Part shown: positions 1 to 64,000 of the stretch, piece by piece
Layout: each line of letters begins with the position of its first letter
How positions within the stretch are numbered: position 1 is the stretch's first letter
DNA from: Sporosarcina psychrophila
Lineage (GTDB): Bacteria > Bacillota > Bacilli > Bacillales_A > Planococcaceae
Direction of reading: 5' to 3'
NCBI RefSeq assembly: GCF_001590685.1
Contig: NZ_CP014616.1
Span: 4,277,001 to 4,341,000 of the forward strand
Length of the DNA stretch: 64,000 nt
The notes under the pieces: generated by a model
What the model was told of the DNA's origin: nothing
Seen by the model: the letters and a program-made list of their open reading frames with translations, nothing else
The model's database searches: none
Made by a program: the position numbers and the translations under genes

Positions 1-335
1 TGTGCCACGGGAATTGGTTCGGAAATACCCGTCGATTCAATGATGATATAGTCAATATTACCTTCAGCCACAAGTTTTTCCACTTCTATCATTAAATCTT
101 CACGTAATGTGCAGCATATACAGCCATTCGACAGTTCAATAAGTTTTTCTTCCGTACGTGAAAAACCGTTGTTTTGTATTAAAGCCGAATCAATATTGAT
201 TTCACTCATGTCATTGACGATAACTGCAATTCGTAGTCCTTCGCGATTTGCAAGAAGATGATTTAAAACGGTTGTTTTACCCGCTCCTAAATAACCACTC
301 AACACCGTGACTGGAACTTTTTTTATTTCATTCAT
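1..335 (-). CDS. COG0523 (CobW/ZagA-like) GTPase, 5' part only
   Basis: N-terminal 111 residues of a P-loop metallochaperone GTPase; the gene runs off the left edge. Visible are the Walker A motif GYLGAGKTT near residue 13, a VNDMSEIN switch-like segment, and the family's GCICC (CxCC) metal motif near residue 70, followed by the ESTGISEP motif. The start is the ATG at 335. COG0523 proteins deliver zinc or other metals to client enzymes, usually when the metal is scarce. The Zur-type box just upstream fits the YciC/ZagA branch of Bacillus, which is repressed by zinc-loaded Zur. Assignment to COG0523 is firm; ZagA orthology is inferred from the box and cannot be tested without the C-terminal half. 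Confidence 0.9.
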
Positions 336-356
336 AATGGACTGTCCTCTTTTCCT

Positions 357-377
357 AAATCGTAATGATTACGTTTT
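357..377. promoter_or_regulatory. Zur-type box
   Basis: The sequence AAATCGTAAT-G-ATTACGTTTT is a near-perfect inverted repeat centred on 367. It matches the Bacillus Zur consensus TCGTAATNATTACGA closely. It lies 22 bp before the start codon of the COG0523 gene, where a repressor would block transcription. It could also influence the divergent transporter gene at 579, but it is about 200 bp from that start. Confidence 0.75.
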
Positions 378-578
378 AAATATTACACAGAGAGATTCAA
401 TAATGCAAGTCGAAAATGAAAAAACCCTTACAAAAACTCATATATTTACGTTTTACAGCTTAAGTTCACAAGTTCCATCGAATTGCTTTAGATTATTAAG
501 TCTATTAGTTTCAATGCCTGCGTTTGTTGGGTAACCTAAAAGTGTAGCTATATTTAAATAAGAAAGGGTCGAATACAT

Positions 579-2063
579 TTGGAAAGCACAGAAAATATTA
601 CTAAGCCAAAACGAAATTTAAAACCGTATTGGATTGCCCTTGCATTCACCGTCATGATTGTCATCATGCTTCTTCCTAATTCTGGCGACTTGCCTGTAAT
701 GGGGCAACGTGCACTCGCTATTTTGGCATTTGCCGTCATTCTTTGGATGACGGAAGCAGTGGCATATCCGGTAAGTTCAGCAATGATTATCAGTCTACTT
801 GCGGTTACGCTCGGCCTTGCGCCGGATATGGCAAATCCCGATGTCATGCTAGGCACAAAATCCGCTCTTCAAATGGCCCTTGGCGGATTCTCCAATTCGG
901 CAGTTGCTCTTGTTGCTGCCGCTCTATTTTTAGCCGCAGCAATGCAAGCGACAAATCTTCACAAACGGTTGGCGCTCTATATCCTATCAAAAGTCGGGGT
1001 TAAAACAGGGGCTATCGTTTTCGGCGCCATAATTGTATCCATTGTACTTGCGTTCTTCGTACCAAGTGCAACAGCACGTGCGGGCGCAGTTGTTCCGATT
1101 CTCCTCGGAATGGTTGCAGCGTTCGGACTACCTCATAATAGTCGGCTTGGTGCACTTTTGGTCATCACTGCTGTTCAATCCGTCTCAATCTGGAATATAG
1201 GAATCAAAACCGGAGCCGCACAAAATATGGTTGCGCTCGGTTTCATTGAAAAGGAAATGGGTGTATCCGTCTCTTGGGGAGCTTGGTTCTTGTATGCAGC
1301 TCCGTGGGCAATCCTTATGTCTATTGCTTTGTATTTCATAATGATTAAGCTGATTAAGCCGGAAACACAGGTTGTCGAAGGCGGGAAAGAATTGATCCAA
1401 GGTCAGCTAAAAGAACTTGGTCCGATGAAATCGTCAGAAAAAAGATTAATTGTTGTCGCACTAGCACTGCTGTTCTTCTGGTCAACAGAAGAAGTACTCC
1501 ACCCGTTTGATACGACGACAGTGACTCTTGTCGCGATTGCGATTCTGCTCGCCCCAAGAATCGGCGTATTTGACTGGAAAACGGTTGAAAAACTTATTCC
1601 ATGGGGTACGATCATCGTCTTTGCTGTGGGGATTGCACTTGGTACCGTCCTCTTAGATACAGGAGGCGCTCAGTGGCTGTCCAATAGAGTGTTCGGTGCA
1701 ATGGGTCTTGACAATATGCCGCTTCTTGCAACGATTGCCTTGCTGTCGTTATTCAACATTCTCATTCACCTCGGATTCGCCAGTGCGACGAGCTTATCAT
1801 CGGCACTTATCCCGATTTTCATCGCGCTTACCACGACGATTTCCTTGGATGCGAACAGTGTCGGATTTGTCTTGATCCAACAATTCGTTATCAGTTTTGG
1901 GTTCCTTCTTCCAGTCAGCGCACCGCAAAACATGCTCGCTTACGGTACCGGTTCATTCACGGTAAAGGATTTCTTGAAATCAGGTATAGCGCTAACGGTT
2001 ATCGGGTATTTACTCATCCTGCTGTTTAGTGCTACGTATTGGAAATGGATTGGACTTTTATAA
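579..2063 (+). CDS. DASS/SLC13-family anion:sodium symporter (dicarboxylate or citrate type)
   Basis: A 494-residue integral membrane protein with about a dozen hydrophobic segments, the usual DASS length. The two re-entrant hairpin regions are recognisable: VPSATARAGAVVP near residue 165 and GFASATSLSSALIP near residue 405, variants of the Ser-Asn-Thr substrate/sodium motifs. DASS proteins import di- and tricarboxylates (succinate, malate, citrate) or sulfate, driven by sodium, or exchange them. The start is TTG at 579, with AGAAAGGG about 9 nt upstream. The gene is monocistronic and closed by the hairpin at 2066-2113. The substrate cannot be read from sequence; a carboxylate is most likely given the second tricarboxylate system at 40-43 kb. 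Confidence 0.88.
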   Translation: MESTENITKPKRNLKPYWIALAFTVMIVIMLLPNSGDLPVMGQRALAILAFAVILWMTEAVAYPVSSAMIISLLAVTLGLAPDMANPDVMLGTKSALQMALGGFSNSAVALVAAALFLAAAMQATNLHKRLALYILSKVGVKTGAIVFGAIIVSIVLAFFVPSATARAGAVVPILLGMVAAFGLPHNSRLGALLVITAVQSVSIWNIGIKTGAAQNMVALGFIEKEMGVSVSWGAWFLYAAPWAILMSIALYFIMIKLIKPETQVVEGGKELIQGQLKELGPMKSSEKRLIVVALALLFFWSTEEVLHPFDTTTVTLVAIAILLAPRIGVFDWKTVEKLIPWGTIIVFAVGIALGTVLLDTGGAQWLSNRVFGAMGLDNMPLLATIALLSLFNILIHLGFASATSLSSALIPIFIALTTTISLDANSVGFVLIQQFVISFGFLLPVSAPQNMLAYGTGSFTVKDFLKSGIALTVIGYLLILLFSATYWKWIGLL

Positions 2064-2065
2064 TA

Positions 2066-2113
2066 TAAAACGAGTTACTTGGAAATCGACTGCCCAAGTA
2101 ACTCGTTTTATTT
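2066..2113. terminator. Bidirectional rho-independent terminator
   Basis: A perfect 16-bp stem (2067-2082 with 2094-2109; arms begin AAAACGAGTTACTTGG) with A- and T-rich flanks on both sides. It lies between the convergent transporter and glycosyltransferase genes and can stop transcription from either side. Confidence 0.93.
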
Positions 2114-3409
2114 TGACTTAAATCTCTCTGTTTTATCCCAGCCAATTGTTTGGCGGTTTTTCTTAGCCTTTATATAAAAGATTAAACTGCGCACGAACAA
2201 ATAGGAAAATAGCTGTGCGTACGTAAAGTACATAATGACACTGACAAAAATATTAACTGGTGAAAAGGTTCTTTGACTCGCCTGTGCTGCAAATAACTGC
2301 GCTGTATACACAATATAGGCAAGATACCAGATGAATAAGAGCGGATAGGTGTATTCGATAAAAAAGACATCAAGGATTCCCAGCACAAACCATATATAGG
2401 AAAACACAAGAAAAAACCAAAAAATGACGTAAACAAGCAGCTGATGAATGGAATGGACGAGCAGCTTGCCTTTGAAATAACCTGGTTCTGTTAGTGTTTT
2501 TTCTACAATATACAAGTTCCCTTGCAGCCATCTTGTCCGTTGTTTCAAGTAGACGCCAAGCGTTTCAGGCTCTTGTTCCCATGTGATTGACTCTGGGACA
2601 ATCGGCAAATAATACCCTTTTTGTGTAATACGCAGTGTCAATTCTGCATCTTCCGCAATAGCGTATGGATCGTATCCTCCAAGCTCTTCTATGACCGATC
2701 GCTTTACAAGCATGTTCGTGCCAGTAAGTGATCCGGTTTTGAACAATTGCCACCTTCCCGATTGCATAAGCAGTTGAAATACTTGAAACTCAATAGAAAT
2801 CATTCTTGTAAGCCAAGTGGCTGATTCATTCATCGTTCTTACATATCCGACAGCCCCGCCTGCCCGTTCCTGTGTCTCTGCAATTGCGACCAACTTTACA
2901 AGCGCATGCCGCTCTGGTTGATTATCCGCATCATAGACACAATAATATTTGTTATCCGAAATACTTAGTCCATAATTAAGTACCCTCGATTTTCCACGTG
3001 GCTCACCTGGAGGTACTTTTATATGGTGGACATTTTTAAAGGCATTTGCAAACGCATCCGCGATTTCGTCTGTATTATCAGATGAGTTGTCATTCAATAT
3101 ATAAATTTGCAGAATACCTGGATAATCGATTGCAACCATCGCTTCTATTGTGTCCTTAATAACAACTCCTTCATTGTGAGCTGGGATTAAAATATCTACA
3201 CCCGGATAATAGTCCAATACCGGGATTTTTTTGTTTGTAAGTCGGCTATACAATCCAGCAATCGTTAAAATAGAATAATAAAGGAGCAATACTAAAAAAA
3301 GTGCTGTAGTAAAAAACAATAACAATCTAACATTGAATATCACCGCGACTACAAGCAGAGTAAGAAACAGAGAAAAACTCAGAATTAAAACCCAAAGTCG
3401 ACCTTTCAT
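2108..3409 (-). CDS. Membrane family-2 glycosyltransferase (processive, BcsA/IcaA/YdaM-like)
   Basis: A 433-residue protein with two N-terminal membrane segments, a cytosolic GT-A domain and three or four C-terminal membrane segments. Catalytic motifs in order: DDNSSDNT near residue 100, DADNQPE (DxD type) near 165, EDAELTLR near 255 and QRTRWLQG (QxxRW) near 290. That D, DxD, ED, QxxRW set marks processive polysaccharide synthases that polymerise and extrude a glycan. It overlaps the upstream degenerate-GGDEF gene by 4 nt (ATGA), so the two are translationally coupled. The pair resembles ydaK-ydaM of the B. subtilis ydaJKLMN exopolysaccharide operon without its other members. The sugar product is unknown. 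Confidence 0.88.
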   Translation of the reverse strand: MKGRLWVLILSFSLFLTLLVVAVIFNVRLLLFFTTALFLVLLLYYSILTIAGLYSRLTNKKIPVLDYYPGVDILIPAHNEGVVIKDTIEAMVAIDYPGILQIYILNDNSSDNTDEIADAFANAFKNVHHIKVPPGEPRGKSRVLNYGLSISDNKYYCVYDADNQPERHALVKLVAIAETQERAGGAVGYVRTMNESATWLTRMISIEFQVFQLLMQSGRWQLFKTGSLTGTNMLVKRSVIEELGGYDPYAIAEDAELTLRITQKGYYLPIVPESITWEQEPETLGVYLKQRTRWLQGNLYIVEKTLTEPGYFKGKLLVHSIHQLLVYVIFWFFLVFSYIWFVLGILDVFFIEYTYPLLFIWYLAYIVYTAQLFAAQASQRTFSPVNIFVSVIMYFTYAQLFSYLFVRSLIFYIKAKKNRQTIGWDKTERFKSK

Positions 3410-4188
3410 GTGACCACCGCCGATTCACGCAAGGTCTTATCTCCGTCTATTTTTATTACGGTCCACCTAATCTTCTCGATGGTACCCTCTTCTAGACGTT
3501 CTATCATGAGTTTTTCGAGCCGTCCCCTTACAATACCAAGGCCTTCTTCTTCAGTATTCTGAACTAGAACTATCAGTGTTGTATTATCATATTGACCGAC
3601 GATATCATAGTTTTTCCTAAACGCCGCATACATCATACTTGCTAGAGTATGCATGACTTTCTTCTGAACCGTCCGATTCATATCAATTAAATCTGCTTTT
3701 AAATAGAATCCTGTTTCCTGACGGCGGCTCATATTAGATAATATAAGTACCGCCTGTTTCTCAAATTCATGCTTCGTCAAAACGCCCTCTTCCAAAATAT
3801 ATTCTTCTAACTGAGCAATACGGCTTTTTAGTAACCTATTTTCCGTACCAATCTGATAGACATATTTCGACAAGCTATATAACGAAAATAAATGAATCAA
3901 GAAAATGAAATGCAGACCGATTGCCAACGCCTGTTCACCCGGTTGCCAGCCTTCTTTAAATGCTAGGAAGAAAATATAGAATACTGTCACAAGCATTAAT
4001 GTGATATAAAAGAAAAATGCAGCTCTGTCCGACACACTGAAGAATAATAATGCTAGAACACCGAATGCCAAATAGTAATAAAGCGGTACCGCATTGTATG
4101 TAATGATCAATATGGCTAGTATCGACAAGAGCCAACTGATTGAGGCAACCGGCAGTTTAACTCGGTCCCAAACTGTTTGATTCCTCAA
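3406..4188 (-). CDS. Membrane protein with degenerate GGDEF domain (YdaK-like)
   Basis: About 260 residues: four or five hydrophobic segments in the first 120, a short coiled linker, then a GGDEF-type fold. At the active-site position, where cyclases have RYGGDEF, this protein reads QYDNTTL, so cyclase activity is not expected. The upstream I-site position, normally RxxD, reads KNYD. Such degenerate domains in Bacillus (YdaK) act as c-di-GMP receptors controlling a partner glycosyltransferase. I chose TTG at 4188, which has AAGGTGAT 4-5 nt upstream; GTG at 4197 is the alternative but has no good ribosome site. The fold call rests on motif alignment and the neighbour; whether it still binds c-di-GMP is open. 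Confidence 0.7.
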   Translation of the reverse strand: MRNQTVWDRVKLPVASISWLLSILAILIITYNAVPLYYYLAFGVLALLFFSVSDRAAFFFYITLMLVTVFYIFFLAFKEGWQPGEQALAIGLHFIFLIHLFSLYSLSKYVYQIGTENRLLKSRIAQLEEYILEEGVLTKHEFEKQAVLILSNMSRRQETGFYLKADLIDMNRTVQKKVMHTLASMMYAAFRKNYDIVGQYDNTTLIVLVQNTEEEGLGIVRGRLEKLMIERLEEGTIEKIRWTVIKIDGDKTLRESAVVT

Positions 4189-4274
4189 TGAAATCACCTT
4201 CTTTCTTATTTTCCTATTCCCTCTTTCAATGGTAAAAAAACCGGTGAAACACTTCTTTTATAGTTAAACAATGT

Positions 4275-4299
4275 GTTTATAGAAATCGATTCAGGGAAT
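4275..4299 (+). promoter_or_regulatory. SigB-type promoter of the SDR gene
   Basis: GTTTAT (4275-4280), a 13-bp spacer, then GGGAAT (4294-4299) matches the SigB consensus GTTTWW-N12-15-GGGWAW. It lies about 40 bp before the ATG at 4338. Related dehydrogenases of B. subtilis (YdaD/GSP39, YhdF, YhxD) are SigB general-stress genes, which supports the reading. Confidence 0.7.
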
Positions 4300-4337
4300 A
4301 ATCCCTCTATACGACAATCAGCAGAGGAGGAATTATT

Positions 4338-5219
4338 ATGCCAAAAGATAAATACGAAAAAATTGATAATCAGGTTTCAGGGCAGACTCAGGACCAGCAA
4401 CCTGGTGTAGAGGAGGAAATGAATCCGGCGCCGATTTATGACGATGAGAATTATAAAGGTTCAGGCAAATTGACAGGAAAAAGCGCTTTAATCACAGGCG
4501 GCGATAGCGGTATCGGTCGGGCAGTAGCCGTCGCCTTTGCAAAAGAAGGTGCGAATGTAGCGATTGCATATTTGAGTGAACAGGAGGATATCGACGCAGA
4601 TAAAACGGTGAAGCTCATTGAAGGCTATGGTGGAAAAGCACTGAAAATCCGAATCGATATTAGTGAGGAAGAGCATTGCGAGCAATTGGTGGATGAGGTT
4701 GTTAATGAATTCGGTGGTTTGAATATTCTTGTCAACAATGCCGGTAAACAGTTTCCACAAAAAGATATCTCGTTGATTTCAGCCGATCAGCTTCGGGAAA
4801 CGTTCGACACGAATTTCTTCGGTTTATTTTATATGACGAAGGCGGCTTTGAATCATATGACTGACGGCGATACCATCATCAATACCTCATCTATTACGGC
4901 GTATAATGGGTCAAAAGAATTGCTCGATTATTCCGCAACAAAAGGTGCGATTACTTCCTTTACACGTTCTATTGCACTAAACTTGGCCGAAAAAGGAATA
5001 CGTGTCAACGCCGTTGCGCCTGGTCCAATTTGGACACCGCTCATTCCGGCCACGTTTGACGCAAAGAAAGTCAAAGAACATGGAGCAAACACACCGGTTA
5101 AACGTCGGGGCCAACCTGCTGAAAATGCGCCGGCTTATGTGTTTCTCGCTTCAAGTGATTCCAGTTATATGACTGGCCAGACAATACATGTTGATGGTGG
5201 CGATTTTGTAGGATCTTGA
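4338..5219 (+). CDS. Short-chain dehydrogenase/reductase, general-stress type (YdaD/YhdF-like)
   Basis: 293 residues, the length typical of the extended-N-terminus SDRs. It has a hydrophilic 45-residue leader rich in Q, D and E; the NAD(P)-binding motif TGGDSGIGRA near residue 54; NNAG near 135; the catalytic Ser in NTSSITAYNGS near 190; and YSATKGA (YxxxK) near 203. It is therefore an intact NAD(P)-dependent oxidoreductase of the classical Rossmann type. The start ATG is preceded by GAGGAGGAA. The gene stands alone behind a SigB-type promoter, so induction in general stress or stationary phase is expected. The substrate is unknown. Confidence 0.92.
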   Translation: MPKDKYEKIDNQVSGQTQDQQPGVEEEMNPAPIYDDENYKGSGKLTGKSALITGGDSGIGRAVAVAFAKEGANVAIAYLSEQEDIDADKTVKLIEGYGGKALKIRIDISEEEHCEQLVDEVVNEFGGLNILVNNAGKQFPQKDISLISADQLRETFDTNFFGLFYMTKAALNHMTDGDTIINTSSITAYNGSKELLDYSATKGAITSFTRSIALNLAEKGIRVNAVAPGPIWTPLIPATFDAKKVKEHGANTPVKRRGQPAENAPAYVFLASSDSSYMTGQTIHVDGGDFVGS

Positions 5220-5268
5220 ACGGATTATATAACCATTCGTGGGAATTCCTATAAGGTATATTACTGCG

Positions 5269-5455
5269 CGTTGTTTAGTTTCTGCAAAGCGCCGTCTAGT
5301 TGATGCGATACGTTGCTTAGTTCTTTGGTTACGTTGCGAACTCCGAATTATGTTGTTTAGTTTTAGGCAAACGTTGTCTAGTCGACGCAATGCGTTGTTT
5401 ACTTTTGGCAGAATGGTGTCTTGTTCAGCCAAAACGTTACGAACTTATAGCAATC
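5269..5455 (+). repeat. Degenerate 21-bp tandem repeat array A (9 units)
   Basis: Nine head-to-tail units begin at 5269, 5290, 5311, 5332, 5351, 5372, 5393, 5414 and 5435. All are 21 bp except the unit at 5332, which is 19 bp. The consensus is CGTTGTTTAGTTN3GCAA plus two free bases; the first 12 positions are best conserved. The array lies between the 3' ends of two convergent genes. The same unit recurs in array B at 43114-43342 on the opposite strand. A 21-bp period is two DNA helical turns. I do not recognise the family. Confidence 0.8.
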
Positions 5456-5460
5456 AACAA

Positions 5461-5503
5461 AAAGCCCCTCTATCACGGAATTCCTTCCGCCTAGAGGGGC
5501 TAC
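5461..5503 (-). terminator. Rho-independent terminator of the yhgE-type gene
   Basis: The stem AGCCCCTCTA (5463-5472) pairs with TAGAGGGGCT (5492-5501), with an inner CGGAA/TTCCG. Read on the minus strand it ends in a T run, so it serves the leftward gene at 5608-7809. Confidence 0.8.
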
Positions 5504-5515
5504 TTTAACTTGATT

Positions 5516-5600
5516 GAGCCTCCGGCGGATGTCACAAATTTTGAAAGGAGTTAATTGCGCAAGCGCAATTCAAAATTTGGACGTAATTTCGCCGAGGCGT
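5516..5600. repeat. About 85-bp nested palindromic element
   Basis: Three nested pairs of arms: GCCTCCGGCG (5518-5527) with CGCCGAGGC (5590-5598); AAATTTTG (5536-5543) with CAAAATTT (5571-5578); AATTGCGC (5553-5560) with GCGCAATT (5563-5570), loop AA. It abuts the 3' end of the yhgE-type gene. The layout resembles the short intergenic palindromes (REP or MITE-like) seen in Bacillales genomes. It is the only copy in this window. Confidence 0.6.
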
Positions 5601-5607
5601 AATTAAT

Positions 5608-7809
5608 TTACGCTTCTACTGTTTCTTTTGAATACCTCTTTTTGTAAAGAAGTGCAAAGTATCCGAATGTAATCGCAAGGAACGCGACCATGAATCCGAT
5701 GAGAATACCGTTATTCATCCAAAGGAATGACATATTGCCTGTTGAGATGGCGGCTTTGAATGCTTGTACGGAATACGTCATCGGCAATAATGTGTTGAAA
5801 ATTTGCAGTGGTGCCGGTATTAATTCGAGCGGGAATGTCCCTGCGCTTGTCGTCAATTGCAAGATCAGGACAAGGATTGCTACAAAACGTCCCGCGTCTG
5901 AAAGAATGGACACGCACATCTGTACAAGCGCAATGAATGTGTAGCTCGTGATGATCGCAGTCAAGACGAATAACGGTGTATTCACTGTTTCCATGCCGAG
6001 TGCAAATTTCACAACTCCTGCTGCGATAAGTGCCTGCAATAGACCGACGATCGCCAGCACAGAAACTTTACTTGTGAACCATCCGAATGCCCCTGTCGGT
6101 TTAATAGCCGGTTCGACTAGCGGGAAGACGATGGAAAGAAGAAGCGCACCAACAAATAATCCAAGTGACAAGAAGTATGGTGCAAAACCGGTACCATAGT
6201 TCGGTACTTGGTTAATGCCATCTTTCTCAACATCTACAGGTGCCCCGACCATTCCATATGTTTTGTCTGTCGGATTCACTTCACTGGCAGTTCCATTTGC
6301 TTCCGCAAGTTTTTCTTGCAGTGTCAATGTTCCTTCATCAAGTTCAACTATACCATCAGCAATTGTCGCTGATCCTTTAGCAAGTTCTTGCGATTTAGAT
6401 GCAAGTGTTTCTGTTCCTGTTTGTAGTGTACCCGTTCCTTCTGTTAATGAAGTGAGGCCTGTTGCAAGATCGGATGACCCTTTCTGTGCAGCCGTGACGC
6501 CTTCAGAAAATTGTTTCAATCCAGCTGCAAGTGTATCGTTGCCTGACGCAAGAGCGTTCGCCCCTTCAATTAGTTGTGGGGAAGATCCGTTCAACTTCTC
6601 TAACCCAGCAAGTCCTTGACTATGTGCGCCGGAAAGTTGACCTGCAGCGCCATTTAAATCTGTGGTACCTGCCGCCATTGAAGCTGTACCAGCAGATAAT
6701 TCTTTCATTCCGCCAGAAAGTTCAGCGCTTCCTTGTTTCAATTGGCCGAGTGTTTCTTTGATTGCAGTTTGTTGTTCCTCTGAAAGTTCAGCAAGAACAG
6801 GAGCGAGCTGTGTAGACAACCCCTCAATTCCAGCAGTTAAATTTCCGGCCGCACCAGAAAGCTGACCTGCCGCACCATTCAATTGCCCTGATTTCTCTTT
6901 CAATGTCCCAACAGCTGCGTTAAATTCTTGTTCCTTCTGACCCATTTGACCGTAACTTGCGGTCAATTGGCCGACACCTTCTGTATAGCCAGCGATGCCA
7001 TCCTTAAGTCCTCCAGCTCCTGCTGACGCCTTTTGTGCACCTGCAAGAAGATCTTTTGACCCTTGCGATAAAGTACCGAGTCCTTTATTCAACTCATTGG
7101 CACCTTTAGCTGCATCGTTCGCTCCTTGTGCAAGTTTCTGTGAACCATCCGCAAGTGTAATCGTGCTACTTGCCAACGTTTCAAGATACCCTTTCAATTC
7201 ATCTGCACCTGATGATAGTTTTGCGGCACCATCATGTAATTCACCGGCGCCGTCCGCCGCTTCACCGAATCCATCGCCCATTTCCGTAATGGAATCAAAG
7301 AGCTTTTCCGCGTACGTTGAAGCGACTTGTTCATTCACTTCTGCACGGATCCGATCCATTGCCGTTTCTCCGATCTGAGCAGATAGGAAGTTGAACCCTT
7401 CATTTGGCTTATAGACAATTGTCAGTTTTTCCGGTTCATCATCCAAAAGTGTTGTTGCATGTTCGGAGAAGTTTTCCGGTATTTCAATTACGACGTAATA
7501 ATCTTCATTTTCGAGCCCATTTTCTGCATCTGATTTTGATACTTTCTTAAAATCAAACTGCTTACTGTCAATTAATTTATCGGTCAGTTCTTTCCCAAGG
7601 GCCAACTGTTTGCCGTCCATTTCCGCTCCATTATCAAGGTCGACGATTGCAACAGGCAAATCACTCATATTGGCATATGGATTCCAAAACGCCCATAAAA
7701 ACATGCCTGCATAAAGGACAGGGATAAACAATATAGCTATCAGTGGAACGATTATTTTTTTTGAACGTAAGAGCAGTTTCCACTCTGCCCATGTCATTGA
7801 ATTTTTCAT
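5608..7809 (-). CDS. yhgE: YhgE/Pip-family membrane protein, ABC-2-like transport protein
   Basis: 733 residues. One N-terminal membrane segment (about residues 19-42), a long extracytoplasmic region (about 45-540), then five C-terminal membrane segments of the ABC-2 permease type. The middle of the extracytoplasmic part (about 185-500) is a low-complexity tract of Gly/Ala-rich, Leu-anchored pseudo-repeats such as LSGAAGNLTAG and GADELKG, as in YhgE and the lactococcal phage-infection protein Pip. Family members are linked to export of cell-wall or membrane stressors; exact substrates are unclear. Start ATG with AGGAGGAAG upstream. The TetR gene directly upstream and the shared 23-bp sites indicate specific repression. 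Confidence 0.88.
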   Translation of the reverse strand: MKNSMTWAEWKLLLRSKKIIVPLIAILFIPVLYAGMFLWAFWNPYANMSDLPVAIVDLDNGAEMDGKQLALGKELTDKLIDSKQFDFKKVSKSDAENGLENEDYYVVIEIPENFSEHATTLLDDEPEKLTIVYKPNEGFNFLSAQIGETAMDRIRAEVNEQVASTYAEKLFDSITEMGDGFGEAADGAGELHDGAAKLSSGADELKGYLETLASSTITLADGSQKLAQGANDAAKGANELNKGLGTLSQGSKDLLAGAQKASAGAGGLKDGIAGYTEGVGQLTASYGQMGQKEQEFNAAVGTLKEKSGQLNGAAGQLSGAAGNLTAGIEGLSTQLAPVLAELSEEQQTAIKETLGQLKQGSAELSGGMKELSAGTASMAAGTTDLNGAAGQLSGAHSQGLAGLEKLNGSSPQLIEGANALASGNDTLAAGLKQFSEGVTAAQKGSSDLATGLTSLTEGTGTLQTGTETLASKSQELAKGSATIADGIVELDEGTLTLQEKLAEANGTASEVNPTDKTYGMVGAPVDVEKDGINQVPNYGTGFAPYFLSLGLFVGALLLSIVFPLVEPAIKPTGAFGWFTSKVSVLAIVGLLQALIAAGVVKFALGMETVNTPLFVLTAIITSYTFIALVQMCVSILSDAGRFVAILVLILQLTTSAGTFPLELIPAPLQIFNTLLPMTYSVQAFKAAISTGNMSFLWMNNGILIGFMVAFLAITFGYFALLYKKRYSKETVEA

Positions 7810-7833
7810 CTATTTACTTCCTCCTGTACTGGT

Positions 7834-7856
7834 TGACCACTTTCCTCAAGTAGTCA
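7834..7856. promoter_or_regulatory. Candidate TetR operator before yhgE
   Basis: A 23-bp imperfect dyad, TGACCA-N13-AGTCA, 25 bp before the yhgE start codon. It has the same length and outer bases (TGACCA and GTCA) as the site at 8481-8503 in front of the tetR gene. This suggests that one repressor binds both. Confidence 0.5.
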
Positions 7857-7870
7857 TTTCAGAATAAAAA

Positions 7871-7897
7871 ATAAAGTCTCAAACTAAGAGACTTTTA
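7871..7897 (-). terminator. Hairpin at the end of the tetR gene
   Basis: AAAGTCTC (7873-7880) pairs with GAGACTTT (7888-7895) and is followed on the minus strand by an A/T-rich ATTTTTTATT tract. The stem overlaps the last codons and stop of tetR. It probably separates tetR from yhgE, which then relies on its own promoter. Confidence 0.6.
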
Positions 7898-8448
7898 AAA
7901 ATGGTCCCATTTAATAACGCAGCGATACGCTCTTCCGATAGCTCTTCATCGTGGGTTTTATCCCAGTCTGAGACAAGTGCGAGGTATGCTTTAAATAACA
8001 TATATGCGACAAGTTCTGTATCGCAAGGCTTTACTTCACCTTTGGCAATTCCCTTTTCGATCTTCTCTTTTACATAAAAAACGATTTCTTTTTCAATTGC
8101 CTGTAGCACTTCACCTACGGCAGGTGTACGCAGTTCTTTTTCTTCATCTATTAACTTCACATACAATTGATGCGTTCCACGGAATTTGAGCATTTGCATC
8201 AGTCTAGCATGGGCATTTTGTTCAAAAGGTGCACCTTCAACAGAAACAGCATCTGCTTCCGCACGCATTTCGTTAATCATCTTCAATACAATGGCATTGA
8301 ACAGTTCTTCTTTATTGGAGAAGAACGTATAGATTGTTCCTTTGCCGACATTCGCAATTTTCGCAACTTGGTCCATCGTTGTTGCTTTATAGCCGAACAG
8401 CGAAAATGATTTCGCGGCTCCCTCGAGAATTTCTTGCCTGCGGTCCAT
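7879..8448 (-). CDS. TetR/AcrR-family transcriptional repressor next to yhgE
   Basis: 189 residues. The N-terminal 60 carry the TetR helix-turn-helix (TTMDQVAKIANVGKGTIYTFF, where GxGTIYTFF is the recognition end) and the following KEELFNA helix. The rest is a helical ligand-binding and dimerisation domain. Start ATG with GAGGTGG upstream. The gene lies directly upstream of the yhgE-type gene on the same strand, and matching 23-bp dyads precede both. It most likely represses itself and yhgE until a membrane-active compound binds. The inducer is unknown. Confidence 0.88.
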   Translation of the reverse strand: MDRRQEILEGAAKSFSLFGYKATTMDQVAKIANVGKGTIYTFFSNKEELFNAIVLKMINEMRAEADAVSVEGAPFEQNAHARLMQMLKFRGTHQLYVKLIDEEKELRTPAVGEVLQAIEKEIVFYVKEKIEKGIAKGEVKPCDTELVAYMLFKAYLALVSDWDKTHDEELSEERIAALLNGTIFKSLLV

Positions 8449-8480
8449 TTTTCCACCTCACTTTGAATGGATTATTTTAT

Positions 8481-8503
8481 TGACCATAAAACCATTTCGG
8501 TCA
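8481..8503. promoter_or_regulatory. Candidate TetR operator before tetR
   Basis: A 23-bp dyad, TGACCA-N12-GGTCA, 33 bp upstream of the tetR start codon. It shares both ends and total length with the site at 7834-7856. Its place in the presumed promoter fits autorepression. Confidence 0.5.
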
Positions 8504-8557
8504 TCTAGTCACTATATTACTCCGCCTGAAAGAATTATGCAAGTTTTTTTAAAGAAC

Positions 8558-8594
8558 GAAAAAGTCTGGGAAAGGATTACGCCCTCCCAGACTG
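8558..8594 (-). terminator. Rho-independent terminator of the ABC-F gene
   Basis: AGTCTGGGA (8563-8571) pairs with TCCCAGACT (8585-8593) and is followed on the minus strand by TTTTTCG. It lies just past the stop codon of the ABC-F gene. Confidence 0.9.
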
Positions 8595-8608
8595 TATACA
8601 CTCCGTAC

Positions 8609-10483
8609 CTATTCTACTTCTCTCATCCATATTTCATAATAAGACTCTAGCTCTTGTTTAATCACGGTAACTTCCGCCATGATTGATTCATATTTCATCC
8701 AATCAGATTCGTCTTCCGCTTCCTTTTCCAATGAATCGATTTTTTGTTCAAGTCTCGCTATTTCTTGTTCCACGTTTATAGTTACTTCTTTTTCCTTTTT
8801 ATCTATCTTCGGCTTTTTCACTGCAATGGGTTCAGGCACTCCGACTACCATGCGACTTTGAATCTCTTGCCACTTTTCACGTGCCCAATTATAGGGTCCT
8901 TCAAATGTCGTCATGAGTCCATCTTCCAACCATGCTGTGCGAGAGAATAATTTATTCAAGAAATAACGATCATGTGAAACGGCAACGATTGTACCCGTAA
9001 AGTCTTCCAGTGCCTCTTCAAGCACTTCACGTGACTCAATATCCAAATGGTTTGTTGGCTCGTCAAGCACAAGGAAATTAACGTCCTGGTACATCAGCTG
9101 TGCCAATCGAAGCCGCATGCGCTCTCCACCGCTTAGGTCGCCAACTCGCATGAATACATCTGGACCGTAAAACATAAACTTCGCTAATATATGTCGGGCT
9201 TCCCCTTCGGCAATAGTTACTTCACCCCGAAAGACATCTATCAAACGCGCCTTCGGATCCGAAATTTCAAAGTGCTGCGACAAGAATCCGATTTTCACAT
9301 TACTTCCCACTTTACTCATTCCAGTGTCAATCGGAAGCTCACCTAAAAGAATTCTCAGTACGGTCGATTTCCCGCACCCATTCCGCCCTACAATCGCTGT
9401 TCGATCCTTCCAATACACATGGAAGTCCGCACCCTTCAATAGCTCCTGTTGACCAAATGATTTCGTGATTCCTTCCATTACAACGACTTCCTTACCACTC
9501 CGTGGCGCAGCTTCAAACGACAAAGTCATTTTCTTCGGGTCGATAAGTGGCTTTCTTACCTTTTCCATCCGTTCTAGCGCCCGTTCCATATTGCGCGCTT
9601 GTCGGTGCAATCCAGGGTTTGGAGGATTGGCTTCATTTGCCCATTGGTGGAGCCGTTTAATGGCCTCTTTCATTTTTTTAATTTTCTTTTGTTGCTCTTC
9701 GTAATTTTGGAATTCCCTCATGAGACGCGCTTCTTTTTCTAGAATAAAGGCAGAATAATTCCCGTAATAAAGATGAATCTCCCCTTCTTCAAGATCAGCA
9801 ACCTTCGTCACGACACAATCCAAGAAGTAACGGTCATGTGAAATAATAACTACTGTTCCTGAGTAATCCGTTAAATATGCTTCCAACCATTCAACTGCAA
9901 ATAAGTCCAAATGATTCGTCGGTTCATCCAATAACAACAAATCAGGTTTCGTTAATAATAGCTTCCCAAGCATAATCTTCGTCTGTTCGCCACCGCTCAA
10001 TTGCACAAAAGAACGTCCAACAAACGGTTTCAATTGCAATCCATTGATGACTTTCTCAATTTCCGAATCTACGGCATAGCCCTCACGATTGGCGAATTCC
10101 TCCTGTAAATCTCCGTATACCCGAAGCAACTTATCCATGTCCGCGTTTCCGGCATTGGCTAGCTCTGCTTCTAACTCCGACATTTTTGCCTGCATTTCTT
10201 TTAGTTCTACAAATGCACTGTTGAGCACATCATAACCGGTCGTTTCTTTTTCATATAAAGGGATTTGCGCTAAATAGCCTATCTTTGTACCCTTTTTAAA
10301 ATGAATTGCCCCACTGTCAGGTTGCTCCGCTCCCGAAATCAACTTAAATAACGTTGTTTTCCCACTACCGTTCCGTCCGACAACACCTAATTTATCACCT
10401 GTTTTAATGTCCAAAGAAAGATTCTCAAAAATCATATTCCCACCGAGCATTTTGCTTATTTGTTGAACTGTACATATCATCAT
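8609..10483 (-). CDS. ABC-F family ATPase (translation factor or ribosome-protection type)
   Basis: 624 residues, two fused ATP-binding domains and no membrane segment, the ABC-F plan. Domain 1: Walker A GRNGSGKTT near residue 37, signature LSGGEQ near 163, Walker B LLLLDEPTNHLD near 183. An interdomain linker of about 75 charged residues follows, with the Pro/Asn-rich tip ANPPNPGLHRQ. Domain 2: Walker A GRNGCGKST near 365, LSGGERM, LVLDEPTNHLD. The C-terminal 75 residues form a charged coiled coil. ABC-F proteins bind the ribosomal E site; some displace antibiotics from the ribosome. The attenuation leader upstream (10570-10833) is typical of the antibiotic-inducible resistance subgroup. I cannot assign it to a named subfamily. 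Confidence 0.92.
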   Translation of the reverse strand: MMICTVQQISKMLGGNMIFENLSLDIKTGDKLGVVGRNGSGKTTLFKLISGAEQPDSGAIHFKKGTKIGYLAQIPLYEKETTGYDVLNSAFVELKEMQAKMSELEAELANAGNADMDKLLRVYGDLQEEFANREGYAVDSEIEKVINGLQLKPFVGRSFVQLSGGEQTKIMLGKLLLTKPDLLLLDEPTNHLDLFAVEWLEAYLTDYSGTVVIISHDRYFLDCVVTKVADLEEGEIHLYYGNYSAFILEKEARLMREFQNYEEQQKKIKKMKEAIKRLHQWANEANPPNPGLHRQARNMERALERMEKVRKPLIDPKKMTLSFEAAPRSGKEVVVMEGITKSFGQQELLKGADFHVYWKDRTAIVGRNGCGKSTVLRILLGELPIDTGMSKVGSNVKIGFLSQHFEISDPKARLIDVFRGEVTIAEGEARHILAKFMFYGPDVFMRVGDLSGGERMRLRLAQLMYQDVNFLVLDEPTNHLDIESREVLEEALEDFTGTIVAVSHDRYFLNKLFSRTAWLEDGLMTTFEGPYNWAREKWQEIQSRMVVGVPEPIAVKKPKIDKKEKEVTINVEQEIARLEQKIDSLEKEAEDESDWMKYESIMAEVTVIKQELESYYEIWMREVE

Positions 10484-10578
10484 TTTCCGCTTCCCCTCGT
10501 CCTGTTTTCACAACTGGAAGCATCTCACGAAAAGAGCTAGCGCCTTGGTAGACCCAAAAAGCACTGGAGTCTAGACAA

Positions 10579-10607
10579 CAAAAAAGACCGCGTGTAAGCG
10601 ATCTTCC
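10579..10607 (-). terminator. Attenuator terminator in the ABC-F leader
   Basis: In minus-strand RNA, AAGATCGC (10605-10598) pairs with GCGGTCTT (10591-10584), with one G-U pair and a 6-nt loop, followed by six U. The G-U pair exists only in minus-strand RNA, which supports this transcription direction. It lies between the leader ORF and the ABC-F gene, so read-through must be controlled. The 9-nt sequence TCTAGACAA at the end of the leader ORF is exactly complementary to TTGTCTAGA just after the U run (10570-10578), offering an alternative fold. Confidence 0.75.
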
Positions 10608-10651
10608 CCTTAAAAATTTTCGCAAGGAATGCATGCTAAACAGCTGTGTGA

Positions 10652-10774
10652 TTACTGAAATTGTCTAGAAAAGGACAGACTCGTCCCGTCGACTGCAATT
10701 TCATGAGTAATCGCACATGAAGTGGCTAAATATTCCAATAGACTTCCACGTGCATACACAGTGTCTAACATCAT
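10652..10774 (-). CDS. 40-residue leader peptide of the ABC-F gene
   Basis: A short ORF beginning ATGATG (10774) with a strong GGGGGTGAGG ribosome site and ending TAA at 10652. The peptide starts MMLDTVYARGSLLEYL and ends SFSRQFQ. Its mRNA can fold on itself: ATTACT-cat-GAAATT in the second half of the ORF pairs with AATTTC-AGTAAT at its end. A ribosome stalled on the ORF would break that hairpin and free the TCTAGACAA segment. This is the standard layout of leader-peptide attenuation for ABC-F and Erm resistance genes. Translation of the peptide is inferred from the start site and position only. Confidence 0.65.
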   Translation of the reverse strand: MMLDTVYARGSLLEYLATSCAITHEIAVDGTSLSFSRQFQ

Positions 10775-10804
10775 TCCTCACCCCCGCTCACTAATAGTAA
10801 GAAT

Positions 10805-10833
10805 AGTTTAACACGGATAGGTTTTTATGGCAA
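10805..10833 (-). promoter_or_regulatory. SigA-type promoter of the ABC-F leader
   Basis: On the minus strand, TTGCCA (10833-10828), a 17-bp spacer and TAAACT (10810-10805). The predicted start near 10798 would leave an untranslated segment of about 24 nt before the leader ORF and over 300 nt before the ABC-F start codon. Confidence 0.6.
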
Positions 10834-10904
10834 GAATTGTATAGATGACTTCTATACAACATTTAGGACAAGTGAATGTACACGAGGTTACTTAAAATCA
10901 TGTT

Positions 10905-10935
10905 TTGTTAATAATATTTCACATATTATTAACAA
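10905..10935. repeat. Perfect 13-bp A/T-rich inverted repeat
   Basis: TTGTTAATAATAT (10905-10917) and its exact complement (10923-10935) around a 5-nt loop. It lies between the 3' end of the ABC permease gene and the promoter of the ABC-F leader. No T run follows on either side, so it is a weak terminator at best; it may be a protein site or RNA processing hairpin. Confidence 0.6.
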
Positions 10936-10996
10936 GAGTACATCACTTAGATATTCTTGAGGTGTACTTTTGGTTTTATCAGAGTACAAATATAGC

Positions 10997-12601
10997 TCAG
11001 CCTTCAATATCCCGTTTCGAATACCCGATAAAGCCGACAATCACTAACACACCCGCAAAAACTGTCAGTATGAAGAACATCATAAAATTCATACCTTCAA
11101 CAGGAAGTTGAGGAATATGACCATATGGAGATAGATTACCCATCCATTCCGGAAATTTAAGCAACCCACCTAAGTAAACAACAATGAATGAATAGAGCAA
11201 GTATACCCAAGTTAAACTCGTCACTCTCGGTGCAATCCCAATGAGAAGTACCGCAAACCCAATCATAATCCATATCGCAGGGAGATAAACCATTGCCGCC
11301 CCGTAAATCATTCCAAAAGAGATACCCCCGTCTATAACGACTACACCTGCTGACCAAAGACCGATTGCTGTAAGAGACAACATTACAAAGCTGACGGCAA
11401 TGGCAACGCTAAACGTGCTGCCCATCAGCCGCGAACGGGATACCGCCCGACTTAGTAAATGCTCCGTACGCTCCTTCCTCTCTTCCCCTATCAACTTGAG
11501 CATGGCCATTAGAGCCGGAATTGTGCAGATCATCGCCATAATGGACATAAGCATTGGGATGAATTGTTCTGTTAATGAAAGCCCTTCAACAGGTGCTATA
11601 AGATCCTTCATTATGTCGATATCTTCAAAGAAGGAATCCAAGTCCCCTAAAACCGAGCCATAAGAGGCGCCTAGCACGTACATTCCAATTGCCCAGGCTA
11701 TTAACGATGTACGCTGAAGCCTTAACGTCAACCCAAGCGGGCTTTGTAAAAAGGCTGATGCATGTTTTTTCCCAGGTTTGGAGGATAAAAATCCCGATCC
11801 TAGATCACGGATAGCATTCAGATAGAGTGCGACAATGACCAAGATAAGTGCGGCACCAATCGTCAGTAAAATTGGCCACCAGTAATTATTCACATATACT
11901 TGCGCACCCAATACCCAACCAAACGGCGAAAACCAAGAAAGTCCCTCATTGCCTACATCCCCTATTGCACGGATGAAATAAGCAATACCCAACGCTGTAA
12001 AGGATAATCCGGTCGTGCCTCGAGAACTTTCCGAAATCTGTGCAAACACTGCAGTTAGCGCTGTGAAAAAAATACCTGTTGCCGCTAAAGCCGCTCCATA
12101 TAAGAGCGAACCTTCCATACCCATACCTTCTATATTCAGAACGGACAAACCAATACCGATAATGAGCGCCATGATGACATTCACTCCGCATATAACAAGA
12201 ATGGTTGCATGTAAATTTGATAATCGTCCAGTAGGAAGCGAACGGATCATTTCAATACGTCCGTCCTCTTCATCCGCTCTTGTATGACGTACAACAAGTA
12301 AGATACTCATAATTGCAACTGCCACAGCTGTGAAGAGCAACATTTGGTGAGCCATCATAGCACCTGACGTGTAATTTTCTAAGCCATATCCTTTACCGAC
12401 CATCGCAGTCATGGCAGGGTTCTTCATCGTTTCAGCAATTGCCTGTCTGTCTTGCTCCGTCGCGTAAAGATCTGTAAATGAGAGGGCGATAGAAAATGTA
12501 AGAATCGCTAAAGATAGCAACCAAATCGGAAGTCGGATACGATCTCTTCTTATGATTAAACGAGATAAAGTTCCAGTGTTTTTGTACAAATGCTTCGCCA
12601 T
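10997..12601 (-). CDS. ABC exporter permease, antibiotic-exporter type
   Basis: 534 residues with about twelve membrane segments, made of two six-helix halves with an amphipathic stretch between (about residues 255-275). This is the fused ABC-2 permease form seen in exporters of large antibiotics such as the tetronasin/TlrC-associated family. The start ATG at 12601 overlaps the ATPase stop (TAATG), so ATPase and permease are coupled. No catalytic motif is expected. Together with the ATPase and the divergent TetR at 13678 it forms a regulated drug-export module. The substrate is unknown. Confidence 0.87.
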   Translation of the reverse strand: MAKHLYKNTGTLSRLIIRRDRIRLPIWLLSLAILTFSIALSFTDLYATEQDRQAIAETMKNPAMTAMVGKGYGLENYTSGAMMAHQMLLFTAVAVAIMSILLVVRHTRADEEDGRIEMIRSLPTGRLSNLHATILVICGVNVIMALIIGIGLSVLNIEGMGMEGSLLYGAALAATGIFFTALTAVFAQISESSRGTTGLSFTALGIAYFIRAIGDVGNEGLSWFSPFGWVLGAQVYVNNYWWPILLTIGAALILVIVALYLNAIRDLGSGFLSSKPGKKHASAFLQSPLGLTLRLQRTSLIAWAIGMYVLGASYGSVLGDLDSFFEDIDIMKDLIAPVEGLSLTEQFIPMLMSIMAMICTIPALMAMLKLIGEERKERTEHLLSRAVSRSRLMGSTFSVAIAVSFVMLSLTAIGLWSAGVVVIDGGISFGMIYGAAMVYLPAIWIMIGFAVLLIGIAPRVTSLTWVYLLYSFIVVYLGGLLKFPEWMGNLSPYGHIPQLPVEGMNFMMFFILTVFAGVLVIVGFIGYSKRDIEG

Positions 12602-13521
12602 TAAGACGCACCTCCCACTCCCGTTTCTTCAGTTCCCTCAGAGTTTCCTTCATAGTACCCCATAAATAAATCCTCTAAAGTTGGTGGTGCACTTTCCAAT
12701 TTCACAATACCGAATTGACTAATATGTTTCATAACAGTGTCCAATGCTTCAGTTTCTACTTGGAATGACAGTGCTTGATTTTTCTCTTTAATATCATAGA
12801 CACCTGTTATTTCTTGTAACAACGTAATCGGTTGTTTTGTCTCTACCAAAAGATTTGTACGTGTTAAATGTCGTAATTCACGTAAAGTTCCTGTTTCGAT
12901 AATCTTCCCTTGCCTAATAATACCAACCCTGTCACACAACTTTTCTACTTCAGATAAAATATGACTGGAAAGCAGGACACTCTTCCCTGCTCTTTTCACA
13001 TCCATCACACACTGTTGGAAAACTTGTTCCATTAACGGATCAAGGCCTGACGTCGGTTCATCCAATATATAAAGATCTGCTTCTGACGAGAAGGCAGCAA
13101 TCAATGCCACCTTTTGCCGGTTTCCTTTTGAATACGTTCTACATTTTTTAGTTGGATCTAAATCGAATTTGCGAATGAGTTCCTCACGCCGACTTTCATG
13201 ATTTGCCCCTCGCAATTTCACGAATAAATCAATTACCTCACCACCGGTTAAATTTGGCCACAGATTCACATCTCCTGGCACATAAGCAATACGCTTATGT
13301 ATTTCAACTGCGTCTTCCCACGCATCCTTACCAAAAATCTCAACAGTTCCCTCTGTTGCCTTTAAAATTCCGAGTAATACGCGGATAGTGGTAGACTTTC
13401 CAGCACCATTCGGACCGATGAAACCAAAAACTTCTCCTTTGTTCAATTCAAGGTCTATTCCATCTAAAGCTGTAAAACCACCGAACTTTTTCGTTAAATT
13501 GGTCGTTTTTAATACAGTCAT
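12601..13521 (-). CDS. ABC exporter ATP-binding protein
   Basis: About 306 residues. Walker A GPNGAGKST near residue 40, Q-loop, signature YSKGNRQK near 138 (a KGN variant of LSGGQ usual in this drug-exporter branch), Walker B DLYILDEPTSGLD near 160 and switch His in SSHILSEV. The C-terminal 90 residues form the regulatory extension of CcmA/DrrA-like ATPases. I place the start at ATG 13521, which has GGGGGAT upstream; an in-frame ATG 18 nt earlier lacks a ribosome site. It is the first gene of the two-gene exporter operon and is transcribed away from the TetR gene. Confidence 0.92.
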   Translation of the reverse strand: MTVLKTTNLTKKFGGFTALDGIDLELNKGEVFGFIGPNGAGKSTTIRVLLGILKATEGTVEIFGKDAWEDAVEIHKRIAYVPGDVNLWPNLTGGEVIDLFVKLRGANHESRREELIRKFDLDPTKKCRTYSKGNRQKVALIAAFSSEADLYILDEPTSGLDPLMEQVFQQCVMDVKRAGKSVLLSSHILSEVEKLCDRVGIIRQGKIIETGTLRELRHLTRTNLLVETKQPITLLQEITGVYDIKEKNQALSFQVETEALDTVMKHISQFGIVKLESAPPTLEDLFMGYYEGNSEGTEETGVGGAS

Positions 13522-13677
13522 TATTAATCCCCCATTCATAAAAAACGTATTAGTTTTGAAATATTATAGTCTTTATAGTTCATAATATAAGAAAACAAAC
13601 TCCTTAGCAATAGTTTATGCACTATTTATATTGTTTTATTACATATCTTCCGCTAAACTAGCAATGAGGTGAAAGAG

Positions 13678-14265
13678 GTGGATGGATTTCAACGACGTAG
13701 AGAACAAAAAGAAAATGCGATTCTACAAGCCGCATTGACATTATTTATGGATGCTGGTGTCCAAAAAGTTTCGATTGCTGAAATCGCTGCGAAAGCGAAT
13801 GTATCTCAGGTTACGATTTATAAATACTTTGAAAGTAAAGAAAATTTAACCCAGCTCGTTCTCAAATTCTATGTAGACCAAATATGGGAAGAACAAAAAA
13901 AGCAATTAAATAGTGATCTTCCTTTTTTGGATAAAATAAAGCAAATTACTTTCAGCAAAAGTGACTATGCAAATCAATTTAACAGCCAATTTTTCCAATA
14001 CTTTATGAATGATTATTCAACCGGAAAAAGTTATGTTGAAGAAATATATACAAGAGAAGCAATTCCTCGCATGATTGCTTTGTTTGACGAGGGAAAAGAG
14101 CAAGGGTTTATTGATCAAAACATGTCGAATGAAGCAATTTTAGTTTATATGCAAATGTTTAAAGACTATTTACAGCAAAAAGATGTCTCCTTAACTGTAC
14201 TCCCGATGACTGAAGATCTTATAACGCTTTTCTTTTATGGGATAGTCGGAAAAAAAGAGGAGTAA
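13678..14265 (+). CDS. TetR-family regulator divergent from the ABC exporter
   Basis: About 195 residues. The N-terminal helix-turn-helix is clear (SIAEIAAKANVSQVTIYKYF, with VTIYKYF as the recognition end) and is followed by SKENLTQLVLKFY. The C-terminal half is a diverged helical ligand domain. Start GTG at 13678, 6 nt after GAGGTG; the upstream in-frame GTG at 13669 overlaps that ribosome site and is less likely. The divergent position, with about 155 bp of A/T-rich DNA between start codons, indicates control of the exporter operon. The base composition is somewhat more A/T-rich than its neighbours. Confidence 0.87.
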   Translation: MDGFQRRREQKENAILQAALTLFMDAGVQKVSIAEIAAKANVSQVTIYKYFESKENLTQLVLKFYVDQIWEEQKKQLNSDLPFLDKIKQITFSKSDYANQFNSQFFQYFMNDYSTGKSYVEEIYTREAIPRMIALFDEGKEQGFIDQNMSNEAILVYMQMFKDYLQQKDVSLTVLPMTEDLITLFFYGIVGKKEE

Positions 14266-14280
14266 ACCTCGTTAACATAC

Positions 14281-14338
14281 AAAAAGGTGTTGCCCTATGA
14301 GTCGCTAAATTTCCGACTTGTGGGCAACACCTTTTTTA
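14281..14338. terminator. Rho-independent terminator between tetR and bmrA
   Basis: AAAAAGGTGTTGCCC (14281-14295) pairs with GGGCAACACCTTTTT (14322-14336). A/T runs on both sides let it close both the TetR gene and the convergent bmrA-like gene. Confidence 0.93.
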
Positions 14339-14445
14339 AAAGATAAGTATACGTTTTCAACTAGGTACAGTGTCTAGTTCCAGACGACCTCTGTTTTTCA
14401 TGTACAATATAAAGCAAATCGAACAGCTCTTCCCTATTTTCTCTC

Positions 14446-16179
14446 TTACGCCAATTGTTGTTCAGCAAATTCACGATACAACGCATGTGATTGTATCAAT
14501 TCTTTATGAGTTCCACTGCCCGTCACTTGCCCATTTTCGATGAAAATGATTTTATCTGCATCGACAATAGTTGATAACCTGTGGGCAATGACGAATGTTG
14601 TACGCCCTTCCATCAATCGCGTCAGTGCATCTTGAACGACGCCTTCCGATTGGCTATCCAGGCTCGCAGTTGCTTCGTCCATCATCAAGATCTTTGGATC
14701 CCGTAAAAAAGCACGAGCGATGGCGATACGTTGCCTTTGCCCTCCAGAAAGTTTCACACCTCGTTCGCCGACTTCTGTATCCAATCCTTTCGAAAATGTT
14801 TTAACAAATTCGTCGGCATACGCCATTTCAGCGACTTCCCAAAGCCTTTGATCCGAAATGCTGGCCCCATTTTCTAAACCGTAACATAAGTTTTCACGAA
14901 TTGTCCCCGCCATCATGGCACTCTCTTGTGAAACGTAACCGATTTGACTACGCCACGACGCCATCGACAACTCTTTTATCGGCACACCGCCAATTTGAAT
15001 TTCACCGGATGTCGGTTCGTAAAAACGCTCAAGTAATCCGAACATCGTCGTTTTCCCTCCACCACTCGGTCCGGCGAACGCAATCATTTCACCAGGCTGG
15101 GCCTCAAAGGACACATTTCCAATCACCGGCTCGTCGTCTTCATAGGCAAACGATACGTCTACAACTTGAATTGGTTTGTTCGTAATATCCATCACCAGGC
15201 CATCTTGTCCTTCTTCCAATGGCAATTCCAAAATGTCGATAATACGCTCTGTTGCGCCTTTCGCTTTCTGCAATTGCGTGAAGAACATCGCAAATGATGT
15301 AATCGGAAAAATAATTTGGAACAGATACAATAGGAATGCAACAAGTGCACCTGTCGACATTGTACCGTTTGCAACACGCATACCGCCGTACCCAATAATC
15401 ATGACAATGACCACCATAACAACTAGATACATAAAGGGAGCAATCAGAGCAGTGATTCGAGCTTCTTTCAAGCCAAAACCGAGTAATTTCCCGATTCCAG
15501 CTTTTCCACTCGCCTCTTCGTTCTGTTCAGCATTAGAAGCTTTCATCAAGCGAATTTCGCCGAGTGTCTGTTGAATATTGCCTGTGAATATAGCTGTTTC
15601 ATCTTGTAATCCACGAGAAATTTTCGCCATTTTGGTGCCTAATGGAATCATAATTCCCACTGTAATTGGAACCGAAATCAACATGATAAGTGTCATTTTC
15701 CAATCCATAATAAGCAGGATCGTCACCGCACCTATAATCGAAATGATACCCGTAATGAATTGCGGGAAATGTTGCGTAATCAATTCTTTCACGATTCCCG
15801 TATCATTGACGACACGGCTCACCGTTTCACCGCTAGATTCCTTGTCAAAATGACTGACAGGCAAACGAAGCAGTTTTGTCCACATTCTTTCACGTAATCT
15901 CGCAACTACTTTTTGTCCTACATAACTTAGCAAATAAATGGATACCCCATCAATTACTGCTTGAACAATAAATGCTACCCCGATAGCAATCATTATCGGG
16001 ACGCTTAACGAGGCAACTGAAAAGCCATCCACTAAGTTTTTCGTTAGTAAAGGAACAACCAAACCTGCAAGTGTTGTCAACACACCTGCCGTCAAGCCTA
16101 CAGCCAAAGCTAGCTTCGGGATTCCTGTTGATAAAATCAGAGAGAAAAACGGCTTCAAGCCGACTTTTTTCTTGTCCAT
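14446..16179 (-). CDS. bmrA: BmrA-like multidrug ABC exporter (half-transporter)
   Basis: About 577 residues: six membrane segments (residues 1-310), then an ATPase domain with Walker A GPSGGGKTT near 365, signature LSGGQRQR near 470, Walker B ILMMDEATASLD near 490 and switch His in IAHRLST. Order, length and many segments (ASGETVSRV, VKELIT, IAFA/GPSGGGKTT, YAxEFxK) match B. subtilis BmrA, which works as a homodimer expelling diverse drugs. Start ATG at 16179 with GGAG 9 nt upstream; the ATG at 16194 overlaps that site. Regulation is not evident; 500 bp of non-coding DNA precede the gene. Confidence 0.9.
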   Translation of the reverse strand: MDKKKVGLKPFFSLILSTGIPKLALAVGLTAGVLTTLAGLVVPLLTKNLVDGFSVASLSVPIMIAIGVAFIVQAVIDGVSIYLLSYVGQKVVARLRERMWTKLLRLPVSHFDKESSGETVSRVVNDTGIVKELITQHFPQFITGIISIIGAVTILLIMDWKMTLIMLISVPITVGIMIPLGTKMAKISRGLQDETAIFTGNIQQTLGEIRLMKASNAEQNEEASGKAGIGKLLGFGLKEARITALIAPFMYLVVMVVIVMIIGYGGMRVANGTMSTGALVAFLLYLFQIIFPITSFAMFFTQLQKAKGATERIIDILELPLEEGQDGLVMDITNKPIQVVDVSFAYEDDEPVIGNVSFEAQPGEMIAFAGPSGGGKTTMFGLLERFYEPTSGEIQIGGVPIKELSMASWRSQIGYVSQESAMMAGTIRENLCYGLENGASISDQRLWEVAEMAYADEFVKTFSKGLDTEVGERGVKLSGGQRQRIAIARAFLRDPKILMMDEATASLDSQSEGVVQDALTRLMEGRTTFVIAHRLSTIVDADKIIFIENGQVTGSGTHKELIQSHALYREFAEQQLA

Positions 16180-16277
16180 AGTTTTTAACTCCATTCCGTT
16201 GAATCTTTTAATAAGTTCATTTTAGTAGATGTATGTAAACTCAATATCAACAAACTACATTTTGTCACTCGAAATAA

Positions 16278-16544
16278 ATAAATCCAACAACTTATTTTGA
16301 ATGCATCTATCCAAAGGAACTTGGTAAGATACCCTGGTTTACAAATTGGATCACCGAGAAGTCCATTCAAGTTCTCGGGACGGATTATTCCCGTGATATT
16401 ATTACAAATGTACCCATAAAATCGGATCATCATAACGTTGAATACGCGAGAAAAGTTGCACAGGATTCACTTGACTACTTAAACTATATTAACAGGAATC
16501 AAATCCGGGCGTTCACTATTCATATAATGTGTGCAGACTATTAG
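16278..16544 (+). pseudogene. Start-less open frame, possible gene remnant
   Basis: An 88-codon open stretch on the plus strand ending TAG at 16544, with no start codon or ribosome site. Its translation looks protein-like rather than random (segments YPKELGKIPWFTNWITEKS and DHHNVEYARKVAQDSLDYL). It could be the 3' remnant of a lost gene, or chance. It fills part of the 500-bp gap between bmrA and the aminotransferase; I see nothing else there except the terminator at 16642. I do not recognise the family. Confidence 0.25.
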
Positions 16545-16639
16545 GATTGCTTGATTATCGTTTATAGTAAAATCTTAACCCAATTCAATCTATAAATACA
16601 CTTTACAAGATTGACCCGTACTTAAATAAACTCCCAATA

Positions 16640-16683
16640 AAAAGGTTAGCAGGGACAGATATCTCCGTCCCACGCTAACCTTA
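16640..16683 (-). terminator. Rho-independent terminator of the aminotransferase gene
   Basis: AAGGTTAGC (16642-16650) pairs with GCTAACCTT (16674-16682) and an inner GGGAC/GTCCC stem extends it. The minus strand continues TTTTTATTGG. Confidence 0.9.
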
Positions 16684-16689
16684 CACCGC

Positions 16690-17853
16690 TTAAATACTTA
16701 AATTCCGTAATCGATCAACCGCTTTCTGCAGCACATCTACTTTCTGAACAAGCGCCAACCGAACGTATCCAGCGCCTTCAGAACCGAAGATACTGCCCGG
16801 AACCATGACAACACCACATTGGTCGATTACTTTAAATACAAATTCCTTATCATCCATCTCAAACGGATATTTTGCCCATACAAACATCCCGCCGTTTGAA
16901 GGAGTAGCAGACCAACCAATCTCCTCCATGCCTTTCATTAATACCCTATGGCGCGCAGAAAATTCTGCCCGCAGGCGATCCGTAATCTCTTCCGCATTAT
17001 CGAGCGCCATAACAGCCGCTTCCTGAATCGGACCGAACGTTCCATAATCCAAATTTGATTTGAGTTGTCTTAAAATATGTACTATCTCAGCATTACCTAC
17101 GATATAGGCGATACGTGCACCGGCAAGGCTAAAGCTTTTAGATAATGAATTAATCTCCATTCCGACCTCCATTGCACCGGGAGTCGATAGAAAACTAATT
17201 GGAGAATCACCTGTAAAATAGTATTCAGAATAAGCAGCGTCATGAAGCACAATAATATTGTATTTCTTGGCGAAAGCTACTACTTTCTCGAAAAATGCAC
17301 AATTCGGCATAGCAGGAACAGGGTTTCCTGGTAGATTCAAAATCAGCAATTTAGCTTTTTGTGCAATGTCTTCAGGAATTTCATCCAAATTAGGTAGAAA
17401 CCCGTTTTCTGCACGTAACGGCATCTCATATGGAACAGCGCCAGCAAGCTTAATGCCAGCCTCATAAGCTACGTAAGCAGGATTCGTTGTCAACACAAAG
17501 TCCCCTTCATTGCAAAAAGCGAGTGGCAGATGGACAAGTCCTTCTTGAGAACCCATTGTTTGAATGATTTCCGTTTCAGGATTGAGCATAACACCGGAAC
17601 GTCGTTCATAATAATTCGCGACGGCTTCGTTAAACCGTTTTGTGCCGCCAAGTGTATAGCCATATGTATTCGCCAGAGCGCTTTGTTCTGATAACACACG
17701 TCTCACTTTTTCGTCAGGAGGAAGATCCGGACTCCCAAGACTTAAATCAAAGACTTCAGCGCCCGTTGCTTTTTTCGCTTCGGCTGCTACTTTTAAATCG
17801 CCGAAAATGGCAGGTGCAAAAATGGACATTTTTAACGAAGGTTCAATCTTCAA
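16690..17853 (-). CDS. PLP-dependent class I/II aminotransferase (LL-DAP aminotransferase-like)
   Basis: 387 residues, fold type I. Visible are the PLP-site segments GSQEGL near residue 105, NLPGNP near 173, HDAAYSEYYF near 205 and the Schiff-base lysine in SLSKSFSLAGAR near 238; a late R in YVRLALV would bind the substrate carboxylate. The closest families are the diaminopimelate, aspartate and methionine aminotransferases of the DapL/YugH type. Start TTG at 17853 with AAGGAG 9 nt upstream. It is monocistronic. The substrate cannot be assigned from sequence. Confidence 0.9.
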   Translation of the reverse strand: MKIEPSLKMSIFAPAIFGDLKVAAEAKKATGAEVFDLSLGSPDLPPDEKVRRVLSEQSALANTYGYTLGGTKRFNEAVANYYERRSGVMLNPETEIIQTMGSQEGLVHLPLAFCNEGDFVLTTNPAYVAYEAGIKLAGAVPYEMPLRAENGFLPNLDEIPEDIAQKAKLLILNLPGNPVPAMPNCAFFEKVVAFAKKYNIIVLHDAAYSEYYFTGDSPISFLSTPGAMEVGMEINSLSKSFSLAGARIAYIVGNAEIVHILRQLKSNLDYGTFGPIQEAAVMALDNAEEITDRLRAEFSARHRVLMKGMEEIGWSATPSNGGMFVWAKYPFEMDDKEFVFKVIDQCGVVMVPGSIFGSEGAGYVRLALVQKVDVLQKAVDRLRNLSI

Positions 17854-17941
17854 TGGGAAACACTCCTTGTTTGTGGGAAATTGTTTTTAAGGAGTATTTT
17901 ATCACAAACTATGTAGCTAGTGTAAATAAGGTTGTAAAAAA

Positions 17942-18422
17942 GGTAATTTGATTTACCATTTATTCGCATAAAATACTAGCGAGAAGGGCTTGATAACCTC
18001 CATTTCCACTGGACTATTTTCGGCCCGCTTTCGACTACCTATTCATGACAGATTTACTGAGGGGTACTAGTGTGGCTACACTATTCAAGTGAAAAATGCA
18101 GTTGTTTTGGAAGAAAAGAATTTATGATATTCTATATAGTGTGTAAGTGCCGCTCGGAACGGAAATCAACGGGATTGAAGGTAATCGTACTTTTTCAGTG
18201 CCCTCATACATGTACTTATGAATTTGAAGTGCGACGGATGAAGGACCACCATACGATTATCGGAAAAACTGTGTAGGGATGCGACTGTGTTGCATCCCTA
18301 CACATCCAGACATCTCGATAATGGTAGAGTAGTCGTTCAATCCAAGCAATCCAAGTGCAACTATGCACGTAGCACCCAGTGTATGATCATTTTAATTACT
18401 GGTTAGTTAATCAACAGACGTG
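17942..18422 (+). repeat. Interspersed palindromic element, copy 1
   Basis: About 480 bp related along most of its length to copy 2 (23489-24218) and in its ends to copy 3 (51418-51706, opposite strand). The left end has TTGATTTACCATTT; the right end, read inward, has CTGTTGATTAACTAACC, giving inverted termini. Inside is a hairpin at 18250-18327 whose arms differ from copy 2 by paired changes. No ORF is shared between copies. Together with the flanks it accounts for the gene-free stretch 17854-18462. Confidence 0.75.
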
Positions 18423-18462
18423 GCATTCTATATCTTTGAATTCAACAGGATAAGCTTGTTAG

Positions 18463-19161
18463 TCACGAGGATCCATTCCCAGTCATATAAACTTCTTCAA
18501 ACGGTTGAATGATAACAAAACCTTCACCGCTAAACTCCATTTGAATCGATTCTCCACTACCGCGACCAAAGAAGGTCTTAATACTAATATCTGTTCGGAA
18601 CTCCGGTGTTAAATGGCCAGACCAGGCGACCGTTGCATTAGGATCTGTAATGACGGGTTCTCCAGGATGGACAAGTAGCGTTAGCGGCTCGAAATGGGTA
18701 GTAATCGCAACCTTGCCCTTCCCTTTCAACGTTACGTTGAACAGTCCACCAGACATCATGCCTGCCACTTTCTTCATAAGCTTAATATCCCATTCAATAG
18801 TTGGTTCAAACGCAAGAAGATCATTGCCGTTCACCGTAATCGATTCATTATTCAAATCGAAAATGGTTATCTTCTTCCCTTGATCCGCTAAGTAAAGCCG
18901 ACCATTCCCTGTTGCTTTCATCAGCGAAGTACCTTCACCCGTGAGCGCTTTTTTAAACATCATGCCTACACCATGCTCAAGCACTTTTTCCCGCTCGAAT
19001 TTAATCTGACCCGCATATGAGATCATGGAGCCCATCTTTGCCCAGACAAAGTCGGTTAGATTCACTTCCAGAATTCGCGGTGTTTCCAATTCAAAGTATT
19101 CACTTTCCCGCTCATCCTGCTTTGTTTGTTTAATGAATTCATTAATCGTATATTTCCCCAT
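18463..19161 (-). CDS. AIM24-family protein (first paralogue)
   Basis: 232 residues of all-beta character with many Gly-flanked strands, the AIM24 (TIGR00266-like) fold. Recognisable segments are GSMISYAG near residue 43, GVGMMFKKALTGEGTSLMKATG near 64-86 and GEGFVIIQPFEEVY near 210. The family is named after a yeast mitochondrial protein; the bacterial function is unknown. Start ATG with AAGGGGAG upstream. It follows the lysine operon on the same strand, but the hairpin at 19235-19265 lies between. A second, clearly different family member sits at 28308-29105. Confidence 0.85.
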   Translation of the reverse strand: MGKYTINEFIKQTKQDERESEYFELETPRILEVNLTDFVWAKMGSMISYAGQIKFEREKVLEHGVGMMFKKALTGEGTSLMKATGNGRLYLADQGKKITIFDLNNESITVNGNDLLAFEPTIEWDIKLMKKVAGMMSGGLFNVTLKGKGKVAITTHFEPLTLLVHPGEPVITDPNATVAWSGHLTPEFRTDISIKTFFGRGSGESIQMEFSGEGFVIIQPFEEVYMTGNGSS

Positions 19162-19232
19162 CTATATCTCCCCTTTCGTAACAATGCCTATTACTTGTTG
19201 TCGAAACTTAATTTTCGACTGTCATTGTACCA

Positions 19233-19267
19233 AGAAAAAATCCTGAGAGGTCTTCCCCTTCAGGACT
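19233..19267 (-). terminator. Terminator of the lysine-degradation operon
   Basis: TCCTGA (19241-19246) pairs with TCAGGA (19260-19265) around a 13-nt loop. On the minus strand TTTTTTC follows. It separates the acyl-CoA dehydrogenase gene from the AIM24 gene. Confidence 0.75.
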
Positions 19268-19273
19268 GTAATT

Positions 19274-20464
19274 TCACTCAAACGGCCATTCAGGTAGCCG
19301 ATTACTCAATTTCTTATCTTCACGATACCCAAGCACATATTCTGCCTGCATAACCGTATGGATCTCACGAGTTCCTTCATAGATGACAGGCGCCTTTGAG
19401 TTTCGCAGGAACCTGGCGACAGGGTATTCATCCGAATAACCATAAGCCCCATGAATCTGGAATGCATCATCCGCTGCTTTATTGGCAAAATCGCATGCCT
19501 GCCATTTCGCCAGCGACGTTTCGCGCGTATTGCGCAAGCCATTATTTTTCATGTCACCTGCTCGATAGACAAGAAGTCGGCTCATCTGATAGCCCGCTTC
19601 CATGTTAGCAATCATTTGTTGGACGAGTTGGTGTCTGCCGATTTCCTTACCGAACGTTTCCCGTGCATGACAATATTTCACGCTTTCTTCGAGGCAACCC
19701 ATGATTAAGCCAACCGCTCCCGCAGCGACAGTGAAACGCCCATTATCAAGTGACGCCATGGCAATTTTAAATCCATCGCCTTCTTCACCTACTAAATTCG
19801 CAGCCGGGATACGCATATCCTCGAAAAATAGTTCGCCTGTATTGCCTGCACGAATACCGTATTTTCCTTTGATCGCTTTCGATGAAAAACCTGGTGTCGT
19901 TCGTTCGACGATGAACGCGCTAATACCATGGTGTTTTTTTGCTTTATCCGTATAGGCAAAAACGAGGAAATGATCCGCGACATCACAAAGGGAAATCCAT
20001 GTTTTTTGACCGTTTAATACATAGTCATCTCCGTCACGCACGGCAGTTGTTGCCATTGCCGCAACGTCGGAACCTGCACCCGGTTCTGTCAACCCGAATG
20101 CACCTATTTTTTCACCCTTCGCTTGTGGTACAAGGTATTTCTGCTTCTGTTCTTCATCGCCCCACTGCAGTAGACTCATCGAGTTCAAGCCGATATGGAC
20201 CGATACCGCTGTCCGGAACGCCGTATCTCCACGTTCCAATTCTTCACACAGTATTGCGAGCGAATTATAATCCATTCCACTGCCACCATATTTTTCGGGT
20301 ATACACACGCCCATGAAGCCAAGATCCGCAAGCTTCTTCCAAATCGCCTGATCGAATCCACCTTGTGCATCCCATTTCTGGATATGGGGCATAATTTCTG
20401 CGTCGACAAACTGACGCGCCGTTTTCCTCAGCATCTTCTGTTCTTCCGTAAATCCGAAGTCCAC
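19274..20464 (-). CDS. Acyl-CoA dehydrogenase, possibly glutaryl-CoA dehydrogenase
   Basis: About 396 residues, FAD-dependent fold. Motifs: FGLTEPGAGSD near residue 130 and KTWISLCDVADHF near 160 (FAD/substrate), the R-E-T-FG-KEIGRHQLVQ segment near 270, and the catalytic glutamate in IYEGTREIH near 365. It oxidises acyl-CoA thioesters, passing electrons to an ETF. I chose GTG at 20464, 8 nt after AAAGGAG; the ATG at 20482 lies before that ribosome site. It is the last gene of the operon with lysine 6-dehydrogenase and an aldehyde dehydrogenase, so glutaryl-CoA, a lysine breakdown intermediate, is an attractive substrate. Chain specificity cannot be read from sequence. Confidence 0.88.
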   Translation of the reverse strand: MDFGFTEEQKMLRKTARQFVDAEIMPHIQKWDAQGGFDQAIWKKLADLGFMGVCIPEKYGGSGMDYNSLAILCEELERGDTAFRTAVSVHIGLNSMSLLQWGDEEQKQKYLVPQAKGEKIGAFGLTEPGAGSDVAAMATTAVRDGDDYVLNGQKTWISLCDVADHFLVFAYTDKAKKHHGISAFIVERTTPGFSSKAIKGKYGIRAGNTGELFFEDMRIPAANLVGEEGDGFKIAMASLDNGRFTVAAGAVGLIMGCLEESVKYCHARETFGKEIGRHQLVQQMIANMEAGYQMSRLLVYRAGDMKNNGLRNTRETSLAKWQACDFANKAADDAFQIHGAYGYSDEYPVARFLRNSKAPVIYEGTREIHTVMQAEYVLGYREDKKLSNRLPEWPFE

Positions 20465-20522
20465 CTCTTCATCTCCTTTCATAAACCACTATGTCGTTAG
20501 TGAGATTGGAAACTATACGTTT

Positions 20523-21689
20523 TCAACATGGAACATTGTTCGACTCGATACTTTCTTCGATAACGACACCGCGCTTTTTCATCTCTTCAATATACAATTC
20601 ACCGGGTACGATATTCTCTGGCGGATGGACTCCACGTTTCGAAATAGTGCCATTGCCAATCATTTGTGCCACGATGGAAATCGTATTTGCCGTCGCACGA
20701 GCCATCGCAGTCTCGTTTACTGCAGTGTCTTTCTCCGTAATAAGGTCATATTCGTATGTTACTGGCATAGCACTTTTTTCACCGCTCACAATAACGCGTA
20801 GCAACACTGCATCTGATTTCTTACCGAGGCGAAGTTGAGGCGACAGATGCTCTCTCATGACGTCGCGGACTTTCACTTTTTGACCGTCAACAGTCACTTC
20901 GTTGTCCCGAGATAACAAACCTAGATCGACAAGCAGCTGGAACTTCTCTGCGTGCCCTTTGTAACGAATCGTCTTGTATTCAAGTGTCTCCACGTCCGGG
21001 AACGACTTCGTTAGTGTCGACGTGCCACCTGATGTATGAAACGCTTCAAGCTCGCCGTATTTATCAAAATGGATTGTTTCGATTTCGGACAATGATGGAA
21101 CTTCCAACAGTTGCCCGTTTCTAATAACGTGGGAAGGGTCAGTGTAATGATCAAACACGCCTTCCAGTGAAAAGACGACATTATAATTAAGTGGCGGCTC
21201 CGGCTTTATCGGAATTCCTCCAACATATAGTTTGATGGAATTAACCTTTTCGAGTTTTCCCGCCCCGTAACCAGTAAGAATATTAATCATTCCAGGAGCT
21301 ACCCCTAGATCCGGAATGATTGTCACGCCTTTTGCAATCGCCTGATCCGCCAGACCGAGCACCGCATCCGTAGCGCCACCGATATGACCGCCAAGATCAA
21401 TGGAATGGACACCGATATCTACTGCGATTCGGGCAACCTTTTCATTAAACGTATAGAATAGCGCATTGATAACCACATCCCCTAATGCCATCACTTCACT
21501 TAATTGCTTATCGTTTTTAGCATCCAGTAACAGGATATCAAGCTTATCGGACATGAGTTCCTCCGCAAAGTCTTCCGCTTGCTTGACGTTCAGATCCGCT
21601 AAATAAACTTTTTCGACGTCATCACCCTTCACTAGATCGCGTGCCGCCTCTTTCCCCATTAAACCTGCTCCAAGTATGACAACCTTCAT
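20523..21689 (-). CDS. L-lysine 6-dehydrogenase
   Basis: 388 residues of the saccharopine dehydrogenase fold. N-terminal NAD-binding motif [15 protein letters not shown] near residue 6; segments [45 protein letters not shown] and [13 protein letters not shown] follow. These match, nearly word for word, what I recall of the Geobacillus stearothermophilus enzyme, which oxidatively deaminates the epsilon-amino group of lysine with NAD, giving 2-aminoadipate semialdehyde (spontaneously piperideine-6-carboxylate). Start ATG with AAGGGGATGGGG upstream. It lies 24 bp after the aldehyde dehydrogenase gene, whose product can oxidise that semialdehyde to 2-aminoadipate. The call is strong from both sequence and context. 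Confidence 0.88.
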
Positions 21690-21713
21690 TTCCCCATCCC
21701 CTTACGTTAGGAA

Positions 21714-23192
21714 TTAATCCGTGTCAATCTGCGCCCGTTGCAATTTCCCGCTGAAGTCTATATAAATACTCTTCCATTCAGTGAAGACATCCAGTGCAGC
21801 AACGCCAGAATCGCGGTGTCCGTTGCCCGTACCCTTTGTTCCGCCGAATGGCAGATGGATTTCGGCACCCGTCGTTCCCGCATTCACGTAGACAATACCC
21901 GTATCTAGATCACGTTGTGCTCGGAATACTTTATTGACATCGCGTGAGAAAATCGAACTTGAAAGTCCAAATTTCACACTGTTATTAACCTCAATGGCTT
22001 CATCTAGACTTGAAACTTCAATCAGCGAAACAACAGGTCCGAAAATCTCTTCTTGCGCAAGGCGGCTATCCCATTTCACATCTGTGAATAAAGTTGGTTC
22101 GTAATAATGACCATCTGCAAGCTTTCCATCTGTTAATATATGTCCACCTGCAAGAAGTTTCGCACCTTCATCCTTACCAATTCCGACGTAGCCATGAATT
22201 TTATCAAGCGCTTTTTGATTGATTACTGGGCCAATTTTTACTGATTCGTCCATTCCATCGCCAATCGATAACACTTTCATCGCTTCCACGAGTTTTTGCT
22301 CGAGTTCTTCCTTTACATCTGTATGCACGATGACACGGCTACATGCCGTACAACGCTGACCCGCTGTTCCGAATGCACTCCAAAGAATCCCTTCCACTGC
22401 CAGTTCGATATCCGCATCATCCATAACGATGACCGCATTTTTACCACCCATTTCAAGTGATACTTTTTTCAAATGACGTCCACCTGTTTCCGCAACATGA
22501 CGACCTGTTTCAGTCGACCCTGTGAATGAAATAACGCGAACATCGGGATGTTCAATCATTGCCGTCCCAACTTCTGCTCCCGACCCGAAAACGATATTCG
22601 CAACGCCTGCTGGGAGTCCTGCTTCTTCAAATATAAGCGCCATTTCATACGCCATCATAGGTGTTTCCGTCGCCGGTTTCCAAATGAAAGTATTGCCCGC
22701 GACAATTGCTGGGAACGATTTCCATGTCGCAATTGCCACCGGAAAGTTCCAAGGTGTAATAAGTCCGACAACACCGATTGGTGCACGGACACTCATTGCG
22801 AACTTGTCTTGAAGCTCTGAAGGTACTGTTTCCCCGAACATGCGGCGTCCCTCACCAGCCATGTAGAACGCCATATCAATGCCTTCCTGCACTTCACCGC
22901 GCGCCTCTTCGATGACCTTCCCCATTTCTTTCGTCAACACTTGCGATAAGTGTTCTTTCTTTTCTTTCATAAGTCGTCCAATTTCATATAAAAAGTCTGC
23001 ACGTTTCGGTGCGGGAACGAGTGCCCATTTTTTCTGAGCCTCTTTCGCCGACTTTACTGCAAGACTCACATCTTCTTTAGTCGATAATCTTACTTGTGCC
23101 AACTCCTTACCATTTGCTGGATTCAAGACTGCAGTATAATCTGCTCCCCCTGCCTCCTGCCATGTACCTCCGATATAATTGTTCAGTTGCAT
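21714..23192 (-). CDS. Aldehyde dehydrogenase (probable 2-aminoadipate-semialdehyde dehydrogenase)
   Basis: About 492 residues, NAD(P)-dependent ALDH superfamily. Motifs: TPWNFPVAIATWK near residue 150 and SFTGSTETGR near 225 (cofactor), the general-base glutamate in SLEMGGKNAV near 250, and the catalytic cysteine in GTAGQRCTACS near 285. The C-terminal NAGTTGAEIHLPFGG segment resembles semialdehyde-oxidising members. Start ATG at 23192 with AAGGGG upstream, rather than the ATG at 23237, which lies inside the cre box region. It is the first gene of the operon with lysine 6-dehydrogenase, whose product would be its substrate. The superfamily is certain; the substrate is inferred from context. 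Confidence 0.9.
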   Translation of the reverse strand: MQLNNYIGGTWQEAGGADYTAVLNPANGKELAQVRLSTKEDVSLAVKSAKEAQKKWALVPAPKRADFLYEIGRLMKEKKEHLSQVLTKEMGKVIEEARGEVQEGIDMAFYMAGEGRRMFGETVPSELQDKFAMSVRAPIGVVGLITPWNFPVAIATWKSFPAIVAGNTFIWKPATETPMMAYEMALIFEEAGLPAGVANIVFGSGAEVGTAMIEHPDVRVISFTGSTETGRHVAETGGRHLKKVSLEMGGKNAVIVMDDADIELAVEGILWSAFGTAGQRCTACSRVIVHTDVKEELEQKLVEAMKVLSIGDGMDESVKIGPVINQKALDKIHGYVGIGKDEGAKLLAGGHILTDGKLADGHYYEPTLFTDVKWDSRLAQEEIFGPVVSLIEVSSLDEAIEVNNSVKFGLSSSIFSRDVNKVFRAQRDLDTGIVYVNAGTTGAEIHLPFGGTKGTGNGHRDSGVAALDVFTEWKSIYIDFSGKLQRAQIDTD

Positions 23193-23224
23193 TGCAACAT
23201 TCCCCTTTCTATAACACAGCATTT

Positions 23225-23238
23225 TGAAAGCGCTCACA
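23225..23238. promoter_or_regulatory. CcpA cre box before the lysine-degradation operon
   Basis: TGAAAGCGCTCACA matches the cre consensus TGWNANCGNTNWCA at every position and is nearly palindromic. It lies 33-46 bp upstream of the aldehyde dehydrogenase start, where bound CcpA would block transcription. Carbon catabolite repression of lysine breakdown is the direct inference. Confidence 0.75.
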
Positions 23239-23488
23239 TCTATTTAACTAATTTCGACATTTCCTACGCAATTCCTTTAATCTTCCGACAACTATAATTT
23301 TACTTCCCTCCTACTTAAACACAATAAGCTATGAAAAACCCCCAATAACCAAGCTATTCGAGGGATGAGATTATTATTCATACTATGAACCCCATTTCCT
23401 CGAATTTTTCTCTTTGTCAGCACCACACCGAACGTGAGATAATTTCTCTTCACCTTCATCCCTGTTTAAAGTTCATATACAAAATACC

Positions 23489-24218
23489 ACGTCCGTTGAT
23501 TAACCATTTTCTTGCATAAAGAGCAGGTAAGAAAGGCTTGAAAAACTCTATTTTCACTCAATCATTTCCGGTCTGCTTTCGGCGAACTATTCATGACATC
23601 TTTACCGAGTGGCAAGTATGGCTAGAAATGACTACGTCATTCCTAGCCATACTTGTTTCGATCATCCTGCTGCGAATAGTTGCCTGTCGCATTCCTACAA
23701 CGTTCAAGTGAAAAATACAGCTATTTTCCAAAAAAGAATAGATGACTTTTTATAAAGGTTGTAAGTGCCCGAAGATACAATTTCGGACACTCTAGCACTT
23801 TGTATAATGTGTTCCTTGCTTACTTTTAGTATAGAGTCTGCATATTATCATGCGATGGACTATAAGAAAGTGACTCTTCCTTAACTAAAAAAGACAAGAC
23901 TATGGAGAAAACATCAGCCGCCAAAATTGTATCTTTGGCGGCTATTATCCAGATAAGAAGCGTCGCTATTCTTTCGTCCCGAAAAGTTTTAGCACTTTGT
24001 TTACGTATCCATTTGGAGAGCGACGGATGAATAAGCACCATACGATTACCGAAAAAATGTGTAGGAATGCGATGAAGTCGCATTCCTACACATCAAGACA
24101 TCTCGGTAATCGTATAGAGGTCGTTCAATCCAAAGCAATCCAAAAGTAATTGTACACGAAGCGCCTAGTGTTGGATTTAGTTATTTACTGGTTGTTTTTG
24201 GGTGATCAACACATGTGA
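23489..24218 (+). repeat. Interspersed palindromic element, copy 2 (longest)
   Basis: About 730 bp with inverted termini (left CGTTGATTAACCATTTTC; right, read inward, GTTGATCACCCAAAAAC). It has two strong hairpins: A at 23613-23655 (20-bp stem, one mismatch) and B at 24040-24115 (outer 13 bp, inner 16 bp, both perfect). Between them is a stretch of about 200 bp bounded by TAGCACTTTGT repeated directly (near 23796 and 23990) that has no counterpart in copy 1 and contains its own hairpin AGCCGCCAAA/TTTGGCGGCT. No convincing ORF. The rest of the gene-free stretch 23239-24369 holds a weak hairpin near 23325-23365 and the terminator at 24228; I see nothing else. Confidence 0.75.
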
Positions 24219-24225
24219 CAAAATG

Positions 24226-24272
24226 CAGAAAAACTCCGCACTGGATATATCGATCCCATGCGGAGTTTTCAT
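24226..24272 (-). terminator. Terminator of the first SEC-C gene
   Basis: GAAAACTCCGCA (near 24229-24240) pairs with TGCGGAGTTTTC (24259-24270), with T runs on both sides. The stem and loop are closely similar to the terminator at 25478-25520, so the two probably share an origin. Confidence 0.9.
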
Positions 24273-24369
24273 AATGAAAAAATATTTAATTTGTACGTTA
24301 TTTTGGTTTCAGGTTATGTAATACCCATTTGGTGTATATCCATTTCTGCACTATTGCTAATACCACGGA

Positions 24370-25413
24370 TTATTCTTTTTCTTGCTGACGGCTCCGTTCG
24401 TACATTTCAATGACAAATTCACGGATGTTATCTGCATGTTTCATCATCGAACTTGTCGATACAACGAACAATTTCGCAATTTCAGCGTTCGTCAATTCTT
24501 CATCCTCCATAATTCCTAAATCAACTGCTACAAAAAATACGGCAGCGGCAATAACGCCAGGTTTACGGAAATTGGGGCGCTCTTTCAAAAAGTACGTTAC
24601 GACAATATTTCTCAGTAATTCACGCGCTTCTTTAGGCGTATTTCTTAACTCAAGTACTTCATCCAGACTCTCGATTACTTCCTGCTGAACCGGTGTAAAA
24701 TCATGCTCTATGAGTTCATCTACTGTTCGTGAATCCCTGGCAAGCAAAATTTCGTAGACATCCGTCATATGCTCTTTATAGAACGCAAGACTCTTATCGA
24801 ATCCGCTTGACTCCGCAAGTTCAACTATCTGTTTTTCGAGTGCACCATTCCAATCATTAATGAACATAAGCGAAGAAATTACATAGATATCATTGTTCTG
24901 GTCCCGATTATCGGGTAAAACAATGCCGAATATGAATGAATGCTCTTCCAGTAGCATTCCTTCTTTCTTTTCAAGATTGAATATGCCCTCGCCAAGTATT
25001 TCTTGGACAATAACATATCCTTCTTTCACTTCTTTCACCTTAGCAAACAGTACAACAGGCTCTTTCCATAATTCCAGAACGGATCGAACTGTCTCTCTTA
25101 TCGGGCTATTCAACACTCTTAGGAGGTGACGCTTCCACAAATCACGGCGTGCAACGAATAAGAAATATTCACTAACAGCCTCCTCAACATCATCCGGTCC
25201 CATCAGTTTTTCAAGTTTACTTTTCCAGTGTCTTCTATGGCTTTCGAACTCTGATATATCAGCTGGGCTTGTAGCCTGTTCATATGCACCAAAGATGATA
25301 CGCTCAAGTTCCTCATCAATAAGCGTCTCTAAAGGTGATTCATTTTTCTCCGCACAACACTTTTTATATTTCTTTCCGCTCCCACATGGACACGGATCGT
25401 TTCGTCCAACCAT
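24370..25413 (-). CDS. SEC-C motif protein of unknown function
   Basis: About 347 residues. The N terminus is a canonical zinc-binding SEC-C motif, GRNDPCPCGSGKKYKKCC (CxC...CC), as at the C terminus of SecA and in YecA-like proteins. The remainder is mostly helical and acidic, with no known catalytic motif, and includes a lysine/glutamate-rich C-terminal helix. Start ATG at 25413 with AGGACGTGGG upstream; a TTG 18 nt earlier is less likely. The first 150 residues align with those of the longer SEC-C/TPR protein at 29252-31075 (same motif, EELERI/EELDRVL, WKSKLEKL/WVNRLTGS, EAVSEYFLF/EAASEFYLF), so the two are paralogues. The function is unknown. Confidence 0.8.
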   Translation of the reverse strand: MVGRNDPCPCGSGKKYKKCCAEKNESPLETLIDEELERIIFGAYEQATSPADISEFESHRRHWKSKLEKLMGPDDVEEAVSEYFLFVARRDLWKRHLLRVLNSPIRETVRSVLELWKEPVVLFAKVKEVKEGYVIVQEILGEGIFNLEKKEGMLLEEHSFIFGIVLPDNRDQNNDIYVISSLMFINDWNGALEKQIVELAESSGFDKSLAFYKEHMTDVYEILLARDSRTVDELIEHDFTPVQQEVIESLDEVLELRNTPKEARELLRNIVVTYFLKERPNFRKPGVIAAAVFFVAVDLGIMEDEELTNAEIAKLFVVSTSSMMKHADNIREFVIEMYERSRQQEKE

Positions 25414-25475
25414 TTTCCCACGTCCTAACAATTATACGTTAATAATATTTACCTCACATTCAATAGTAACAGAAA

Positions 25476-25520
25476 CAAAAAAACTCCGCAGTGGTATATA
25501 TATATACCCATGCGGAGCAC
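25476..25520 (-). terminator. Terminator of the MFS exporter gene
   Basis: CTCCGCA (25484-25490) pairs with TGCGGAG (25511-25517), extended inward through TGGTATA/TATACCC. The minus strand ends in TTTTTTTG. It is nearly a copy of the terminator at 24226-24272. Confidence 0.9.
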
Positions 25521-25535
25521 TCTTTAATCCATCGC

Positions 25536-27044
25536 TTATTTTTTACTTTCCTCTAAATTAGTAAATGATTTTTCATTAGTTGGTAGTGCTACACGTTTCA
25601 TGAAGAACGATAGAGCCAAGGCTACAATTGCAACGATTGTCGATATGAAAAATGAGAAACTAATTCCGTCCAACATTGCTTGTGCTTCAAGTTGTTCCTT
25701 TAACTTCGCTAGCCCCTCAGCGGTCGATGGAGCATTGCCAGATGCTTGGACTTCCGCAAATAGTCCTGCACCTGTCGATTCCATCCGTTTTGTCATAATC
25801 GTTAACAGAATTGCGGATCCGATAGCACCGGACACTTGCTGTAACGTGTTGTTCATAGCCGTACCATGTGGATTCGAGATCATTGGCAATTGATTCAACC
25901 CGTTTGTCATAACCGGCATCATTACCATTGAAATCCCTAACATCCGAATCGTATAAATCCACATAATGTAATAATAACCAGACTCCATACCTAGTCTACT
26001 TAAATAGAATGTTGAAATGACAGTGATGGTAAGACCAATAACCGCCAAAATTCTTGCGCCGTACTTATCGAATAAACGACCTGTAACCGGCGACATAAGC
26101 CCCATCACAATTGCCCCTGGTAACATCAGCAAACCTGAATGGAACGGTGAAATGCCCCGTATGGTTTGGACATAGAGCGGCGTAAGAATCATGCCCGAAA
26201 ACATTGCAACCGATAGTACAATCGAGATGGCCGATGATAAAGCAAACATCGGATGTTTGTAAATCTTGAAATCCAACATCGGGTCATCCATACGTAGTTG
26301 ACGCACAATGAACGCGATAAGTGCGATTGCACCAATAACGATTGTTCCATAGACAAGCGGTGAATCCCATCCCTTATCACCCGCTGAACTAAAGCCGTAA
26401 AGAAGACCGCCGAAACCGATACTTGACAAAATAAGTGAAAATACATCTAATTTCATGTCACGGTTCGGTGTAATGTTGCGCAATTTAAAGAACGCATAAA
26501 CAAGTGTCAGAATTGAAAACGGCAAAACGATACCAAAAAGTGTACGCCATGTATAATGTTCAATTACCCATCCCGACAGAGTTGGACCAATTGCTGGCGC
26601 TGTAATCATTACTAGCCCAAAAATCCCCATTGCCGTTCCCCGGCGCTCAATCGGAAATGCCGTAAGCATAACGTTCATAAGGAGCGGCATCATCATTGCA
26701 GATCCACACGCTTGAATCATTCGAGCAGCAACGAGTACACCAAATGATGGTGCAATCATCGCTAAAATCGTCCCTAGAGTAAACAGCACCATTGCTGTTA
26801 AGAACAACCTTCTATTTGTGAACTTCTGAATGAAGAACGCACTTGCTGGTATTAAAATACCATTGATAAGCATATATCCTGTCGTTAGCCATTGGACAAC
26901 AGACGGTTTCACATCGAACTCAACCATAATTGTCGGCAATGCAACGTTCAACAATGTATTATTTAGTAGAGCGACAAAAGCACCTATAAATAAAATTGCT
27001 ATCATGCCGTAAGGCGGTTTTTCGTGCATTTTTTTTATATCCAT
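25536..27044 (-). CDS. DHA2-family MFS drug exporter (EmrB/QacA/LmrB-like)
   Basis: 502 residues with 14 predicted membrane segments. Signature segments include LNNTLLNVALPTIMVEF near residue 28 (motif D1), WLTTGYMLINGILIP near 50, NRRLFLTAMVLFTLGT near 78 (motif A) and a GPTLSGWVIEHYTWR motif C/F region near 155. Such transporters use the proton gradient to expel lipophilic cations and drugs. The start region reads MDIKKMHEKPP, with AGGAGGAAG upstream. It is divergent from a TetR gene at 27331, with candidate palindromic operators between. The substrate is unknown. Confidence 0.92.
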   Translation of the reverse strand: MDIKKMHEKPPYGMIAILFIGAFVALLNNTLLNVALPTIMVEFDVKPSVVQWLTTGYMLINGILIPASAFFIQKFTNRRLFLTAMVLFTLGTILAMIAPSFGVLVAARMIQACGSAMMMPLLMNVMLTAFPIERRGTAMGIFGLVMITAPAIGPTLSGWVIEHYTWRTLFGIVLPFSILTLVYAFFKLRNITPNRDMKLDVFSLILSSIGFGGLLYGFSSAGDKGWDSPLVYGTIVIGAIALIAFIVRQLRMDDPMLDFKIYKHPMFALSSAISIVLSVAMFSGMILTPLYVQTIRGISPFHSGLLMLPGAIVMGLMSPVTGRLFDKYGARILAVIGLTITVISTFYLSRLGMESGYYYIMWIYTIRMLGISMVMMPVMTNGLNQLPMISNPHGTAMNNTLQQVSGAIGSAILLTIMTKRMESTGAGLFAEVQASGNAPSTAEGLAKLKEQLEAQAMLDGISFSFFISTIVAIVALALSFFMKRVALPTNEKSFTNLEESKK

Positions 27045-27082
27045 TATTACTTCCTCCTATTTAATACGTAACGTATAAAATT

Positions 27083-27097
27083 TGTACCCCGTGTACA
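27083..27097. promoter_or_regulatory. Candidate operator of the MFS gene
   Basis: TGTAC-CCCGT-GTACA, a perfect 5-bp-arm dyad 39 bp upstream of the MFS start codon. A second short palindrome, TACGT-A-ACGTA, lies closer to the gene (near 27066), and GTTGATATATCAAC at about 27174-27187 lies nearer the TetR gene. Any of these may be the repressor site; I cannot rank them further. Confidence 0.4.
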
Positions 27098-27330
27098 TCA
27101 TGTTAAACATATTATACCGATAGTCCAAAACTTGCAACCTTAGAAAACGCTTTCACACAATAAAAACTTTTTCCGTTGATATATCAACCTTTTGGATATA
27201 CCATAATAAATGTACTGATAGTATAAACATGATTTCATTTCCAGGGAAACTCGACATATATAAGTTTATTCACACCCGTCAGATAAGCCGAATAGGTTCG
27301 GCAACTAACTTTAGGATAAAGGTGATTAGT

Positions 27331-28215
27331 ATGAATGATCGAAAACGCCAGGTTTTATTAACAGCGCAGCGACTTTTTATAGATAAAGGATTTTCCACCA
27401 CGTCTGTCCAAGATATTTTAGATGAATCTTGTATATCAAAAGGGACATTCTACAATTATTTTTCATCCAAGAATGAGTGCCTCATCGCGATACTCGTACA
27501 CGCACGTGATGAAGCAACTGTAAGAAGACGTGAATTGCTTATTGGACAAGAATTATCAGATAAGAACGTTCTGGTAGAGCAGATTTTAATTCGTATGCAC
27601 GTGAATCGCGAACAAAACTTGATGCCAATTTTTGAGGCAGTTTTCCATTCTGGTGATAGCGACCTAAGAACTTACATCAAGAACATGCTTTTAGCTGAAT
27701 TTTCTTGGTTAACAAGAAGACTGGTGGATGTATACGGCAAAGCTGCTGTGCCTTATGCAGCCGATTGTGCAGTGATGCTGTTCGGAATGATGCAACAAAT
27801 ACTTCATGTATGGTCAGCTGTTTCGAAAGAGGAAATGGACACTTCAAAACTTGTGAGATTCTTACTCCGAAGAATCGATTCCATCATCCTAGGTATGATC
27901 AGCACAAAAGACGCTTTCTTCACTGAAGATGTATTTTTCAAGTTAAGCGGGGATGAAGTAGAACAAACAGAAACAAAGGAGCAATTACTCGAACGTCTCA
28001 CGGGATTTTTGGAATTTCTTGGAGATGATACGCTTCCTGCCGGCAAACAATATGTGCAATTTCTTTTGGATGAACTACGCGCCGAGTCTCCGCGGGTATT
28101 CGTGCTGGAATCTGTCGTCCGCTCATTCCGAGAAGCTTTCAAAGGATTTTCCCATGAACCTGAAGCTCACGAGCTTGCTTATAAAGTTTGGCGCTATATG
28201 GACACGGTAGAGTAA
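27331..28215 (+). CDS. TetR-family regulator divergent from the MFS exporter
   Basis: About 294 residues, longer than most TetR proteins. The helix-turn-helix is clear near residues 25-45 (TTSVQDILDESCISKGTFYNYF, with KGTFYNYF as the recognition end), followed by SSKNECLIAIL. The C-terminal 230 residues are helical; the last third is an extra segment beyond the standard fold. Start ATG at 27331 with AAAGGTGAT upstream; the frame stays open 34 codons further up but without a ribosome site. The divergent layout suggests control of the MFS gene. Confidence 0.87.
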   Translation: MNDRKRQVLLTAQRLFIDKGFSTTSVQDILDESCISKGTFYNYFSSKNECLIAILVHARDEATVRRRELLIGQELSDKNVLVEQILIRMHVNREQNLMPIFEAVFHSGDSDLRTYIKNMLLAEFSWLTRRLVDVYGKAAVPYAADCAVMLFGMMQQILHVWSAVSKEEMDTSKLVRFLLRRIDSIILGMISTKDAFFTEDVFFKLSGDEVEQTETKEQLLERLTGFLEFLGDDTLPAGKQYVQFLLDELRAESPRVFVLESVVRSFREAFKGFSHEPEAHELAYKVWRYMDTVE

Positions 28216-28307
28216 CCGAAATTCCGTCTCAATTTCTTGAAACTTTTCCGACTTTATTTCGTATAGTTGAGTAGTAGAAAACTTATTTTAGGGAGGAACG
28301 AGACAAG

Positions 28308-29105
28308 ATGAACAATCACGAAATTGATTACAAAATACATGGCGATGATATGCAGTTTGTAGAAGTCGAGCTTGATCCAAAAGAAACGGTAGTGGCAGAA
28401 GCAGGCGCGCTGATGATGATGGAAGACGGCATCGCCATGGAAACAATCTTCGGTGATGGATCCGGCTCATCAGGTGGAGGAATTATGGGCAAACTAATGG
28501 GCGCTGGAAAACGAATGTTGACTGGAGAAAGTTTATTCATGACAACATTCACGAATACGGGGGCAGGCAAAAAGCATGTCTCTTTCGCGTCCCCTTACCC
28601 TGGAAAAATAATTCCGATGGATTTAAGTGAGCATAATGGCAAAATTATCTGCCAGAAAGATGCCTTTCTTGCTGCCGCAAAAGGCGTGTCCGTCGGAATT
28701 GAATTTCAACGGAAACTCGGCACCGGCTTTTTCGGTGGTGAAGGGTTCATCATGCAAAAACTCGAAGGTGATGGTATGACGTTCATCCACGCTGGAGGTA
28801 CGATTATCGAGAAAAGGCTGCGACCGGGCGAAATATTACGTGTAGACACGGGATGCCTCGTGGCAATGACACACAACGTTAATTACAACATCGAAATGGT
28901 AAAAGGCGTAAAAACAGCATTATTCGGCGGCGAAGGACTCTTTTTCGCAACACTGAAGGGACCTGGAACTGTTTGGATTCAATCACTCCCATTCTCTAGA
29001 CTCGCAAGCCGTGTCTTTGCAGCTGCACCGCAAACACCTGGTGGAGGATCACGTGACGAAGGCAGCATTGCAGGCGGCTTGTTCAATATGCTTGGCGGTA
29101 AATAA
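28308..29105 (+). CDS. AIM24/TIGR00266-family protein (second paralogue)
   Basis: 265 residues of the TIGR00266 type: Gly-rich beta strands with [19 protein letters not shown] near residue 32, [18 protein letters not shown] near 52-70, [13 protein letters not shown] near 145 and [17 protein letters not shown] near 210. The C terminus is a Gly/Ser-rich tail. Start ATG with AGGGAGGAACGAG upstream. This form is widespread in Bacillales and of unknown function. It shares the fold but little sequence with the AIM24 protein at 18463. It stands alone; terminator at 29165. Confidence 0.88.
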
Positions 29106-29163
29106 CTAATTCGTAGACATAAAGTCGGATTATCAATCGTCTACATCCAAAACTCTCCAAACT

Positions 29164-29217
29164 AAAAAAGGGTTATATTATCGATCTATTTTTCGACCGA
29201 CGATATAACCCTTTTAG
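29164..29217. terminator. Bidirectional terminator
   Basis: AAAAGGGTTATAT (29166-29178) pairs with ATATAACCCTTTT (29203-29215), with A and T runs outside. It lies between the convergent AIM24 and SEC-C/TPR genes. Confidence 0.92.
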
Positions 29218-29251
29218 TATTAAATCTCACTTAATGAAGCAAAACTTATGT

Positions 29252-31075
29252 TTACTTCACACCATTCAACAACAGCCATATATACCTGGCTTCATCTTCA
29301 CTACCCGGTTCAATCGCTTTAAATCTCGGGTACGGAATCGTTTTCGCTTTGAATGTCATCAAATGCCTAACATGGCCATTCAATTTCGTTGCAGCATTCA
29401 ACATTTCTTCTGCATCTAACGATTTCCCTTCGGATGCTATGTGTTCAAGCTTCCAATCAAGATAAAGATAAGCCGCATCATGCTCGGAACCTTTTTCATA
29501 GCGCACCATGATTTCCGCCGCTTCTGTGAACCGTTCGGCGTGAATGAGCGAAGCCACCGCTTCATATCTGGCCCCAAGGTTGTCCGTACGGTTCATCTTC
29601 AATAGATCCGTGAACATTTCCGCCGCCTCTCCATACTCTTCGCGACTGAACAAGTGAACACCATACGCAAATGCCGAGCGCATGAATGGCCGATTCGGTA
29701 TGTTTTGCCAAGGGTTCTCCCCCGGTTCAAATGTCCTGCTTGCAGACTGGATTGCTTTTTCATACAATTTAGCCGCTTTCTCAGCATCCTGTTCAACTTC
29801 CGCTTGAAGTAAGATGACATCCGGATTATTTGGTCCGATTTCCATTGCACTCTTCGCAAGTTTCCGACGTGCTTGTTCAGATTCCGCGCGATACGCCTCA
29901 TATGCAAGAAGTTGCGCACGACCTTCTGCAATGCCAGGCTTGCGTTCAGGCTGAATAACCCCGCCCGTCGTCATCGATGTTTCCCAAAGTGCTTTTTCTG
30001 TCGGCCGAGGATCTGTTCCAATATCGTAAAGTCGTGCCGCCACCGGTTCATCCCCGCTATCCATCATGTCTGCATAAAGGGAGGCAAGTTCCATTTCATA
30101 CAAGTGCATTCCTTCTTTTGATGCACTGTACTTCCGTAAAATGTCATCTTCTATAAGCCCTGTATCCTGTAGCACTCCAAGTTGAATACCCGTTTTCACT
30201 GCAGCAGCAAGAAAATCACCTTCTATCGGAACATCTTTATTCTCATTCAGAAAGTAAGCGACGGCCAGTTTGTGCATGATTTCACGTCCATCCGCACTTT
30301 GATTCAGTTCACGAAGTGTGATGTCAAGTGCGGTCAGCGCACTCAATTGTGTGGGTACCAATACTTCTTCAACAAGCTCGTTCATGGAAGCCATGCTCCT
30401 TTTGATGAACAACTCGTAAATATCGAGCGTGTGATCATCTAGAAATTGCTCAGTCGACTTGTCCGATACCGCATCTCTTAATTCAACGAGCGACTTTTTC
30501 GTCTGCTTGCTCCACTTTGCCAAGAATATCATTGAAGAAACAGGTGCAACCCCGAAGTCCCCTTTTCGCGGATCGTGGAGGACTACACCAAATAGTAACG
30601 TCCCCAAATCTGCAGGCATTCCCTCATTGCGCGTCACAAAATAATCTCGCTCACCAAACAGCTCCCGTACTTTTAGTCTGCCTGACTCAACTTCGGTAAT
30701 TTCTGCAAGGAGCATAAACGGTTCGTCCCACTTTTGTAATACTGAAATAACTGAATCACGTTTCATCTGTTCAAGCTGCTGTGCTAAATATGTATGCCAA
30801 ATCTTTTTATTGTGGATGAATAAATAAAACTCACTTGCCGCCTCTTCAATATGTTCCTTTTCCCAGCTACCTGTAAGGCGGTTTACCCACTCCCGCATCG
30901 TCTGCATCATTTCCTGGCGGTCTGTATCTTTCGGATAGTCATTAAAATAACCGACGAGCACACGATCAAGCTCTTCGTTGACAATCATATCGACAAGATT
31001 TGTTCCTTCCGTTCCACAACATTTCTTATATTTTTTACCACTTCCACAAGAACATGGGTCGTTTCGTCCAATCAT
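29252..31075 (-). CDS. SEC-C motif protein with TPR-like repeats
   Basis: 607 residues. N-terminal zinc-binding motif GRNDPCSCGSGKKYKKCC; a helical region related to the shorter SEC-C protein at 24370 (residues about 20-330); then a C-terminal helical-repeat region (about 390-590) with TPR-like Ala/Glu-rich helices such as EQARRKLAKSAMEIGPNNPD and EYGEAAEMFTDLLKM. No catalytic motif. The architecture suggests a zinc-dependent protein- or ribosome-binding adaptor, but the function is unknown. Start ATG with GAAAGGGGAG upstream. It is monocistronic. The duplication within 4 kb argues for a specialised role for the pair. Confidence 0.8.
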   Translation of the reverse strand: MIGRNDPCSCGSGKKYKKCCGTEGTNLVDMIVNEELDRVLVGYFNDYPKDTDRQEMMQTMREWVNRLTGSWEKEHIEEAASEFYLFIHNKKIWHTYLAQQLEQMKRDSVISVLQKWDEPFMLLAEITEVESGRLKVRELFGERDYFVTRNEGMPADLGTLLFGVVLHDPRKGDFGVAPVSSMIFLAKWSKQTKKSLVELRDAVSDKSTEQFLDDHTLDIYELFIKRSMASMNELVEEVLVPTQLSALTALDITLRELNQSADGREIMHKLAVAYFLNENKDVPIEGDFLAAAVKTGIQLGVLQDTGLIEDDILRKYSASKEGMHLYEMELASLYADMMDSGDEPVAARLYDIGTDPRPTEKALWETSMTTGGVIQPERKPGIAEGRAQLLAYEAYRAESEQARRKLAKSAMEIGPNNPDVILLQAEVEQDAEKAAKLYEKAIQSASRTFEPGENPWQNIPNRPFMRSAFAYGVHLFSREEYGEAAEMFTDLLKMNRTDNLGARYEAVASLIHAERFTEAAEIMVRYEKGSEHDAAYLYLDWKLEHIASEGKSLDAEEMLNAATKLNGHVRHLMTFKAKTIPYPRFKAIEPGSEDEARYIWLLLNGVK

Positions 31076-31152
31076 TTAATTCTCCCCTTTCGGTTACAAA
31101 AAACCGTTTTACTCCTTACTTAATCATAACAGACAGACTGATTTGCAACGAA

Positions 31153-32049
31153 TCAATCAGAAACTTTGTATTCGAAAAAACCCTCCACTTCCATTATGAA
31201 CGCCTGTATAGCTGGAGAGACATACCTGTTTTTCATGTACGTCAAATACACAGTTCTTTCAAGTGCCCGGGAATCGATGATCTTACTTACAATCGTAAGA
31301 TTATAAGGCCCCTGTAAGTAATTTTCTGGAATAAGCGCAATACCTAAATTTTCACCGACTAAACTTAATGCTGTTTCAAAACGCTCAATTTCATATTTAA
31401 TCGTAGGGACAGTATCTTCCAATTCAAAAGCACGCAATATGTCTTCCCTTGTCTGAAACCCTTCGGTGCTAATGATGAACGGCTCCTGTTCCAATTCTTT
31501 CAGCATAATTGATTCCCTTGTAGCCATCGGGTGGTTTTCGTGAAGGACTAACACAAGTTTTTCCTTATACAAAGGGACCGTCTCTATATCCACTTCTTTA
31601 ATTTGCTGGTTCGTGATAATGGCATGCGTTTCATATTTCCTCAACGAATTCTTCACATCGTCACCACTTAACACCTCCATCAATCGAATGTGCATTTCGG
31701 GAAATTTTTTATTGTATAGAGAAATCACTTTTGGAATCCAATACTTCACCGATTCAATCATACCGATTTGGAGTTCACCTTTACCAATAAGCTTTACTTC
31801 TTCCATTTCCTTTTTTACAATCGCCATTTCTGATAAAAGATGAATCGCCCTGCCGTATAAAACCTCTCCAGCTTCTGTCAATCTACTATTCCTTGTATTG
31901 CGTTCAATGATTTGAAACCCCAAGTCTCGTTCCAAGTTTTTTATGGCGTTGCTTAATGATGGTTGAGAAATATGCAACTTCTCTGCAGCTTTAGAAAAAC
32001 TCATATGATCCACGACTGAAACAAAATAACTTAACTGCTTTAGATCCAT
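31153..32049 (-). CDS. LysR-family transcriptional regulator
   Basis: About 298 residues. N-terminal winged helix (FSKAAEKLHISQPSLSNAIKNLE, with QPSLSNAIKNLE as the recognition part) and a C-terminal two-lobed effector-binding domain. Start ATG at 32049 with GGAGGAG upstream; an in-frame start 21 nt earlier is unlikely. It is divergent from the formimidoylglutamase-like and gltS genes with 90 bp between, in which a perfect LTTR dyad lies at 32071-32089. It most likely activates that operon in response to a glutamate-family metabolite. The effector is an inference. Confidence 0.9.
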   Translation of the reverse strand: MDLKQLSYFVSVVDHMSFSKAAEKLHISQPSLSNAIKNLERDLGFQIIERNTRNSRLTEAGEVLYGRAIHLLSEMAIVKKEMEEVKLIGKGELQIGMIESVKYWIPKVISLYNKKFPEMHIRLMEVLSGDDVKNSLRKYETHAIITNQQIKEVDIETVPLYKEKLVLVLHENHPMATRESIMLKELEQEPFIISTEGFQTREDILRAFELEDTVPTIKYEIERFETALSLVGENLGIALIPENYLQGPYNLTIVSKIIDSRALERTVYLTYMKNRYVSPAIQAFIMEVEGFFEYKVSD

Positions 32050-32070
32050 ACTAACCACTCCTCCACTCAA

Positions 32071-32089
32071 TTATAGATGCGGGCTATAA
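32071..32089. promoter_or_regulatory. LysR-type binding dyad
   Basis: TTATAG-N7-CTATAA, a perfect 6-bp-arm dyad that contains the T-N11-A core of LysR-family sites. It lies between the divergent lysR and hutG-like genes, 22 bp from the lysR start, where an autoregulating LysR protein would bind. Confidence 0.65.
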
Positions 32090-32139
32090 GTATATAGTAA
32101 TTATATATTAGAATTAATAAATCATGTACTTTATAATAA

Positions 32140-33156
32140 ATGAGTAACGTTGTATCTGAAAGTTCAGAAAGGGTGAGGCAATTGCTTAATAAGGTAAATG
32201 AACATGTATGGGCCGGACGTACGGATCATACTGAAAATAGAACAAGTTTCCGATATCACCAAGTGGTTGAATTAGTAAATCTCGAGGTCATCTGCCAGTC
32301 ACCCAACACATGTGCAATTATCGGTTTCGAAAGCGAGGAAGGCGTCCGCCGCAACAAAGGGCAATTGGGTGCAGCAAAAGCTCCCGATGCACTTCGCAGT
32401 GAACTTGCCAAATTGCCATGGAAATTCCCGGAAAATAAAAGGCTTGTCGATGTCGGAAATATTCAATACATGGATACCAACCTGGAAAAAGCCCAACAAC
32501 AGCTAGGCGATACGATTGCAAACGCATTAGAGAAAAAAATGACACCGATTATTCTTGGTGGCGGCCATGAAACCGCTTACGGTCACTATCTCGGAGTCAG
32601 AAAATCAATTGGTAAGGAAGCTTCTCTTGGAATTATTAACATAGATGCCCATTTCGACTTACGCTCATATGATGAACAACCGTCTTCCGGCACGATGTTC
32701 AAACAAATCCTGGAGCATGATAACATGAGCAGCTATTTCGTCGTCGGAATCCAGCGCTATGGAAATACGCAGGAATTGTTCGATACAGCCGACAGGCTCG
32801 GTGTCAAATATGAATACGAAGAGAATATGCATATCGGAAATATGGACAAACTAACATCCGATCTCGAACAATTCATCAACCAACATGATTATGTTTTTCT
32901 AACATTATGCACGGACGTACTGAACTCTGCTTTCGCACCCGGTGTCAGTGCTCCTTCACCATTCGGATTAGATCCTTCCATTGTTCGTTCAATCATTCGA
33001 ACAGTTACAACACATAAAAAAACACTGTCGTTCGATATTTCGGAAGTGAACCCCGTTTTAGATGAAAACAACCGTACAGTAAAACTCGGTGCTTACTTAA
33101 CAAATGAAGCAATTACAACTTTTTTAGGAGGGGAAATTCATGACGCTAGTTCTTAA
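32140..33156 (+). CDS. Arginase-fold ureohydrolase, formimidoylglutamase-like (HutG)
   Basis: About 338 residues. Manganese-ligand motifs of the arginase fold are present: GGGHE near residue 150, NIDAHFDLR (DAHxD) near 177 and LCTDVLNSAFAPGVSAPSPFG (first D of the third site) near 265. The closest family is formimidoylglutamase, which splits N-formimidoyl-L-glutamate into glutamate and formamide; agmatinase-like activity is possible. ATG 32140 has no clear ribosome site; TTG at 32182 after GGGTGAGG is an alternative. It overlaps gltS by 17 nt. No other histidine-degradation gene is near, which is odd for hutG. Confidence 0.8.
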   Translation: MSNVVSESSERVRQLLNKVNEHVWAGRTDHTENRTSFRYHQVVELVNLEVICQSPNTCAIIGFESEEGVRRNKGQLGAAKAPDALRSELAKLPWKFPENKRLVDVGNIQYMDTNLEKAQQQLGDTIANALEKKMTPIILGGGHETAYGHYLGVRKSIGKEASLGIINIDAHFDLRSYDEQPSSGTMFKQILEHDNMSSYFVVGIQRYGNTQELFDTADRLGVKYEYEENMHIGNMDKLTSDLEQFINQHDYVFLTLCTDVLNSAFAPGVSAPSPFGLDPSIVRSIIRTVTTHKKTLSFDISEVNPVLDENNRTVKLGAYLTNEAITTFLGGEIHDASS

Positions 33157-34330
33157 TCAAGTCACCACAATCTTCCTTTCCATTGCATTGCTAACTTTAG
33201 GGATGGTTTTAGTTAAGAAAGTTGGTTTCTTACGGAAATTCTGCATACCTGCTCCCGTTGTCGGCGGATTATTATTCGCTGTTTTTGCGACCATTTTCAA
33301 GTCTCTCGGATGGCTAGAAATTACACTTGATACATCATTGCAAAGTTTATTCATGCTTACATTCTTTACAACAATCGGTTTAGGAGCAAGCTTTAAACTC
33401 ATTAAACTTGGCGGAAAGGTTCTTGTCATATACTGGCTGGCATGTGGATTTTTAGCGCTCGCGCAAAATACAATCGGTGTATCCATGGCTTATTTGTTCG
33501 ACCTGCATCCACTTATTGGAATGATGGCTGGAGCAGTTTCAATGGAAGGCGGACACGGAGCCGCTACTGCATTTGGACAGACGCTCGAAGACATGGGTAT
33601 CAATTCAGCCCTATCGATTGGAGTTGCAGCAGCTACATTTGGACTTGTTGCAGGAGGTCTCGTTGGTGGTCCCACCGTAAAATACCTTATTTCAAAACAC
33701 AATCTCAAGTCATCTGAAGCGGATACTGATCTCGGTATTCCTATTGAAAAGAAAGAAAAGCCGATTCAAACAGATTCGTTCTTCACACAAATTCTACTCA
33801 TCACACTCTGTATGGCCCTTGGTACGTATTTGGGTGAACTATTTTCAACCGCAACAGGGTTCGTTCTGCCGGGTTACGTAGGAGCCATGTTTGTTGCTGT
33901 TCTTGTTCGGAATATCGTTGACAAAATTAATCCTAAAGCGATCGATATGAAGAGTATCGGCTTAATCAGCGACGTTACACTGGGGATTTTCCTGTCAATG
34001 GCATTAATGAGCATTAAATTGTGGGAAGTTGCCGATTTGGCCCTTCCACTACTTGTTATCGTCTTCGTCCAAGTTGTCTTCATCGTCCTGTTTGGGGTTT
34101 TCGTCTTGTTCCGTCTACTCGGTAAAGACTACGATGCAGCCATTATGGTAGCTGGTTTTACAGGACATGGTCTCGGCGCTACCCCTAATGCTATGGCAAA
34201 TATGGCGGCCGTCACTGAAAGATATGGCCCTTCGACTAAAGCGTACCTCGTTGTTCCGATTGTTGGTGCTTTCCTCATCGATGTATTTGCGATGCCAATT
34301 ATTATAACGACGATAAACCTGTTCAATTGA
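33140..34330 (+). CDS. gltS: Sodium/glutamate symporter GltS
   Basis: 396 residues with ten or more membrane segments in two inverted halves. The family's Gly-rich motifs are intact: GAVSMEGGHGAATAFGQ near residue 135 in the first half and VAGFTGHGLGATPNAMANM near 345 in the second. GltS imports L-glutamate with sodium. Start ATG with GGAGGGG upstream, inside the end of the hutG-like gene, so the two are translationally coupled. A hydrolase releasing glutamate, a glutamate importer and a divergent LysR regulator form one glutamate-supply locus. Terminator at 34338. Confidence 0.93.
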   Translation: MTLVLNQVTTIFLSIALLTLGMVLVKKVGFLRKFCIPAPVVGGLLFAVFATIFKSLGWLEITLDTSLQSLFMLTFFTTIGLGASFKLIKLGGKVLVIYWLACGFLALAQNTIGVSMAYLFDLHPLIGMMAGAVSMEGGHGAATAFGQTLEDMGINSALSIGVAAATFGLVAGGLVGGPTVKYLISKHNLKSSEADTDLGIPIEKKEKPIQTDSFFTQILLITLCMALGTYLGELFSTATGFVLPGYVGAMFVAVLVRNIVDKINPKAIDMKSIGLISDVTLGIFLSMALMSIKLWEVADLALPLLVIVFVQVVFIVLFGVFVLFRLLGKDYDAAIMVAGFTGHGLGATPNAMANMAAVTERYGPSTKAYLVVPIVGAFLIDVFAMPIIITTINLFN

Positions 34331-34335
34331 TAATA

Positions 34336-34381
34336 GTAAGCTTCCCTCATTACGTTTCCATGTAATGAGGGAAGCTTTTTC
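34336..34381 (+). terminator. Terminator of gltS
   Basis: AAGCTTCCCTCATTAC (34338-34353) pairs perfectly with GTAATGAGGGAAGCTT (34362-34377), followed by TTTTTC. Confidence 0.95.
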
Positions 34382-34558
34382 ATTTGTTCAGATACTCATA
34401 CACAGGCTTTATTCATTAATAGCTCCTCTAAGCCGTATACTTATAATGTTCTGAAACTTGTTATTTTAATGACAGCCTCCTTAAAATACGCTACCCTTAA
34501 ACTAAACGACTTGTTTTATAAGTACATACATATTCGTTTCATCGAAAGGACTGACCTT

Positions 34559-35920
34559 ATGCCTCAACAAGAACACTGGAAATCAAAAATAGGTTTTATA
34601 CTAGCTGCTGCCGGTTCAGCAATCGGGTTAGGCGCTATTTGGAAGTTCCCTTACGTAGCCGGGACTGGCGGTGGCGGCGCTTTTCTACTGGTCTTTTTAT
34701 TATTTACGCTGTTATTAGGATTCCCTCTCTTAATCGGTGAATTCATTCTCGGTCGTAAAAGTCAAAGTGACGCAATTACTGCCTACAAAAAGCTTGCGCC
34801 CAATTCAGGTTGGCATATAACAGGGATCATTGGCGTCGTAACCAGTTTCTTAGTGCTATCATTTTATAGTGTTGTCGGAGGATGGATTATCCTCTACTTA
34901 TTCAAAGCATTAACCGGTGGTATTTCCGGACTTTCGCAAGACCAGTTCGGACCGTTATTCGACCAAATTATTGCAAATCCATTCGCTACGTTAGCCGGTC
35001 AACTGATCTTTATGGTGCTAACAATTGCTGTTGTAGCCCAAGGCGTTCAAAAAGGGATTGAGAAAGCAAGCAAGATTATGATGCCTGCTCTCTTCATATT
35101 ATTTATCATTATCGTTGCCCGTTCTCTTAGCTTGGATGGGGCAATGGAAGGCGTAAAATTTCTGCTGGTACCGGATTTCACTAAATTAACGTCTGAAACG
35201 ATTTTATTCGCTTTGGGACAAGCCTTTTTCACTCTCACATTAGGTGCTTCTGTCATGGTTACGTATGCTTCCTATCTTCCTAAAACGCAAAACCTGCCGA
35301 GCTCGGCGATGTCCATTATCGCTATGAATATCGTCATCGTTCTGTTAGCCGGCCTTGCGATTTTTCCGGGTGTGTTTTCATTTGGAATGGCACCGGATGC
35401 AGGACCGACATTGATTTTTTCAGTACTGCCAGCTGTATTCAACCAAATGCCCTTTGGGGTGTTTTTCTTCATTGCATTTTTGGTTTTATTCCTATTCGCG
35501 GCTTTAACTTCCGCTTTCTCTATGATTGAAATTATTGTTGCAACAATGACGAAAAATGATCCTTCAAAACGAAAACGATTCACTTGGATAATTGGAATGG
35601 CAATTTTCGTTGTTGGAATTCCATCTTGTTTATCATACGGAGTAATGGCTGATGTGAAGTTTTTCGATAAAACGGTATTCGATTTAGTCGATTTCGCAGT
35701 AAGCAATGTATTGATGCCTCTTGGCGCATTATTGATTTCGATATTCATCCCTTTGAAAATAGCTAAAACTGATCTGTTCAATGAGATGAAGCAAGGTTCG
35801 AAAGTCGGAAAGACCTTCTTCAACATTTGGTTCTACCTATTAAAATATCTGACCCCTATCGCAATCATTATTGTTTTCCTTGATGCACTGGGTGTGTTTA
35901 ACTTGTTCGCAGATCGGTAA
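34559..35920 (+). CDS. NSS-family sodium-dependent transporter (SNF/LeuT fold)
   Basis: About 453 residues, 11-12 membrane segments. The unwound first helix is clear near residues 15-45 ([21 protein letters not shown]), equivalent to the sodium/substrate site of LeuT; the usual N of GNxxRFP is A and the gate arginine is K. This variant is known in other Bacillales NSS members. They take up amino acids or related amines with sodium. Start ATG at 34559 with GAAAGGA upstream; the open frame begins 30 codons earlier without a ribosome site. Monocistronic. The substrate is unknown. Confidence 0.9.
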
Positions 35921-35934
35921 AAATTGAACTGGCA

Positions 35935-35977
35935 ATAAAAAAGGAAGACTCCTTCGACGAAGAGTCTTCCTTTTTCT
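35935..35977. terminator. Bidirectional terminator
   Basis: AAGGAAGACTC (35941-35951) pairs with GAGTCTTCCTT (35962-35972); A run before and T run after. It lies between the convergent NSS transporter and VOC genes. Confidence 0.93.
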
Positions 35978-36389
35978 ATCCTTCTTTCTCGCAGTTCAAA
36001 TCCCACGTAAAGCCAAATTTATCTTTCACTTTCCCATACTTAGCTCCCCAGAACGTATCTTGCAGGGCCATCAGTACTTCGCCTTCTTCCCGCAGGCCGT
36101 CGTAGAGCTGGTTCGCTTCTTCCACGCTTTCACAGTCGATAAGAAGGGCAACGCCGTTTTTGTTGTATTCAGATGGCTTGTCCGCAGAATCGGCAAGCAT
36201 GATTTGAAATTCACCTTTTTTCAGATGGCAATGGAGGAGATAATCTGCTGCTTCCGGTGGATGCGGGAAATTAGCATCCGCATATTTCTGCATTCCTACT
36301 TCCTCAAGTCCTAGCAAATTCGCATAGAATTCAGCCGCTTCTTTTCCTTCTCCGTAAAACGTTAAATATGGAATGATTGTACCTTTCAT
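35976..36389 (-). CDS. VOC-family (PhnB-like) protein
   Basis: 137 residues, a vicinal-oxygen-chelate fold of two beta-alpha-beta3 units. It shows PYLTFYGEGKEAAEFYANLLG at the N terminus and the DTFWGAKYGKVKDKFGFTWDLN segment at the C terminus, which define the PhnB/demethylubiquinone-like subgroup. The metal and substrate are unknown; these proteins are often detoxification or resistance enzymes but most are uncharacterised. Start ATG with AGGAGGAGG-like site upstream. It stands alone between a terminator and the 2-hydroxyacid dehydrogenase. Confidence 0.85.
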   Translation of the reverse strand: MKGTIIPYLTFYGEGKEAAEFYANLLGLEEVGMQKYADANFPHPPEAADYLLHCHLKKGEFQIMLADSADKPSEYNKNGVALLIDCESVEEANQLYDGLREEGEVLMALQDTFWGAKYGKVKDKFGFTWDLNCEKEG

Positions 36390-36459
36390 ATTGTTACCTC
36401 CTCCTATTCGACGACAGTCATCAAGTCAATTTAGACATAATTCATTCGTCTGCTGTTCT

Positions 36460-37422
36460 TTACTGAACGATACCTTTTGGCTTGCGGCCTTCAAGTACAT
36501 CCGTAATTGCCTGTGCGTTCAAGTTCATCATCGCAAGGCGTGTCTTAATGCTGGCACTTCCGATATGCGGAAGGACTGTTACGTTCGGCAATGTAAGAAG
36601 CGGATGATCGAGTGGGATTGGTTCTTTTTCAAACACGTCGAGCCCCGCCGCCCAAATCGCACCGTTTTTCAATGCATCATAAAGAGCAGCCTCATCAACA
36701 ATTCCACCACGAGCGACATTAATAAGAACGCCCGTATTTTTCATAAGGTCAAGTTCCCGTGCACCAATCATCCCGGCGGTTTCCGGTGTAAAGGGAGCTA
36801 GAATGATAACGAAATCCGCCTCTTTCAGCAGTGTATCCAACTCCCTGAATTCAAGTCCGTACTCAGCTTCTGCGTCTGGCTTGCGGTTGCGATTATGATA
36901 AAGAACTTGCATATCAAAGCCTTTTGCCCGGCGCGCAACCGCTTCACCGATTCGTCCCATGCCAATGATGCCAAGTGTCGCTCCTCCAACATCCATGCCT
37001 GTAAATCTCATCGGAGCCCATGAAGTCCAATTACCTTTTCTAATTTCATTTTCTGCAGAGATCAATTTACGTGCCGTCGCTAGTAGAAGCGCAAAAGCAA
37101 GATCTGCAGTTGTTTCAGTCAACACACCCGGTGTATTTGTTACGATGACGTCATATTCCTTTGCCGATTCCAAGTCAATATTATTATAACCAACGGCCAT
37201 ATTTGCAACGATTTTAAGCTTCGTACCCGCTTCAAAAACCTCGCGATTGATGCTATCCGCCAAAACCGACCATAGTGCATCCGCTTCTGCCACTTCTTTC
37301 AATAAAACAGCGCGCGGAACTGCTACACTTTCTTCGTCCCACATCCGTACATCAAATTTTTCATGAAGCGGCGCAACCGCCTCTTCTGTCAGCTTTCTTG
37401 TAATGAAAATTCTTGGCTTCAC
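36460..37422 (-). CDS. D-2-hydroxyacid dehydrogenase (glyoxylate/hydroxypyruvate reductase type)
   Basis: 320 residues. NAD(P)-binding motif LGIIGMGRIGEAVARR near residue 147; catalytic Arg in INVARGGIVDE near 235; Glu in DVFEKEPIP near 263; His in PHIGSAS near 285. All catalytic residues are present. The enzyme reduces 2-keto acids such as glyoxylate or hydroxypyruvate, or works in reverse. The basic residues HNRNRKPDAE after the second beta strand suggest NADPH. Monocistronic; the 130-bp upstream gap is shared with the divergent sensor-kinase gene. Confidence 0.92.
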   Translation of the reverse strand: MKPRIFITRKLTEEAVAPLHEKFDVRMWDEESVAVPRAVLLKEVAEADALWSVLADSINREVFEAGTKLKIVANMAVGYNNIDLESAKEYDVIVTNTPGVLTETTADLAFALLLATARKLISAENEIRKGNWTSWAPMRFTGMDVGGATLGIIGMGRIGEAVARRAKGFDMQVLYHNRNRKPDAEAEYGLEFRELDTLLKEADFVIILAPFTPETAGMIGARELDLMKNTGVLINVARGGIVDEAALYDALKNGAIWAAGLDVFEKEPIPLDHPLLTLPNVTVLPHIGSASIKTRLAMMNLNAQAITDVLEGRKPKGIVQ

Positions 37423-37560
37423 TTAAATCCCCCTATTCTAACAATTAACAATAGTGTAGCATATAGTGTGAACCAATTGGCCGACGTTCAACTTTGTAGA
37501 AAGCCTGCCCAAGACCAATGTAAGTAGATACGGTTACTTCAAGATTGAGAGATGATTTCT

Positions 37561-39171
37561 ATGAAACCCGCTACTTTACAATCCCGCATTTTTTCATATG
37601 GCGCACTCTTTGTTTCCATAATAGCAATCATTATCGGTGTTTCCTTCTACTTTACAATGTCGCAAGGTATCGAGCAACAGATTGGGGACCAGGCGCTAAG
37701 TATAGCCAGAACAACAGCAGACCGCCCCGATGTCCGTGCAGGATTTGGACACGCTGATCCAACGGAAATATTGCAGCCTATCGCCGAAGCGGTACGACTC
37801 AAAACTGGTGCTGAATATGTCGTTATCGGAAACAGCGAAGGTATTCGGTATGCTCATCCTGTTCCAGAACGGATTGGGCAAAAAATGGTGGGTGATGATA
37901 ATGAACGTGCGCTTCTCCTAGGCGAATCCTATATTTCCGAGGCGACTGGGACACTCGGGGCCGCCTTACGCGGGAAAACACCAGTATTTAACGAGGATGG
38001 CAAGATTATCGGGATTATTTCCGTTGGTTTTTTAAAGAAGAATATGTCCTCTATCTTTTTTCAGTATGCCGACAACATTTCCTACATCGTACTTATCGCA
38101 ATCATTCTAGGTATTATTGGTTCTAGCATTCTGGCACGCAATATTAAAAAAGAACTTTTTAATTTAGAGCCTGCGGAAATAGCGAACTTATTCACCGGAC
38201 GAAACGCTCTTATTGAGTCTGTGCGAGAAGGAATCATTATGGTTGACGCAAACGGTATCATTACAACTGTGAATGTGGCTGCATATGAAACTCTTTCTCT
38301 CCCTAATCAATCGGAACTAATCGGTCGGACGATTCAGGAAGTGCTTCCAAACACACTTCTTCCAAAGGTACTTGAAACCGGAGAACGACATCTCGATCGC
38401 CCGATGGAAATTCGCGGCAAAAAGGTAATTGTAAATCGCATCCCCATCCGTGTTGGCGAACAGATTGTCGGTGCGGTTTCAACTTTTCGGCTACAATCAG
38501 ACATTGACCAACTCGCAATGGAATTATCACAAGTGAAACGGTATACGGAGGCGCTTCGTGCACAAACCCATGAATACAATAACTTTTTATATACAATATC
38601 GGGTCTCATTCAACTCAATTCATACGATGAGGCACTAAGCTTGATTCATGAGGAAACAGCTGAACATCAATCGCTCATCCAATTCGTGACAAAGCGGTTG
38701 CAGGATCCCTTTCTAGGAGGAATTGTTATCGGTTTCTTCAACCGGGCAAAGGAATTGAAGGTCCGCTTCCTTCTTGATGAAGATAGTCTCTTAAAAAAAC
38801 TCCCGAAACACTTAGAAAAAAACCATTTCGTTTCAATCATTGGAAACTTAGTTACAAATGCTTTCGAAGCGACCGACTCTTTTCCGGAAGAAAAACGAAT
38901 GGTCCGCATCTTCATTCTGGATAACGGCGAAGAGATTTTAATTGAAGTTGAAGATTCAGGACATGGGATAGCTGATGAAGTGCTGGATGTACTCTTTCAA
39001 GAAAAGGTATCGACAAAAAATCAGAATCACCGTGGATATGGACTTATGAAAGTAGCAGAGAATGTGAAAAACCTCAGCGGTTCTATCACACTCGAAAAAG
39101 GAGATTTAGGCGGTGCATTGTTTATTATTTCCATACCGAAAGGAGGGTTTTCAGATGACAACTCTAATTGA
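37561..39171 (+). CDS. CitA/DctS-family sensor histidine kinase
   Basis: About 536 residues: membrane segment (residues 10-32), an extracytoplasmic PAS-like sensor (about 35-170), a second membrane segment (175-195), a cytosolic PAS domain (210-310), a HEYNN phospho-acceptor motif (THEYNNFLYTISG near 340) and an ATPase domain with NLVTNAFEA (N box) and DSGHGI (G1 box). This is the citrate/C4-dicarboxylate sensor family (CitA, DcuS, CitS, DctS). ATG 37561 is preferred over ATG 37552 because GAGAGATGA then lies at normal spacing. The gene overlaps its regulator by 17 nt and precedes tctCBA, so a tricarboxylate is the likely signal. Confidence 0.9.
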   Translation: MKPATLQSRIFSYGALFVSIIAIIIGVSFYFTMSQGIEQQIGDQALSIARTTADRPDVRAGFGHADPTEILQPIAEAVRLKTGAEYVVIGNSEGIRYAHPVPERIGQKMVGDDNERALLLGESYISEATGTLGAALRGKTPVFNEDGKIIGIISVGFLKKNMSSIFFQYADNISYIVLIAIILGIIGSSILARNIKKELFNLEPAEIANLFTGRNALIESVREGIIMVDANGIITTVNVAAYETLSLPNQSELIGRTIQEVLPNTLLPKVLETGERHLDRPMEIRGKKVIVNRIPIRVGEQIVGAVSTFRLQSDIDQLAMELSQVKRYTEALRAQTHEYNNFLYTISGLIQLNSYDEALSLIHEETAEHQSLIQFVTKRLQDPFLGGIVIGFFNRAKELKVRFLLDEDSLLKKLPKHLEKNHFVSIIGNLVTNAFEATDSFPEEKRMVRIFILDNGEEILIEVEDSGHGIADEVLDVLFQEKVSTKNQNHRGYGLMKVAENVKNLSGSITLEKGDLGGALFIISIPKGGFSDDNSN

Positions 39172-39847
39172 AGTCTTAATTATTGAAGATGATTTACGAA
39201 TTGCCGACATCCATCAGCGGTTCATCGAGAAAATAGAGGGCTTTACAGTCGTAGGTTCCGCGTATACCGGTGATGAAGCAAAAGATTGGATTTCAGCATT
39301 GTTGCCAGACCTCGTTTTGCTCGATGTCTATTTGCCCGATGTACTTGGTACAGAGCTAATGGATTTCATCCACAAAAACAGCCCTGAAACAGATATTATT
39401 TTCATCACCGCTGCGGCAGAGATTGAAGTTGTAAGAAAGGCATTTCGCCACGGAGTCATCGACTACATCCTAAAACCGCTCACATTCGATCGATTTAAGG
39501 AAAGCCTCCTTTCTTATAAAGTTAAAAGGGAAACACTTTCAGGTGTAGGACTCATACAGGAAGATTCCATCAAATCTCTTTGGAATAAAACGCTACCCGC
39601 TTCATCAAACCCTGATTTCATTCCACCAAAAGGGATTGACCCCATGACGAAAGAGAAAGTGGTCAGCCATATAAAAAATATAGAAGGCGGAATTACTGCA
39701 GAAGCACTTGGTTTGGAAATCGGCGTTAGCCGTTCGACCGCAAGACGTTATCTAGAATACCTCGTCTCAGAAAAACGTGCATTTACAGAACTTCTATACG
39801 GCTCAGTCGGGCGTCCCGAAAGAAGATACTTCATAAAAAAACGCTGA
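39155..39847 (+). CDS. CitB/DctR-family response regulator
   Basis: About 230 residues. The receiver domain carries the acidic pair IIEDD, phospho-Asp in LVLLDVYLP near residue 56, Thr in FITAAAE and Lys in YILKPLT. The C-terminal half has a helix-turn-helix (GGITAEALGLEIGVSRSTARRYLEYL, recognition helix SRSTARRYLEY). Start ATG 39155 with AAAGGAGGG upstream, inside the kinase gene end. It probably activates tctCBA; a dyad at 39878-39899 and a cre box inside the following hairpin lie in its target region. Confidence 0.92.
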   Translation: MTTLIEVLIIEDDLRIADIHQRFIEKIEGFTVVGSAYTGDEAKDWISALLPDLVLLDVYLPDVLGTELMDFIHKNSPETDIIFITAAAEIEVVRKAFRHGVIDYILKPLTFDRFKESLLSYKVKRETLSGVGLIQEDSIKSLWNKTLPASSNPDFIPPKGIDPMTKEKVVSHIKNIEGGITAEALGLEIGVSRSTARRYLEYLVSEKRAFTELLYGSVGRPERRYFIKKR

Positions 39848-39877
39848 ACAGTATGAACAAAATGATGTTTACTCTCA

Positions 39878-39899
39878 TTATCGAACTTATAAACGATAA
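39878..39899. promoter_or_regulatory. Candidate response-regulator dyad before tctC
   Basis: TTATCG-N10-CGATAA, perfect 6-bp arms, about 30 bp after the response-regulator stop codon and 83 bp before the tctC start. Its position suggests binding by the adjacent CitB-family regulator. No second copy is seen. Confidence 0.45.
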
Positions 39900-39928
39900 C
39901 TTTTAATTGAATAAATATTCTGATAGAT

Positions 39929-39965
39929 TGATGACAGCGAATGAAAACGCTGTCATCATTTTTAA
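39929..39965 (+). terminator. Terminator/attenuator before tctC with embedded cre box
   Basis: TGATGACAGCG (39929-39939) pairs with CGCTGTCATCA (39948-39958), then TTTTTAATT. It closes the two-component operon and must be passed, or bypassed by an internal promoter, to express tctCBA. The loop and right arm form TGAAAACGCTGTCA (39942-39955), a full match to the CcpA cre consensus. The same bases may therefore act both as RNA terminator and as DNA operator. Confidence 0.75.
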
Positions 39966-39981
39966 TTATAAGGGGGATTAC

Positions 39982-41007
39982 ATGAAGATGTGGAAGAAAC
40001 TTACGACGGTTGCCCTAGCAAGTATCCTGGCACTCGGCCTCACAGCATGTTCTGCGGATGAATCTGAAGGAAAAGTGGAAGGCGCTACCTCGAAATATCC
40101 GGAGAGTAACATAACAATTGTCGCTCCATCCGGCGCAGGCGGTGGATGGGATTTAACTGCCAGAGCTATTGCAAAAACGATGAGTGAAACAAAGCTAATC
40201 GATAAGTCAATCGTAGTTGAAAACAAACCCGGCGGCGGTGGTGCTGTTTACATGGCAGAATTTGCAACAAAGGAACTAAAAAATGATCATGTCCTTCTTG
40301 TAAAATCTCCGCCAATCTTAATCAACAATAACAAAGCGGAAGGAAACAGTGCTTACGGCTATAAAGACACAACACCATTGGCTCAGCTGACGCGTGACTA
40401 CGGAGCTATTGTCGTCAAGGCGGATTCAAAGTTTAATTCATTGAAAGATGTACTAGAAGCAATTAAGAAAGACGCGAAATCGGTGACACTTGCCGGCGGA
40501 TCGGCTCCGGGATCGATGGACCATCTTGTCGGTGTCTTGCCCGCATTTGAATATGGAATTGATCCAAAAACAGTAAAGTATGTATCGTATGATGGCGGCG
40601 GAGAGGCAGTCGCAGCATTGCTCGGTGGAAATGCAGACGTTATCGCTACAGATGCCTCCACTATTGGAGCGTATCTGAAGTCCGGTGATGTCCGTGTCCT
40701 CGCTGTCAGTTCTTCAGAACGGCTTAGCGGTGAATTGACAGAAGTCCCTACATTTAAAGAAGAAGGAATTGACGCCGAATTCACCATTTGGCGCGGCATC
40801 TTCGGTCCAAAGGAAATGTCGGAAACGGCTTATGACTATTGGTCCGAGAAGCTAGAGAAAATGGTGGAATCAGACGAGTGGAACGCAGAATTAGAGAAAA
40901 ATGGGTGGGAAAGCGAGTACCGTAATGCTGACGACTTCACTACCTATTTGGAAGAACAAGATAAAGTGATCGTGGAATTGTTAACGGCACTTGGAATGCA
41001 GAAATAA
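39982..41007 (+). CDS. tctC: Tripartite tricarboxylate transporter substrate-binding lipoprotein TctC
   Basis: About 341 residues. A signal peptide with lipobox LTAC (Cys near residue 23) anchors it outside the membrane. The mature part is a two-lobe TctC/BugD-type binder: ITIVAPSGAGGGWD near residue 45, VENKPGGGGAVYMAEF near 80 and GGSAPGSMDH near 170. It captures a tricarboxylate or similar organic acid and delivers it to TctAB. Start ATG 39982 with AAGGGGG upstream; the frame is open 25 codons further but without a ribosome site and would spoil the signal peptide. First gene of tctCBA. Ligand unknown, probably citrate-like given the CitA-family sensor. Confidence 0.93.
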   Translation: MKMWKKLTTVALASILALGLTACSADESEGKVEGATSKYPESNITIVAPSGAGGGWDLTARAIAKTMSETKLIDKSIVVENKPGGGGAVYMAEFATKELKNDHVLLVKSPPILINNNKAEGNSAYGYKDTTPLAQLTRDYGAIVVKADSKFNSLKDVLEAIKKDAKSVTLAGGSAPGSMDHLVGVLPAFEYGIDPKTVKYVSYDGGGEAVAALLGGNADVIATDASTIGAYLKSGDVRVLAVSSSERLSGELTEVPTFKEEGIDAEFTIWRGIFGPKEMSETAYDYWSEKLEKMVESDEWNAELEKNGWESEYRNADDFTTYLEEQDKVIVELLTALGMQK

Positions 41008-41013
41008 CATTAT

Positions 41014-41045
41014 TCGGGCGGCTTCAGCGCCGCCTTTTCTTTTAG
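41014..41045 (+). terminator. Intercistronic hairpin between tctC and tctB
   Basis: GGCGGC (41017-41022) pairs with GCCGCC (41029-41034), followed by TTTTCTTTT. A leaky terminator here would give more binding protein than membrane subunits, a common arrangement in such operons. Confidence 0.8.
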
Positions 41046-41061
41046 GGAGGTGTCAAAGACT

Positions 41062-41511
41062 ATGAGTAAAACGTTCGATCGATATGCCAGCATCGTCTTT
41101 TTACTGATCGGTCTCTTATTTGTAATCGAAAGTCAAAAAATTTCGGACAGTGCTTACGGATCATCAGTTGGACCGAAAATCTTTCCAATGTGGCTTGGTA
41201 TTATTTTAATTCTTTTAAGTTTGAGATTGCTATTCGAAACATTTAAATACAAATCTGAAACGACAGCTGGAATGAAGCTTCAATACAAGAAATTCATTAT
41301 TATCATTATCAGCGCAGTTTTGTATGCATTTCTATTGGAAAAGGTCGGATATGTCATTTCGACGTTCCTTTTTTTACTCATTGCTTTCCAAACAATGGAA
41401 CGTGGCCGATTATTGCCCTCCTTCATCATTGCAGCGGCATTTTCATTTGGAATTTATTATTTGTTCGCGAAACTTCTTGGCGGGTCATTGCCAGGATTTC
41501 CTGTATTTTAG
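41062..41511 (+). CDS. tctB: TctB small membrane subunit
   Basis: 149 residues with four membrane segments and no large soluble domain, the TctB plan. The N-terminal segment carries the SVGPKIFPMWLGIILILL motif typical of the family (P-x-F-P). Start ATG 41062 with GGGAGGTG upstream; the GTG at 41050 is part of that ribosome site. It works with TctA as the sodium-coupled membrane complex. Located 19 bp before tctA. Confidence 0.92.
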   Translation: MSKTFDRYASIVFLLIGLLFVIESQKISDSAYGSSVGPKIFPMWLGIILILLSLRLLFETFKYKSETTAGMKLQYKKFIIIIISAVLYAFLLEKVGYVISTFLFLLIAFQTMERGRLLPSFIIAAAFSFGIYYLFAKLLGGSLPGFPVF

Positions 41512-41529
41512 CGTGAAGGGAGTTAAGCT

Positions 41530-43056
41530 ATGAGCACTTTACAGTTTTTAGCCGATGGTTTCAGTGTTGCTTTTCAATGGCATAATCTATTATTTGCATT
41601 CGTCGGGGTAATAATCGGCACGGCTGTCGGCGTGTTACCCGGCATCGGTCCAATGAGCGGTGTTGCCCTTCTCATCCCCGTTACTGCAACCATCACTTCT
41701 GGAATGCCGACAGAAGCAGCCGCTGCCAGTTCGATCATTTTACTTGCCGGAGTCTATTATGGAGCAATGTATGGAGGTTCTACAACATCGATTTTACTGA
41801 ACACCCCTGGTGAATCTTCGTCTGTCGTCACGACGCTCGACGGTTATCAAATGGCTAGGCAAGGGCGTGCCGGAGCAGCTTTGGCTATCTCGGCAATCGG
41901 CTCATTTTGCGCCGGAATCATTTCGCTAATCGGTCTGGTCTTATTAGCGCAACCTCTTTCCAATGTCGCAATCAAGTTCGGCCCTGCAGAATACTTTTCC
42001 TTAATGCTATTGGGTTTAGCTGCTGTAAGTGGACTTGCTGGAAAGTCGATGACGAAAGCATTGATGATGACTGTTTTCGGACTTATGCTTGGAACAATCG
42101 GCATTGACGCAGTTTCAGGAATTGCCCGCTTTACATACAACCAGCCTATTCTTTTTTCCGGATTGGAATTTTTAACAATTGCTGTTGGATTGTTTGCGCT
42201 TGGTGAAGTATTCAAGACGGTATTGGAACGCGATGAAGAAGACGGGGCCATTGCAAAAATCAATCGCATCCTCCCGACAAAACAAGATATGAAAGACAGC
42301 GCAGTTCCCATTGTACGCGGTTCCCTACTAGGATTTTTCATCGGGGTACTTCCAGGCGCCGGGGCAACACTCGCATCTTTCTTCTCCTATATAACAGAGA
42401 AAAAGTTCAGTAAAAATCCCGAAAGCTTCGGAAAAGGGAACATCGCCGGAGTAGCGGGTCCTGAATCTGCCAATAATGCTGCTTCAGGGGGCGCAATGAT
42501 TCCTTTACTTACATTAGGAATCCCTGGTTCCGGTACAACAGCCATATTAATGGGTGCACTTATCATGTATAACATTCAGCCAGGGCCCCTTCTCTTTGAC
42601 GAACACCCGGATATCGCATGGGGGCTCATTGCAAGTATGTTTATCGGCAACTTGATGCTGTTAGTACTGAACATGCCGCTCGTTCGTGTGTTTGCAAAAA
42701 TCATTCAAACGCCTAAGAAGTACTTATTGCCTATTATTATCGCCATTTCATTTTTCGGAGTTTATGCCGTACAGTACACGACTTTCGATTTATACTTGTT
42801 GCTTGGTTGTGGTGTAGCGGGTTATTTACTATCAAAAAATGATTATCCAGTAGCTCCATTAGTTTTGGCACTCGTATTAGGTCCAATGATTGAAAACAAC
42901 ATGAGGCGAGCACTCACCATTTCGAACGGTGAATTCAGCATTTTCTTCACAAAGCCGCTATCGCTTGTTTTCATCATAGTAGCTGCATTATGGCTTCTTG
43001 TTCCAATGTTGCTGAAACTCAAAGGACGCTCAGTCGTCGTGGAAGATGAAGGTTAA
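41530..43056 (+). CDS. tctA: TctA large membrane subunit
   Basis: 508 residues with about twelve membrane segments. Family motifs: GVLPGIGPMSGVALLIPVT near residue 35, YYGAMYGGSTTSILLNTPGE near 77, and the second-half LGIPGSGTTAILMGAL near 335, the Gly/Pro-rich re-entrant loops thought to bind substrate and sodium. It forms the transport channel with TctB and takes substrate from TctC. Start ATG with GAAGGGAG upstream. Last gene of the operon, closed by the terminator at 43075. Confidence 0.94.
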   Translation: MSTLQFLADGFSVAFQWHNLLFAFVGVIIGTAVGVLPGIGPMSGVALLIPVTATITSGMPTEAAAASSIILLAGVYYGAMYGGSTTSILLNTPGESSSVVTTLDGYQMARQGRAGAALAISAIGSFCAGIISLIGLVLLAQPLSNVAIKFGPAEYFSLMLLGLAAVSGLAGKSMTKALMMTVFGLMLGTIGIDAVSGIARFTYNQPILFSGLEFLTIAVGLFALGEVFKTVLERDEEDGAIAKINRILPTKQDMKDSAVPIVRGSLLGFFIGVLPGAGATLASFFSYITEKKFSKNPESFGKGNIAGVAGPESANNAASGGAMIPLLTLGIPGSGTTAILMGALIMYNIQPGPLLFDEHPDIAWGLIASMFIGNLMLLVLNMPLVRVFAKIIQTPKKYLLPIIIAISFFGVYAVQYTTFDLYLLLGCGVAGYLLSKNDYPVAPLVLALVLGPMIENNMRRALTISNGEFSIFFTKPLSLVFIIVAALWLLVPMLLKLKGRSVVVEDEG

Positions 43057-43074
43057 TAGCGAACGTATATTTCG

Positions 43075-43115
43075 AAAGCGGATCGCCTTAGATGTAAGGC
43101 GATCCGCTTTTTTTA
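43075..43115 (+). terminator. Terminator of tctCBA
   Basis: AAAGCGGATCGCCTTA (43075-43090) pairs perfectly with TAAGGCGATCCGCTTT (43095-43110), followed by a T run. The 21-bp repeat array B begins immediately after it. Confidence 0.96.
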
Positions 43116-43342
43116 TTAAAGAGTGTAAGCAACGTTTTAAATGAACTTAACAACGTTTCCGTCCATGTTCATAGCATTTCCAATGAACTTAACAACGTTT
43201 ACACGAAACTTCACAACACTTGAACAACTTAACAACGTTTTGCCCAAACTAGGCGACGTTGCAACTGAAGTTCCAAACGTTTTAAATGAACTTTGCAATA
43301 CTCCCGTGAAACTAAGCAACAGTCTCATAAAACTAAACAAAG
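43114..43342 (-). repeat. Degenerate 21-bp tandem repeat array B (11 units)
   Basis: Read on the minus strand, eleven units follow the consensus CGTTGTTAAGTTCATN3AAA. Unit borders on the plus strand fall after 43134, 43155, 43176, 43197, 43218, 43237, 43258, 43279, 43300, 43321 and 43342. All units are 21 bp except that ending at 43237, which is 19 bp. The conserved head CGTTGTTWAGTT is the same as in array A at 5269-5455. Like array A it fills a gap between convergent genes (tctA and moaA). The remaining bases up to 43395 show nothing. Confidence 0.8.
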
Positions 43343-43395
43343 TCAGCATCCCCTCCGTCTCTCTCCATAATAAAAAGCGTCGCCGCAGCAACGCT

Positions 43396-44406
43396 TCACC
43401 CACCTATATAACTCATACCAATCTTTTTCCGATTCTTCGCTGTCTGTTCAGTTCGCTCATCTGAATAACGGTCTCCACGGTTTTGCCACACGCCTGTAAT
43501 GACTTCCAACAATTCTGCATCTGTCAGTCCACTACGAATTAATTCACGCAGATCGAACCCTTCTGATGCGAACAGGCACGTATACAGTTTACCGTCCGAC
43601 GACAGTCTGGACCGCGTACATGTTGAACAGAATGATTCTGATACAGACGTGATAAAACCGACTTGTGCTCCATTATCCAAGTAACGATAACGTTTTGCAA
43701 CTTCACCGTAATAGTCTTCTTCCGCCGGTTCGATATCATAAACAGCACTGATCATTTCGTAAATTTCTTTTTTCGTGACAACCTTTTCAAAGCTCCATCC
43801 ATTATCATTACCGACATCCATAAATTCTATGAACCGCAACGTAATATCACGCTCTTTAAAATAAGCGGCCATTGGTAGAATTTCTTCCTCATTTACGCCT
43901 TTTTGAACAACCATGTTCACCTTGATTTCAAAGCCGATCTTTTGTGCATGATCGATATTGGCTAGTATCAGTTCTGGTTTAATTCCGCGTCCATTTAATT
44001 TACCGAATGTTTCCGGATTAAGTGCATCGAGGCTCATATTCAAACGACGCAGACCTGCATCATAAAGGGGTTGTGCGTATTGTTTCAACAGTACACCATT
44101 CGTCGTCAACCCTATATCTTCAATTCCTTCAATCTTCATCAGTTTTTCAACCAGTTTTGGCAAATCGCGCCGCATAAGCGGTTCGCCGCCCGTCAAGCGG
44201 AGTTTTTTCACACCAAGTAACGCAAATAGCTTCGCGAACCGTTCAATTTCTTCAAATGAAAGCAGTTCGTTCTTGGGTAGAAAAACATAATCATCACCAA
44301 AAACTTCTTTTGGCATGCAATAGGCACATCTAAAGTTACAGCGATCCGTTACGGAGATTCGGAGATCCCGGATCGGACGTCCGAGCTTATCTTTAACTGT
44401 TTCCAT
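43396..44406 (-). CDS. moaA: GTP 3',8-cyclase MoaA (molybdenum cofactor step 1)
   Basis: 336 residues. Radical-SAM cluster motif CNFRCAYCM near residue 24, GGEP near 73, and a C-terminal second cluster motif [20 protein letters not shown] near 262. The C-terminal GG typical of MoaA is present (SYIGG). With MoaC it converts GTP to cyclic pyranopterin monophosphate. Start ATG with AAAGGGGATGA upstream. It is the last gene of the six-gene cofactor operon starting at moeA, 4 bp after mobA, and supplies cofactor for NarG. Confidence 0.96.
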
Positions 44407-44410
44407 TTCG

Positions 44411-44983
44411 TCATCCCCTTTCCAGGGTTTCCGGCGTATTCACGTTCGTGAACATCCGTTTTTCATCGTCAGTCAGAACGCTTCCTTGAACCCACGCTGT
44501 ATTACTAATAGAAAGTAATTTCATTACACTCAGTTGGTTGTTTTTCAAGGCTTCTTTCACTGCATTTTTCATTTGCGTATCCCAGATAGACACGAGAGGA
44601 TGATATCTTCCATCCGAAATGACAGCCGTGACACATTCGTTATGAAGCGTTATCAACTTCGATATAGCTTTATCATCTATAAATGGCATATCACACGGTA
44701 ATACTACATAGCGGTTCGCTTCCACGGATTCCATCGCAGACAGAATCCCTGCAAGCGGACCGAGTCCAGCATATTCCACTTTATCAGCCATCAGGTTTTC
44801 ACCATCACCAAATCGGTCCATTAGTTCAGGTAGCGTCACAATAACAATCTCGTCACAGGATGCCGACATTGCTTCGACTGCAATTTTATAAAAGTACTTA
44901 TTTCTTAGTTTAGCAAATGCTTTCGGAGAACCGAACCGCCGAGACAATCCGCCCGCCAGAACGATGCCTACTGTCTCCTTCAT
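44411..44983 (-). CDS. mobA: Molybdenum cofactor guanylyltransferase MobA
   Basis: About 190 residues. Nucleotide-binding motif [16 protein letters not shown] near residue 7, metal-binding CDMPFID near 93 and the DGRYHPL segment near 125. It attaches GMP to molybdopterin to give the dinucleotide form that nitrate reductase needs. Start ATG at 44983, overlapping the moaD stop by 4 nt (GATGA) with GAGCGGGGG upstream. Fifth gene of the operon. Confidence 0.93.
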
Positions 44984-45213
44984 CCCCCGCTCACAGGTGG
45001 GATGAATGCACAAATATCTCCCGAATGAATGACATCCTCCTTTAAGGCATATTCTTCATTCACTGCAACATGCACTGTATCTTTCCCAAAACCCGGATAC
45101 ATCATTTCCGCCCAGTCCAGCAGCTCGCGGACAGTCATCGATTCCCGTTCGATGGTTTCTTCCGCCTTGCCGGTCAATTCGCGCAGCCTTGCAAAATAGT
45201 TCACTTTAATCAC
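44980..45213 (-). CDS. moaD: Molybdopterin synthase small subunit MoaD
   Basis: 77 residues, ubiquitin-like fold ending in the essential Gly-Gly (PPVSGG), which is adenylated by MoeB and then carries sulfur as a thiocarboxylate. The N terminus IKVNYFARLRELTGK is typical. Start GTG at 45213 overlaps the moaE stop (GTGA), so synthesis is coupled to MoaE, its partner subunit. Confidence 0.94.
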   Translation of the reverse strand: MIKVNYFARLRELTGKAEETIERESMTVRELLDWAEMMYPGFGKDTVHVAVNEEYALKEDVIHSGDICAFIPPVSGG

Positions 45214-45656
45214 TTTTGTTCGCCTCCCTTTTCAGGATACTTTTTTTGACCGCCAATCCATTCTTCGCCGTCTTCCCAGATTTCCTTTTTCCAGATAGGG
45301 ACTATTTCCTTAATGCGTTCAATTGCATACTCATTCGCTTCATATGCTGCATTCCGATGAGGGGAGGAAACTGCAATGACTACCGCAATATCTGAGATAT
45401 GCATTTCCCCAATCCGGTGAGCAATCGCCACTTTCACGCCTGGCCATTTCGCTTCCATTTCTCCACCGATTTCCGCCAGTTTTTTTTCGGCCATTGGTAC
45501 ATAGGCTTCATATGCCAAATATAATGTTCGGACCCCGTGTGTCCATTCCCGGACATGTCCTGTGAAAACAGTGACAGCTCCTGCTCCAGCATGAAGGACA
45601 TAATCAGTATATTTTTGCGGTTCAATCACTGTTTCAACAATTTCAAACGGTTTCAT
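45210..45656 (-). CDS. moaE: Molybdopterin synthase large subunit MoaE
   Basis: About 148 residues. Recognisable segments: GAVTVFTGHVRE near residue 32, YLAYEAYVPMAEKKL near 48, HRIGEMHISDIAVVIAVSSPHR near 83, and the catalytic lysines in VPIWKKEIWEDGEEWIGG near 120. It inserts two sulfurs from MoaD into the pterin precursor. I chose ATG 45656 because GGAGG then lies 6 nt upstream; the longer frame up to 45725 overlaps mobB and lacks a ribosome site. Confidence 0.94.
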   Translation of the reverse strand: MKPFEIVETVIEPQKYTDYVLHAGAGAVTVFTGHVREWTHGVRTLYLAYEAYVPMAEKKLAEIGGEMEAKWPGVKVAIAHRIGEMHISDIAVVIAVSSPHRNAAYEANEYAIERIKEIVPIWKKEIWEDGEEWIGGQKKYPEKGGEQK

Positions 45657-46155
45657 TGCCATCCTCCTTTTCAATCCAGTCAAGTAGCCACGAATCGAGT
45701 TGTTCAACATTCTGCGCAGATTCAATATGCGAACTAACAGCTGTAATTTCTGGACATCCGATAACTAGCTGTATGCCATCCAATCCGCTTAACGATTCCC
45801 AATCCCCGGCATCTCTAAGAAGGACTACTTTCTCCCCTTGTTCTTTCTTATACCCTTCAATGAGCAGAATATCCGGTTTTCCGATTGCTGCCAGCACCTT
45901 AAGCTCGGCAAATTCGGGCTCTTCATTCAACAGGATTTGAACCGCACCCCCACCTGCAACAACTGAAACGTCTGCCCCACTACCAAAAAACTGCATCGTA
46001 TCCGTCGATGGATTTGGCATGGCAGGCTGCCCACCGTGGCCATGATGCTTTAATACAGCGACTGAAAGTCCTTTGTTTTTCAATAAACAAATCCATCTCG
46101 ATGTAAGTGTCGTTTTGCCACTATTTTTATAACCGACAACTTGAAGTGTCTTCAT
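45643..46155 (-). CDS. mobB: Molybdopterin-guanine dinucleotide biosynthesis adaptor MobB
   Basis: About 170 residues. P-loop VVGYKNSGKTTLTSRW near residue 7, VLKHHGHGG near 36 and the Walker B-like DILLIEGYKKE near 102. MobB is a GTP-binding helper of MobA, not strictly essential. Start ATG at 46155 overlaps the moeA stop (ATGA). Second gene of the operon. Confidence 0.92.
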   Translation of the reverse strand: MKTLQVVGYKNSGKTTLTSRWICLLKNKGLSVAVLKHHGHGGQPAMPNPSTDTMQFFGSGADVSVVAGGGAVQILLNEEPEFAELKVLAAIGKPDILLIEGYKKEQGEKVVLLRDAGDWESLSGLDGIQLVIGCPEITAVSSHIESAQNVEQLDSWLLDWIEKEDGNETV

Positions 46156-47408
46156 AATACCCACTCACTAACGCCTTGCTCAGAACCGAGCAGCAAAATA
46201 TCAACATGGGTTCCTGCTGTGTAACCGCGCGTTCCGCTTGGAAGAGCGATAAGGCAATTTCCCCGGGCAATCGATGATACTGCATTTGATTTATTAAAGC
46301 CTGCGGGTACTGCAACAATACCTTCCGATGTCATTTCCCAGAATGCGCGAATGAAGCGGGTAAAAGGGTTTGGCTTTCCGAAATCTTCACCTAATATCGC
46401 TTGCATGCGCGGCATATACGGTGTGTTTGCACCTTGCATAGCAAGAATAGCGGGTCTAGCGAATAATTCAAAACCCGTGAAACAAGCAGATGGATTTCCC
46501 GACAGACCGAATAATAGTTTTTTACCAAGCCCGGCGACCGTCGTTACGCTTCCCGGACGCATCGCAACTTTGTTAAATAGGACCTTAGCTCCCAACCGTT
46601 CATAGATTGCGGGTAAATGATCATAATCACCAACAGAAACACCGCCTGTCGTAATAAGTACATCTGTTTCAATGAGAGCTTTTTCGACGACTTCTATGCA
46701 TGCATCTAGATCGTCTTCTTGCATGCCATATGATTTGTAACCTAATCCCATACGAGTTAACTGGGCAGCTATCATCGGCCCGTTCGAGTTCCGTATTTTC
46801 CCAGGAACAAGTTCATCTGACACATTTAGCAACTCCGTTCCCGTTGAAAGAATGCCAACAACTGGTCGTTTCGCAACTTTGACTGTTGCATAACCAAATG
46901 TCGCTAATAACGCGATTGTACCGGGATGGATAAATGCTCCCGATTCAACAAGGAGTTCCCCCTCCTTTGCGTCTTCACCCTTAAAGGATATATTTTCCCC
47001 TTCGCTAAACGGTTTACGCAATGTAAAACGATCTTTTCCTTCTGTCGTCTGTTCGAGCATGACAACCGCATTGGCATTATCCGGTATCGTGGCACCCGTC
47101 ATGATTCTGTATGCTTCTCTTGGACCTATTCCACTAGTCGCTACATGGCCCGCACCAATTTCACCAATCACAGTGAACTGTATACGATTATCTCCAGAAG
47201 CACCCTCTGTGTCCTTTGCACGGACAGCGAATCCATCGTATGGCGATCTGTCGAATGATGGGACATCATGCTTTGCGATAATCGGTTCCGCAAGTATTCT
47301 TCCGTATGTATGTTCAAGTGGAATCGTATCAGTTCCACCTAGATAGCTATGTTCCATGACGAGTCGAACAGCCTCAGATACTAAGATAGGCTTTCTCATT
47401 TCTACCAT
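46152..47408 (-). CDS. moeA: Molybdopterin molybdotransferase MoeA
   Basis: 418 residues in the four-domain MoeA arrangement. Key segments: PSFDRSPYDGFAVRAKD near residue 57, VMTGATIP near 105, GILSTGTEL near 183, TTGGVSVGDYD near 245 and FGLSGNPSACF near 298. It inserts molybdate into adenylated molybdopterin. Start ATG 47408 with GGAGGAG 7 nt upstream. First gene of the operon moeA-mobB-moaE-moaD-mobA-moaA, divergent from moaC with 52-61 bp between. Confidence 0.95.
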   Translation of the reverse strand: MVEMRKPILVSEAVRLVMEHSYLGGTDTIPLEHTYGRILAEPIIAKHDVPSFDRSPYDGFAVRAKDTEGASGDNRIQFTVIGEIGAGHVATSGIGPREAYRIMTGATIPDNANAVVMLEQTTEGKDRFTLRKPFSEGENISFKGEDAKEGELLVESGAFIHPGTIALLATFGYATVKVAKRPVVGILSTGTELLNVSDELVPGKIRNSNGPMIAAQLTRMGLGYKSYGMQEDDLDACIEVVEKALIETDVLITTGGVSVGDYDHLPAIYERLGAKVLFNKVAMRPGSVTTVAGLGKKLLFGLSGNPSACFTGFELFARPAILAMQGANTPYMPRMQAILGEDFGKPNPFTRFIRAFWEMTSEGIVAVPAGFNKSNAVSSIARGNCLIALPSGTRGYTAGTHVDILLLGSEQGVSEWVL

Positions 47409-47469
47409 GTTGATTCTCCTCCTTCTGCTATACTGAATGTATTAGATATGTACGAAAGGAATGACTCCA

Positions 47470-47961
47470 TTGTCAGAGCTCACACATTTCAACGAACAAG
47501 GCCGTGCAAAAATGGTCGATGTTTCCGACAAAGCAGAAACCACTCGAACAGCTATCGCAAAATCGTCCATCATTGTTAATGAAACAATTCATTCACAAAT
47601 CACAGAAGGTACCAATAAGAAAGGCGATGTATTCGCGGTCGCTCAGGTCGCGGCAATCATGGCAGCAAAAAGTACATCATCCATAATTCCTATGTGTCAT
47701 CCGATCCCACTGACAGGTGTTAACATCCATTTCGAATGGAACATAGATAAATCATCTGCTCATTATGAAGTATTGATTGAAGCGGAAGTGAAGACAAAAG
47801 GTGTGACCGGTGTTGAGATGGAAGCACTTACTGCTGCCTCCGCTGCTGCACTCACTATTTACGACATGTGCAAAGCGGCCGGCAAAGAAATGGTTATTGG
47901 ACCAACAATGCTATTACGTAAAACAGGTGGAAAAAACGGCGATTACGAAAGACAATTCTAA
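47470..47961 (+). CDS. moaC: Cyclic pyranopterin monophosphate synthase MoaC
   Basis: About 163 residues. Hallmarks: [17 protein letters not shown] at the N terminus, [23 protein letters not shown] near 55 (catalytic region), [18 protein letters not shown] near 108 and [12 protein letters not shown] near 135. It completes the first cofactor step with MoaA. TTG at 47470 lies 9 nt after AAAGGA; the ATG at 47461 directly abuts that ribosome site and is less likely, though possible. Its separation from moaA on a divergent transcript is a common Bacillales arrangement. Confidence 0.94.
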
Positions 47962-47970
47962 CTCTCTTCC

Positions 47971-47997
47971 ACGACTCACTTCAGGTGAGTCTTTTGG
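47971..47997 (+). terminator. Terminator of moaC
   Basis: GACTCAC (47973-47979) pairs with GTGAGTC (47985-47991), then TTTTGG. Short but well placed 12 bp after the stop codon. Confidence 0.7.
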
Positions 47998-48045
47998 TCA
48001 GTAGAACCAATTTTATAATAGTGGATTTTGTATTGAAATCCTTAC

Positions 48046-48094
48046 AAGGTTGATTTACACTCCAGGCGGACGCCTTCCGTTACAATCAACGGAA
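48046..48094. repeat. Possible remnant of a Bacillales intergenic repeat
   Basis: Read on the minus strand it contains GTTGATTGTAACGGAAGGCG, close to the start of a GTTGATTGGAGCGGAAGGCG element that I remember as common between genes in Bacillus relatives. Only about 20 bp fit. The ends GTTGATT and AATCAAC form a short inverted pair. The remaining DNA of this gap shows no other signal. Confidence 0.3.
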
Positions 48095-48176
48095 CTCATC
48101 CATGCAAACTAATAATCGATATAGAAATTTCGTTAGCGTTAGGTTTTTATTTAAAATAAGTAATTACGGAATTAAG

Positions 48177-48692
48177 TTAGTCCTCTAGATGTTTGGTAAG
48201 TTCATGCACAATATGGTGAATTTCAGGCAAAATTAGCTTGTCCATTGCAAGTTCCACTGCTTTAACGGATCCGGGAAGCGCGAAAAACACCTTCTCTTTT
48301 ACCACGCCTGCCGCAGCCCTGCTTAATAGCGCCTTTGAACCTACATCTTCTGTATAGCTAAGGTAACGGAATAACTCGCCGAACCCATCAATCGTTTTTG
48401 TGAAATAGGTCGACACAGTTTCAATAGTAACATCACGAAAACCAATGCCAGTCCCGCCTGTAGAAATAATGCCATGAACGTTAGGATTCCGCAGCCATTC
48501 TTCGACAATCGATTCAATTTCCATCGCGTCATCCTGACAAAGCCATGTTTCAAATACATGATGACCCGCCGATTCAAGCTTTTGCCGAATTGTCCAGCCA
48601 CTGCGATCATTCGAGACATTACGCGTGTCACTCGTCGTCAGTACGCAAAAAGTGAGTTTCTTCTCTTTGTCCGATTCATTCAAATGTGACAA
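48177..48692 (-). CDS. moaB: MoaB/MogA-type molybdopterin adenylyltransferase
   Basis: 171 residues. The molybdopterin-binding fold is shown by VLTTSDTR near residue 17, DRSGWTIRQKLESAGH near 30, IISTGGTGIGFRDVT near 75 and FALPGSVKAVELAM near 138. It adenylates molybdopterin before metal insertion by MoeA. Start TTG at 48692 with GGGAGGAAT upstream. It follows moeB by 15 bp on the same strand, third in the narK-moeB-moaB group. Confidence 0.92.
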   Translation of the reverse strand: MSHLNESDKEKKLTFCVLTTSDTRNVSNDRSGWTIRQKLESAGHHVFETWLCQDDAMEIESIVEEWLRNPNVHGIISTGGTGIGFRDVTIETVSTYFTKTIDGFGELFRYLSYTEDVGSKALLSRAAAGVVKEKVFFALPGSVKAVELAMDKLILPEIHHIVHELTKHLED

Positions 48693-48707
48693 TCTGATTC
48701 CTCCCTT

Positions 48708-49727
48708 TCATCCAAAAAATTGATGGTACAATTTACGTCCTATCTTTATATCCTTTAATCCATGAATTAACAAACGACCATTGCCAAATAGAATACAGCG
48801 ATAACTATCTGCATTAAATTCCACAAAAAATGGTGTCACTTTATAGGGTGACCCCAGCCTTTTAGCGACTGTTTCCCCATCCTCAATCGTCAATGTGCGG
48901 TTTGCATTCGGAATGATTTGCACTGTACCCCTACCGCATAACACTGCGTATCCTGTATCTTCTGCTCGATGCAACGCCGGGAAGGTCGGTTTATTTCCGC
49001 ATGTCTCACATACTTCGTTTCGCATACGGGAAATCCCTGCTTCTATATGCGTATTGTTCCATACATCAAAATGGAATAGCTTCTTGCGCATTGCATCTTT
49101 ATTCCCCGTTAACCATTTCAGCGCTTCTGCACTTTGATGTGCCGCCGTAATTTGAACAGCAGGCGCAATGATTCCTGACGTATCACACGTTTCATTAACC
49201 GACGGTAAAACCGGTAGCAAACAGCGGAAACAAGCTGACTCGCCTGGAATGAATGGAAAAACTGTACCTGAACTGCCTACACACGCACCATAAATCCAGG
49301 GAATATCTTTTTTCCATGCAATATCATTTATCAACAGACGCGTTTCAAAGTTATCCGTCGCATCCATGATTAAATCAGCGTCATCAATAATTTGTTCCAT
49401 AATGGATCCATCCACATGATCAAGCACGGTTACGATTTCAATGTCTTCCCTAATCATTTTCAAACGAGCTTCAGCAGCAACCACTTTTGGTATGCCGTCC
49501 CGTGCATCTTTTTCGGTAAACAGCTGTTGTCTTTGCAAGTTAGACGGTTCTACATAATCTCGATCTGCAATCGTCAGTTTTCGCACTCCACCACGGACAA
49601 GTGTCTCTGAAACAGCTGAACCTAAAGCTCCACACCCAATGACAACAACGTGGGAAGAACTTAACTTGTCCTGCCCATGTTTACCAATTGGTTTGAACAG
49701 CGTTTGCCTTGTATAGCGATTTTCCAA
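48708..49727 (-). CDS. moeB: MoeB/ThiF-type sulfur-carrier adenylyltransferase
   Basis: 339 residues. Nucleotide-binding VVVIGCGALGSAVSETLVRGG near residue 28, catalytic Arg in NLQRQQLF near 63, DATDNFETR near 122, and two CxxC zinc pairs (CFRC near 178, CETC near 242). The C-terminal extension of about 90 residues is not a full rhodanese domain. It activates the MoaD C terminus (and perhaps ThiS) with ATP. Start TTG at 49727 with AGGAGGAG upstream. Second in the narK-moeB-moaB group, where its work serves nitrate reductase assembly. Confidence 0.9.
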   Translation of the reverse strand: MENRYTRQTLFKPIGKHGQDKLSSSHVVVIGCGALGSAVSETLVRGGVRKLTIADRDYVEPSNLQRQQLFTEKDARDGIPKVVAAEARLKMIREDIEIVTVLDHVDGSIMEQIIDDADLIMDATDNFETRLLINDIAWKKDIPWIYGACVGSSGTVFPFIPGESACFRCLLPVLPSVNETCDTSGIIAPAVQITAAHQSAEALKWLTGNKDAMRKKLFHFDVWNNTHIEAGISRMRNEVCETCGNKPTFPALHRAEDTGYAVLCGRGTVQIIPNANRTLTIEDGETVAKRLGSPYKVTPFFVEFNADSYRCILFGNGRLLIHGLKDIKIGRKLYHQFFG

Positions 49728-49751
49728 TGTCCACTCCTCCTATAAATTGAA

Positions 49752-49788
49752 GCGAGGGCTACCGGTCTTTACGACCGGATGCCCTCTT
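49752..49788 (-). other. Strong intercistronic hairpin between narK and moeB
   Basis: GAGGGC (49754-49759) with GCCCTC (49781-49786), continued by CCGGTC/GACCGG around a 5-nt loop. It overlaps the narK stop region. There is no U run, so an mRNA-stabilising or processing hairpin is more likely than a terminator. Confidence 0.6.
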
Positions 49789-51280
49789 AGCCTCGCGGCG
49801 TTATATCACTGAATGTGCCGACGTAACGAGTTACATCTCCGGAACCATCCTTCACCGCGCTAATTGACAGCAGTTCAAGGTATTCTTCGCCATTTTTGCG
49901 TTTATTCCATATTTCACCTTGCCATAATCCATCTTGACCAATTTGACTCCACATAGACGTGTAGAATTCTTTCGAGTGTCTACCTGAACTGTACATATTC
50001 GGATTACTTCCAATCACTTCTTCTTCGGTATATCCTGTCAGCCTTGTAAAAGCAGGATTCACAGACTGAATTGTTCCCGAAGCATCTGTTACAAGAATCC
50101 CTTGACCCGTTGAATTGAAGACTTCTGCAGACATGCTAAGTCGATCCATATAATAAAGCCAAATGACAAGGACCAAGCTCGCAAGTGCAACTTGAGAGAA
50201 TGCCATGAAACCGATTGAATAGGAACCTGTCATCGAATGAATAATGGATAGTAGTAAAGGTGGGAAGAATCCTCCAAGCCCCCCCATCATCGATACAATC
50301 CCATTAGCAATTCCAGCTTGTTTGTTGAAGTAAAACGGAACGAGTTTGAAGATTACACCATTACCTATTCCTGCTGCAACAGCAATTAACATACTTCCCG
50401 CTGTATATAATGCAATAGTAGGTGAAAACGCGAGAATAATAGCCGCAAATGTAAGTCCCGCAAAGACACCCATCAATAAGAACAACGGTTGGAATTTGTC
50501 AGCAAGCCATCCTCCGACCGGGCGCAGGAATGTTGCCACTGCAATGAAACCCGCAGTCCGCATTCCTGCATCCACTTTTTCCAGTTCGAAGTACGTGACC
50601 AAAAAGTTCGGTAAAAATATTGTAAATGCAACAAATGAACCGAATGTAATGAAATAAAATAATGAGAAGAACCACAGTTTTTCATTTTTATAAACGCCTT
50701 TAATTTGCTCAAGTATCGGTGTTTTCACTTTCACTTCTTGCTTGTCACCAAATATGAAATTCAAGGCCGCGAAGATAAGCAACAGTACGAGATAGAATTT
50801 GACGGTCATTGACCAACCGACTTGTGTGGCAATTACCGGTGCAGCAAACGTTGAAATTGCAGTACCCATATTCCCCATACCGTAAATACCATTGACGAGA
50901 CCATGCTTCTCTTTCGGGTAATACTTAGGTAGCGATGTTACACCCACTGAGAATACAGCCCCCCCGATTCCGAGGAACGTACCGCCAACGATCAAATCCG
51001 CGAACGTTGAAGCAGCACTTATGTAAAATACCGGAAACAGGAGTAATATGAAACTCACAAAAAAGATAATTCTTGCGCCAAATATATTTGCATAATAGCC
51101 AAGTGGAATTCTAAGGATAGATCCCAAAACGACCGGAACAGCAGTTACAATCGCAAGTTTTTCGGCAGGAATAGCAATATCTTCCCGGATGAATGGCAAT
51201 AGTGAGGATATGAGTACCCATACCATAAAACCGACTACTAAGTTCGCCGTCTGTAATGGAAGTTGTAATTTTTTATTCAT
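49787..51280 (-). CDS. narK: NarK-type nitrate transporter fused to a C-terminal PAS domain
   Basis: 497 residues, about 100 more than plain Bacillus NarK. Residues 1-390 are a 12-helix MFS transporter of the nitrate/nitrite family, with the nitrate signature GIGGAVFSVGVTSLPKYYP near 108 and the second-half GIGNGVIFKLVPFYF near 305. Residues about 392-497 are a complete PAS domain (FNSTGQGILVTDASGTIQ, VNPAFTRLTGYTEEEVIG, LWQGEIWNKRKNGEEYLE, VGTFSDIT), and the protein ends right after it. The frame is uninterrupted. The gene imports nitrate or exchanges nitrite for the narGHJI enzyme nearby; the PAS part would be cytoplasmic and could sense or recruit. Start ATG at 51280; dyad at 51390 upstream. 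Confidence 0.88.
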   Translation of the reverse strand: MNKKLQLPLQTANLVVGFMVWVLISSLLPFIREDIAIPAEKLAIVTAVPVVLGSILRIPLGYYANIFGARIIFFVSFILLLFPVFYISAASTFADLIVGGTFLGIGGAVFSVGVTSLPKYYPKEKHGLVNGIYGMGNMGTAISTFAAPVIATQVGWSMTVKFYLVLLLIFAALNFIFGDKQEVKVKTPILEQIKGVYKNEKLWFFSLFYFITFGSFVAFTIFLPNFLVTYFELEKVDAGMRTAGFIAVATFLRPVGGWLADKFQPLFLLMGVFAGLTFAAIILAFSPTIALYTAGSMLIAVAAGIGNGVIFKLVPFYFNKQAGIANGIVSMMGGLGGFFPPLLLSIIHSMTGSYSIGFMAFSQVALASLVLVIWLYYMDRLSMSAEVFNSTGQGILVTDASGTIQSVNPAFTRLTGYTEEEVIGSNPNMYSSGRHSKEFYTSMWSQIGQDGLWQGEIWNKRKNGEEYLELLSISAVKDGSGDVTRYVGTFSDITPRG

Positions 51281-51389
51281 TCAAATCAATCCCATCATTG
51301 TATTTTGAATGAAACCGACATTGATTCCCTGCTTTAATTATAATTGAATTAGTTCAGTGTAAAATAGTAGGTAGTCCCCGATAACCTAT

Positions 51390-51403
51390 AAGGGTTTTCC
51401 CTA
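51390..51403. promoter_or_regulatory. Candidate NreC-type dyad before narK
   Basis: AAGGG-TTTT-CCCTA, one base from the perfect TAGGG-N4-CCCTA dyad seen before ric. It is centred about 116 bp upstream of the narK start codon. The same pattern before narG and ric suggests one regulator, most simply NreC encoded nearby. Confidence 0.55.
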
Positions 51404-51417
51404 CATCTAGCAATCTA

Positions 51418-51706
51418 CATACATATGTTGATCATCCAAAAACAACCAGTAAATAACTTAAGCCAACACTAGGCACTTCGTGTACAGTCACTTTTGGATT
51501 GCTTTGGATTGAACGACCTCCAAACGATTATCGAGATATCTTGATGTGTAGGGATGACGAAGTCATTTCTAGCCACATTTGTCCCTCGGTAAAGATGTCA
51601 TGAATAGTTCTCCTAAATCGGACCGGAAATGATCCAGTGAAAATGGTGTTTTTCAAGCCTTTCTTACCTGTTCTTTATGCAAGAAAATGGTTAATCAATA
51701 GATGCG
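51418..51706 (-). repeat. Interspersed palindromic element, copy 3 (short form)
   Basis: About 289 bp, inverted relative to copies 1 and 2. On the minus strand it starts TATTGATTAACCATTTTCTT and ends in ACTGGTTGTTTTTGGATGATCAAC, both nearly identical to copy 2. The middle is missing: the left arm of hairpin A (GGCTAGAAATGAC) runs directly into the right arm of hairpin B (GTCATCCCTACACATC). The gene-free stretch 51281-51725 holds this copy, the dyad at 51390 and nothing else that I see. Confidence 0.75.
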
Positions 51707-51725
51707 CTATCTACGTTATATATGC

Positions 51726-52253
51726 TTAAAGAATCGAGGTATATAATTGTTCATAGAGTTTATCCTGCTCTTTGATATTGAGGATATTATTAACCATTAA
51801 AAATAGTACAGATTCTTCTTTCACAAAATGAACAGTGATAACCTCAAATGCTTCTGCGGCGTCTTGAACTACCTTCTTCATTTCCTCCAGCGTAAAGTGG
51901 TTTACATTACCGCGTGTGTGATGAAGAAAATGACCGATGTAGGCATCAATTTCACCATGTTCTTCCTCCGTTGCATTGACTGGTCCCTGTTCTGAACCGA
52001 CGTATTGGGCAAGCATTGGGAACAAAAATTCTTCTTCTTTGTCTGTATGATTCTTTAACGGTTCAATGAAATCAACGATGAGTTTCCGAAGTGACTTCAG
52101 TGCTTCATGGCCTTCTTTGACAGTATAGATATCCCGTTCAAAAGCCAGAACAATTGTATGCCAGCCACTCATTAAATACTCTAAATAGCGATGTTCATTT
52201 TCAAGCACACGTAAAGCTGGTAAGTCGAACTTGAACTTTTGTGCCTCAGCCAT
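51726..52253 (-). CDS. Hemerythrin-like domain protein
   Basis: About 175 residues, a four-helix bundle with diiron-type ligands: ENEHRYLEY (E..H) near residue 20, KNHTDKEEEFLFP (HxxxE) near 70, EEEHGEID near 100, and the late HFVKEESVLF (HxxxE) near 145. Hemerythrin domains bind oxygen or nitric oxide at a diiron centre. Start ATG 52253 with AAAGGTG upstream. It is 18 bp after nreC on the same strand, so it belongs to the narGHJI-nreABC group and may buffer or sense O2 or NO there. Confidence 0.85.
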   Translation of the reverse strand: MAEAQKFKFDLPALRVLENEHRYLEYLMSGWHTIVLAFERDIYTVKEGHEALKSLRKLIVDFIEPLKNHTDKEEEFLFPMLAQYVGSEQGPVNATEEEHGEIDAYIGHFLHHTRGNVNHFTLEEMKKVVQDAAEAFEVITVHFVKEESVLFLMVNNILNIKEQDKLYEQLYTSIL

Positions 52254-52271
52254 TTGAAACACACCTTTCTG

Positions 52272-52919
52272 CTAAAAGTTTAATAGTTTTTTACGTAACG
52301 CATATTCAACGAGTTCAGGCCTGCTTTTCAACTGTAGTTTTTCCATAATCCTAGCTTTGTGCGCTTCGACAGTCTTAACAGAAATATATAGTTTCTCTGC
52401 AATTTCTTTGTTTCCAAACCCTTTTGCCGCAAGCGGAAGAACTTCAATTTCGCGTTTTGTTAAGATCTTGAAAGGATCATCTTCAACCACTTCCGTGCCC
52501 TTTTTAACAAATTCACGGACAAGTGAAGTGGTCATAGCAGGATGAATATACGTATCACCGGCGTGAACTGTACGTATTGCGGCAAGTAATTCACCATCGG
52601 GCGCATTTTTTAGAACATAGCCCGATGCTCCATTTTTTAACACATGAAATAAATATTCTTCATCATCATGCATTGTCAAAATAAGAATTTTTGTTTCTGG
52701 AAAATCTTCATTAATTTTACCGGTAGCAATTAGACCGCTCTCTCCGGGAGGCATGCTTAAATCCAACAGCAATACATCTGGTCGGTACTTTGCGACTAAA
52801 GCATATGCTTCTAGACCATCTGCGGCAGTGGCAACGACTTCCATATCACTTTGGAAATTCAGGATATGCATAAATCCACTACGAACGACGGCGTGGTCAT
52901 CCGCAATAATTATTTTCAT
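52272..52919 (-). CDS. nreC: Oxygen/nitrate response regulator NreC
   Basis: 215 residues. Receiver domain: acidic pair IADDH near residue 5, phospho-Asp in VLLLDLSMP near 54, Thr in ILTMHDD and Lys in GYVLKNAPD. The C-terminal LuxR helix-turn-helix has [25 protein letters not shown] with recognition part [16 protein letters not shown]. NreC activates nitrate and nitrite reductase genes under anoxia. It overlaps nreB (ATGA type) and follows the nreA-nreB order of Staphylococcus. It probably binds the TAGGG-N4-CCCTA dyads. Confidence 0.93.
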
Positions 52920-53992
52920 TTGTTATCCTCCCCTTCCTCAGACGCTCTAAGTGGGATTTCCAATCGTACAGAAGTACCTTTACCAATACTCGATTGAATA
53001 ACGAACTGGCCATTCACCAGTTCTGCTCGTTCTCTCATTCCATAAAGGCCAAGACCTGTACCAATTGGATTGATTTTATTTTTATCAAATCCTGCACCCT
53101 TATCATTCACACTCAATTCAAGGTTTCCTGAACGTTCAAACAACCGAACGAAAACTTCATCCGTTTCTGCATACTTAAGCGCATTGAGAATGGACTCCTG
53201 GCAAATCCGATAGACAACTGTCTCAATTTCACCTTCATATCTTTTAGCTTCAAGTTCAGCAGTAAAATGAACGATTAATCCATAATTTTTCTCAATCCAT
53301 TTAAAATGTGTCCTAAAAGCAGCTTCGAGGCCAAGGTCATCTAAAGTAGCTGGTCGTAACTCAACAGACAAGTGACGAATATCATCCAGTAAACGCATCA
53401 ATGAGCCTTCCGCTTGTTGAATCTTTTTGAGTACTTCAGAATCGACATTCATGTATTTCAACACACGCAAGTCAACAAGGGAACTTAACATTTCCTGGGC
53501 TACGCTATCATGTAATTCCCTCGACAACCTCTTGCGTTCATCTTCTTGTGCTTTAATGACATTTTTCATCATGGTTTTCTCGTTAAGTGTTTCTTGTGTC
53601 TTGTACTGCTTCGTCAAATCTCTCAGCATGAAGACACGAATTCCATTTTCCTCATCGATGGTCTGATAACTTGCCGTGTACGGAGTTATTCCTTTGCCTT
53701 GCGTATCTAGGTAAACTTGAAATGAACTGAAATCTTTTTGTGGACTTACCAAATAGCAGGATAGGCATGTCTGAAGTTCCGATTCACTTGTATACCCTTT
53801 ACAAGACATGCAAATTGCTTTTACATCTCCCGCAATCATTCCATCCAGTACTTCCGCACCTATAATAAGTTCCGCTGTACTATTCATAGCAATTACTTTT
53901 CCAGCTGAGTCAAAAAAGAAGATGGCCTCAGCTGAATTGTCGTACATTTTCATTAACAAGTCTGTCAACTGAAAACTCCCGATTTGCATCAC
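52916..53992 (-). CDS. nreB: Oxygen-sensing histidine kinase NreB
   Basis: 358 residues, no membrane segment. The N-terminal PAS domain holds the oxygen-sensitive Fe-S cluster cysteines as C-x2-C-x11-C-x2-C (CMSC ... CLSC, near residues 60-78), exactly the NreB spacing. The kinase part has the HisKA_3 motif [17 protein letters not shown] near 155 and ATPase boxes NALKYAE and GTGLGLYGM. Oxygen destroys the cluster and shuts off the kinase. Start GTG 53992, overlapping nreA. It phosphorylates NreC. Confidence 0.94.
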
Positions 53993-54453
53993 TGTTTTAC
54001 CATCTCCTTATTATAATACGGACCGAATCTCAGGCCGACATGATTTATAAAGCCTGAAAATTCTTCTGCAGTCATCCTTTTTCCCTCTCGATAAGCTACA
54101 AGTAACACACCATGGACACGATTATATTTATAAAGAGGTATCGCTCCAAAACTTTTTAAGTCTTCTGCAACAATAATTGGATAGTTAAACAGATCCATTG
54201 AATCAAGTTCCAGGTCTCTATCGTGAACAAAAAATGGTTTTCCTGATTTAAAAACATGCCCTGCAACACCTTTTCCAGTTTGCAAAGTGATACGTTTATA
54301 TCGGTTGCTACGATTGCCTGTTACGTATTTCCATTTCTGGACGAAACGCATTTCCGCTGACTCAACAAGAGCCAGAGCGACAAAGTCGAAACCAAAAATC
54401 GATTGTAACCGTTCTATTTCTTGCTGATAATCAAATCTTAATTGTTCATCCAT
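53989..54453 (-). CDS. nreA: Nitrate-sensing GAF protein NreA
   Basis: 154 residues, one GAF domain: a helical N terminus (LRFDYQQEIERLQSIFGFDF) then GKGVAGHVFKSGKPFFVHD near residue 75 and GAIPLYKYNRVHGVLLVAYREGKRMTAEE near 110. In Staphylococcus NreA binds nitrate and releases its block on NreB. Start ATG with GGGAG upstream. First gene of nreABC, 51 bp after narI with a terminator-like hairpin between. Confidence 0.9.
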   Translation of the reverse strand: MDEQLRFDYQQEIERLQSIFGFDFVALALVESAEMRFVQKWKYVTGNRSNRYKRITLQTGKGVAGHVFKSGKPFFVHDRDLELDSMDLFNYPIIVAEDLKSFGAIPLYKYNRVHGVLLVAYREGKRMTAEEFSGFINHVGLRFGPYYNKEMVKQ

Positions 54454-54471
54454 TGCTATTTCTCCCTATAT

Positions 54472-54499
54472 AGAAAAAAGGCAAAGCTGCCTTTTTTCG
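54472..54499 (-). terminator. Hairpin terminator between narI and nreA
   Basis: AAAAAAGGCA (54474-54483) pairs with TGCCTTTTTT (54488-54497) around a 4-nt loop; the T run follows on the minus strand. If active it uncouples nreABC from most narGHJI transcription. Confidence 0.8.
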
Positions 54500-54503
54500 T
54501 TCA

Positions 54504-55184
54504 TTAGTTTTCACGGTGCCTTCTATACAGGATATAGCTTCTTCCTACATAATTCAACGGTACACTCCAGACGTGAACCAATCTGGTAAACGGCCACATT
54601 GCAAAAATGAGGAACCCAGATAAAACATGAAGCTGAAATGCCAGTGGTACACCTATCATATAGGCACCTTCCGGTCGAAAAATCAGCAAGGAACGGAACC
54701 ATATTGAAATTGAACTTCGGTAATCAAATTCTGGCTGTGTAATACTAGTTGCAATTACACTGTACATACCGATGAATACGATGAACAGCAATAGAGAGTT
54801 GACGATTAAGTCTGATGCAGATGACAACTTACGTACGCTTTTTAATGCAAAACGGCGATATGTTAAAATAAACATCCCCGCAAATGTGACGACACCAAAA
54901 AATCCTCCACCCCAAACAGCGCCCATATGATACATATGATCACTAACACCAAGTGCTTGCGTCCATTCCTTCGGGACAGCAAGCCCCACGACATGGCCCG
55001 CTATTACAGGCATGATGCCAATATGGAACAGTAAACTACCTATCATCAGTTGTTTCTTTTCTATAAATTCACTTGATTTTGCAGTCCAGCCAAACTGGTC
55101 GTTCCGGTATCTGAAAATATGCCCTACAACAAATGTTGCCATACACAGATAAGGGAAAATGACCCATAGAAATTGATTAGCCAT
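54504..55184 (-). CDS. narI: Respiratory nitrate reductase gamma subunit NarI
   Basis: About 226 residues with five membrane segments and the histidines for two b-type hemes: GHIFRYR near residue 20, LLFHIGI near 52, MAGH/AGHVVGL near 63, and late FQLHVLSGF and RLVHVWSVP near 190-210. NarI takes electrons from menaquinol and passes them to NarH. Start ATG 55184, inside the end of narJ; an in-frame start 24 nt earlier is less likely. Last of narGHJI. Confidence 0.94.
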   Translation of the reverse strand: MANQFLWVIFPYLCMATFVVGHIFRYRNDQFGWTAKSSEFIEKKQLMIGSLLFHIGIMPVIAGHVVGLAVPKEWTQALGVSDHMYHMGAVWGGGFFGVVTFAGMFILTYRRFALKSVRKLSSASDLIVNSLLLFIVFIGMYSVIATSITQPEFDYRSSISIWFRSLLIFRPEGAYMIGVPLAFQLHVLSGFLIFAMWPFTRLVHVWSVPLNYVGRSYILYRRHREN

Positions 55185-55746
55185 TTGTAGGCGCCTCCTG
55201 ACGAGCACATGACTTAAAGGTTACCCTCATCCCCTTAATTAGATGGAAATAGGGACTATTATATTTCTCCAGCGCTTTTAACAGATGATATGTTCCGTCT
55301 TCCAAAACAGCGAGTAACATACCAAAACTTTGTTCTGCCCTCGGGTCACCTATCCATTCGCATGCGTAGATAAATTCACACATAAGCGGCAAGAAGTCGG
55401 AAAGTTCACCGTCTGGCATATTCAGGCCAAACATTTCATAAAGCACTTTTAATTTAGCAAGCATTTGACCGCGATCTTTCGCATCCTGATACTTTACGTA
55501 AGTCATGAACAGCGTTGAATCCGTTTGGAAATCAAACGTATATGTATACATTTCCTGGATATCATCAAAGCTGTAGTCATGCATTAACTCCCAGTAAGTT
55601 TTAATATGCACATACGCCGGATGGGAAGAGTCAACTGACTCTTCCATGACTGACGGATGAAAGTTTATCTTTTCCGGGTACGTAAGTTGCTGTGCGAAGA
55701 AGCCAAATGTGTGTTTTTCGTTATACAGCTTCTGCAGATCAATCAC
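55177..55746 (-). CDS. narJ: Nitrate reductase assembly chaperone NarJ
   Basis: 189 residues, helical TorD/NarJ fold. Typical segments: FGFFAQQLTYPEK near residue 15, EMYTYTFDFQTDSTLFMTY near 65 and DFLPLMCEFIYAC near 115. It holds NarG while the molybdenum cofactor and Fe-S cluster are inserted and is not part of the final enzyme. Start GTG at 55746 with GGGGGG upstream, overlapping the narH stop. Confidence 0.92.
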   Translation of the reverse strand: MIDLQKLYNEKHTFGFFAQQLTYPEKINFHPSVMEESVDSSHPAYVHIKTYWELMHDYSFDDIQEMYTYTFDFQTDSTLFMTYVKYQDAKDRGQMLAKLKVLYEMFGLNMPDGELSDFLPLMCEFIYACEWIGDPRAEQSFGMLLAVLEDGTYHLLKALEKYNSPYFHLIKGMRVTFKSCARQEAPTNG

Positions 55747-57343
55747 GCCAAATCCCCCCGTAAAAGTTCTCTTCGTAAATTTCTTTACCTGACTTCACTT
55801 GTGGTTGTGTACCACAACCATCACAGCTACTATCTTCTTGTTTTATACCTGCGTAGTTGTATGGACTTTCTGAAGTACCCATACTGTAGTCGCCCATTTC
55901 CACATAGCCTTCAGATCCTTGTGAACGGTATGCATTCATATGACCTTCTTTATGTGCTGTCGGGATAACAAAGCGATCTTCGTACTTTGCAATCGCCAGA
56001 AGTCTGTACATTGACTTCGTTTGATGAGCAGTCAGACCGACACGTTCTAGACGTGATTCATCGAATTCTTTACCAGATGACATGGCACGCATGTATGAAC
56101 GCATCATTGCCATTCTTTGCAGTGCACCTTTCACTGTTTCGGTATCTCCTGCTGTAAGCATATTTGCGAGATACTGAATCGGAATACGCATTTCCTCAAT
56201 TGCTGGGAAAATCATATCAGGATTCTTAATCGAGTCTTTACCTTCAAAATAGTTCATGATTGGGCTCAATGGCGGGACATACCATACCATCGGCAACGTG
56301 CGGTATTCAGGGTGAAGCGGGAAGGCAAGTTTATATTCAATTGCTAGTTTATAAACCGGTGAATTTTGTGCGCCTTCAATCCATTCTTCGGAAATACCAT
56401 CTTTTCTAGCCTGAGCAATAACTTCCGGATCATTTGGATCGAGGAATAAATCAATTTGCGCTTTGTACAAATCTTTTTCGTTCGGTGTAGAAGCCGCTTC
56501 TAAAACGCGATCTGCGTCATATAAAAGAACACCAAGATAACGGATTCTGCCTGTACACGTTTCAGAACAAACCGTTGGTAGTCCCGACTCAATCCTCGGG
56601 AAACAGAATGTACATTTCTCGGCTTTATTTGTTTTCCAGTTAAAGTAGACTTTCTTGTATGGACAACCGGTCATGCAATAACGCCAGCCTCGACACGCTT
56701 CTTGGTCTACGAGGACGATTCCATCTTCATCGCGTTTGTAGATGGCGCCTGATGGACAGGATGCCACACAACTCGGATTGAGACAGTGCTCACAGAGTCT
56801 TGGCAAGTACATCATAAATGCTTGTTCAAAGTTAAATTTAATTTCTTCTTCTATCTTTTCAATATTAGGATCCATTGGTCCCGTAATGTGAGCCCCAGCA
56901 AGTTGGTCTTCCCAGTTTGGGCCCCATTCTAGATCAATGTATTCTCCTGTCACAACAGACTTTGCACGAGCAACGGGCGTATGTTTACTGTCTGGTGCCG
57001 AAGTCAGTTTTTCATAGTCATATGTCCATGGTTCGTAATAGTCCTTCATTTCAGGCATATCCGGGTTATAGAAAATCTTCCCTAGAGCAATTTTTGATAG
57101 CTTCGAACCGGATTTCAATTCGAGTTTACCTTTTTTATTAATTTGCCATCCGCCTTTATAAAGCTCCTGGTCTTCCCAGCGTTTTGGATAGCCTATCCCC
57201 GGTTTTGTTTCGACGTTATTAAACCACATATACTCTGCACCTTCACGGTTTGTCCACGTCGTTTTACACGTAACACTACATGTATGGCAGCCAATACATT
57301 TATCCAGATTCATTACCATTGCAACTTGTGCTTTAATTTTCAA
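55739..57343 (-). CDS. narH: Respiratory nitrate reductase beta subunit NarH
   Basis: 534 residues. Four cysteine groups for Fe-S clusters: CIGCHTCSVTCK near residue 17, CEHCLNPSCVASCP near 185, CRGWRYCMTGCPYKK near 218 (the Trp-containing group that gives a 3Fe-4S cluster) and CTFC...CSETC near 244-262. NarH carries electrons from NarI to NarG. The C terminus has two extra CxxC-like cysteines (SSCDGCG). Start ATG, overlapping narG by 11 nt. Its N terminus has no signal peptide, as expected for a cytoplasm-facing complex. Confidence 0.96.
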   Translation of the reverse strand: MKIKAQVAMVMNLDKCIGCHTCSVTCKTTWTNREGAEYMWFNNVETKPGIGYPKRWEDQELYKGGWQINKKGKLELKSGSKLSKIALGKIFYNPDMPEMKDYYEPWTYDYEKLTSAPDSKHTPVARAKSVVTGEYIDLEWGPNWEDQLAGAHITGPMDPNIEKIEEEIKFNFEQAFMMYLPRLCEHCLNPSCVASCPSGAIYKRDEDGIVLVDQEACRGWRYCMTGCPYKKVYFNWKTNKAEKCTFCFPRIESGLPTVCSETCTGRIRYLGVLLYDADRVLEAASTPNEKDLYKAQIDLFLDPNDPEVIAQARKDGISEEWIEGAQNSPVYKLAIEYKLAFPLHPEYRTLPMVWYVPPLSPIMNYFEGKDSIKNPDMIFPAIEEMRIPIQYLANMLTAGDTETVKGALQRMAMMRSYMRAMSSGKEFDESRLERVGLTAHQTKSMYRLLAIAKYEDRFVIPTAHKEGHMNAYRSQGSEGYVEMGDYSMGTSESPYNYAGIKQEDSSCDGCGTQPQVKSGKEIYEENFYGGIWRD

Positions 57344-60300
57344 GCCAGTTTACCTCCTTCATCTTACGGACTGCAACGTACTCATCTCGCTGATTTCCGA
57401 TTGGTCCGTAGTAGTTGAATCCGTAACTGAGTTGCGCATAGCCGCCAACCATTTGCGTCGGTTTCATGTGAATTCGCGTCGGCGCGTTATGGCTTCCGCC
57501 TCGTTCCTCTGAAATTTCAGAGCCTGGTACTTGAATATGCTTGTCTTGCGCGTGATACATGAACATGGTTCCTTTAGGTATTCTGTGACTGACTACGGCA
57601 CGTGCAGTAACAACACCGTTTCGGTTGTAAACTTCAAGCCATTGGTTGTCGTCAATACCATGCTCTTCGGCATTTTCACTGGAAATCCAGACAGTCGGTC
57701 CCCCACGGAATAACGTCAGCATATGCTGGTTGTCCTGGTACGTCGTGTGGATATTCCATTTACCATGCGGCGTCAAATACCTAAGTACAAGTGAATCTTG
57801 ACCGCCTATGATTTTTTTGTCTCGCGGTCCGAATACCATTGGTGGAAGCGTCGGTTTGTAAACGGGTAGACCTTCTCCGAAATCCAGGAATAATTCATGG
57901 TCAATGTAGAAGTGCTGTCTTCCGGTCAATGTCCTGAACGGAACCAGTCGTTCGATATTTGTCGTAAAAGGCGAGTAACGGCGCCCGAGTTTATTCGAAC
58001 CGGAGAATACTGGTGTCGGTATGACTTCACGCGGCTGTGCAGTAATGCTTGCAAACGTGAAGCGCTCTGCCGCGCGATCGGCTGAAATATCTTTCAGTTC
58101 AACGCCGGTATCTGCTTCTACTGCTACGAAAGCCTTTTGAGAAACGCGACCATTCGTTGCAGAAGATAGTGTCAGCATTGCTTCTGCCGCATGTTTTGCT
58201 GTGTGCAGTTTAGGCAATCCGTTTTTGATAGATTCATCGAAATAGGTGCCGTTGATGCCCTTCATCATTTCATATTCATCGGCTACAGAAAAACTGACGC
58301 CGTGCGCTCCCACTTTACCAGTAGATAATAATGGTCCAAGCGTGACGTATTTATCATAAATTTGTGTATAATCACGTTCGACAATTGTCATAGCTGGCAT
58401 TGTTTTACCCGGTATCGCTTCAACTTCACCTTTTTTCCAGTCCTTCACTTCGCCATAAGGCTGAGCAATTTCCTGGATAGAATCATGCGCAAGTGGCGAA
58501 GTTACAAGGTCTTTATAAACGCCTGGAAGATGAACTTTTGCCATTTCCGAGAATGTTTCCGCAAGTGCGCGGTAAATATCCCAATCAGAACGAGATTCCC
58601 AAAGCGGGTCAACTGCTGGGTTGAACGGGTGAACAAATGGATGCATATCTGTTGAAGAAAGATCGTGTTTCTCATACCAAGTTGCTGCTGGAAGAACGAC
58701 ATCTGCGTACAACGGAGTTGTTGTCATTCTGAAATCCAGTGCCACAAGAAGATCGAGTTTTCCTTCCACATCATCGCGCCAAACAATTTCTTCAGGCTTA
58801 ACATCTTCATTTGGTGTTGCAAGCAGAGCGTGGGAAGCGCCGAATAAATGTTTCATAAAGTATTCCTGACCTTTTGCAGAACTCGACACTAAGTTGGAGC
58901 GCCAAACAAATAGAGAACGCGGGAAGTTTTCCGGTGCATCCGGATCTTCAATTGCAAATTTTGTTTCGCCTGACTTGATTTGTTCCAGTGTATAATTAAC
59001 GATTTCCTGTGTTGTTGTTTTTCCTTCTTTGGCTGCCTCTTCTGCAAACGTCAGGCTGTTCTTGTTGAACTGAGGGTAAGATGGCAACCAACCAAGTCGT
59101 GCAGCCAAGACGTTATAGTCTGCAGGATGCTGATAGCGGGCTTTTCCGCCTGTCGGTGACATAAGAAGATCCGCGCCCATTTCCTCGTACTTCCATTGAT
59201 CAGTTGCAAAATAGAAATAAGATGTCGCGTTTTGAAGTCGCGCCGGCGCTTGCCAGTCACGTGCAAATGCGATTGTGCTCCACCCTTCAATCGGACGGCA
59301 TTTTTCTTGACCAACGTAATGGGCCCAGCCACCACCATTAACGCCTTGACAACCAGTTAACATAACGAGGTTAAGGATCGATCTATAAATGGTGTCACTG
59401 TTAAACCAGTGGTTAATACCTGCACCCATAATAATCATCGAACGGCCGCCTGTTTCAAGCGCATTATGTGCAAATTCCCGCGCGATTTGGGTAACCAGTT
59501 CAGGTTTAACACTTGTGATTTTCTCCTGCCATGCTGGCGTGTAGAATGATTCTGCGTCGTCATAACCAGATGCTTCGAGTTCACTACCAATCCGGTTAAC
59601 ACCATACTGGCTAAGCATCAAATCGTGAACAGTTGTTACAAGACTTTCGGTTCCGTCTGCAAGTGTTACTTTTTTCACCGGAATCGGACGTTTGAATGTT
59701 CCGTTTGACACGTTGTCGAAGAATGGGAAAACAATTTCTTTCCATTCCGCGCCATGATCGGCCACTGACAAGGCCGGTTCAACGCGTGTTCCGTCTACAT
59801 TATCAAGAATTAGATTCCACTTCTTGTCCTCTTCCCAACGTTGTCCCATCGTACCGTTCGGAACAATAATTTCATTTGTCGTTTCATCAAAAATAACCGG
59901 TTTCCACTCAGCGTGCTGGGATGCTTGCCCTATATCACTTGCCCGTAAAAATCGACCCGCTTTATAAGAATCTTCATGTGTATCGAGTGTTATTAGGAAA
60001 GGCATATCTGTATATTGTTTCGCGTAATTCAAGAACATCGGCTCTTTACGCTGTTCATAAAATTCATCGAGAATGACGTGCGTCATTGCTTGAGCAACTG
60101 CAGCGTCCGTTCCGGGATTTGCCGCAATCCAGTCATCCGCATGCGTAACACTTTCTGCGTAATCCGGGGCCACAGAAACTACTTTCGTCCCTTTGTAGCG
60201 CACTTCTGTCATGAAGTGAGCATCTGGCGTTCTTGTTAGCGGTACATTCGATCCCCACATAATGATGTAACCAGCGTTAAACCAATCACTCGATTCAGGG

Positions 60301-61007
60301 ACGTCTGTCTGCTCACCCCAAATTTGTGGAGAAGATGGCGGTAAATCCGCATACCAGTCATAGAAGCTAAGCATTTCGCCGCCAAGAAGAGAGAGGAATC
60401 GTGCACCTGACGCATAGCTGACCATTGACATTGCCGGAATCGGTGTAAATCCAGCTATCCGATCGGGACCGTACTTTTGGATTGTATAAATAAGCTGTGC
60501 CGAAATCATTAAGGTTGCATCTCTCCAGTTAACCCGGACATGGCCGCCTTTGCCACGCGCTTTTTTATATTCATCTGCCTTATCAGGATCTTCTACGATG
60601 CTAGCCCATGCTTTTACAGGGTCTTTCAGTTCAGAAACTGCTTTAGTCCACATACGCCATAACTTCCCTCGTATGTATGGATACTTCACGCGAAGCGGGC
60701 TATATTCATACCAGGAAAATGAAGCTCCACGAGGACATCCACGCGGTTCAAATTCAGGCATATCAGGGCCACATGAAGGATAATCAATTTGCTGGTTTTC
60801 CCAAGTAATAATGCCGTTTTTCACAAATACTTTCCAACTGCATGACCCTGTACAGTTCACGCCATGCGTTGTCCGAACCACTTTGTCATGAGACCAACGT
60901 TGGCGGTACATATTTTCCCAATCTCGACTTTTTTCTTCTAAAATTGACCAATTTCCTGAAAAACGTTCAACTGGCTTGAAATAATTAAGTCCAAATTTTT
61001 TCTTCAT
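57333..61007 (-). CDS. narG: Respiratory nitrate reductase alpha subunit NarG
   Basis: 1224 residues, full length. N-terminal FS0 cluster ligands THGVNCTGSCSWK with a further Cys in GCPRG near residue 92 (His-C-C-C set); the molybdenum Asp region IMWGSNVPLTRTPDAH near 255; and the molybdopterin-binding domain at the C terminus (HNAPTRIHMKP). It reduces nitrate to nitrite at the inner face of the membrane. Start ATG with AAAGGAG upstream. First gene of narGHJI; two tandem dyads 21 bp apart lie about 110-140 bp before the start. All cofactor genes it needs are within 18 kb. Confidence 0.97.
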   Translation of the reverse strand: MKKKFGLNYFKPVERFSGNWSILEEKSRDWENMYRQRWSHDKVVRTTHGVNCTGSCSWKVFVKNGIITWENQQIDYPSCGPDMPEFEPRGCPRGASFSWYEYSPLRVKYPYIRGKLWRMWTKAVSELKDPVKAWASIVEDPDKADEYKKARGKGGHVRVNWRDATLMISAQLIYTIQKYGPDRIAGFTPIPAMSMVSYASGARFLSLLGGEMLSFYDWYADLPPSSPQIWGEQTDVPESSDWFNAGYIIMWGSNVPLTRTPDAHFMTEVRYKGTKVVSVAPDYAESVTHADDWIAANPGTDAAVAQAMTHVILDEFYEQRKEPMFLNYAKQYTDMPFLITLDTHEDSYKAGRFLRASDIGQASQHAEWKPVIFDETTNEIIVPNGTMGQRWEEDKKWNLILDNVDGTRVEPALSVADHGAEWKEIVFPFFDNVSNGTFKRPIPVKKVTLADGTESLVTTVHDLMLSQYGVNRIGSELEASGYDDAESFYTPAWQEKITSVKPELVTQIAREFAHNALETGGRSMIIMGAGINHWFNSDTIYRSILNLVMLTGCQGVNGGGWAHYVGQEKCRPIEGWSTIAFARDWQAPARLQNATSYFYFATDQWKYEEMGADLLMSPTGGKARYQHPADYNVLAARLGWLPSYPQFNKNSLTFAEEAAKEGKTTTQEIVNYTLEQIKSGETKFAIEDPDAPENFPRSLFVWRSNLVSSSAKGQEYFMKHLFGASHALLATPNEDVKPEEIVWRDDVEGKLDLLVALDFRMTTTPLYADVVLPAATWYEKHDLSSTDMHPFVHPFNPAVDPLWESRSDWDIYRALAETFSEMAKVHLPGVYKDLVTSPLAHDSIQEIAQPYGEVKDWKKGEVEAIPGKTMPAMTIVERDYTQIYDKYVTLGPLLSTGKVGAHGVSFSVADEYEMMKGINGTYFDESIKNGLPKLHTAKHAAEAMLTLSSATNGRVSQKAFVAVEADTGVELKDISADRAAERFTFASITAQPREVIPTPVFSGSNKLGRRYSPFTTNIERLVPFRTLTGRQHFYIDHELFLDFGEGLPVYKPTLPPMVFGPRDKKIIGGQDSLVLRYLTPHGKWNIHTTYQDNQHMLTLFRGGPTVWISSENAEEHGIDDNQWLEVYNRNGVVTARAVVSHRIPKGTMFMYHAQDKHIQVPGSEISEERGGSHNAPTRIHMKPTQMVGGYAQLSYGFNYYGPIGNQRDEYVAVRKMKEVNWLEN

Positions 61008-61114
61008 TGGAATAGCTCACTCCTTTTTAGAATAACTAACGATCTATGACGGGAATCAAAGACTTATTCATTCTCATACTATTAATTTTAAGAATAATCC
61101 TGATTCTTTCCTAG

Positions 61115-61149
61115 TAGGGATGTGCCTATTTGATGTGGGGAATACCCTT
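61115..61149. promoter_or_regulatory. Tandem NreC-type dyads before narG
   Basis: TAGGG-ATGT-GCCTA (61115-61128) and TGGGG-AATA-CCCTT (61136-61149). Each departs slightly from TAGGG-N4-CCCTA. Their starts are 21 bp apart, two helical turns, so two dimers would sit on the same DNA face. They lie 108-142 bp upstream of the narG start codon. Confidence 0.6.
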
Positions 61150-61470
61150 ATAAAAAGAAAGGCTCAAGACGCCCTGAGCCCGGAGCTAGCCAACGTTCCA
61201 TGTTGAAAATCAATAGTTTCTATCTTCAAATAAAAAGACTGCCTACTCTACCCATTACGGACTAGATTAAGCGACTTTTTTCGAATCGCTATATACGTGT
61301 TACTACTTTCTCTGTCACTATCAGTACTTCTCCAAACTTACCTAGCACCCTGGCGAACGTTAAAACGCCTACTGGCTAGCAAACCTAGCCATGCAAGTGG
61401 TTTCATACTATCCCAGACTCTTTCATATCTATTTCTATAGTCATAACGGACTTCGCTAAACCATTCCACA
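61150..61470. other. Gene-free stretch between narG promoter and ric
   Basis: About 320 bp without a supported gene. A small hairpin GGCTCA/TGAGCC lies at about 61161-61180. The minus strand has an open frame of about 41 codons (near 61440-61335) without a ribosome site, which I do not count as a gene. No repeat shared with the rest of the window was found here. Confidence 0.5.
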
Positions 61471-61505
61471 CAAAAAACCACCTTTGTAGATAGGTGGTTT
61501 TTTGT
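61470..61505. terminator. Terminator of ric
   Basis: AAAAAACCACCT (61472-61483) pairs with AGGTGGTTTTTT (61492-61503) around an 8-nt loop. T runs occur in both directions; the minus-strand reading closes ric. Confidence 0.93.
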
Positions 61506-61516
61506 CCTTTAATCAA

Positions 61517-62215
61517 TCACAGTGCGACCCGGACACGGTCGAATAAGTTGTTATTTTCGAGATGGACATGTTCAAATGTGTCTTTTTCAAGTTGTGCAAG
61601 ACGTGCGTACACGAGTCTATACGTTCCACAGGCTTCGTCTGGTAGCGTGAAATTATTCGTTAGATCACGTATTTCAAATAATAATTTACCTGCGTGTTCG
61701 TGCTCTTGCTCAAGTTCCGTTACAAGCGGCTTAACCTTTTCTTTCAATTCAGGTGTAGGATTTTCTAAAAACTCCAGAATTAGCGGAAATACGTTGGCAT
61801 CTTCGTCTGCCGTGTGATCAAGAAGTTCACTTCGTAATTCTTTAAAAATCTCTTGAACGCGAAGTAGATGCGGATGATTTTCTCCATGGACACGGGCAAC
61901 CTTTGTAATGTACGGTGCGAGAAGCGGTAATTCTTCCCGTAGCCCAGTATGATACTTTTCTTGAATATAGGAGACGAGCGTTTTTGAACCGAATGACGTT
62001 GGATCGATGCCACTTTGCTGCTCGCGTTTCTCCTCTATTTTTTTGACACTATTTAGAACCTCTTCAGGATTGAGTTTTCGTTCTTTAGCTGCATCTTTAA
62101 GAGCAATTTTTCCACCGCAACAGAAATCGATGCGCAAACTTCTAAACAAATCAGCACTTTGAGGGAGCTCCGTGACGATATCACAAACTTGTGTATCAAG
62201 TGTTAGTCGACTCAT
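61517..62215 (-). CDS. ric: Iron-sulfur cluster repair di-iron protein RIC (ScdA/YtfE)
   Basis: 232 residues. N-terminal ScdA_N domain with the FCCGGK cysteine pair near residue 32; C-terminal hemerythrin-like di-iron domain with ligands HGENHPHL near 108, LLDHTADEDANVFP (HxxxE) near 132, EQEHEHAG near 168 and HVHLENNNLF near 218. RIC restores Fe-S clusters damaged by nitric oxide or oxidants, by-products of nitrate/nitrite respiration. Start ATG with GAGGAGGAAA upstream. Upstream lie a Fur-type box (62243) and a perfect NreC-type dyad (62293), consistent with control by iron and by nitrate/anoxia. Confidence 0.94.
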   Translation of the reverse strand: MSRLTLDTQVCDIVTELPQSADLFRSLRIDFCCGGKIALKDAAKERKLNPEEVLNSVKKIEEKREQQSGIDPTSFGSKTLVSYIQEKYHTGLREELPLLAPYITKVARVHGENHPHLLRVQEIFKELRSELLDHTADEDANVFPLILEFLENPTPELKEKVKPLVTELEQEHEHAGKLLFEIRDLTNNFTLPDEACGTYRLVYARLAQLEKDTFEHVHLENNNLFDRVRVAL

Positions 62216-62242
62216 AATTTTTTCCTCCTCTGCTTGTTTTAA

Positions 62243-62257
62243 TGAGAATTATTCTCA
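62243..62257. promoter_or_regulatory. Fur-type box before ric
   Basis: TGAGAAT-T-ATTCTCA, a perfect 7-1-7 inverted repeat matching the Fur box form TGATAATNATTATCA except at the two symmetric G/C positions. It lies 28 bp before the ric start codon. PerR boxes have the same layout but are A/T-only (TTATAAT), so Fur fits better. Confidence 0.65.
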
Positions 62258-62292
62258 CCCTTAGTTTACAAGGCAGCCATTCGTACCGATAG

Positions 62293-62306
62293 TAGGGTTT
62301 GCCCTA
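62293..62306. promoter_or_regulatory. Perfect NreC-type dyad before ric
   Basis: TAGGG-TTTG-CCCTA, the exact inverted repeat that defines the motif also found before narK and narG. Its centre is about 85 bp from the ric start codon, upstream of the Fur-type box. Confidence 0.6.
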
Positions 62307-62345
62307 TTTAAGATACTACATCCCCATTCAAATCCCTTCTTACTT

Positions 62346-62382
62346 GAAAAAAAACGCACACGATTTTTCCCGTGTGCGTTCA
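62346..62382 (-). terminator. Terminator of the ribonucleotide reductase operon
   Basis: AACGCACACG (62353-62362) pairs with CGTGTGCGTT (62371-62380); eight T follow on the minus strand. Located just after the nrdF stop codon. Confidence 0.95.
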
Positions 62383-62387
62383 TATAC

Positions 62388-63425
62388 TTACAAATCATCA
62401 AATCCATTAAGATCGCTTGTTTTGACGTATTGACGTGATGATTGTTCAAAGAAGTCGGTTTTTGTATCGTCGAAGCTGTCCACATATGCACGAATCCATT
62501 TCATTGGGTTGTCAGTGAACTCCGGATAAATTTCACTAAGTCCGAGCATGCGAAGCATTTTGTTCGCGCGATATTTCACATAGCCTTCCATTTCGGCAAG
62601 TTCGATACCTTCAATATCCGCTAGTACGTAACGGCTCCAGATGACTTCCTGTTCGACCGAATGTTTGAACTGATCGTAAATCCAAGCCGTAAATTCATCT
62701 GTATTTTGTTCAGGGTTTTCTGCAAGTGCTGCGCGGAAAATGTCACTAATTGCTTTCCCATGTTGCAATTCATCACGATTAATATACGAAATCATTGTCG
62801 AAGTACCGACCATTTTCTGATTGCGTGCGAGATTGTAGAAGAATGCGAATCCACTATAGAAAAATAGCCCTTCAAGCAGCGTCGTATAGACCATCGCTTT
62901 CAATGCTGATTCGATTGTCGGACGCTCGGCGAAGTCATTGTATACTTCTACAATGCGCTCATTCCGTTTCAATAGCACTTCATCTGAGCGGCCCATTTCA
63001 AATGAAGCCATCTGCTTATTAAGTGTCGTAACGGAAGATAGTACGTACGCATAGCTGTGATTATGTTCACTTTCTTGATCGGCAATTGTGGCCATAATTG
63101 ATTTAACAGAAGGATCGGTTGTATAATCCGCCATTTTCAAAGCGATTATCGTCTGTGGTCCGTCAAGTGTCGCGAGTAAGCCAATAATTTTAAGAAATGC
63201 GTCTTGTTCCGGCTTTGTCAGCGTCGAGAATTGCTTAACGTCTTGTGTCATATCGACTTCATTGGCCGTCCAGAATAGTGAACGGATTTGTTGACGCAAT
63301 GTATAGAAATGGGGATGTGCGATGTCATTCCAGTTGAGGATACCACTCGCCTTGCCCCCGAAAATAGCCGTTGATTTGTTTGGATGTGCAGGTTCCAAGA
63401 CCTTCACTCGTTTAAGTTTTTCCAA
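62388..63425 (-). CDS. nrdF: Class I ribonucleotide reductase beta (radical) subunit
   Basis: About 345 residues. All six metal ligands and the radical tyrosine are in place: Asp in NEVDMTQD near residue 65, E-x2-H-x3-Y in DQESEHNHSY near 105 (Tyr is the radical site), Glu in LLEGLFFYSG near 180, and E-x2-H in RDELQHGKAI near 215. It makes the tyrosyl radical that drives deoxynucleotide synthesis by NrdE. Two starts are possible: ATG 63449 without a ribosome site, or TTG 63425 with AAGGGAG 10 nt upstream; I used the latter. Last gene of nrdE-flavodoxin-nrdF. Class Ib is likely, but the subclass is not certain from motifs. Confidence 0.9.
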   Translation of the reverse strand: MEKLKRVKVLEPAHPNKSTAIFGGKASGILNWNDIAHPHFYTLRQQIRSLFWTANEVDMTQDVKQFSTLTKPEQDAFLKIIGLLATLDGPQTIIALKMADYTTDPSVKSIMATIADQESEHNHSYAYVLSSVTTLNKQMASFEMGRSDEVLLKRNERIVEVYNDFAERPTIESALKAMVYTTLLEGLFFYSGFAFFYNLARNQKMVGTSTMISYINRDELQHGKAISDIFRAALAENPEQNTDEFTAWIYDQFKHSVEQEVIWSRYVLADIEGIELAEMEGYVKYRANKMLRMLGLSEIYPEFTDNPMKWIRAYVDSFDDTKTDFFEQSSRQYVKTSDLNGFDDL

Positions 63426-63844
63426 TTTCTGATGACTCCCTTCGACCATTCAATTACTTTTTCTTGCTGTATGCCACGTGGACTTTGTTCGATTTTAAGC
63501 GGCTCATAAGGGGATGCGTAAAACCGCGCTAACTTCACCGCTGCGTGGCAGAATAATGCATCGCCGCCAAATTGGGTATCACCCGTTCCGAAGACGTATA
63601 CATTATCCGGTTTATACCCCACATCCGCTACAAAGTCTTTTACTTCGTCAGGCGTTGAGCCTTGCTCCCACGTGAATGACCCCAAGAGCATCGCATCGAA
63701 ATCACGAGGGTTCGGAATGACGCCCCCACCGATTCGAAACGTTGTAACAGCTATATTTTCCGCTACTAGCGTTTCTTCAATCATTTCAGCAACTTCCTGC
63801 GTGTTTCCGCTCCACGATGCGTAGACGATTAAGAATGACACCAT
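63404..63844 (-). CDS. Flavodoxin encoded between nrdE and nrdF
   Basis: 146 residues. Classical flavodoxin: FMN-phosphate loop YASWSGNTQEVAEMIEE near residue 8, SFTWEQGSTPDEVKDF near 56 and GTGDTQFGGDALFCHAAVKL near 86. It lacks the short NrdI plan (about 130 residues, VTYTTNFGQVP type loop). Its position between the two reductase genes, overlapping both, suggests that it supplies electrons or oxidant to assemble the NrdF cofactor, the job NrdI does elsewhere. Start ATG 63844, 16 nt inside the nrdE end. Orthology to NrdI is not supported; the role is inferred. Confidence 0.8.
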   Translation of the reverse strand: MVSFLIVYASWSGNTQEVAEMIEETLVAENIAVTTFRIGGGVIPNPRDFDAMLLGSFTWEQGSTPDEVKDFVADVGYKPDNVYVFGTGDTQFGGDALFCHAAVKLARFYASPYEPLKIEQSPRGIQQEKVIEWSKGVIRNWKNLNE

Positions 63845-64000
63845 TCACACTCTTCGATATCCGTCGCAGTTGAACGTGTGTAGTATGTCGTTTTCATACC
63901 AGACTTCCACGCTTGCAAATGAAGTTCAAGCAGAACCGATGCACGAATTGAATTCGGAACATAGATGTTGAAAGAAATTGCTTGGTCAATATGGCGCTGT
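63829..64000 (-). CDS. nrdE: Ribonucleotide reductase alpha subunit NrdE, C-terminal end only
   Basis: The last 56 or so residues; the gene continues beyond the right edge. The barrel end motif SFNIYVPNSIRASVLLELHLQAWKSG MKTTYYTRS is the familiar close of class I alpha subunits. The tail EECEWCHS carries the C-x2-C pair that relays reducing power from thioredoxin or NrdH to the active site. Stop TAA at 63829. Followed by the overlapping flavodoxin gene. Confidence 0.88.
   Translation of the reverse strand, partial: QRHIDQAISFNIYVPNSIRASVLLELHLQAWKSGMKTTYYTRSTATDIEECEWCHS

Follow-up and report, generated by a model that had tools for sequence, protein, structure and literature searches.

On its minus strand, the window analysed here, a stretch of 64,000 nucleotides from Sporosarcina psychrophila, contains an unbroken ATG-start frame of 497 amino acids without internal stop, which we refer to as narK-PAS (Table 1). 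Pfam assigns residues 15-339 of its product to MFS_1 (E 3.6e-41) and residues 393-494 to PAS_9 (E 2.4e-18), and finds no domain C-terminal of the PAS, which extends over approximately residues 386-496. An earlier note on this DNA had described a single 497-residue frame in which a complete NarK is followed by a complete PAS domain as the C-terminal part, with nothing behind it. Frame and Pfam agree with this description; the coordinates were right as well, and only the strand had been left out. A sequencing error or assembly join that hides a stop between the two parts can be ruled out, because the same full-length, stop-free frame is found in 81 of 261 genomes of the host's family and in 65 of 399 genomes sampled from the class.

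Table 1. Features of the narK-PAS locus and of the region upstream of narG (window coordinates)
Feature	Position	Strand	Basis
narK-PAS (narT-PAS) gene, 497 aa	49787..51280	-	frame, Pfam, relatives with the same frame
C-terminal PAS, residues 386-497, NifL/MmoS type	49790..50125	-	Pfam, sequence and fold matches
Codon of PAS FAD marker N459	49904-49906	-	alignment
Codon of PAS FAD marker W444	49949-49951	-	alignment
Helix 355-390, predicted to run without a break from TM12 into the PAS N-cap	50111..50218	-	model and alignment
NarK/NarT-type MFS transporter part, residues 1-376	50153..51280	-	Pfam, site residues, fold match
NreC-box-like palindrome TAGGGAAAACCCTT, 1 mismatch, ~110 bp upstream of narK-PAS	51390..51403		
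Hemerythrin-domain protein, next gene upstream of narK-PAS, often conserved in the cluster	51726..52262	-	Pfam, relatives' loci
nreC, response regulator	52272..52919	-	Pfam, NCBIfam, relatives' loci
nreB, sensor kinase, CxxC-11-CxxC in N-terminal part	52916..53992	-	sequence, Pfam
nreA, nitrate-sensor GAF protein	53989..54453	-	Pfam, NCBIfam
narGHJI, respiratory nitrate reductase operon	54504..61007	-	named by sequence and order
NreC-like palindrome, 1 mismatch, ~108 bp upstream of narG	61115-61128		
RIC/ScdA/YtfE-like gene (similar to di-iron proteins of iron-sulfur repair)	61517-62215	-	inspection
Perfect TAGGGN4CCCTA, 78 bp before the start of the RIC/ScdA/YtfE-like gene	62293-62306		

The usual gene order at such loci is narGHJI, nreABC, hemerythrin gene, narK-PAS and molybdenum-cofactor genes. 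As the earlier note had stated, nreB ends 1.6 kb upstream of narK-PAS. The hemerythrin gene, which here separates nreC from narK-PAS, is conserved in many loci, including those of staphylococcal type. The palindrome in front of narK-PAS deviates at one position from TAGGGN4CCCTA, which we take to be the NreC-box consensus. Palindromes of this kind, with two mismatches at most, are found within 400 bp upstream in 41 of 77 relatives, versus about 8 in shuffled sequence, and would fit separate transcriptional control of narK-PAS by NreC. Two further palindromes lie near narG, one of them a perfect match in front of the RIC/ScdA/YtfE-like gene, which is a possible NreC target.

A NarT-type nitrate transporter with a PAS domain

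NCBIfam detects NarK (TIGR00886) at residues 13-337 of the product, with a score of 206.8 bits that remains under the curated cut-off of 311.7. This cut-off is also missed by a staphylococcal NarT-type protein (215.7 bits) and by another NarK of the Bacilli (260.6 bits), and therefore leaves this branch of the family uncovered. The name NarK rests instead on fold, site residues and tree. Among solved structures, those of E. coli NarK and NarU (PDB 4u4w, 4jr9, 4iu8) come closest in fold to the transporter part, although the identity is only about 21% and the E. coli proteins have no PAS domain. Seven residues, F49, R89, F147, N175, Y263, F267 and R305, form the substrate site of E. coli NarK (PMC4432589). 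In an alignment with this protein, mapped by hand, all seven are shared and correspond to F18, R57, F110, N137, Y209, F213 and R253 of the narK-PAS product, and they are invariant among 19 diverse fusions. Judging by these residues, the carrier part looks competent for transport.

In a transporter tree of 74 rows, all fusions share a single clade with staphylococcal NarT and with four further lineages that have no PAS (L102, L103/L104, L106 and L109). This clade of 65 rows stands apart from the other NarK proteins of the Bacilli with a support of 99, in what is a quick tree with long-branch warnings. Staphylococcal NarT, which is controlled by NreC, shares 53-57% identity with narK-PAS over the transmembrane part and has the same operon context, but ends after TM12. 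The narK-PAS product is best explained as a member of the NarT branch within the NarK family, serving nitrate transport for respiration.

The fusion is present in close relatives, where the earlier note had suggested looking for it, and far beyond. The family copies have 72-96% identity and always form a single open frame. None of the 261 family genomes showed a close NarK without PAS, apart from G224, whose copy is broken; distant NarK-like proteins with 34% identity are present in G110 and G116. The genomes with the fusion in the class sample come from eleven families of Bacilli, and the genera represented among the best 80 loci include Sporosarcina, Planococcus, Psychrobacillus, Paenibacillus, Shouchella, Cytobacillus, Metabacillus, Halobacillus and Salimicrobium. 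Outside the Bacilli, no match at 1e-80 was obtained among 398 genomes sampled across the phylum.

Some loci depart from the common pattern. In G224, which belongs to the same genus as the host, the frames of nreB and moeA in the nitrate cluster (L131/L054) are broken or shortened as well; the assembly is 83% complete and 9% contaminated, and the broken frames may be poor sequence. G388 has two narK-PAS genes (L105, 6362-7870 and 12242-13747) flanking nreBC/nreA-like genes, and a third copy without PAS elsewhere (L106). In G004 (L042, 1205-3250 and 7777-9303), the narK-PAS/moeB/mobA region is partially duplicated in tandem, with a truncated narK-PAS and chimeric neighbours. In L085, L086, L102, L106 and L113, narK-PAS or its PAS-less relatives lie not beside narGHJI but beside a small ferredoxin-like protein and a molybdopterin oxidoreductase of about 720 amino acids, perhaps another nitrate reductase.

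The presence or absence of the PAS requires six changes on the transporter tree. With PAS-less relatives as outgroup, the simplest reading is one gain and five later losses, on a quick tree with some long branches and with a count of changes that does not itself tell gain from loss. The PAS tree, which has 110 columns and little resolution, does not reject a single origin (the constrained tree is 8.4 log units better than the free search, p-AU 0.74), and we have set separate origins aside. The nearest PAS domains outside the fusion, with 46-59% identity, belong to PAS-GGDEF-EAL proteins of Bacilli (L126, L127, L212), consistent with the earlier remark that the PAS is of a type usually followed by GGDEF and other domains. 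In these proteins, the PAS is N-terminal to the c-di-GMP enzymes, whereas in narK-PAS it is C-terminal.

The PAS pocket and its link to the membrane part

The best PDB sequence matches of the PAS domain are MmoS (3e-25) and NifL (5e-15), with Aer further down; all of them are FAD redox sensors. For the predicted structure (pLDDT 87.6), the FAD-PAS of NifL is the top fold match (rmsd 1.1, TM 0.86; Z 19.6 in a second fold search), and nearly all of the next best are flavin PAS or LOV proteins. According to a large survey, a tryptophan in helix F is the primary determinant of FAD binding in PAS domains, an asparagine characterises both the NifL and the Aer clusters, with a histidine in the latter, and the Trp and Asn pair is named for the NifL-like FAD cluster 4 (PMC10468136); W70 and N85 of Aer have also been described (PMC9668731). 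In the fusions, the helix F tryptophan (W444, aligned with that of MmoS and NifL) and the asparagine at the flavin-bonding position (N459) are both invariant in 107 of 107 aligned sequences. The pair is common to NifL PAS1 (2gj3), MmoS PAS-A (3ewk), the PAS of Aer (8dik) and narK-PAS. The histidine position of the Aer clusters (clusters 9 and 14; AerC, Aer) is taken by P427, a proline in 106 of 107 fusions, and the arginine position of Aer and MmoS by F490. The PAS of narK-PAS thus differs from Aer and MmoS by the missing His and Arg, both of which NifL lacks as well.

Other cofactors agree poorly with the sequence. There is no histidine in helix F (residues 437-450), and the nearby H435 is a glutamine in 89 of 107 fusions. 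Because of the missing helix F histidine, a heme PAS of the FixL type is unlikely. The 497-residue protein has no cysteine at all, which excludes a LOV domain with its photoactive Cys, an NreB-type Fe-S PAS with its four Cys ligands, and a thiol switch. From the sequence and fold matches together with W444 and N459, the domain probably binds FAD. Of the ligands that the earlier note listed for PAS domains in general, heme, flavin and small ligands among them, the choice can be narrowed to flavin of the FAD type, with heme unlikely.

The full-length model (pLDDT 84, pTM 0.73) predicts one helix from residue 355 to residue 390, in which TM12 runs into the PAS N-cap. The length of this linker is constant: W374 to T398 spans 25 residues in 107 of 107 aligned fusions. 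In Paracoccus, NarK1-NarK2 likewise joins a NarK transporter to a second domain, but there the second domain is another transporter and the linker is of variable length (PMC5217062). The PAS is under purifying selection, with a median dN/dS in Sporosarcina of 0.037 for the PAS and 0.011 for the transporter (46 usable pairs). We also screened for transporter positions that are conserved wherever the PAS is present but differ in lineages without it. No position was consistently changed in this screen, and a PAS-contact surface was not detected: one position reached three of the five PAS-less lineages, versus 11 in control lineages with PAS.

Redox gating and competing explanations

That oxygen shuts down nitrate transporters has been known for more than 40 years. 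The inactivation of respiratory nitrate transporters by oxygen has been described as having an unknown mechanism; for mycobacterial NarK2, the control point is the transporter and the signal is the redox state rather than oxygen, but Cys mutants were unaffected and no quinone site was found (PMC3445494).

Our analysis suggests a model in which a built-in flavin redox sensor gates the nitrate transporter through the continuous TM12-PAS helix. The cytoplasmic C-terminal PAS would hold FAD in a NifL-like pocket. During oxygen respiration, the cell would be oxidised, and the oxidised FAD form would keep the transporter closed or slow. As the cell turns reduced, FAD would be reduced with it, and the PAS sheet and N-cap would shift. 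This shift would travel along the uninterrupted helix to the C-bundle of the transporter and allow transport. That FAD occupies the pocket, in which direction control runs and by which path it is coupled are inferences; the computed basis of the model consists of the conserved fusion with its intact transport site, the linker of fixed length, the FAD markers and the purifying selection. On balance, we lean towards this model, and towards redox gating of transport as such to the same degree. The earlier note had considered direct gating by redox, oxygen or ligand, of which redox is the best-supported reading with a PAS of the FAD type, and heme is unlikely. Several findings count against the model. 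The screen of transporter positions revealed no contact surface for the PAS. The PAS has been lost about five times, and transport itself therefore does not need it. The His and Arg of Aer and MmoS are missing from the pocket, although this is also the case in NifL. Moreover, NarK proteins without PAS are oxygen-inhibited, too, and the PAS is thus not the general mechanism of oxygen inhibition.

An unlikely alternative, if the first to be considered, is that the PAS mainly serves dimerisation or docking, either as a homodimer or on NarGHI for the hand-over of nitrate, with a flavin pocket that is structural or unused. PAS domains often form dimers, this one has no output domain after it, and the transporter gene sits with narGHJI in most loci. 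However, if no ligand is bound, it is difficult to see why W444 and N459 never vary, and the fusion is also found away from narGHJI.

It is quite improbable that the PAS reports the transport state to NreB or another PAS-containing partner and thereby tunes transcription, even though nreABC is adjacent in most loci and NreC-like boxes precede narK-PAS. A full sensor pocket is retained, which counts against such a role. Furthermore, the fusion lies directly behind narI, without nreABC, in L084, L089 and L115-L118. Among 19 genomes checked, NreA is undetectable in eight that carry the fusion, and several have no clear full-length NreB, only distant kinases. Conversely, NarT has no PAS in staphylococcal-type loci, although these keep narGHJI, nreABC and, in some cases, the hemerythrin gene. 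Since fusions exist without nreABC or NreA, and PAS-less NarT keeps NreABC, neither the PAS nor the Nre system requires the other. The fusions without NreA or clear NreB leave unsupported the idea that the PAS serves solely as a partner of NreB or NreA, and the NreB partner that the earlier note had offered as an alternative has lost ground.

We consider it very unlikely that transport is gated in response to a ligand other than FAD in the PAS, such as FMN or a small metabolite. PAS pockets are diverse, the Aer/MmoS His and Arg are missing and LOV FMN domains are close fold matches, but the Trp and Asn signature and the best matches indicate FAD. That the PAS has no function and is simply tolerated as a harmless extension is hardly credible: this would agree with about five independent losses and with a genome of the genus (G224) that has only a broken copy, but not with the purifying selection on the PAS, the invariant pocket residues and constant linker, or the retention of the domain across eleven families.

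To return to the redox-gating model, the known outputs of related FAD-PAS sensors are NifA (for NifL), a kinase and a chemoreceptor, while the output of narK-PAS would be a transporter. Both domains are known. In the open-access papers searched, however, we found no description of the NarK-PAS fusion, of how widely it occurs or of its conserved FAD signature. Whether a FAD sensor in the same polypeptide switches the respiratory nitrate transporter across the Bacilli, as a direct mechanism of redox (oxygen) inactivation with the transporter as a NifL-type output, is in our judgement evenly balanced. If true, a NifL-type sensor would act on a carrier and not on a kinase. A relative of NarK with a FAD redox PAS in one chain is a concrete candidate for the sensor, for one large class of bacteria at least, and staphylococcal NarT and the four other PAS-less lineages are its natural controls.
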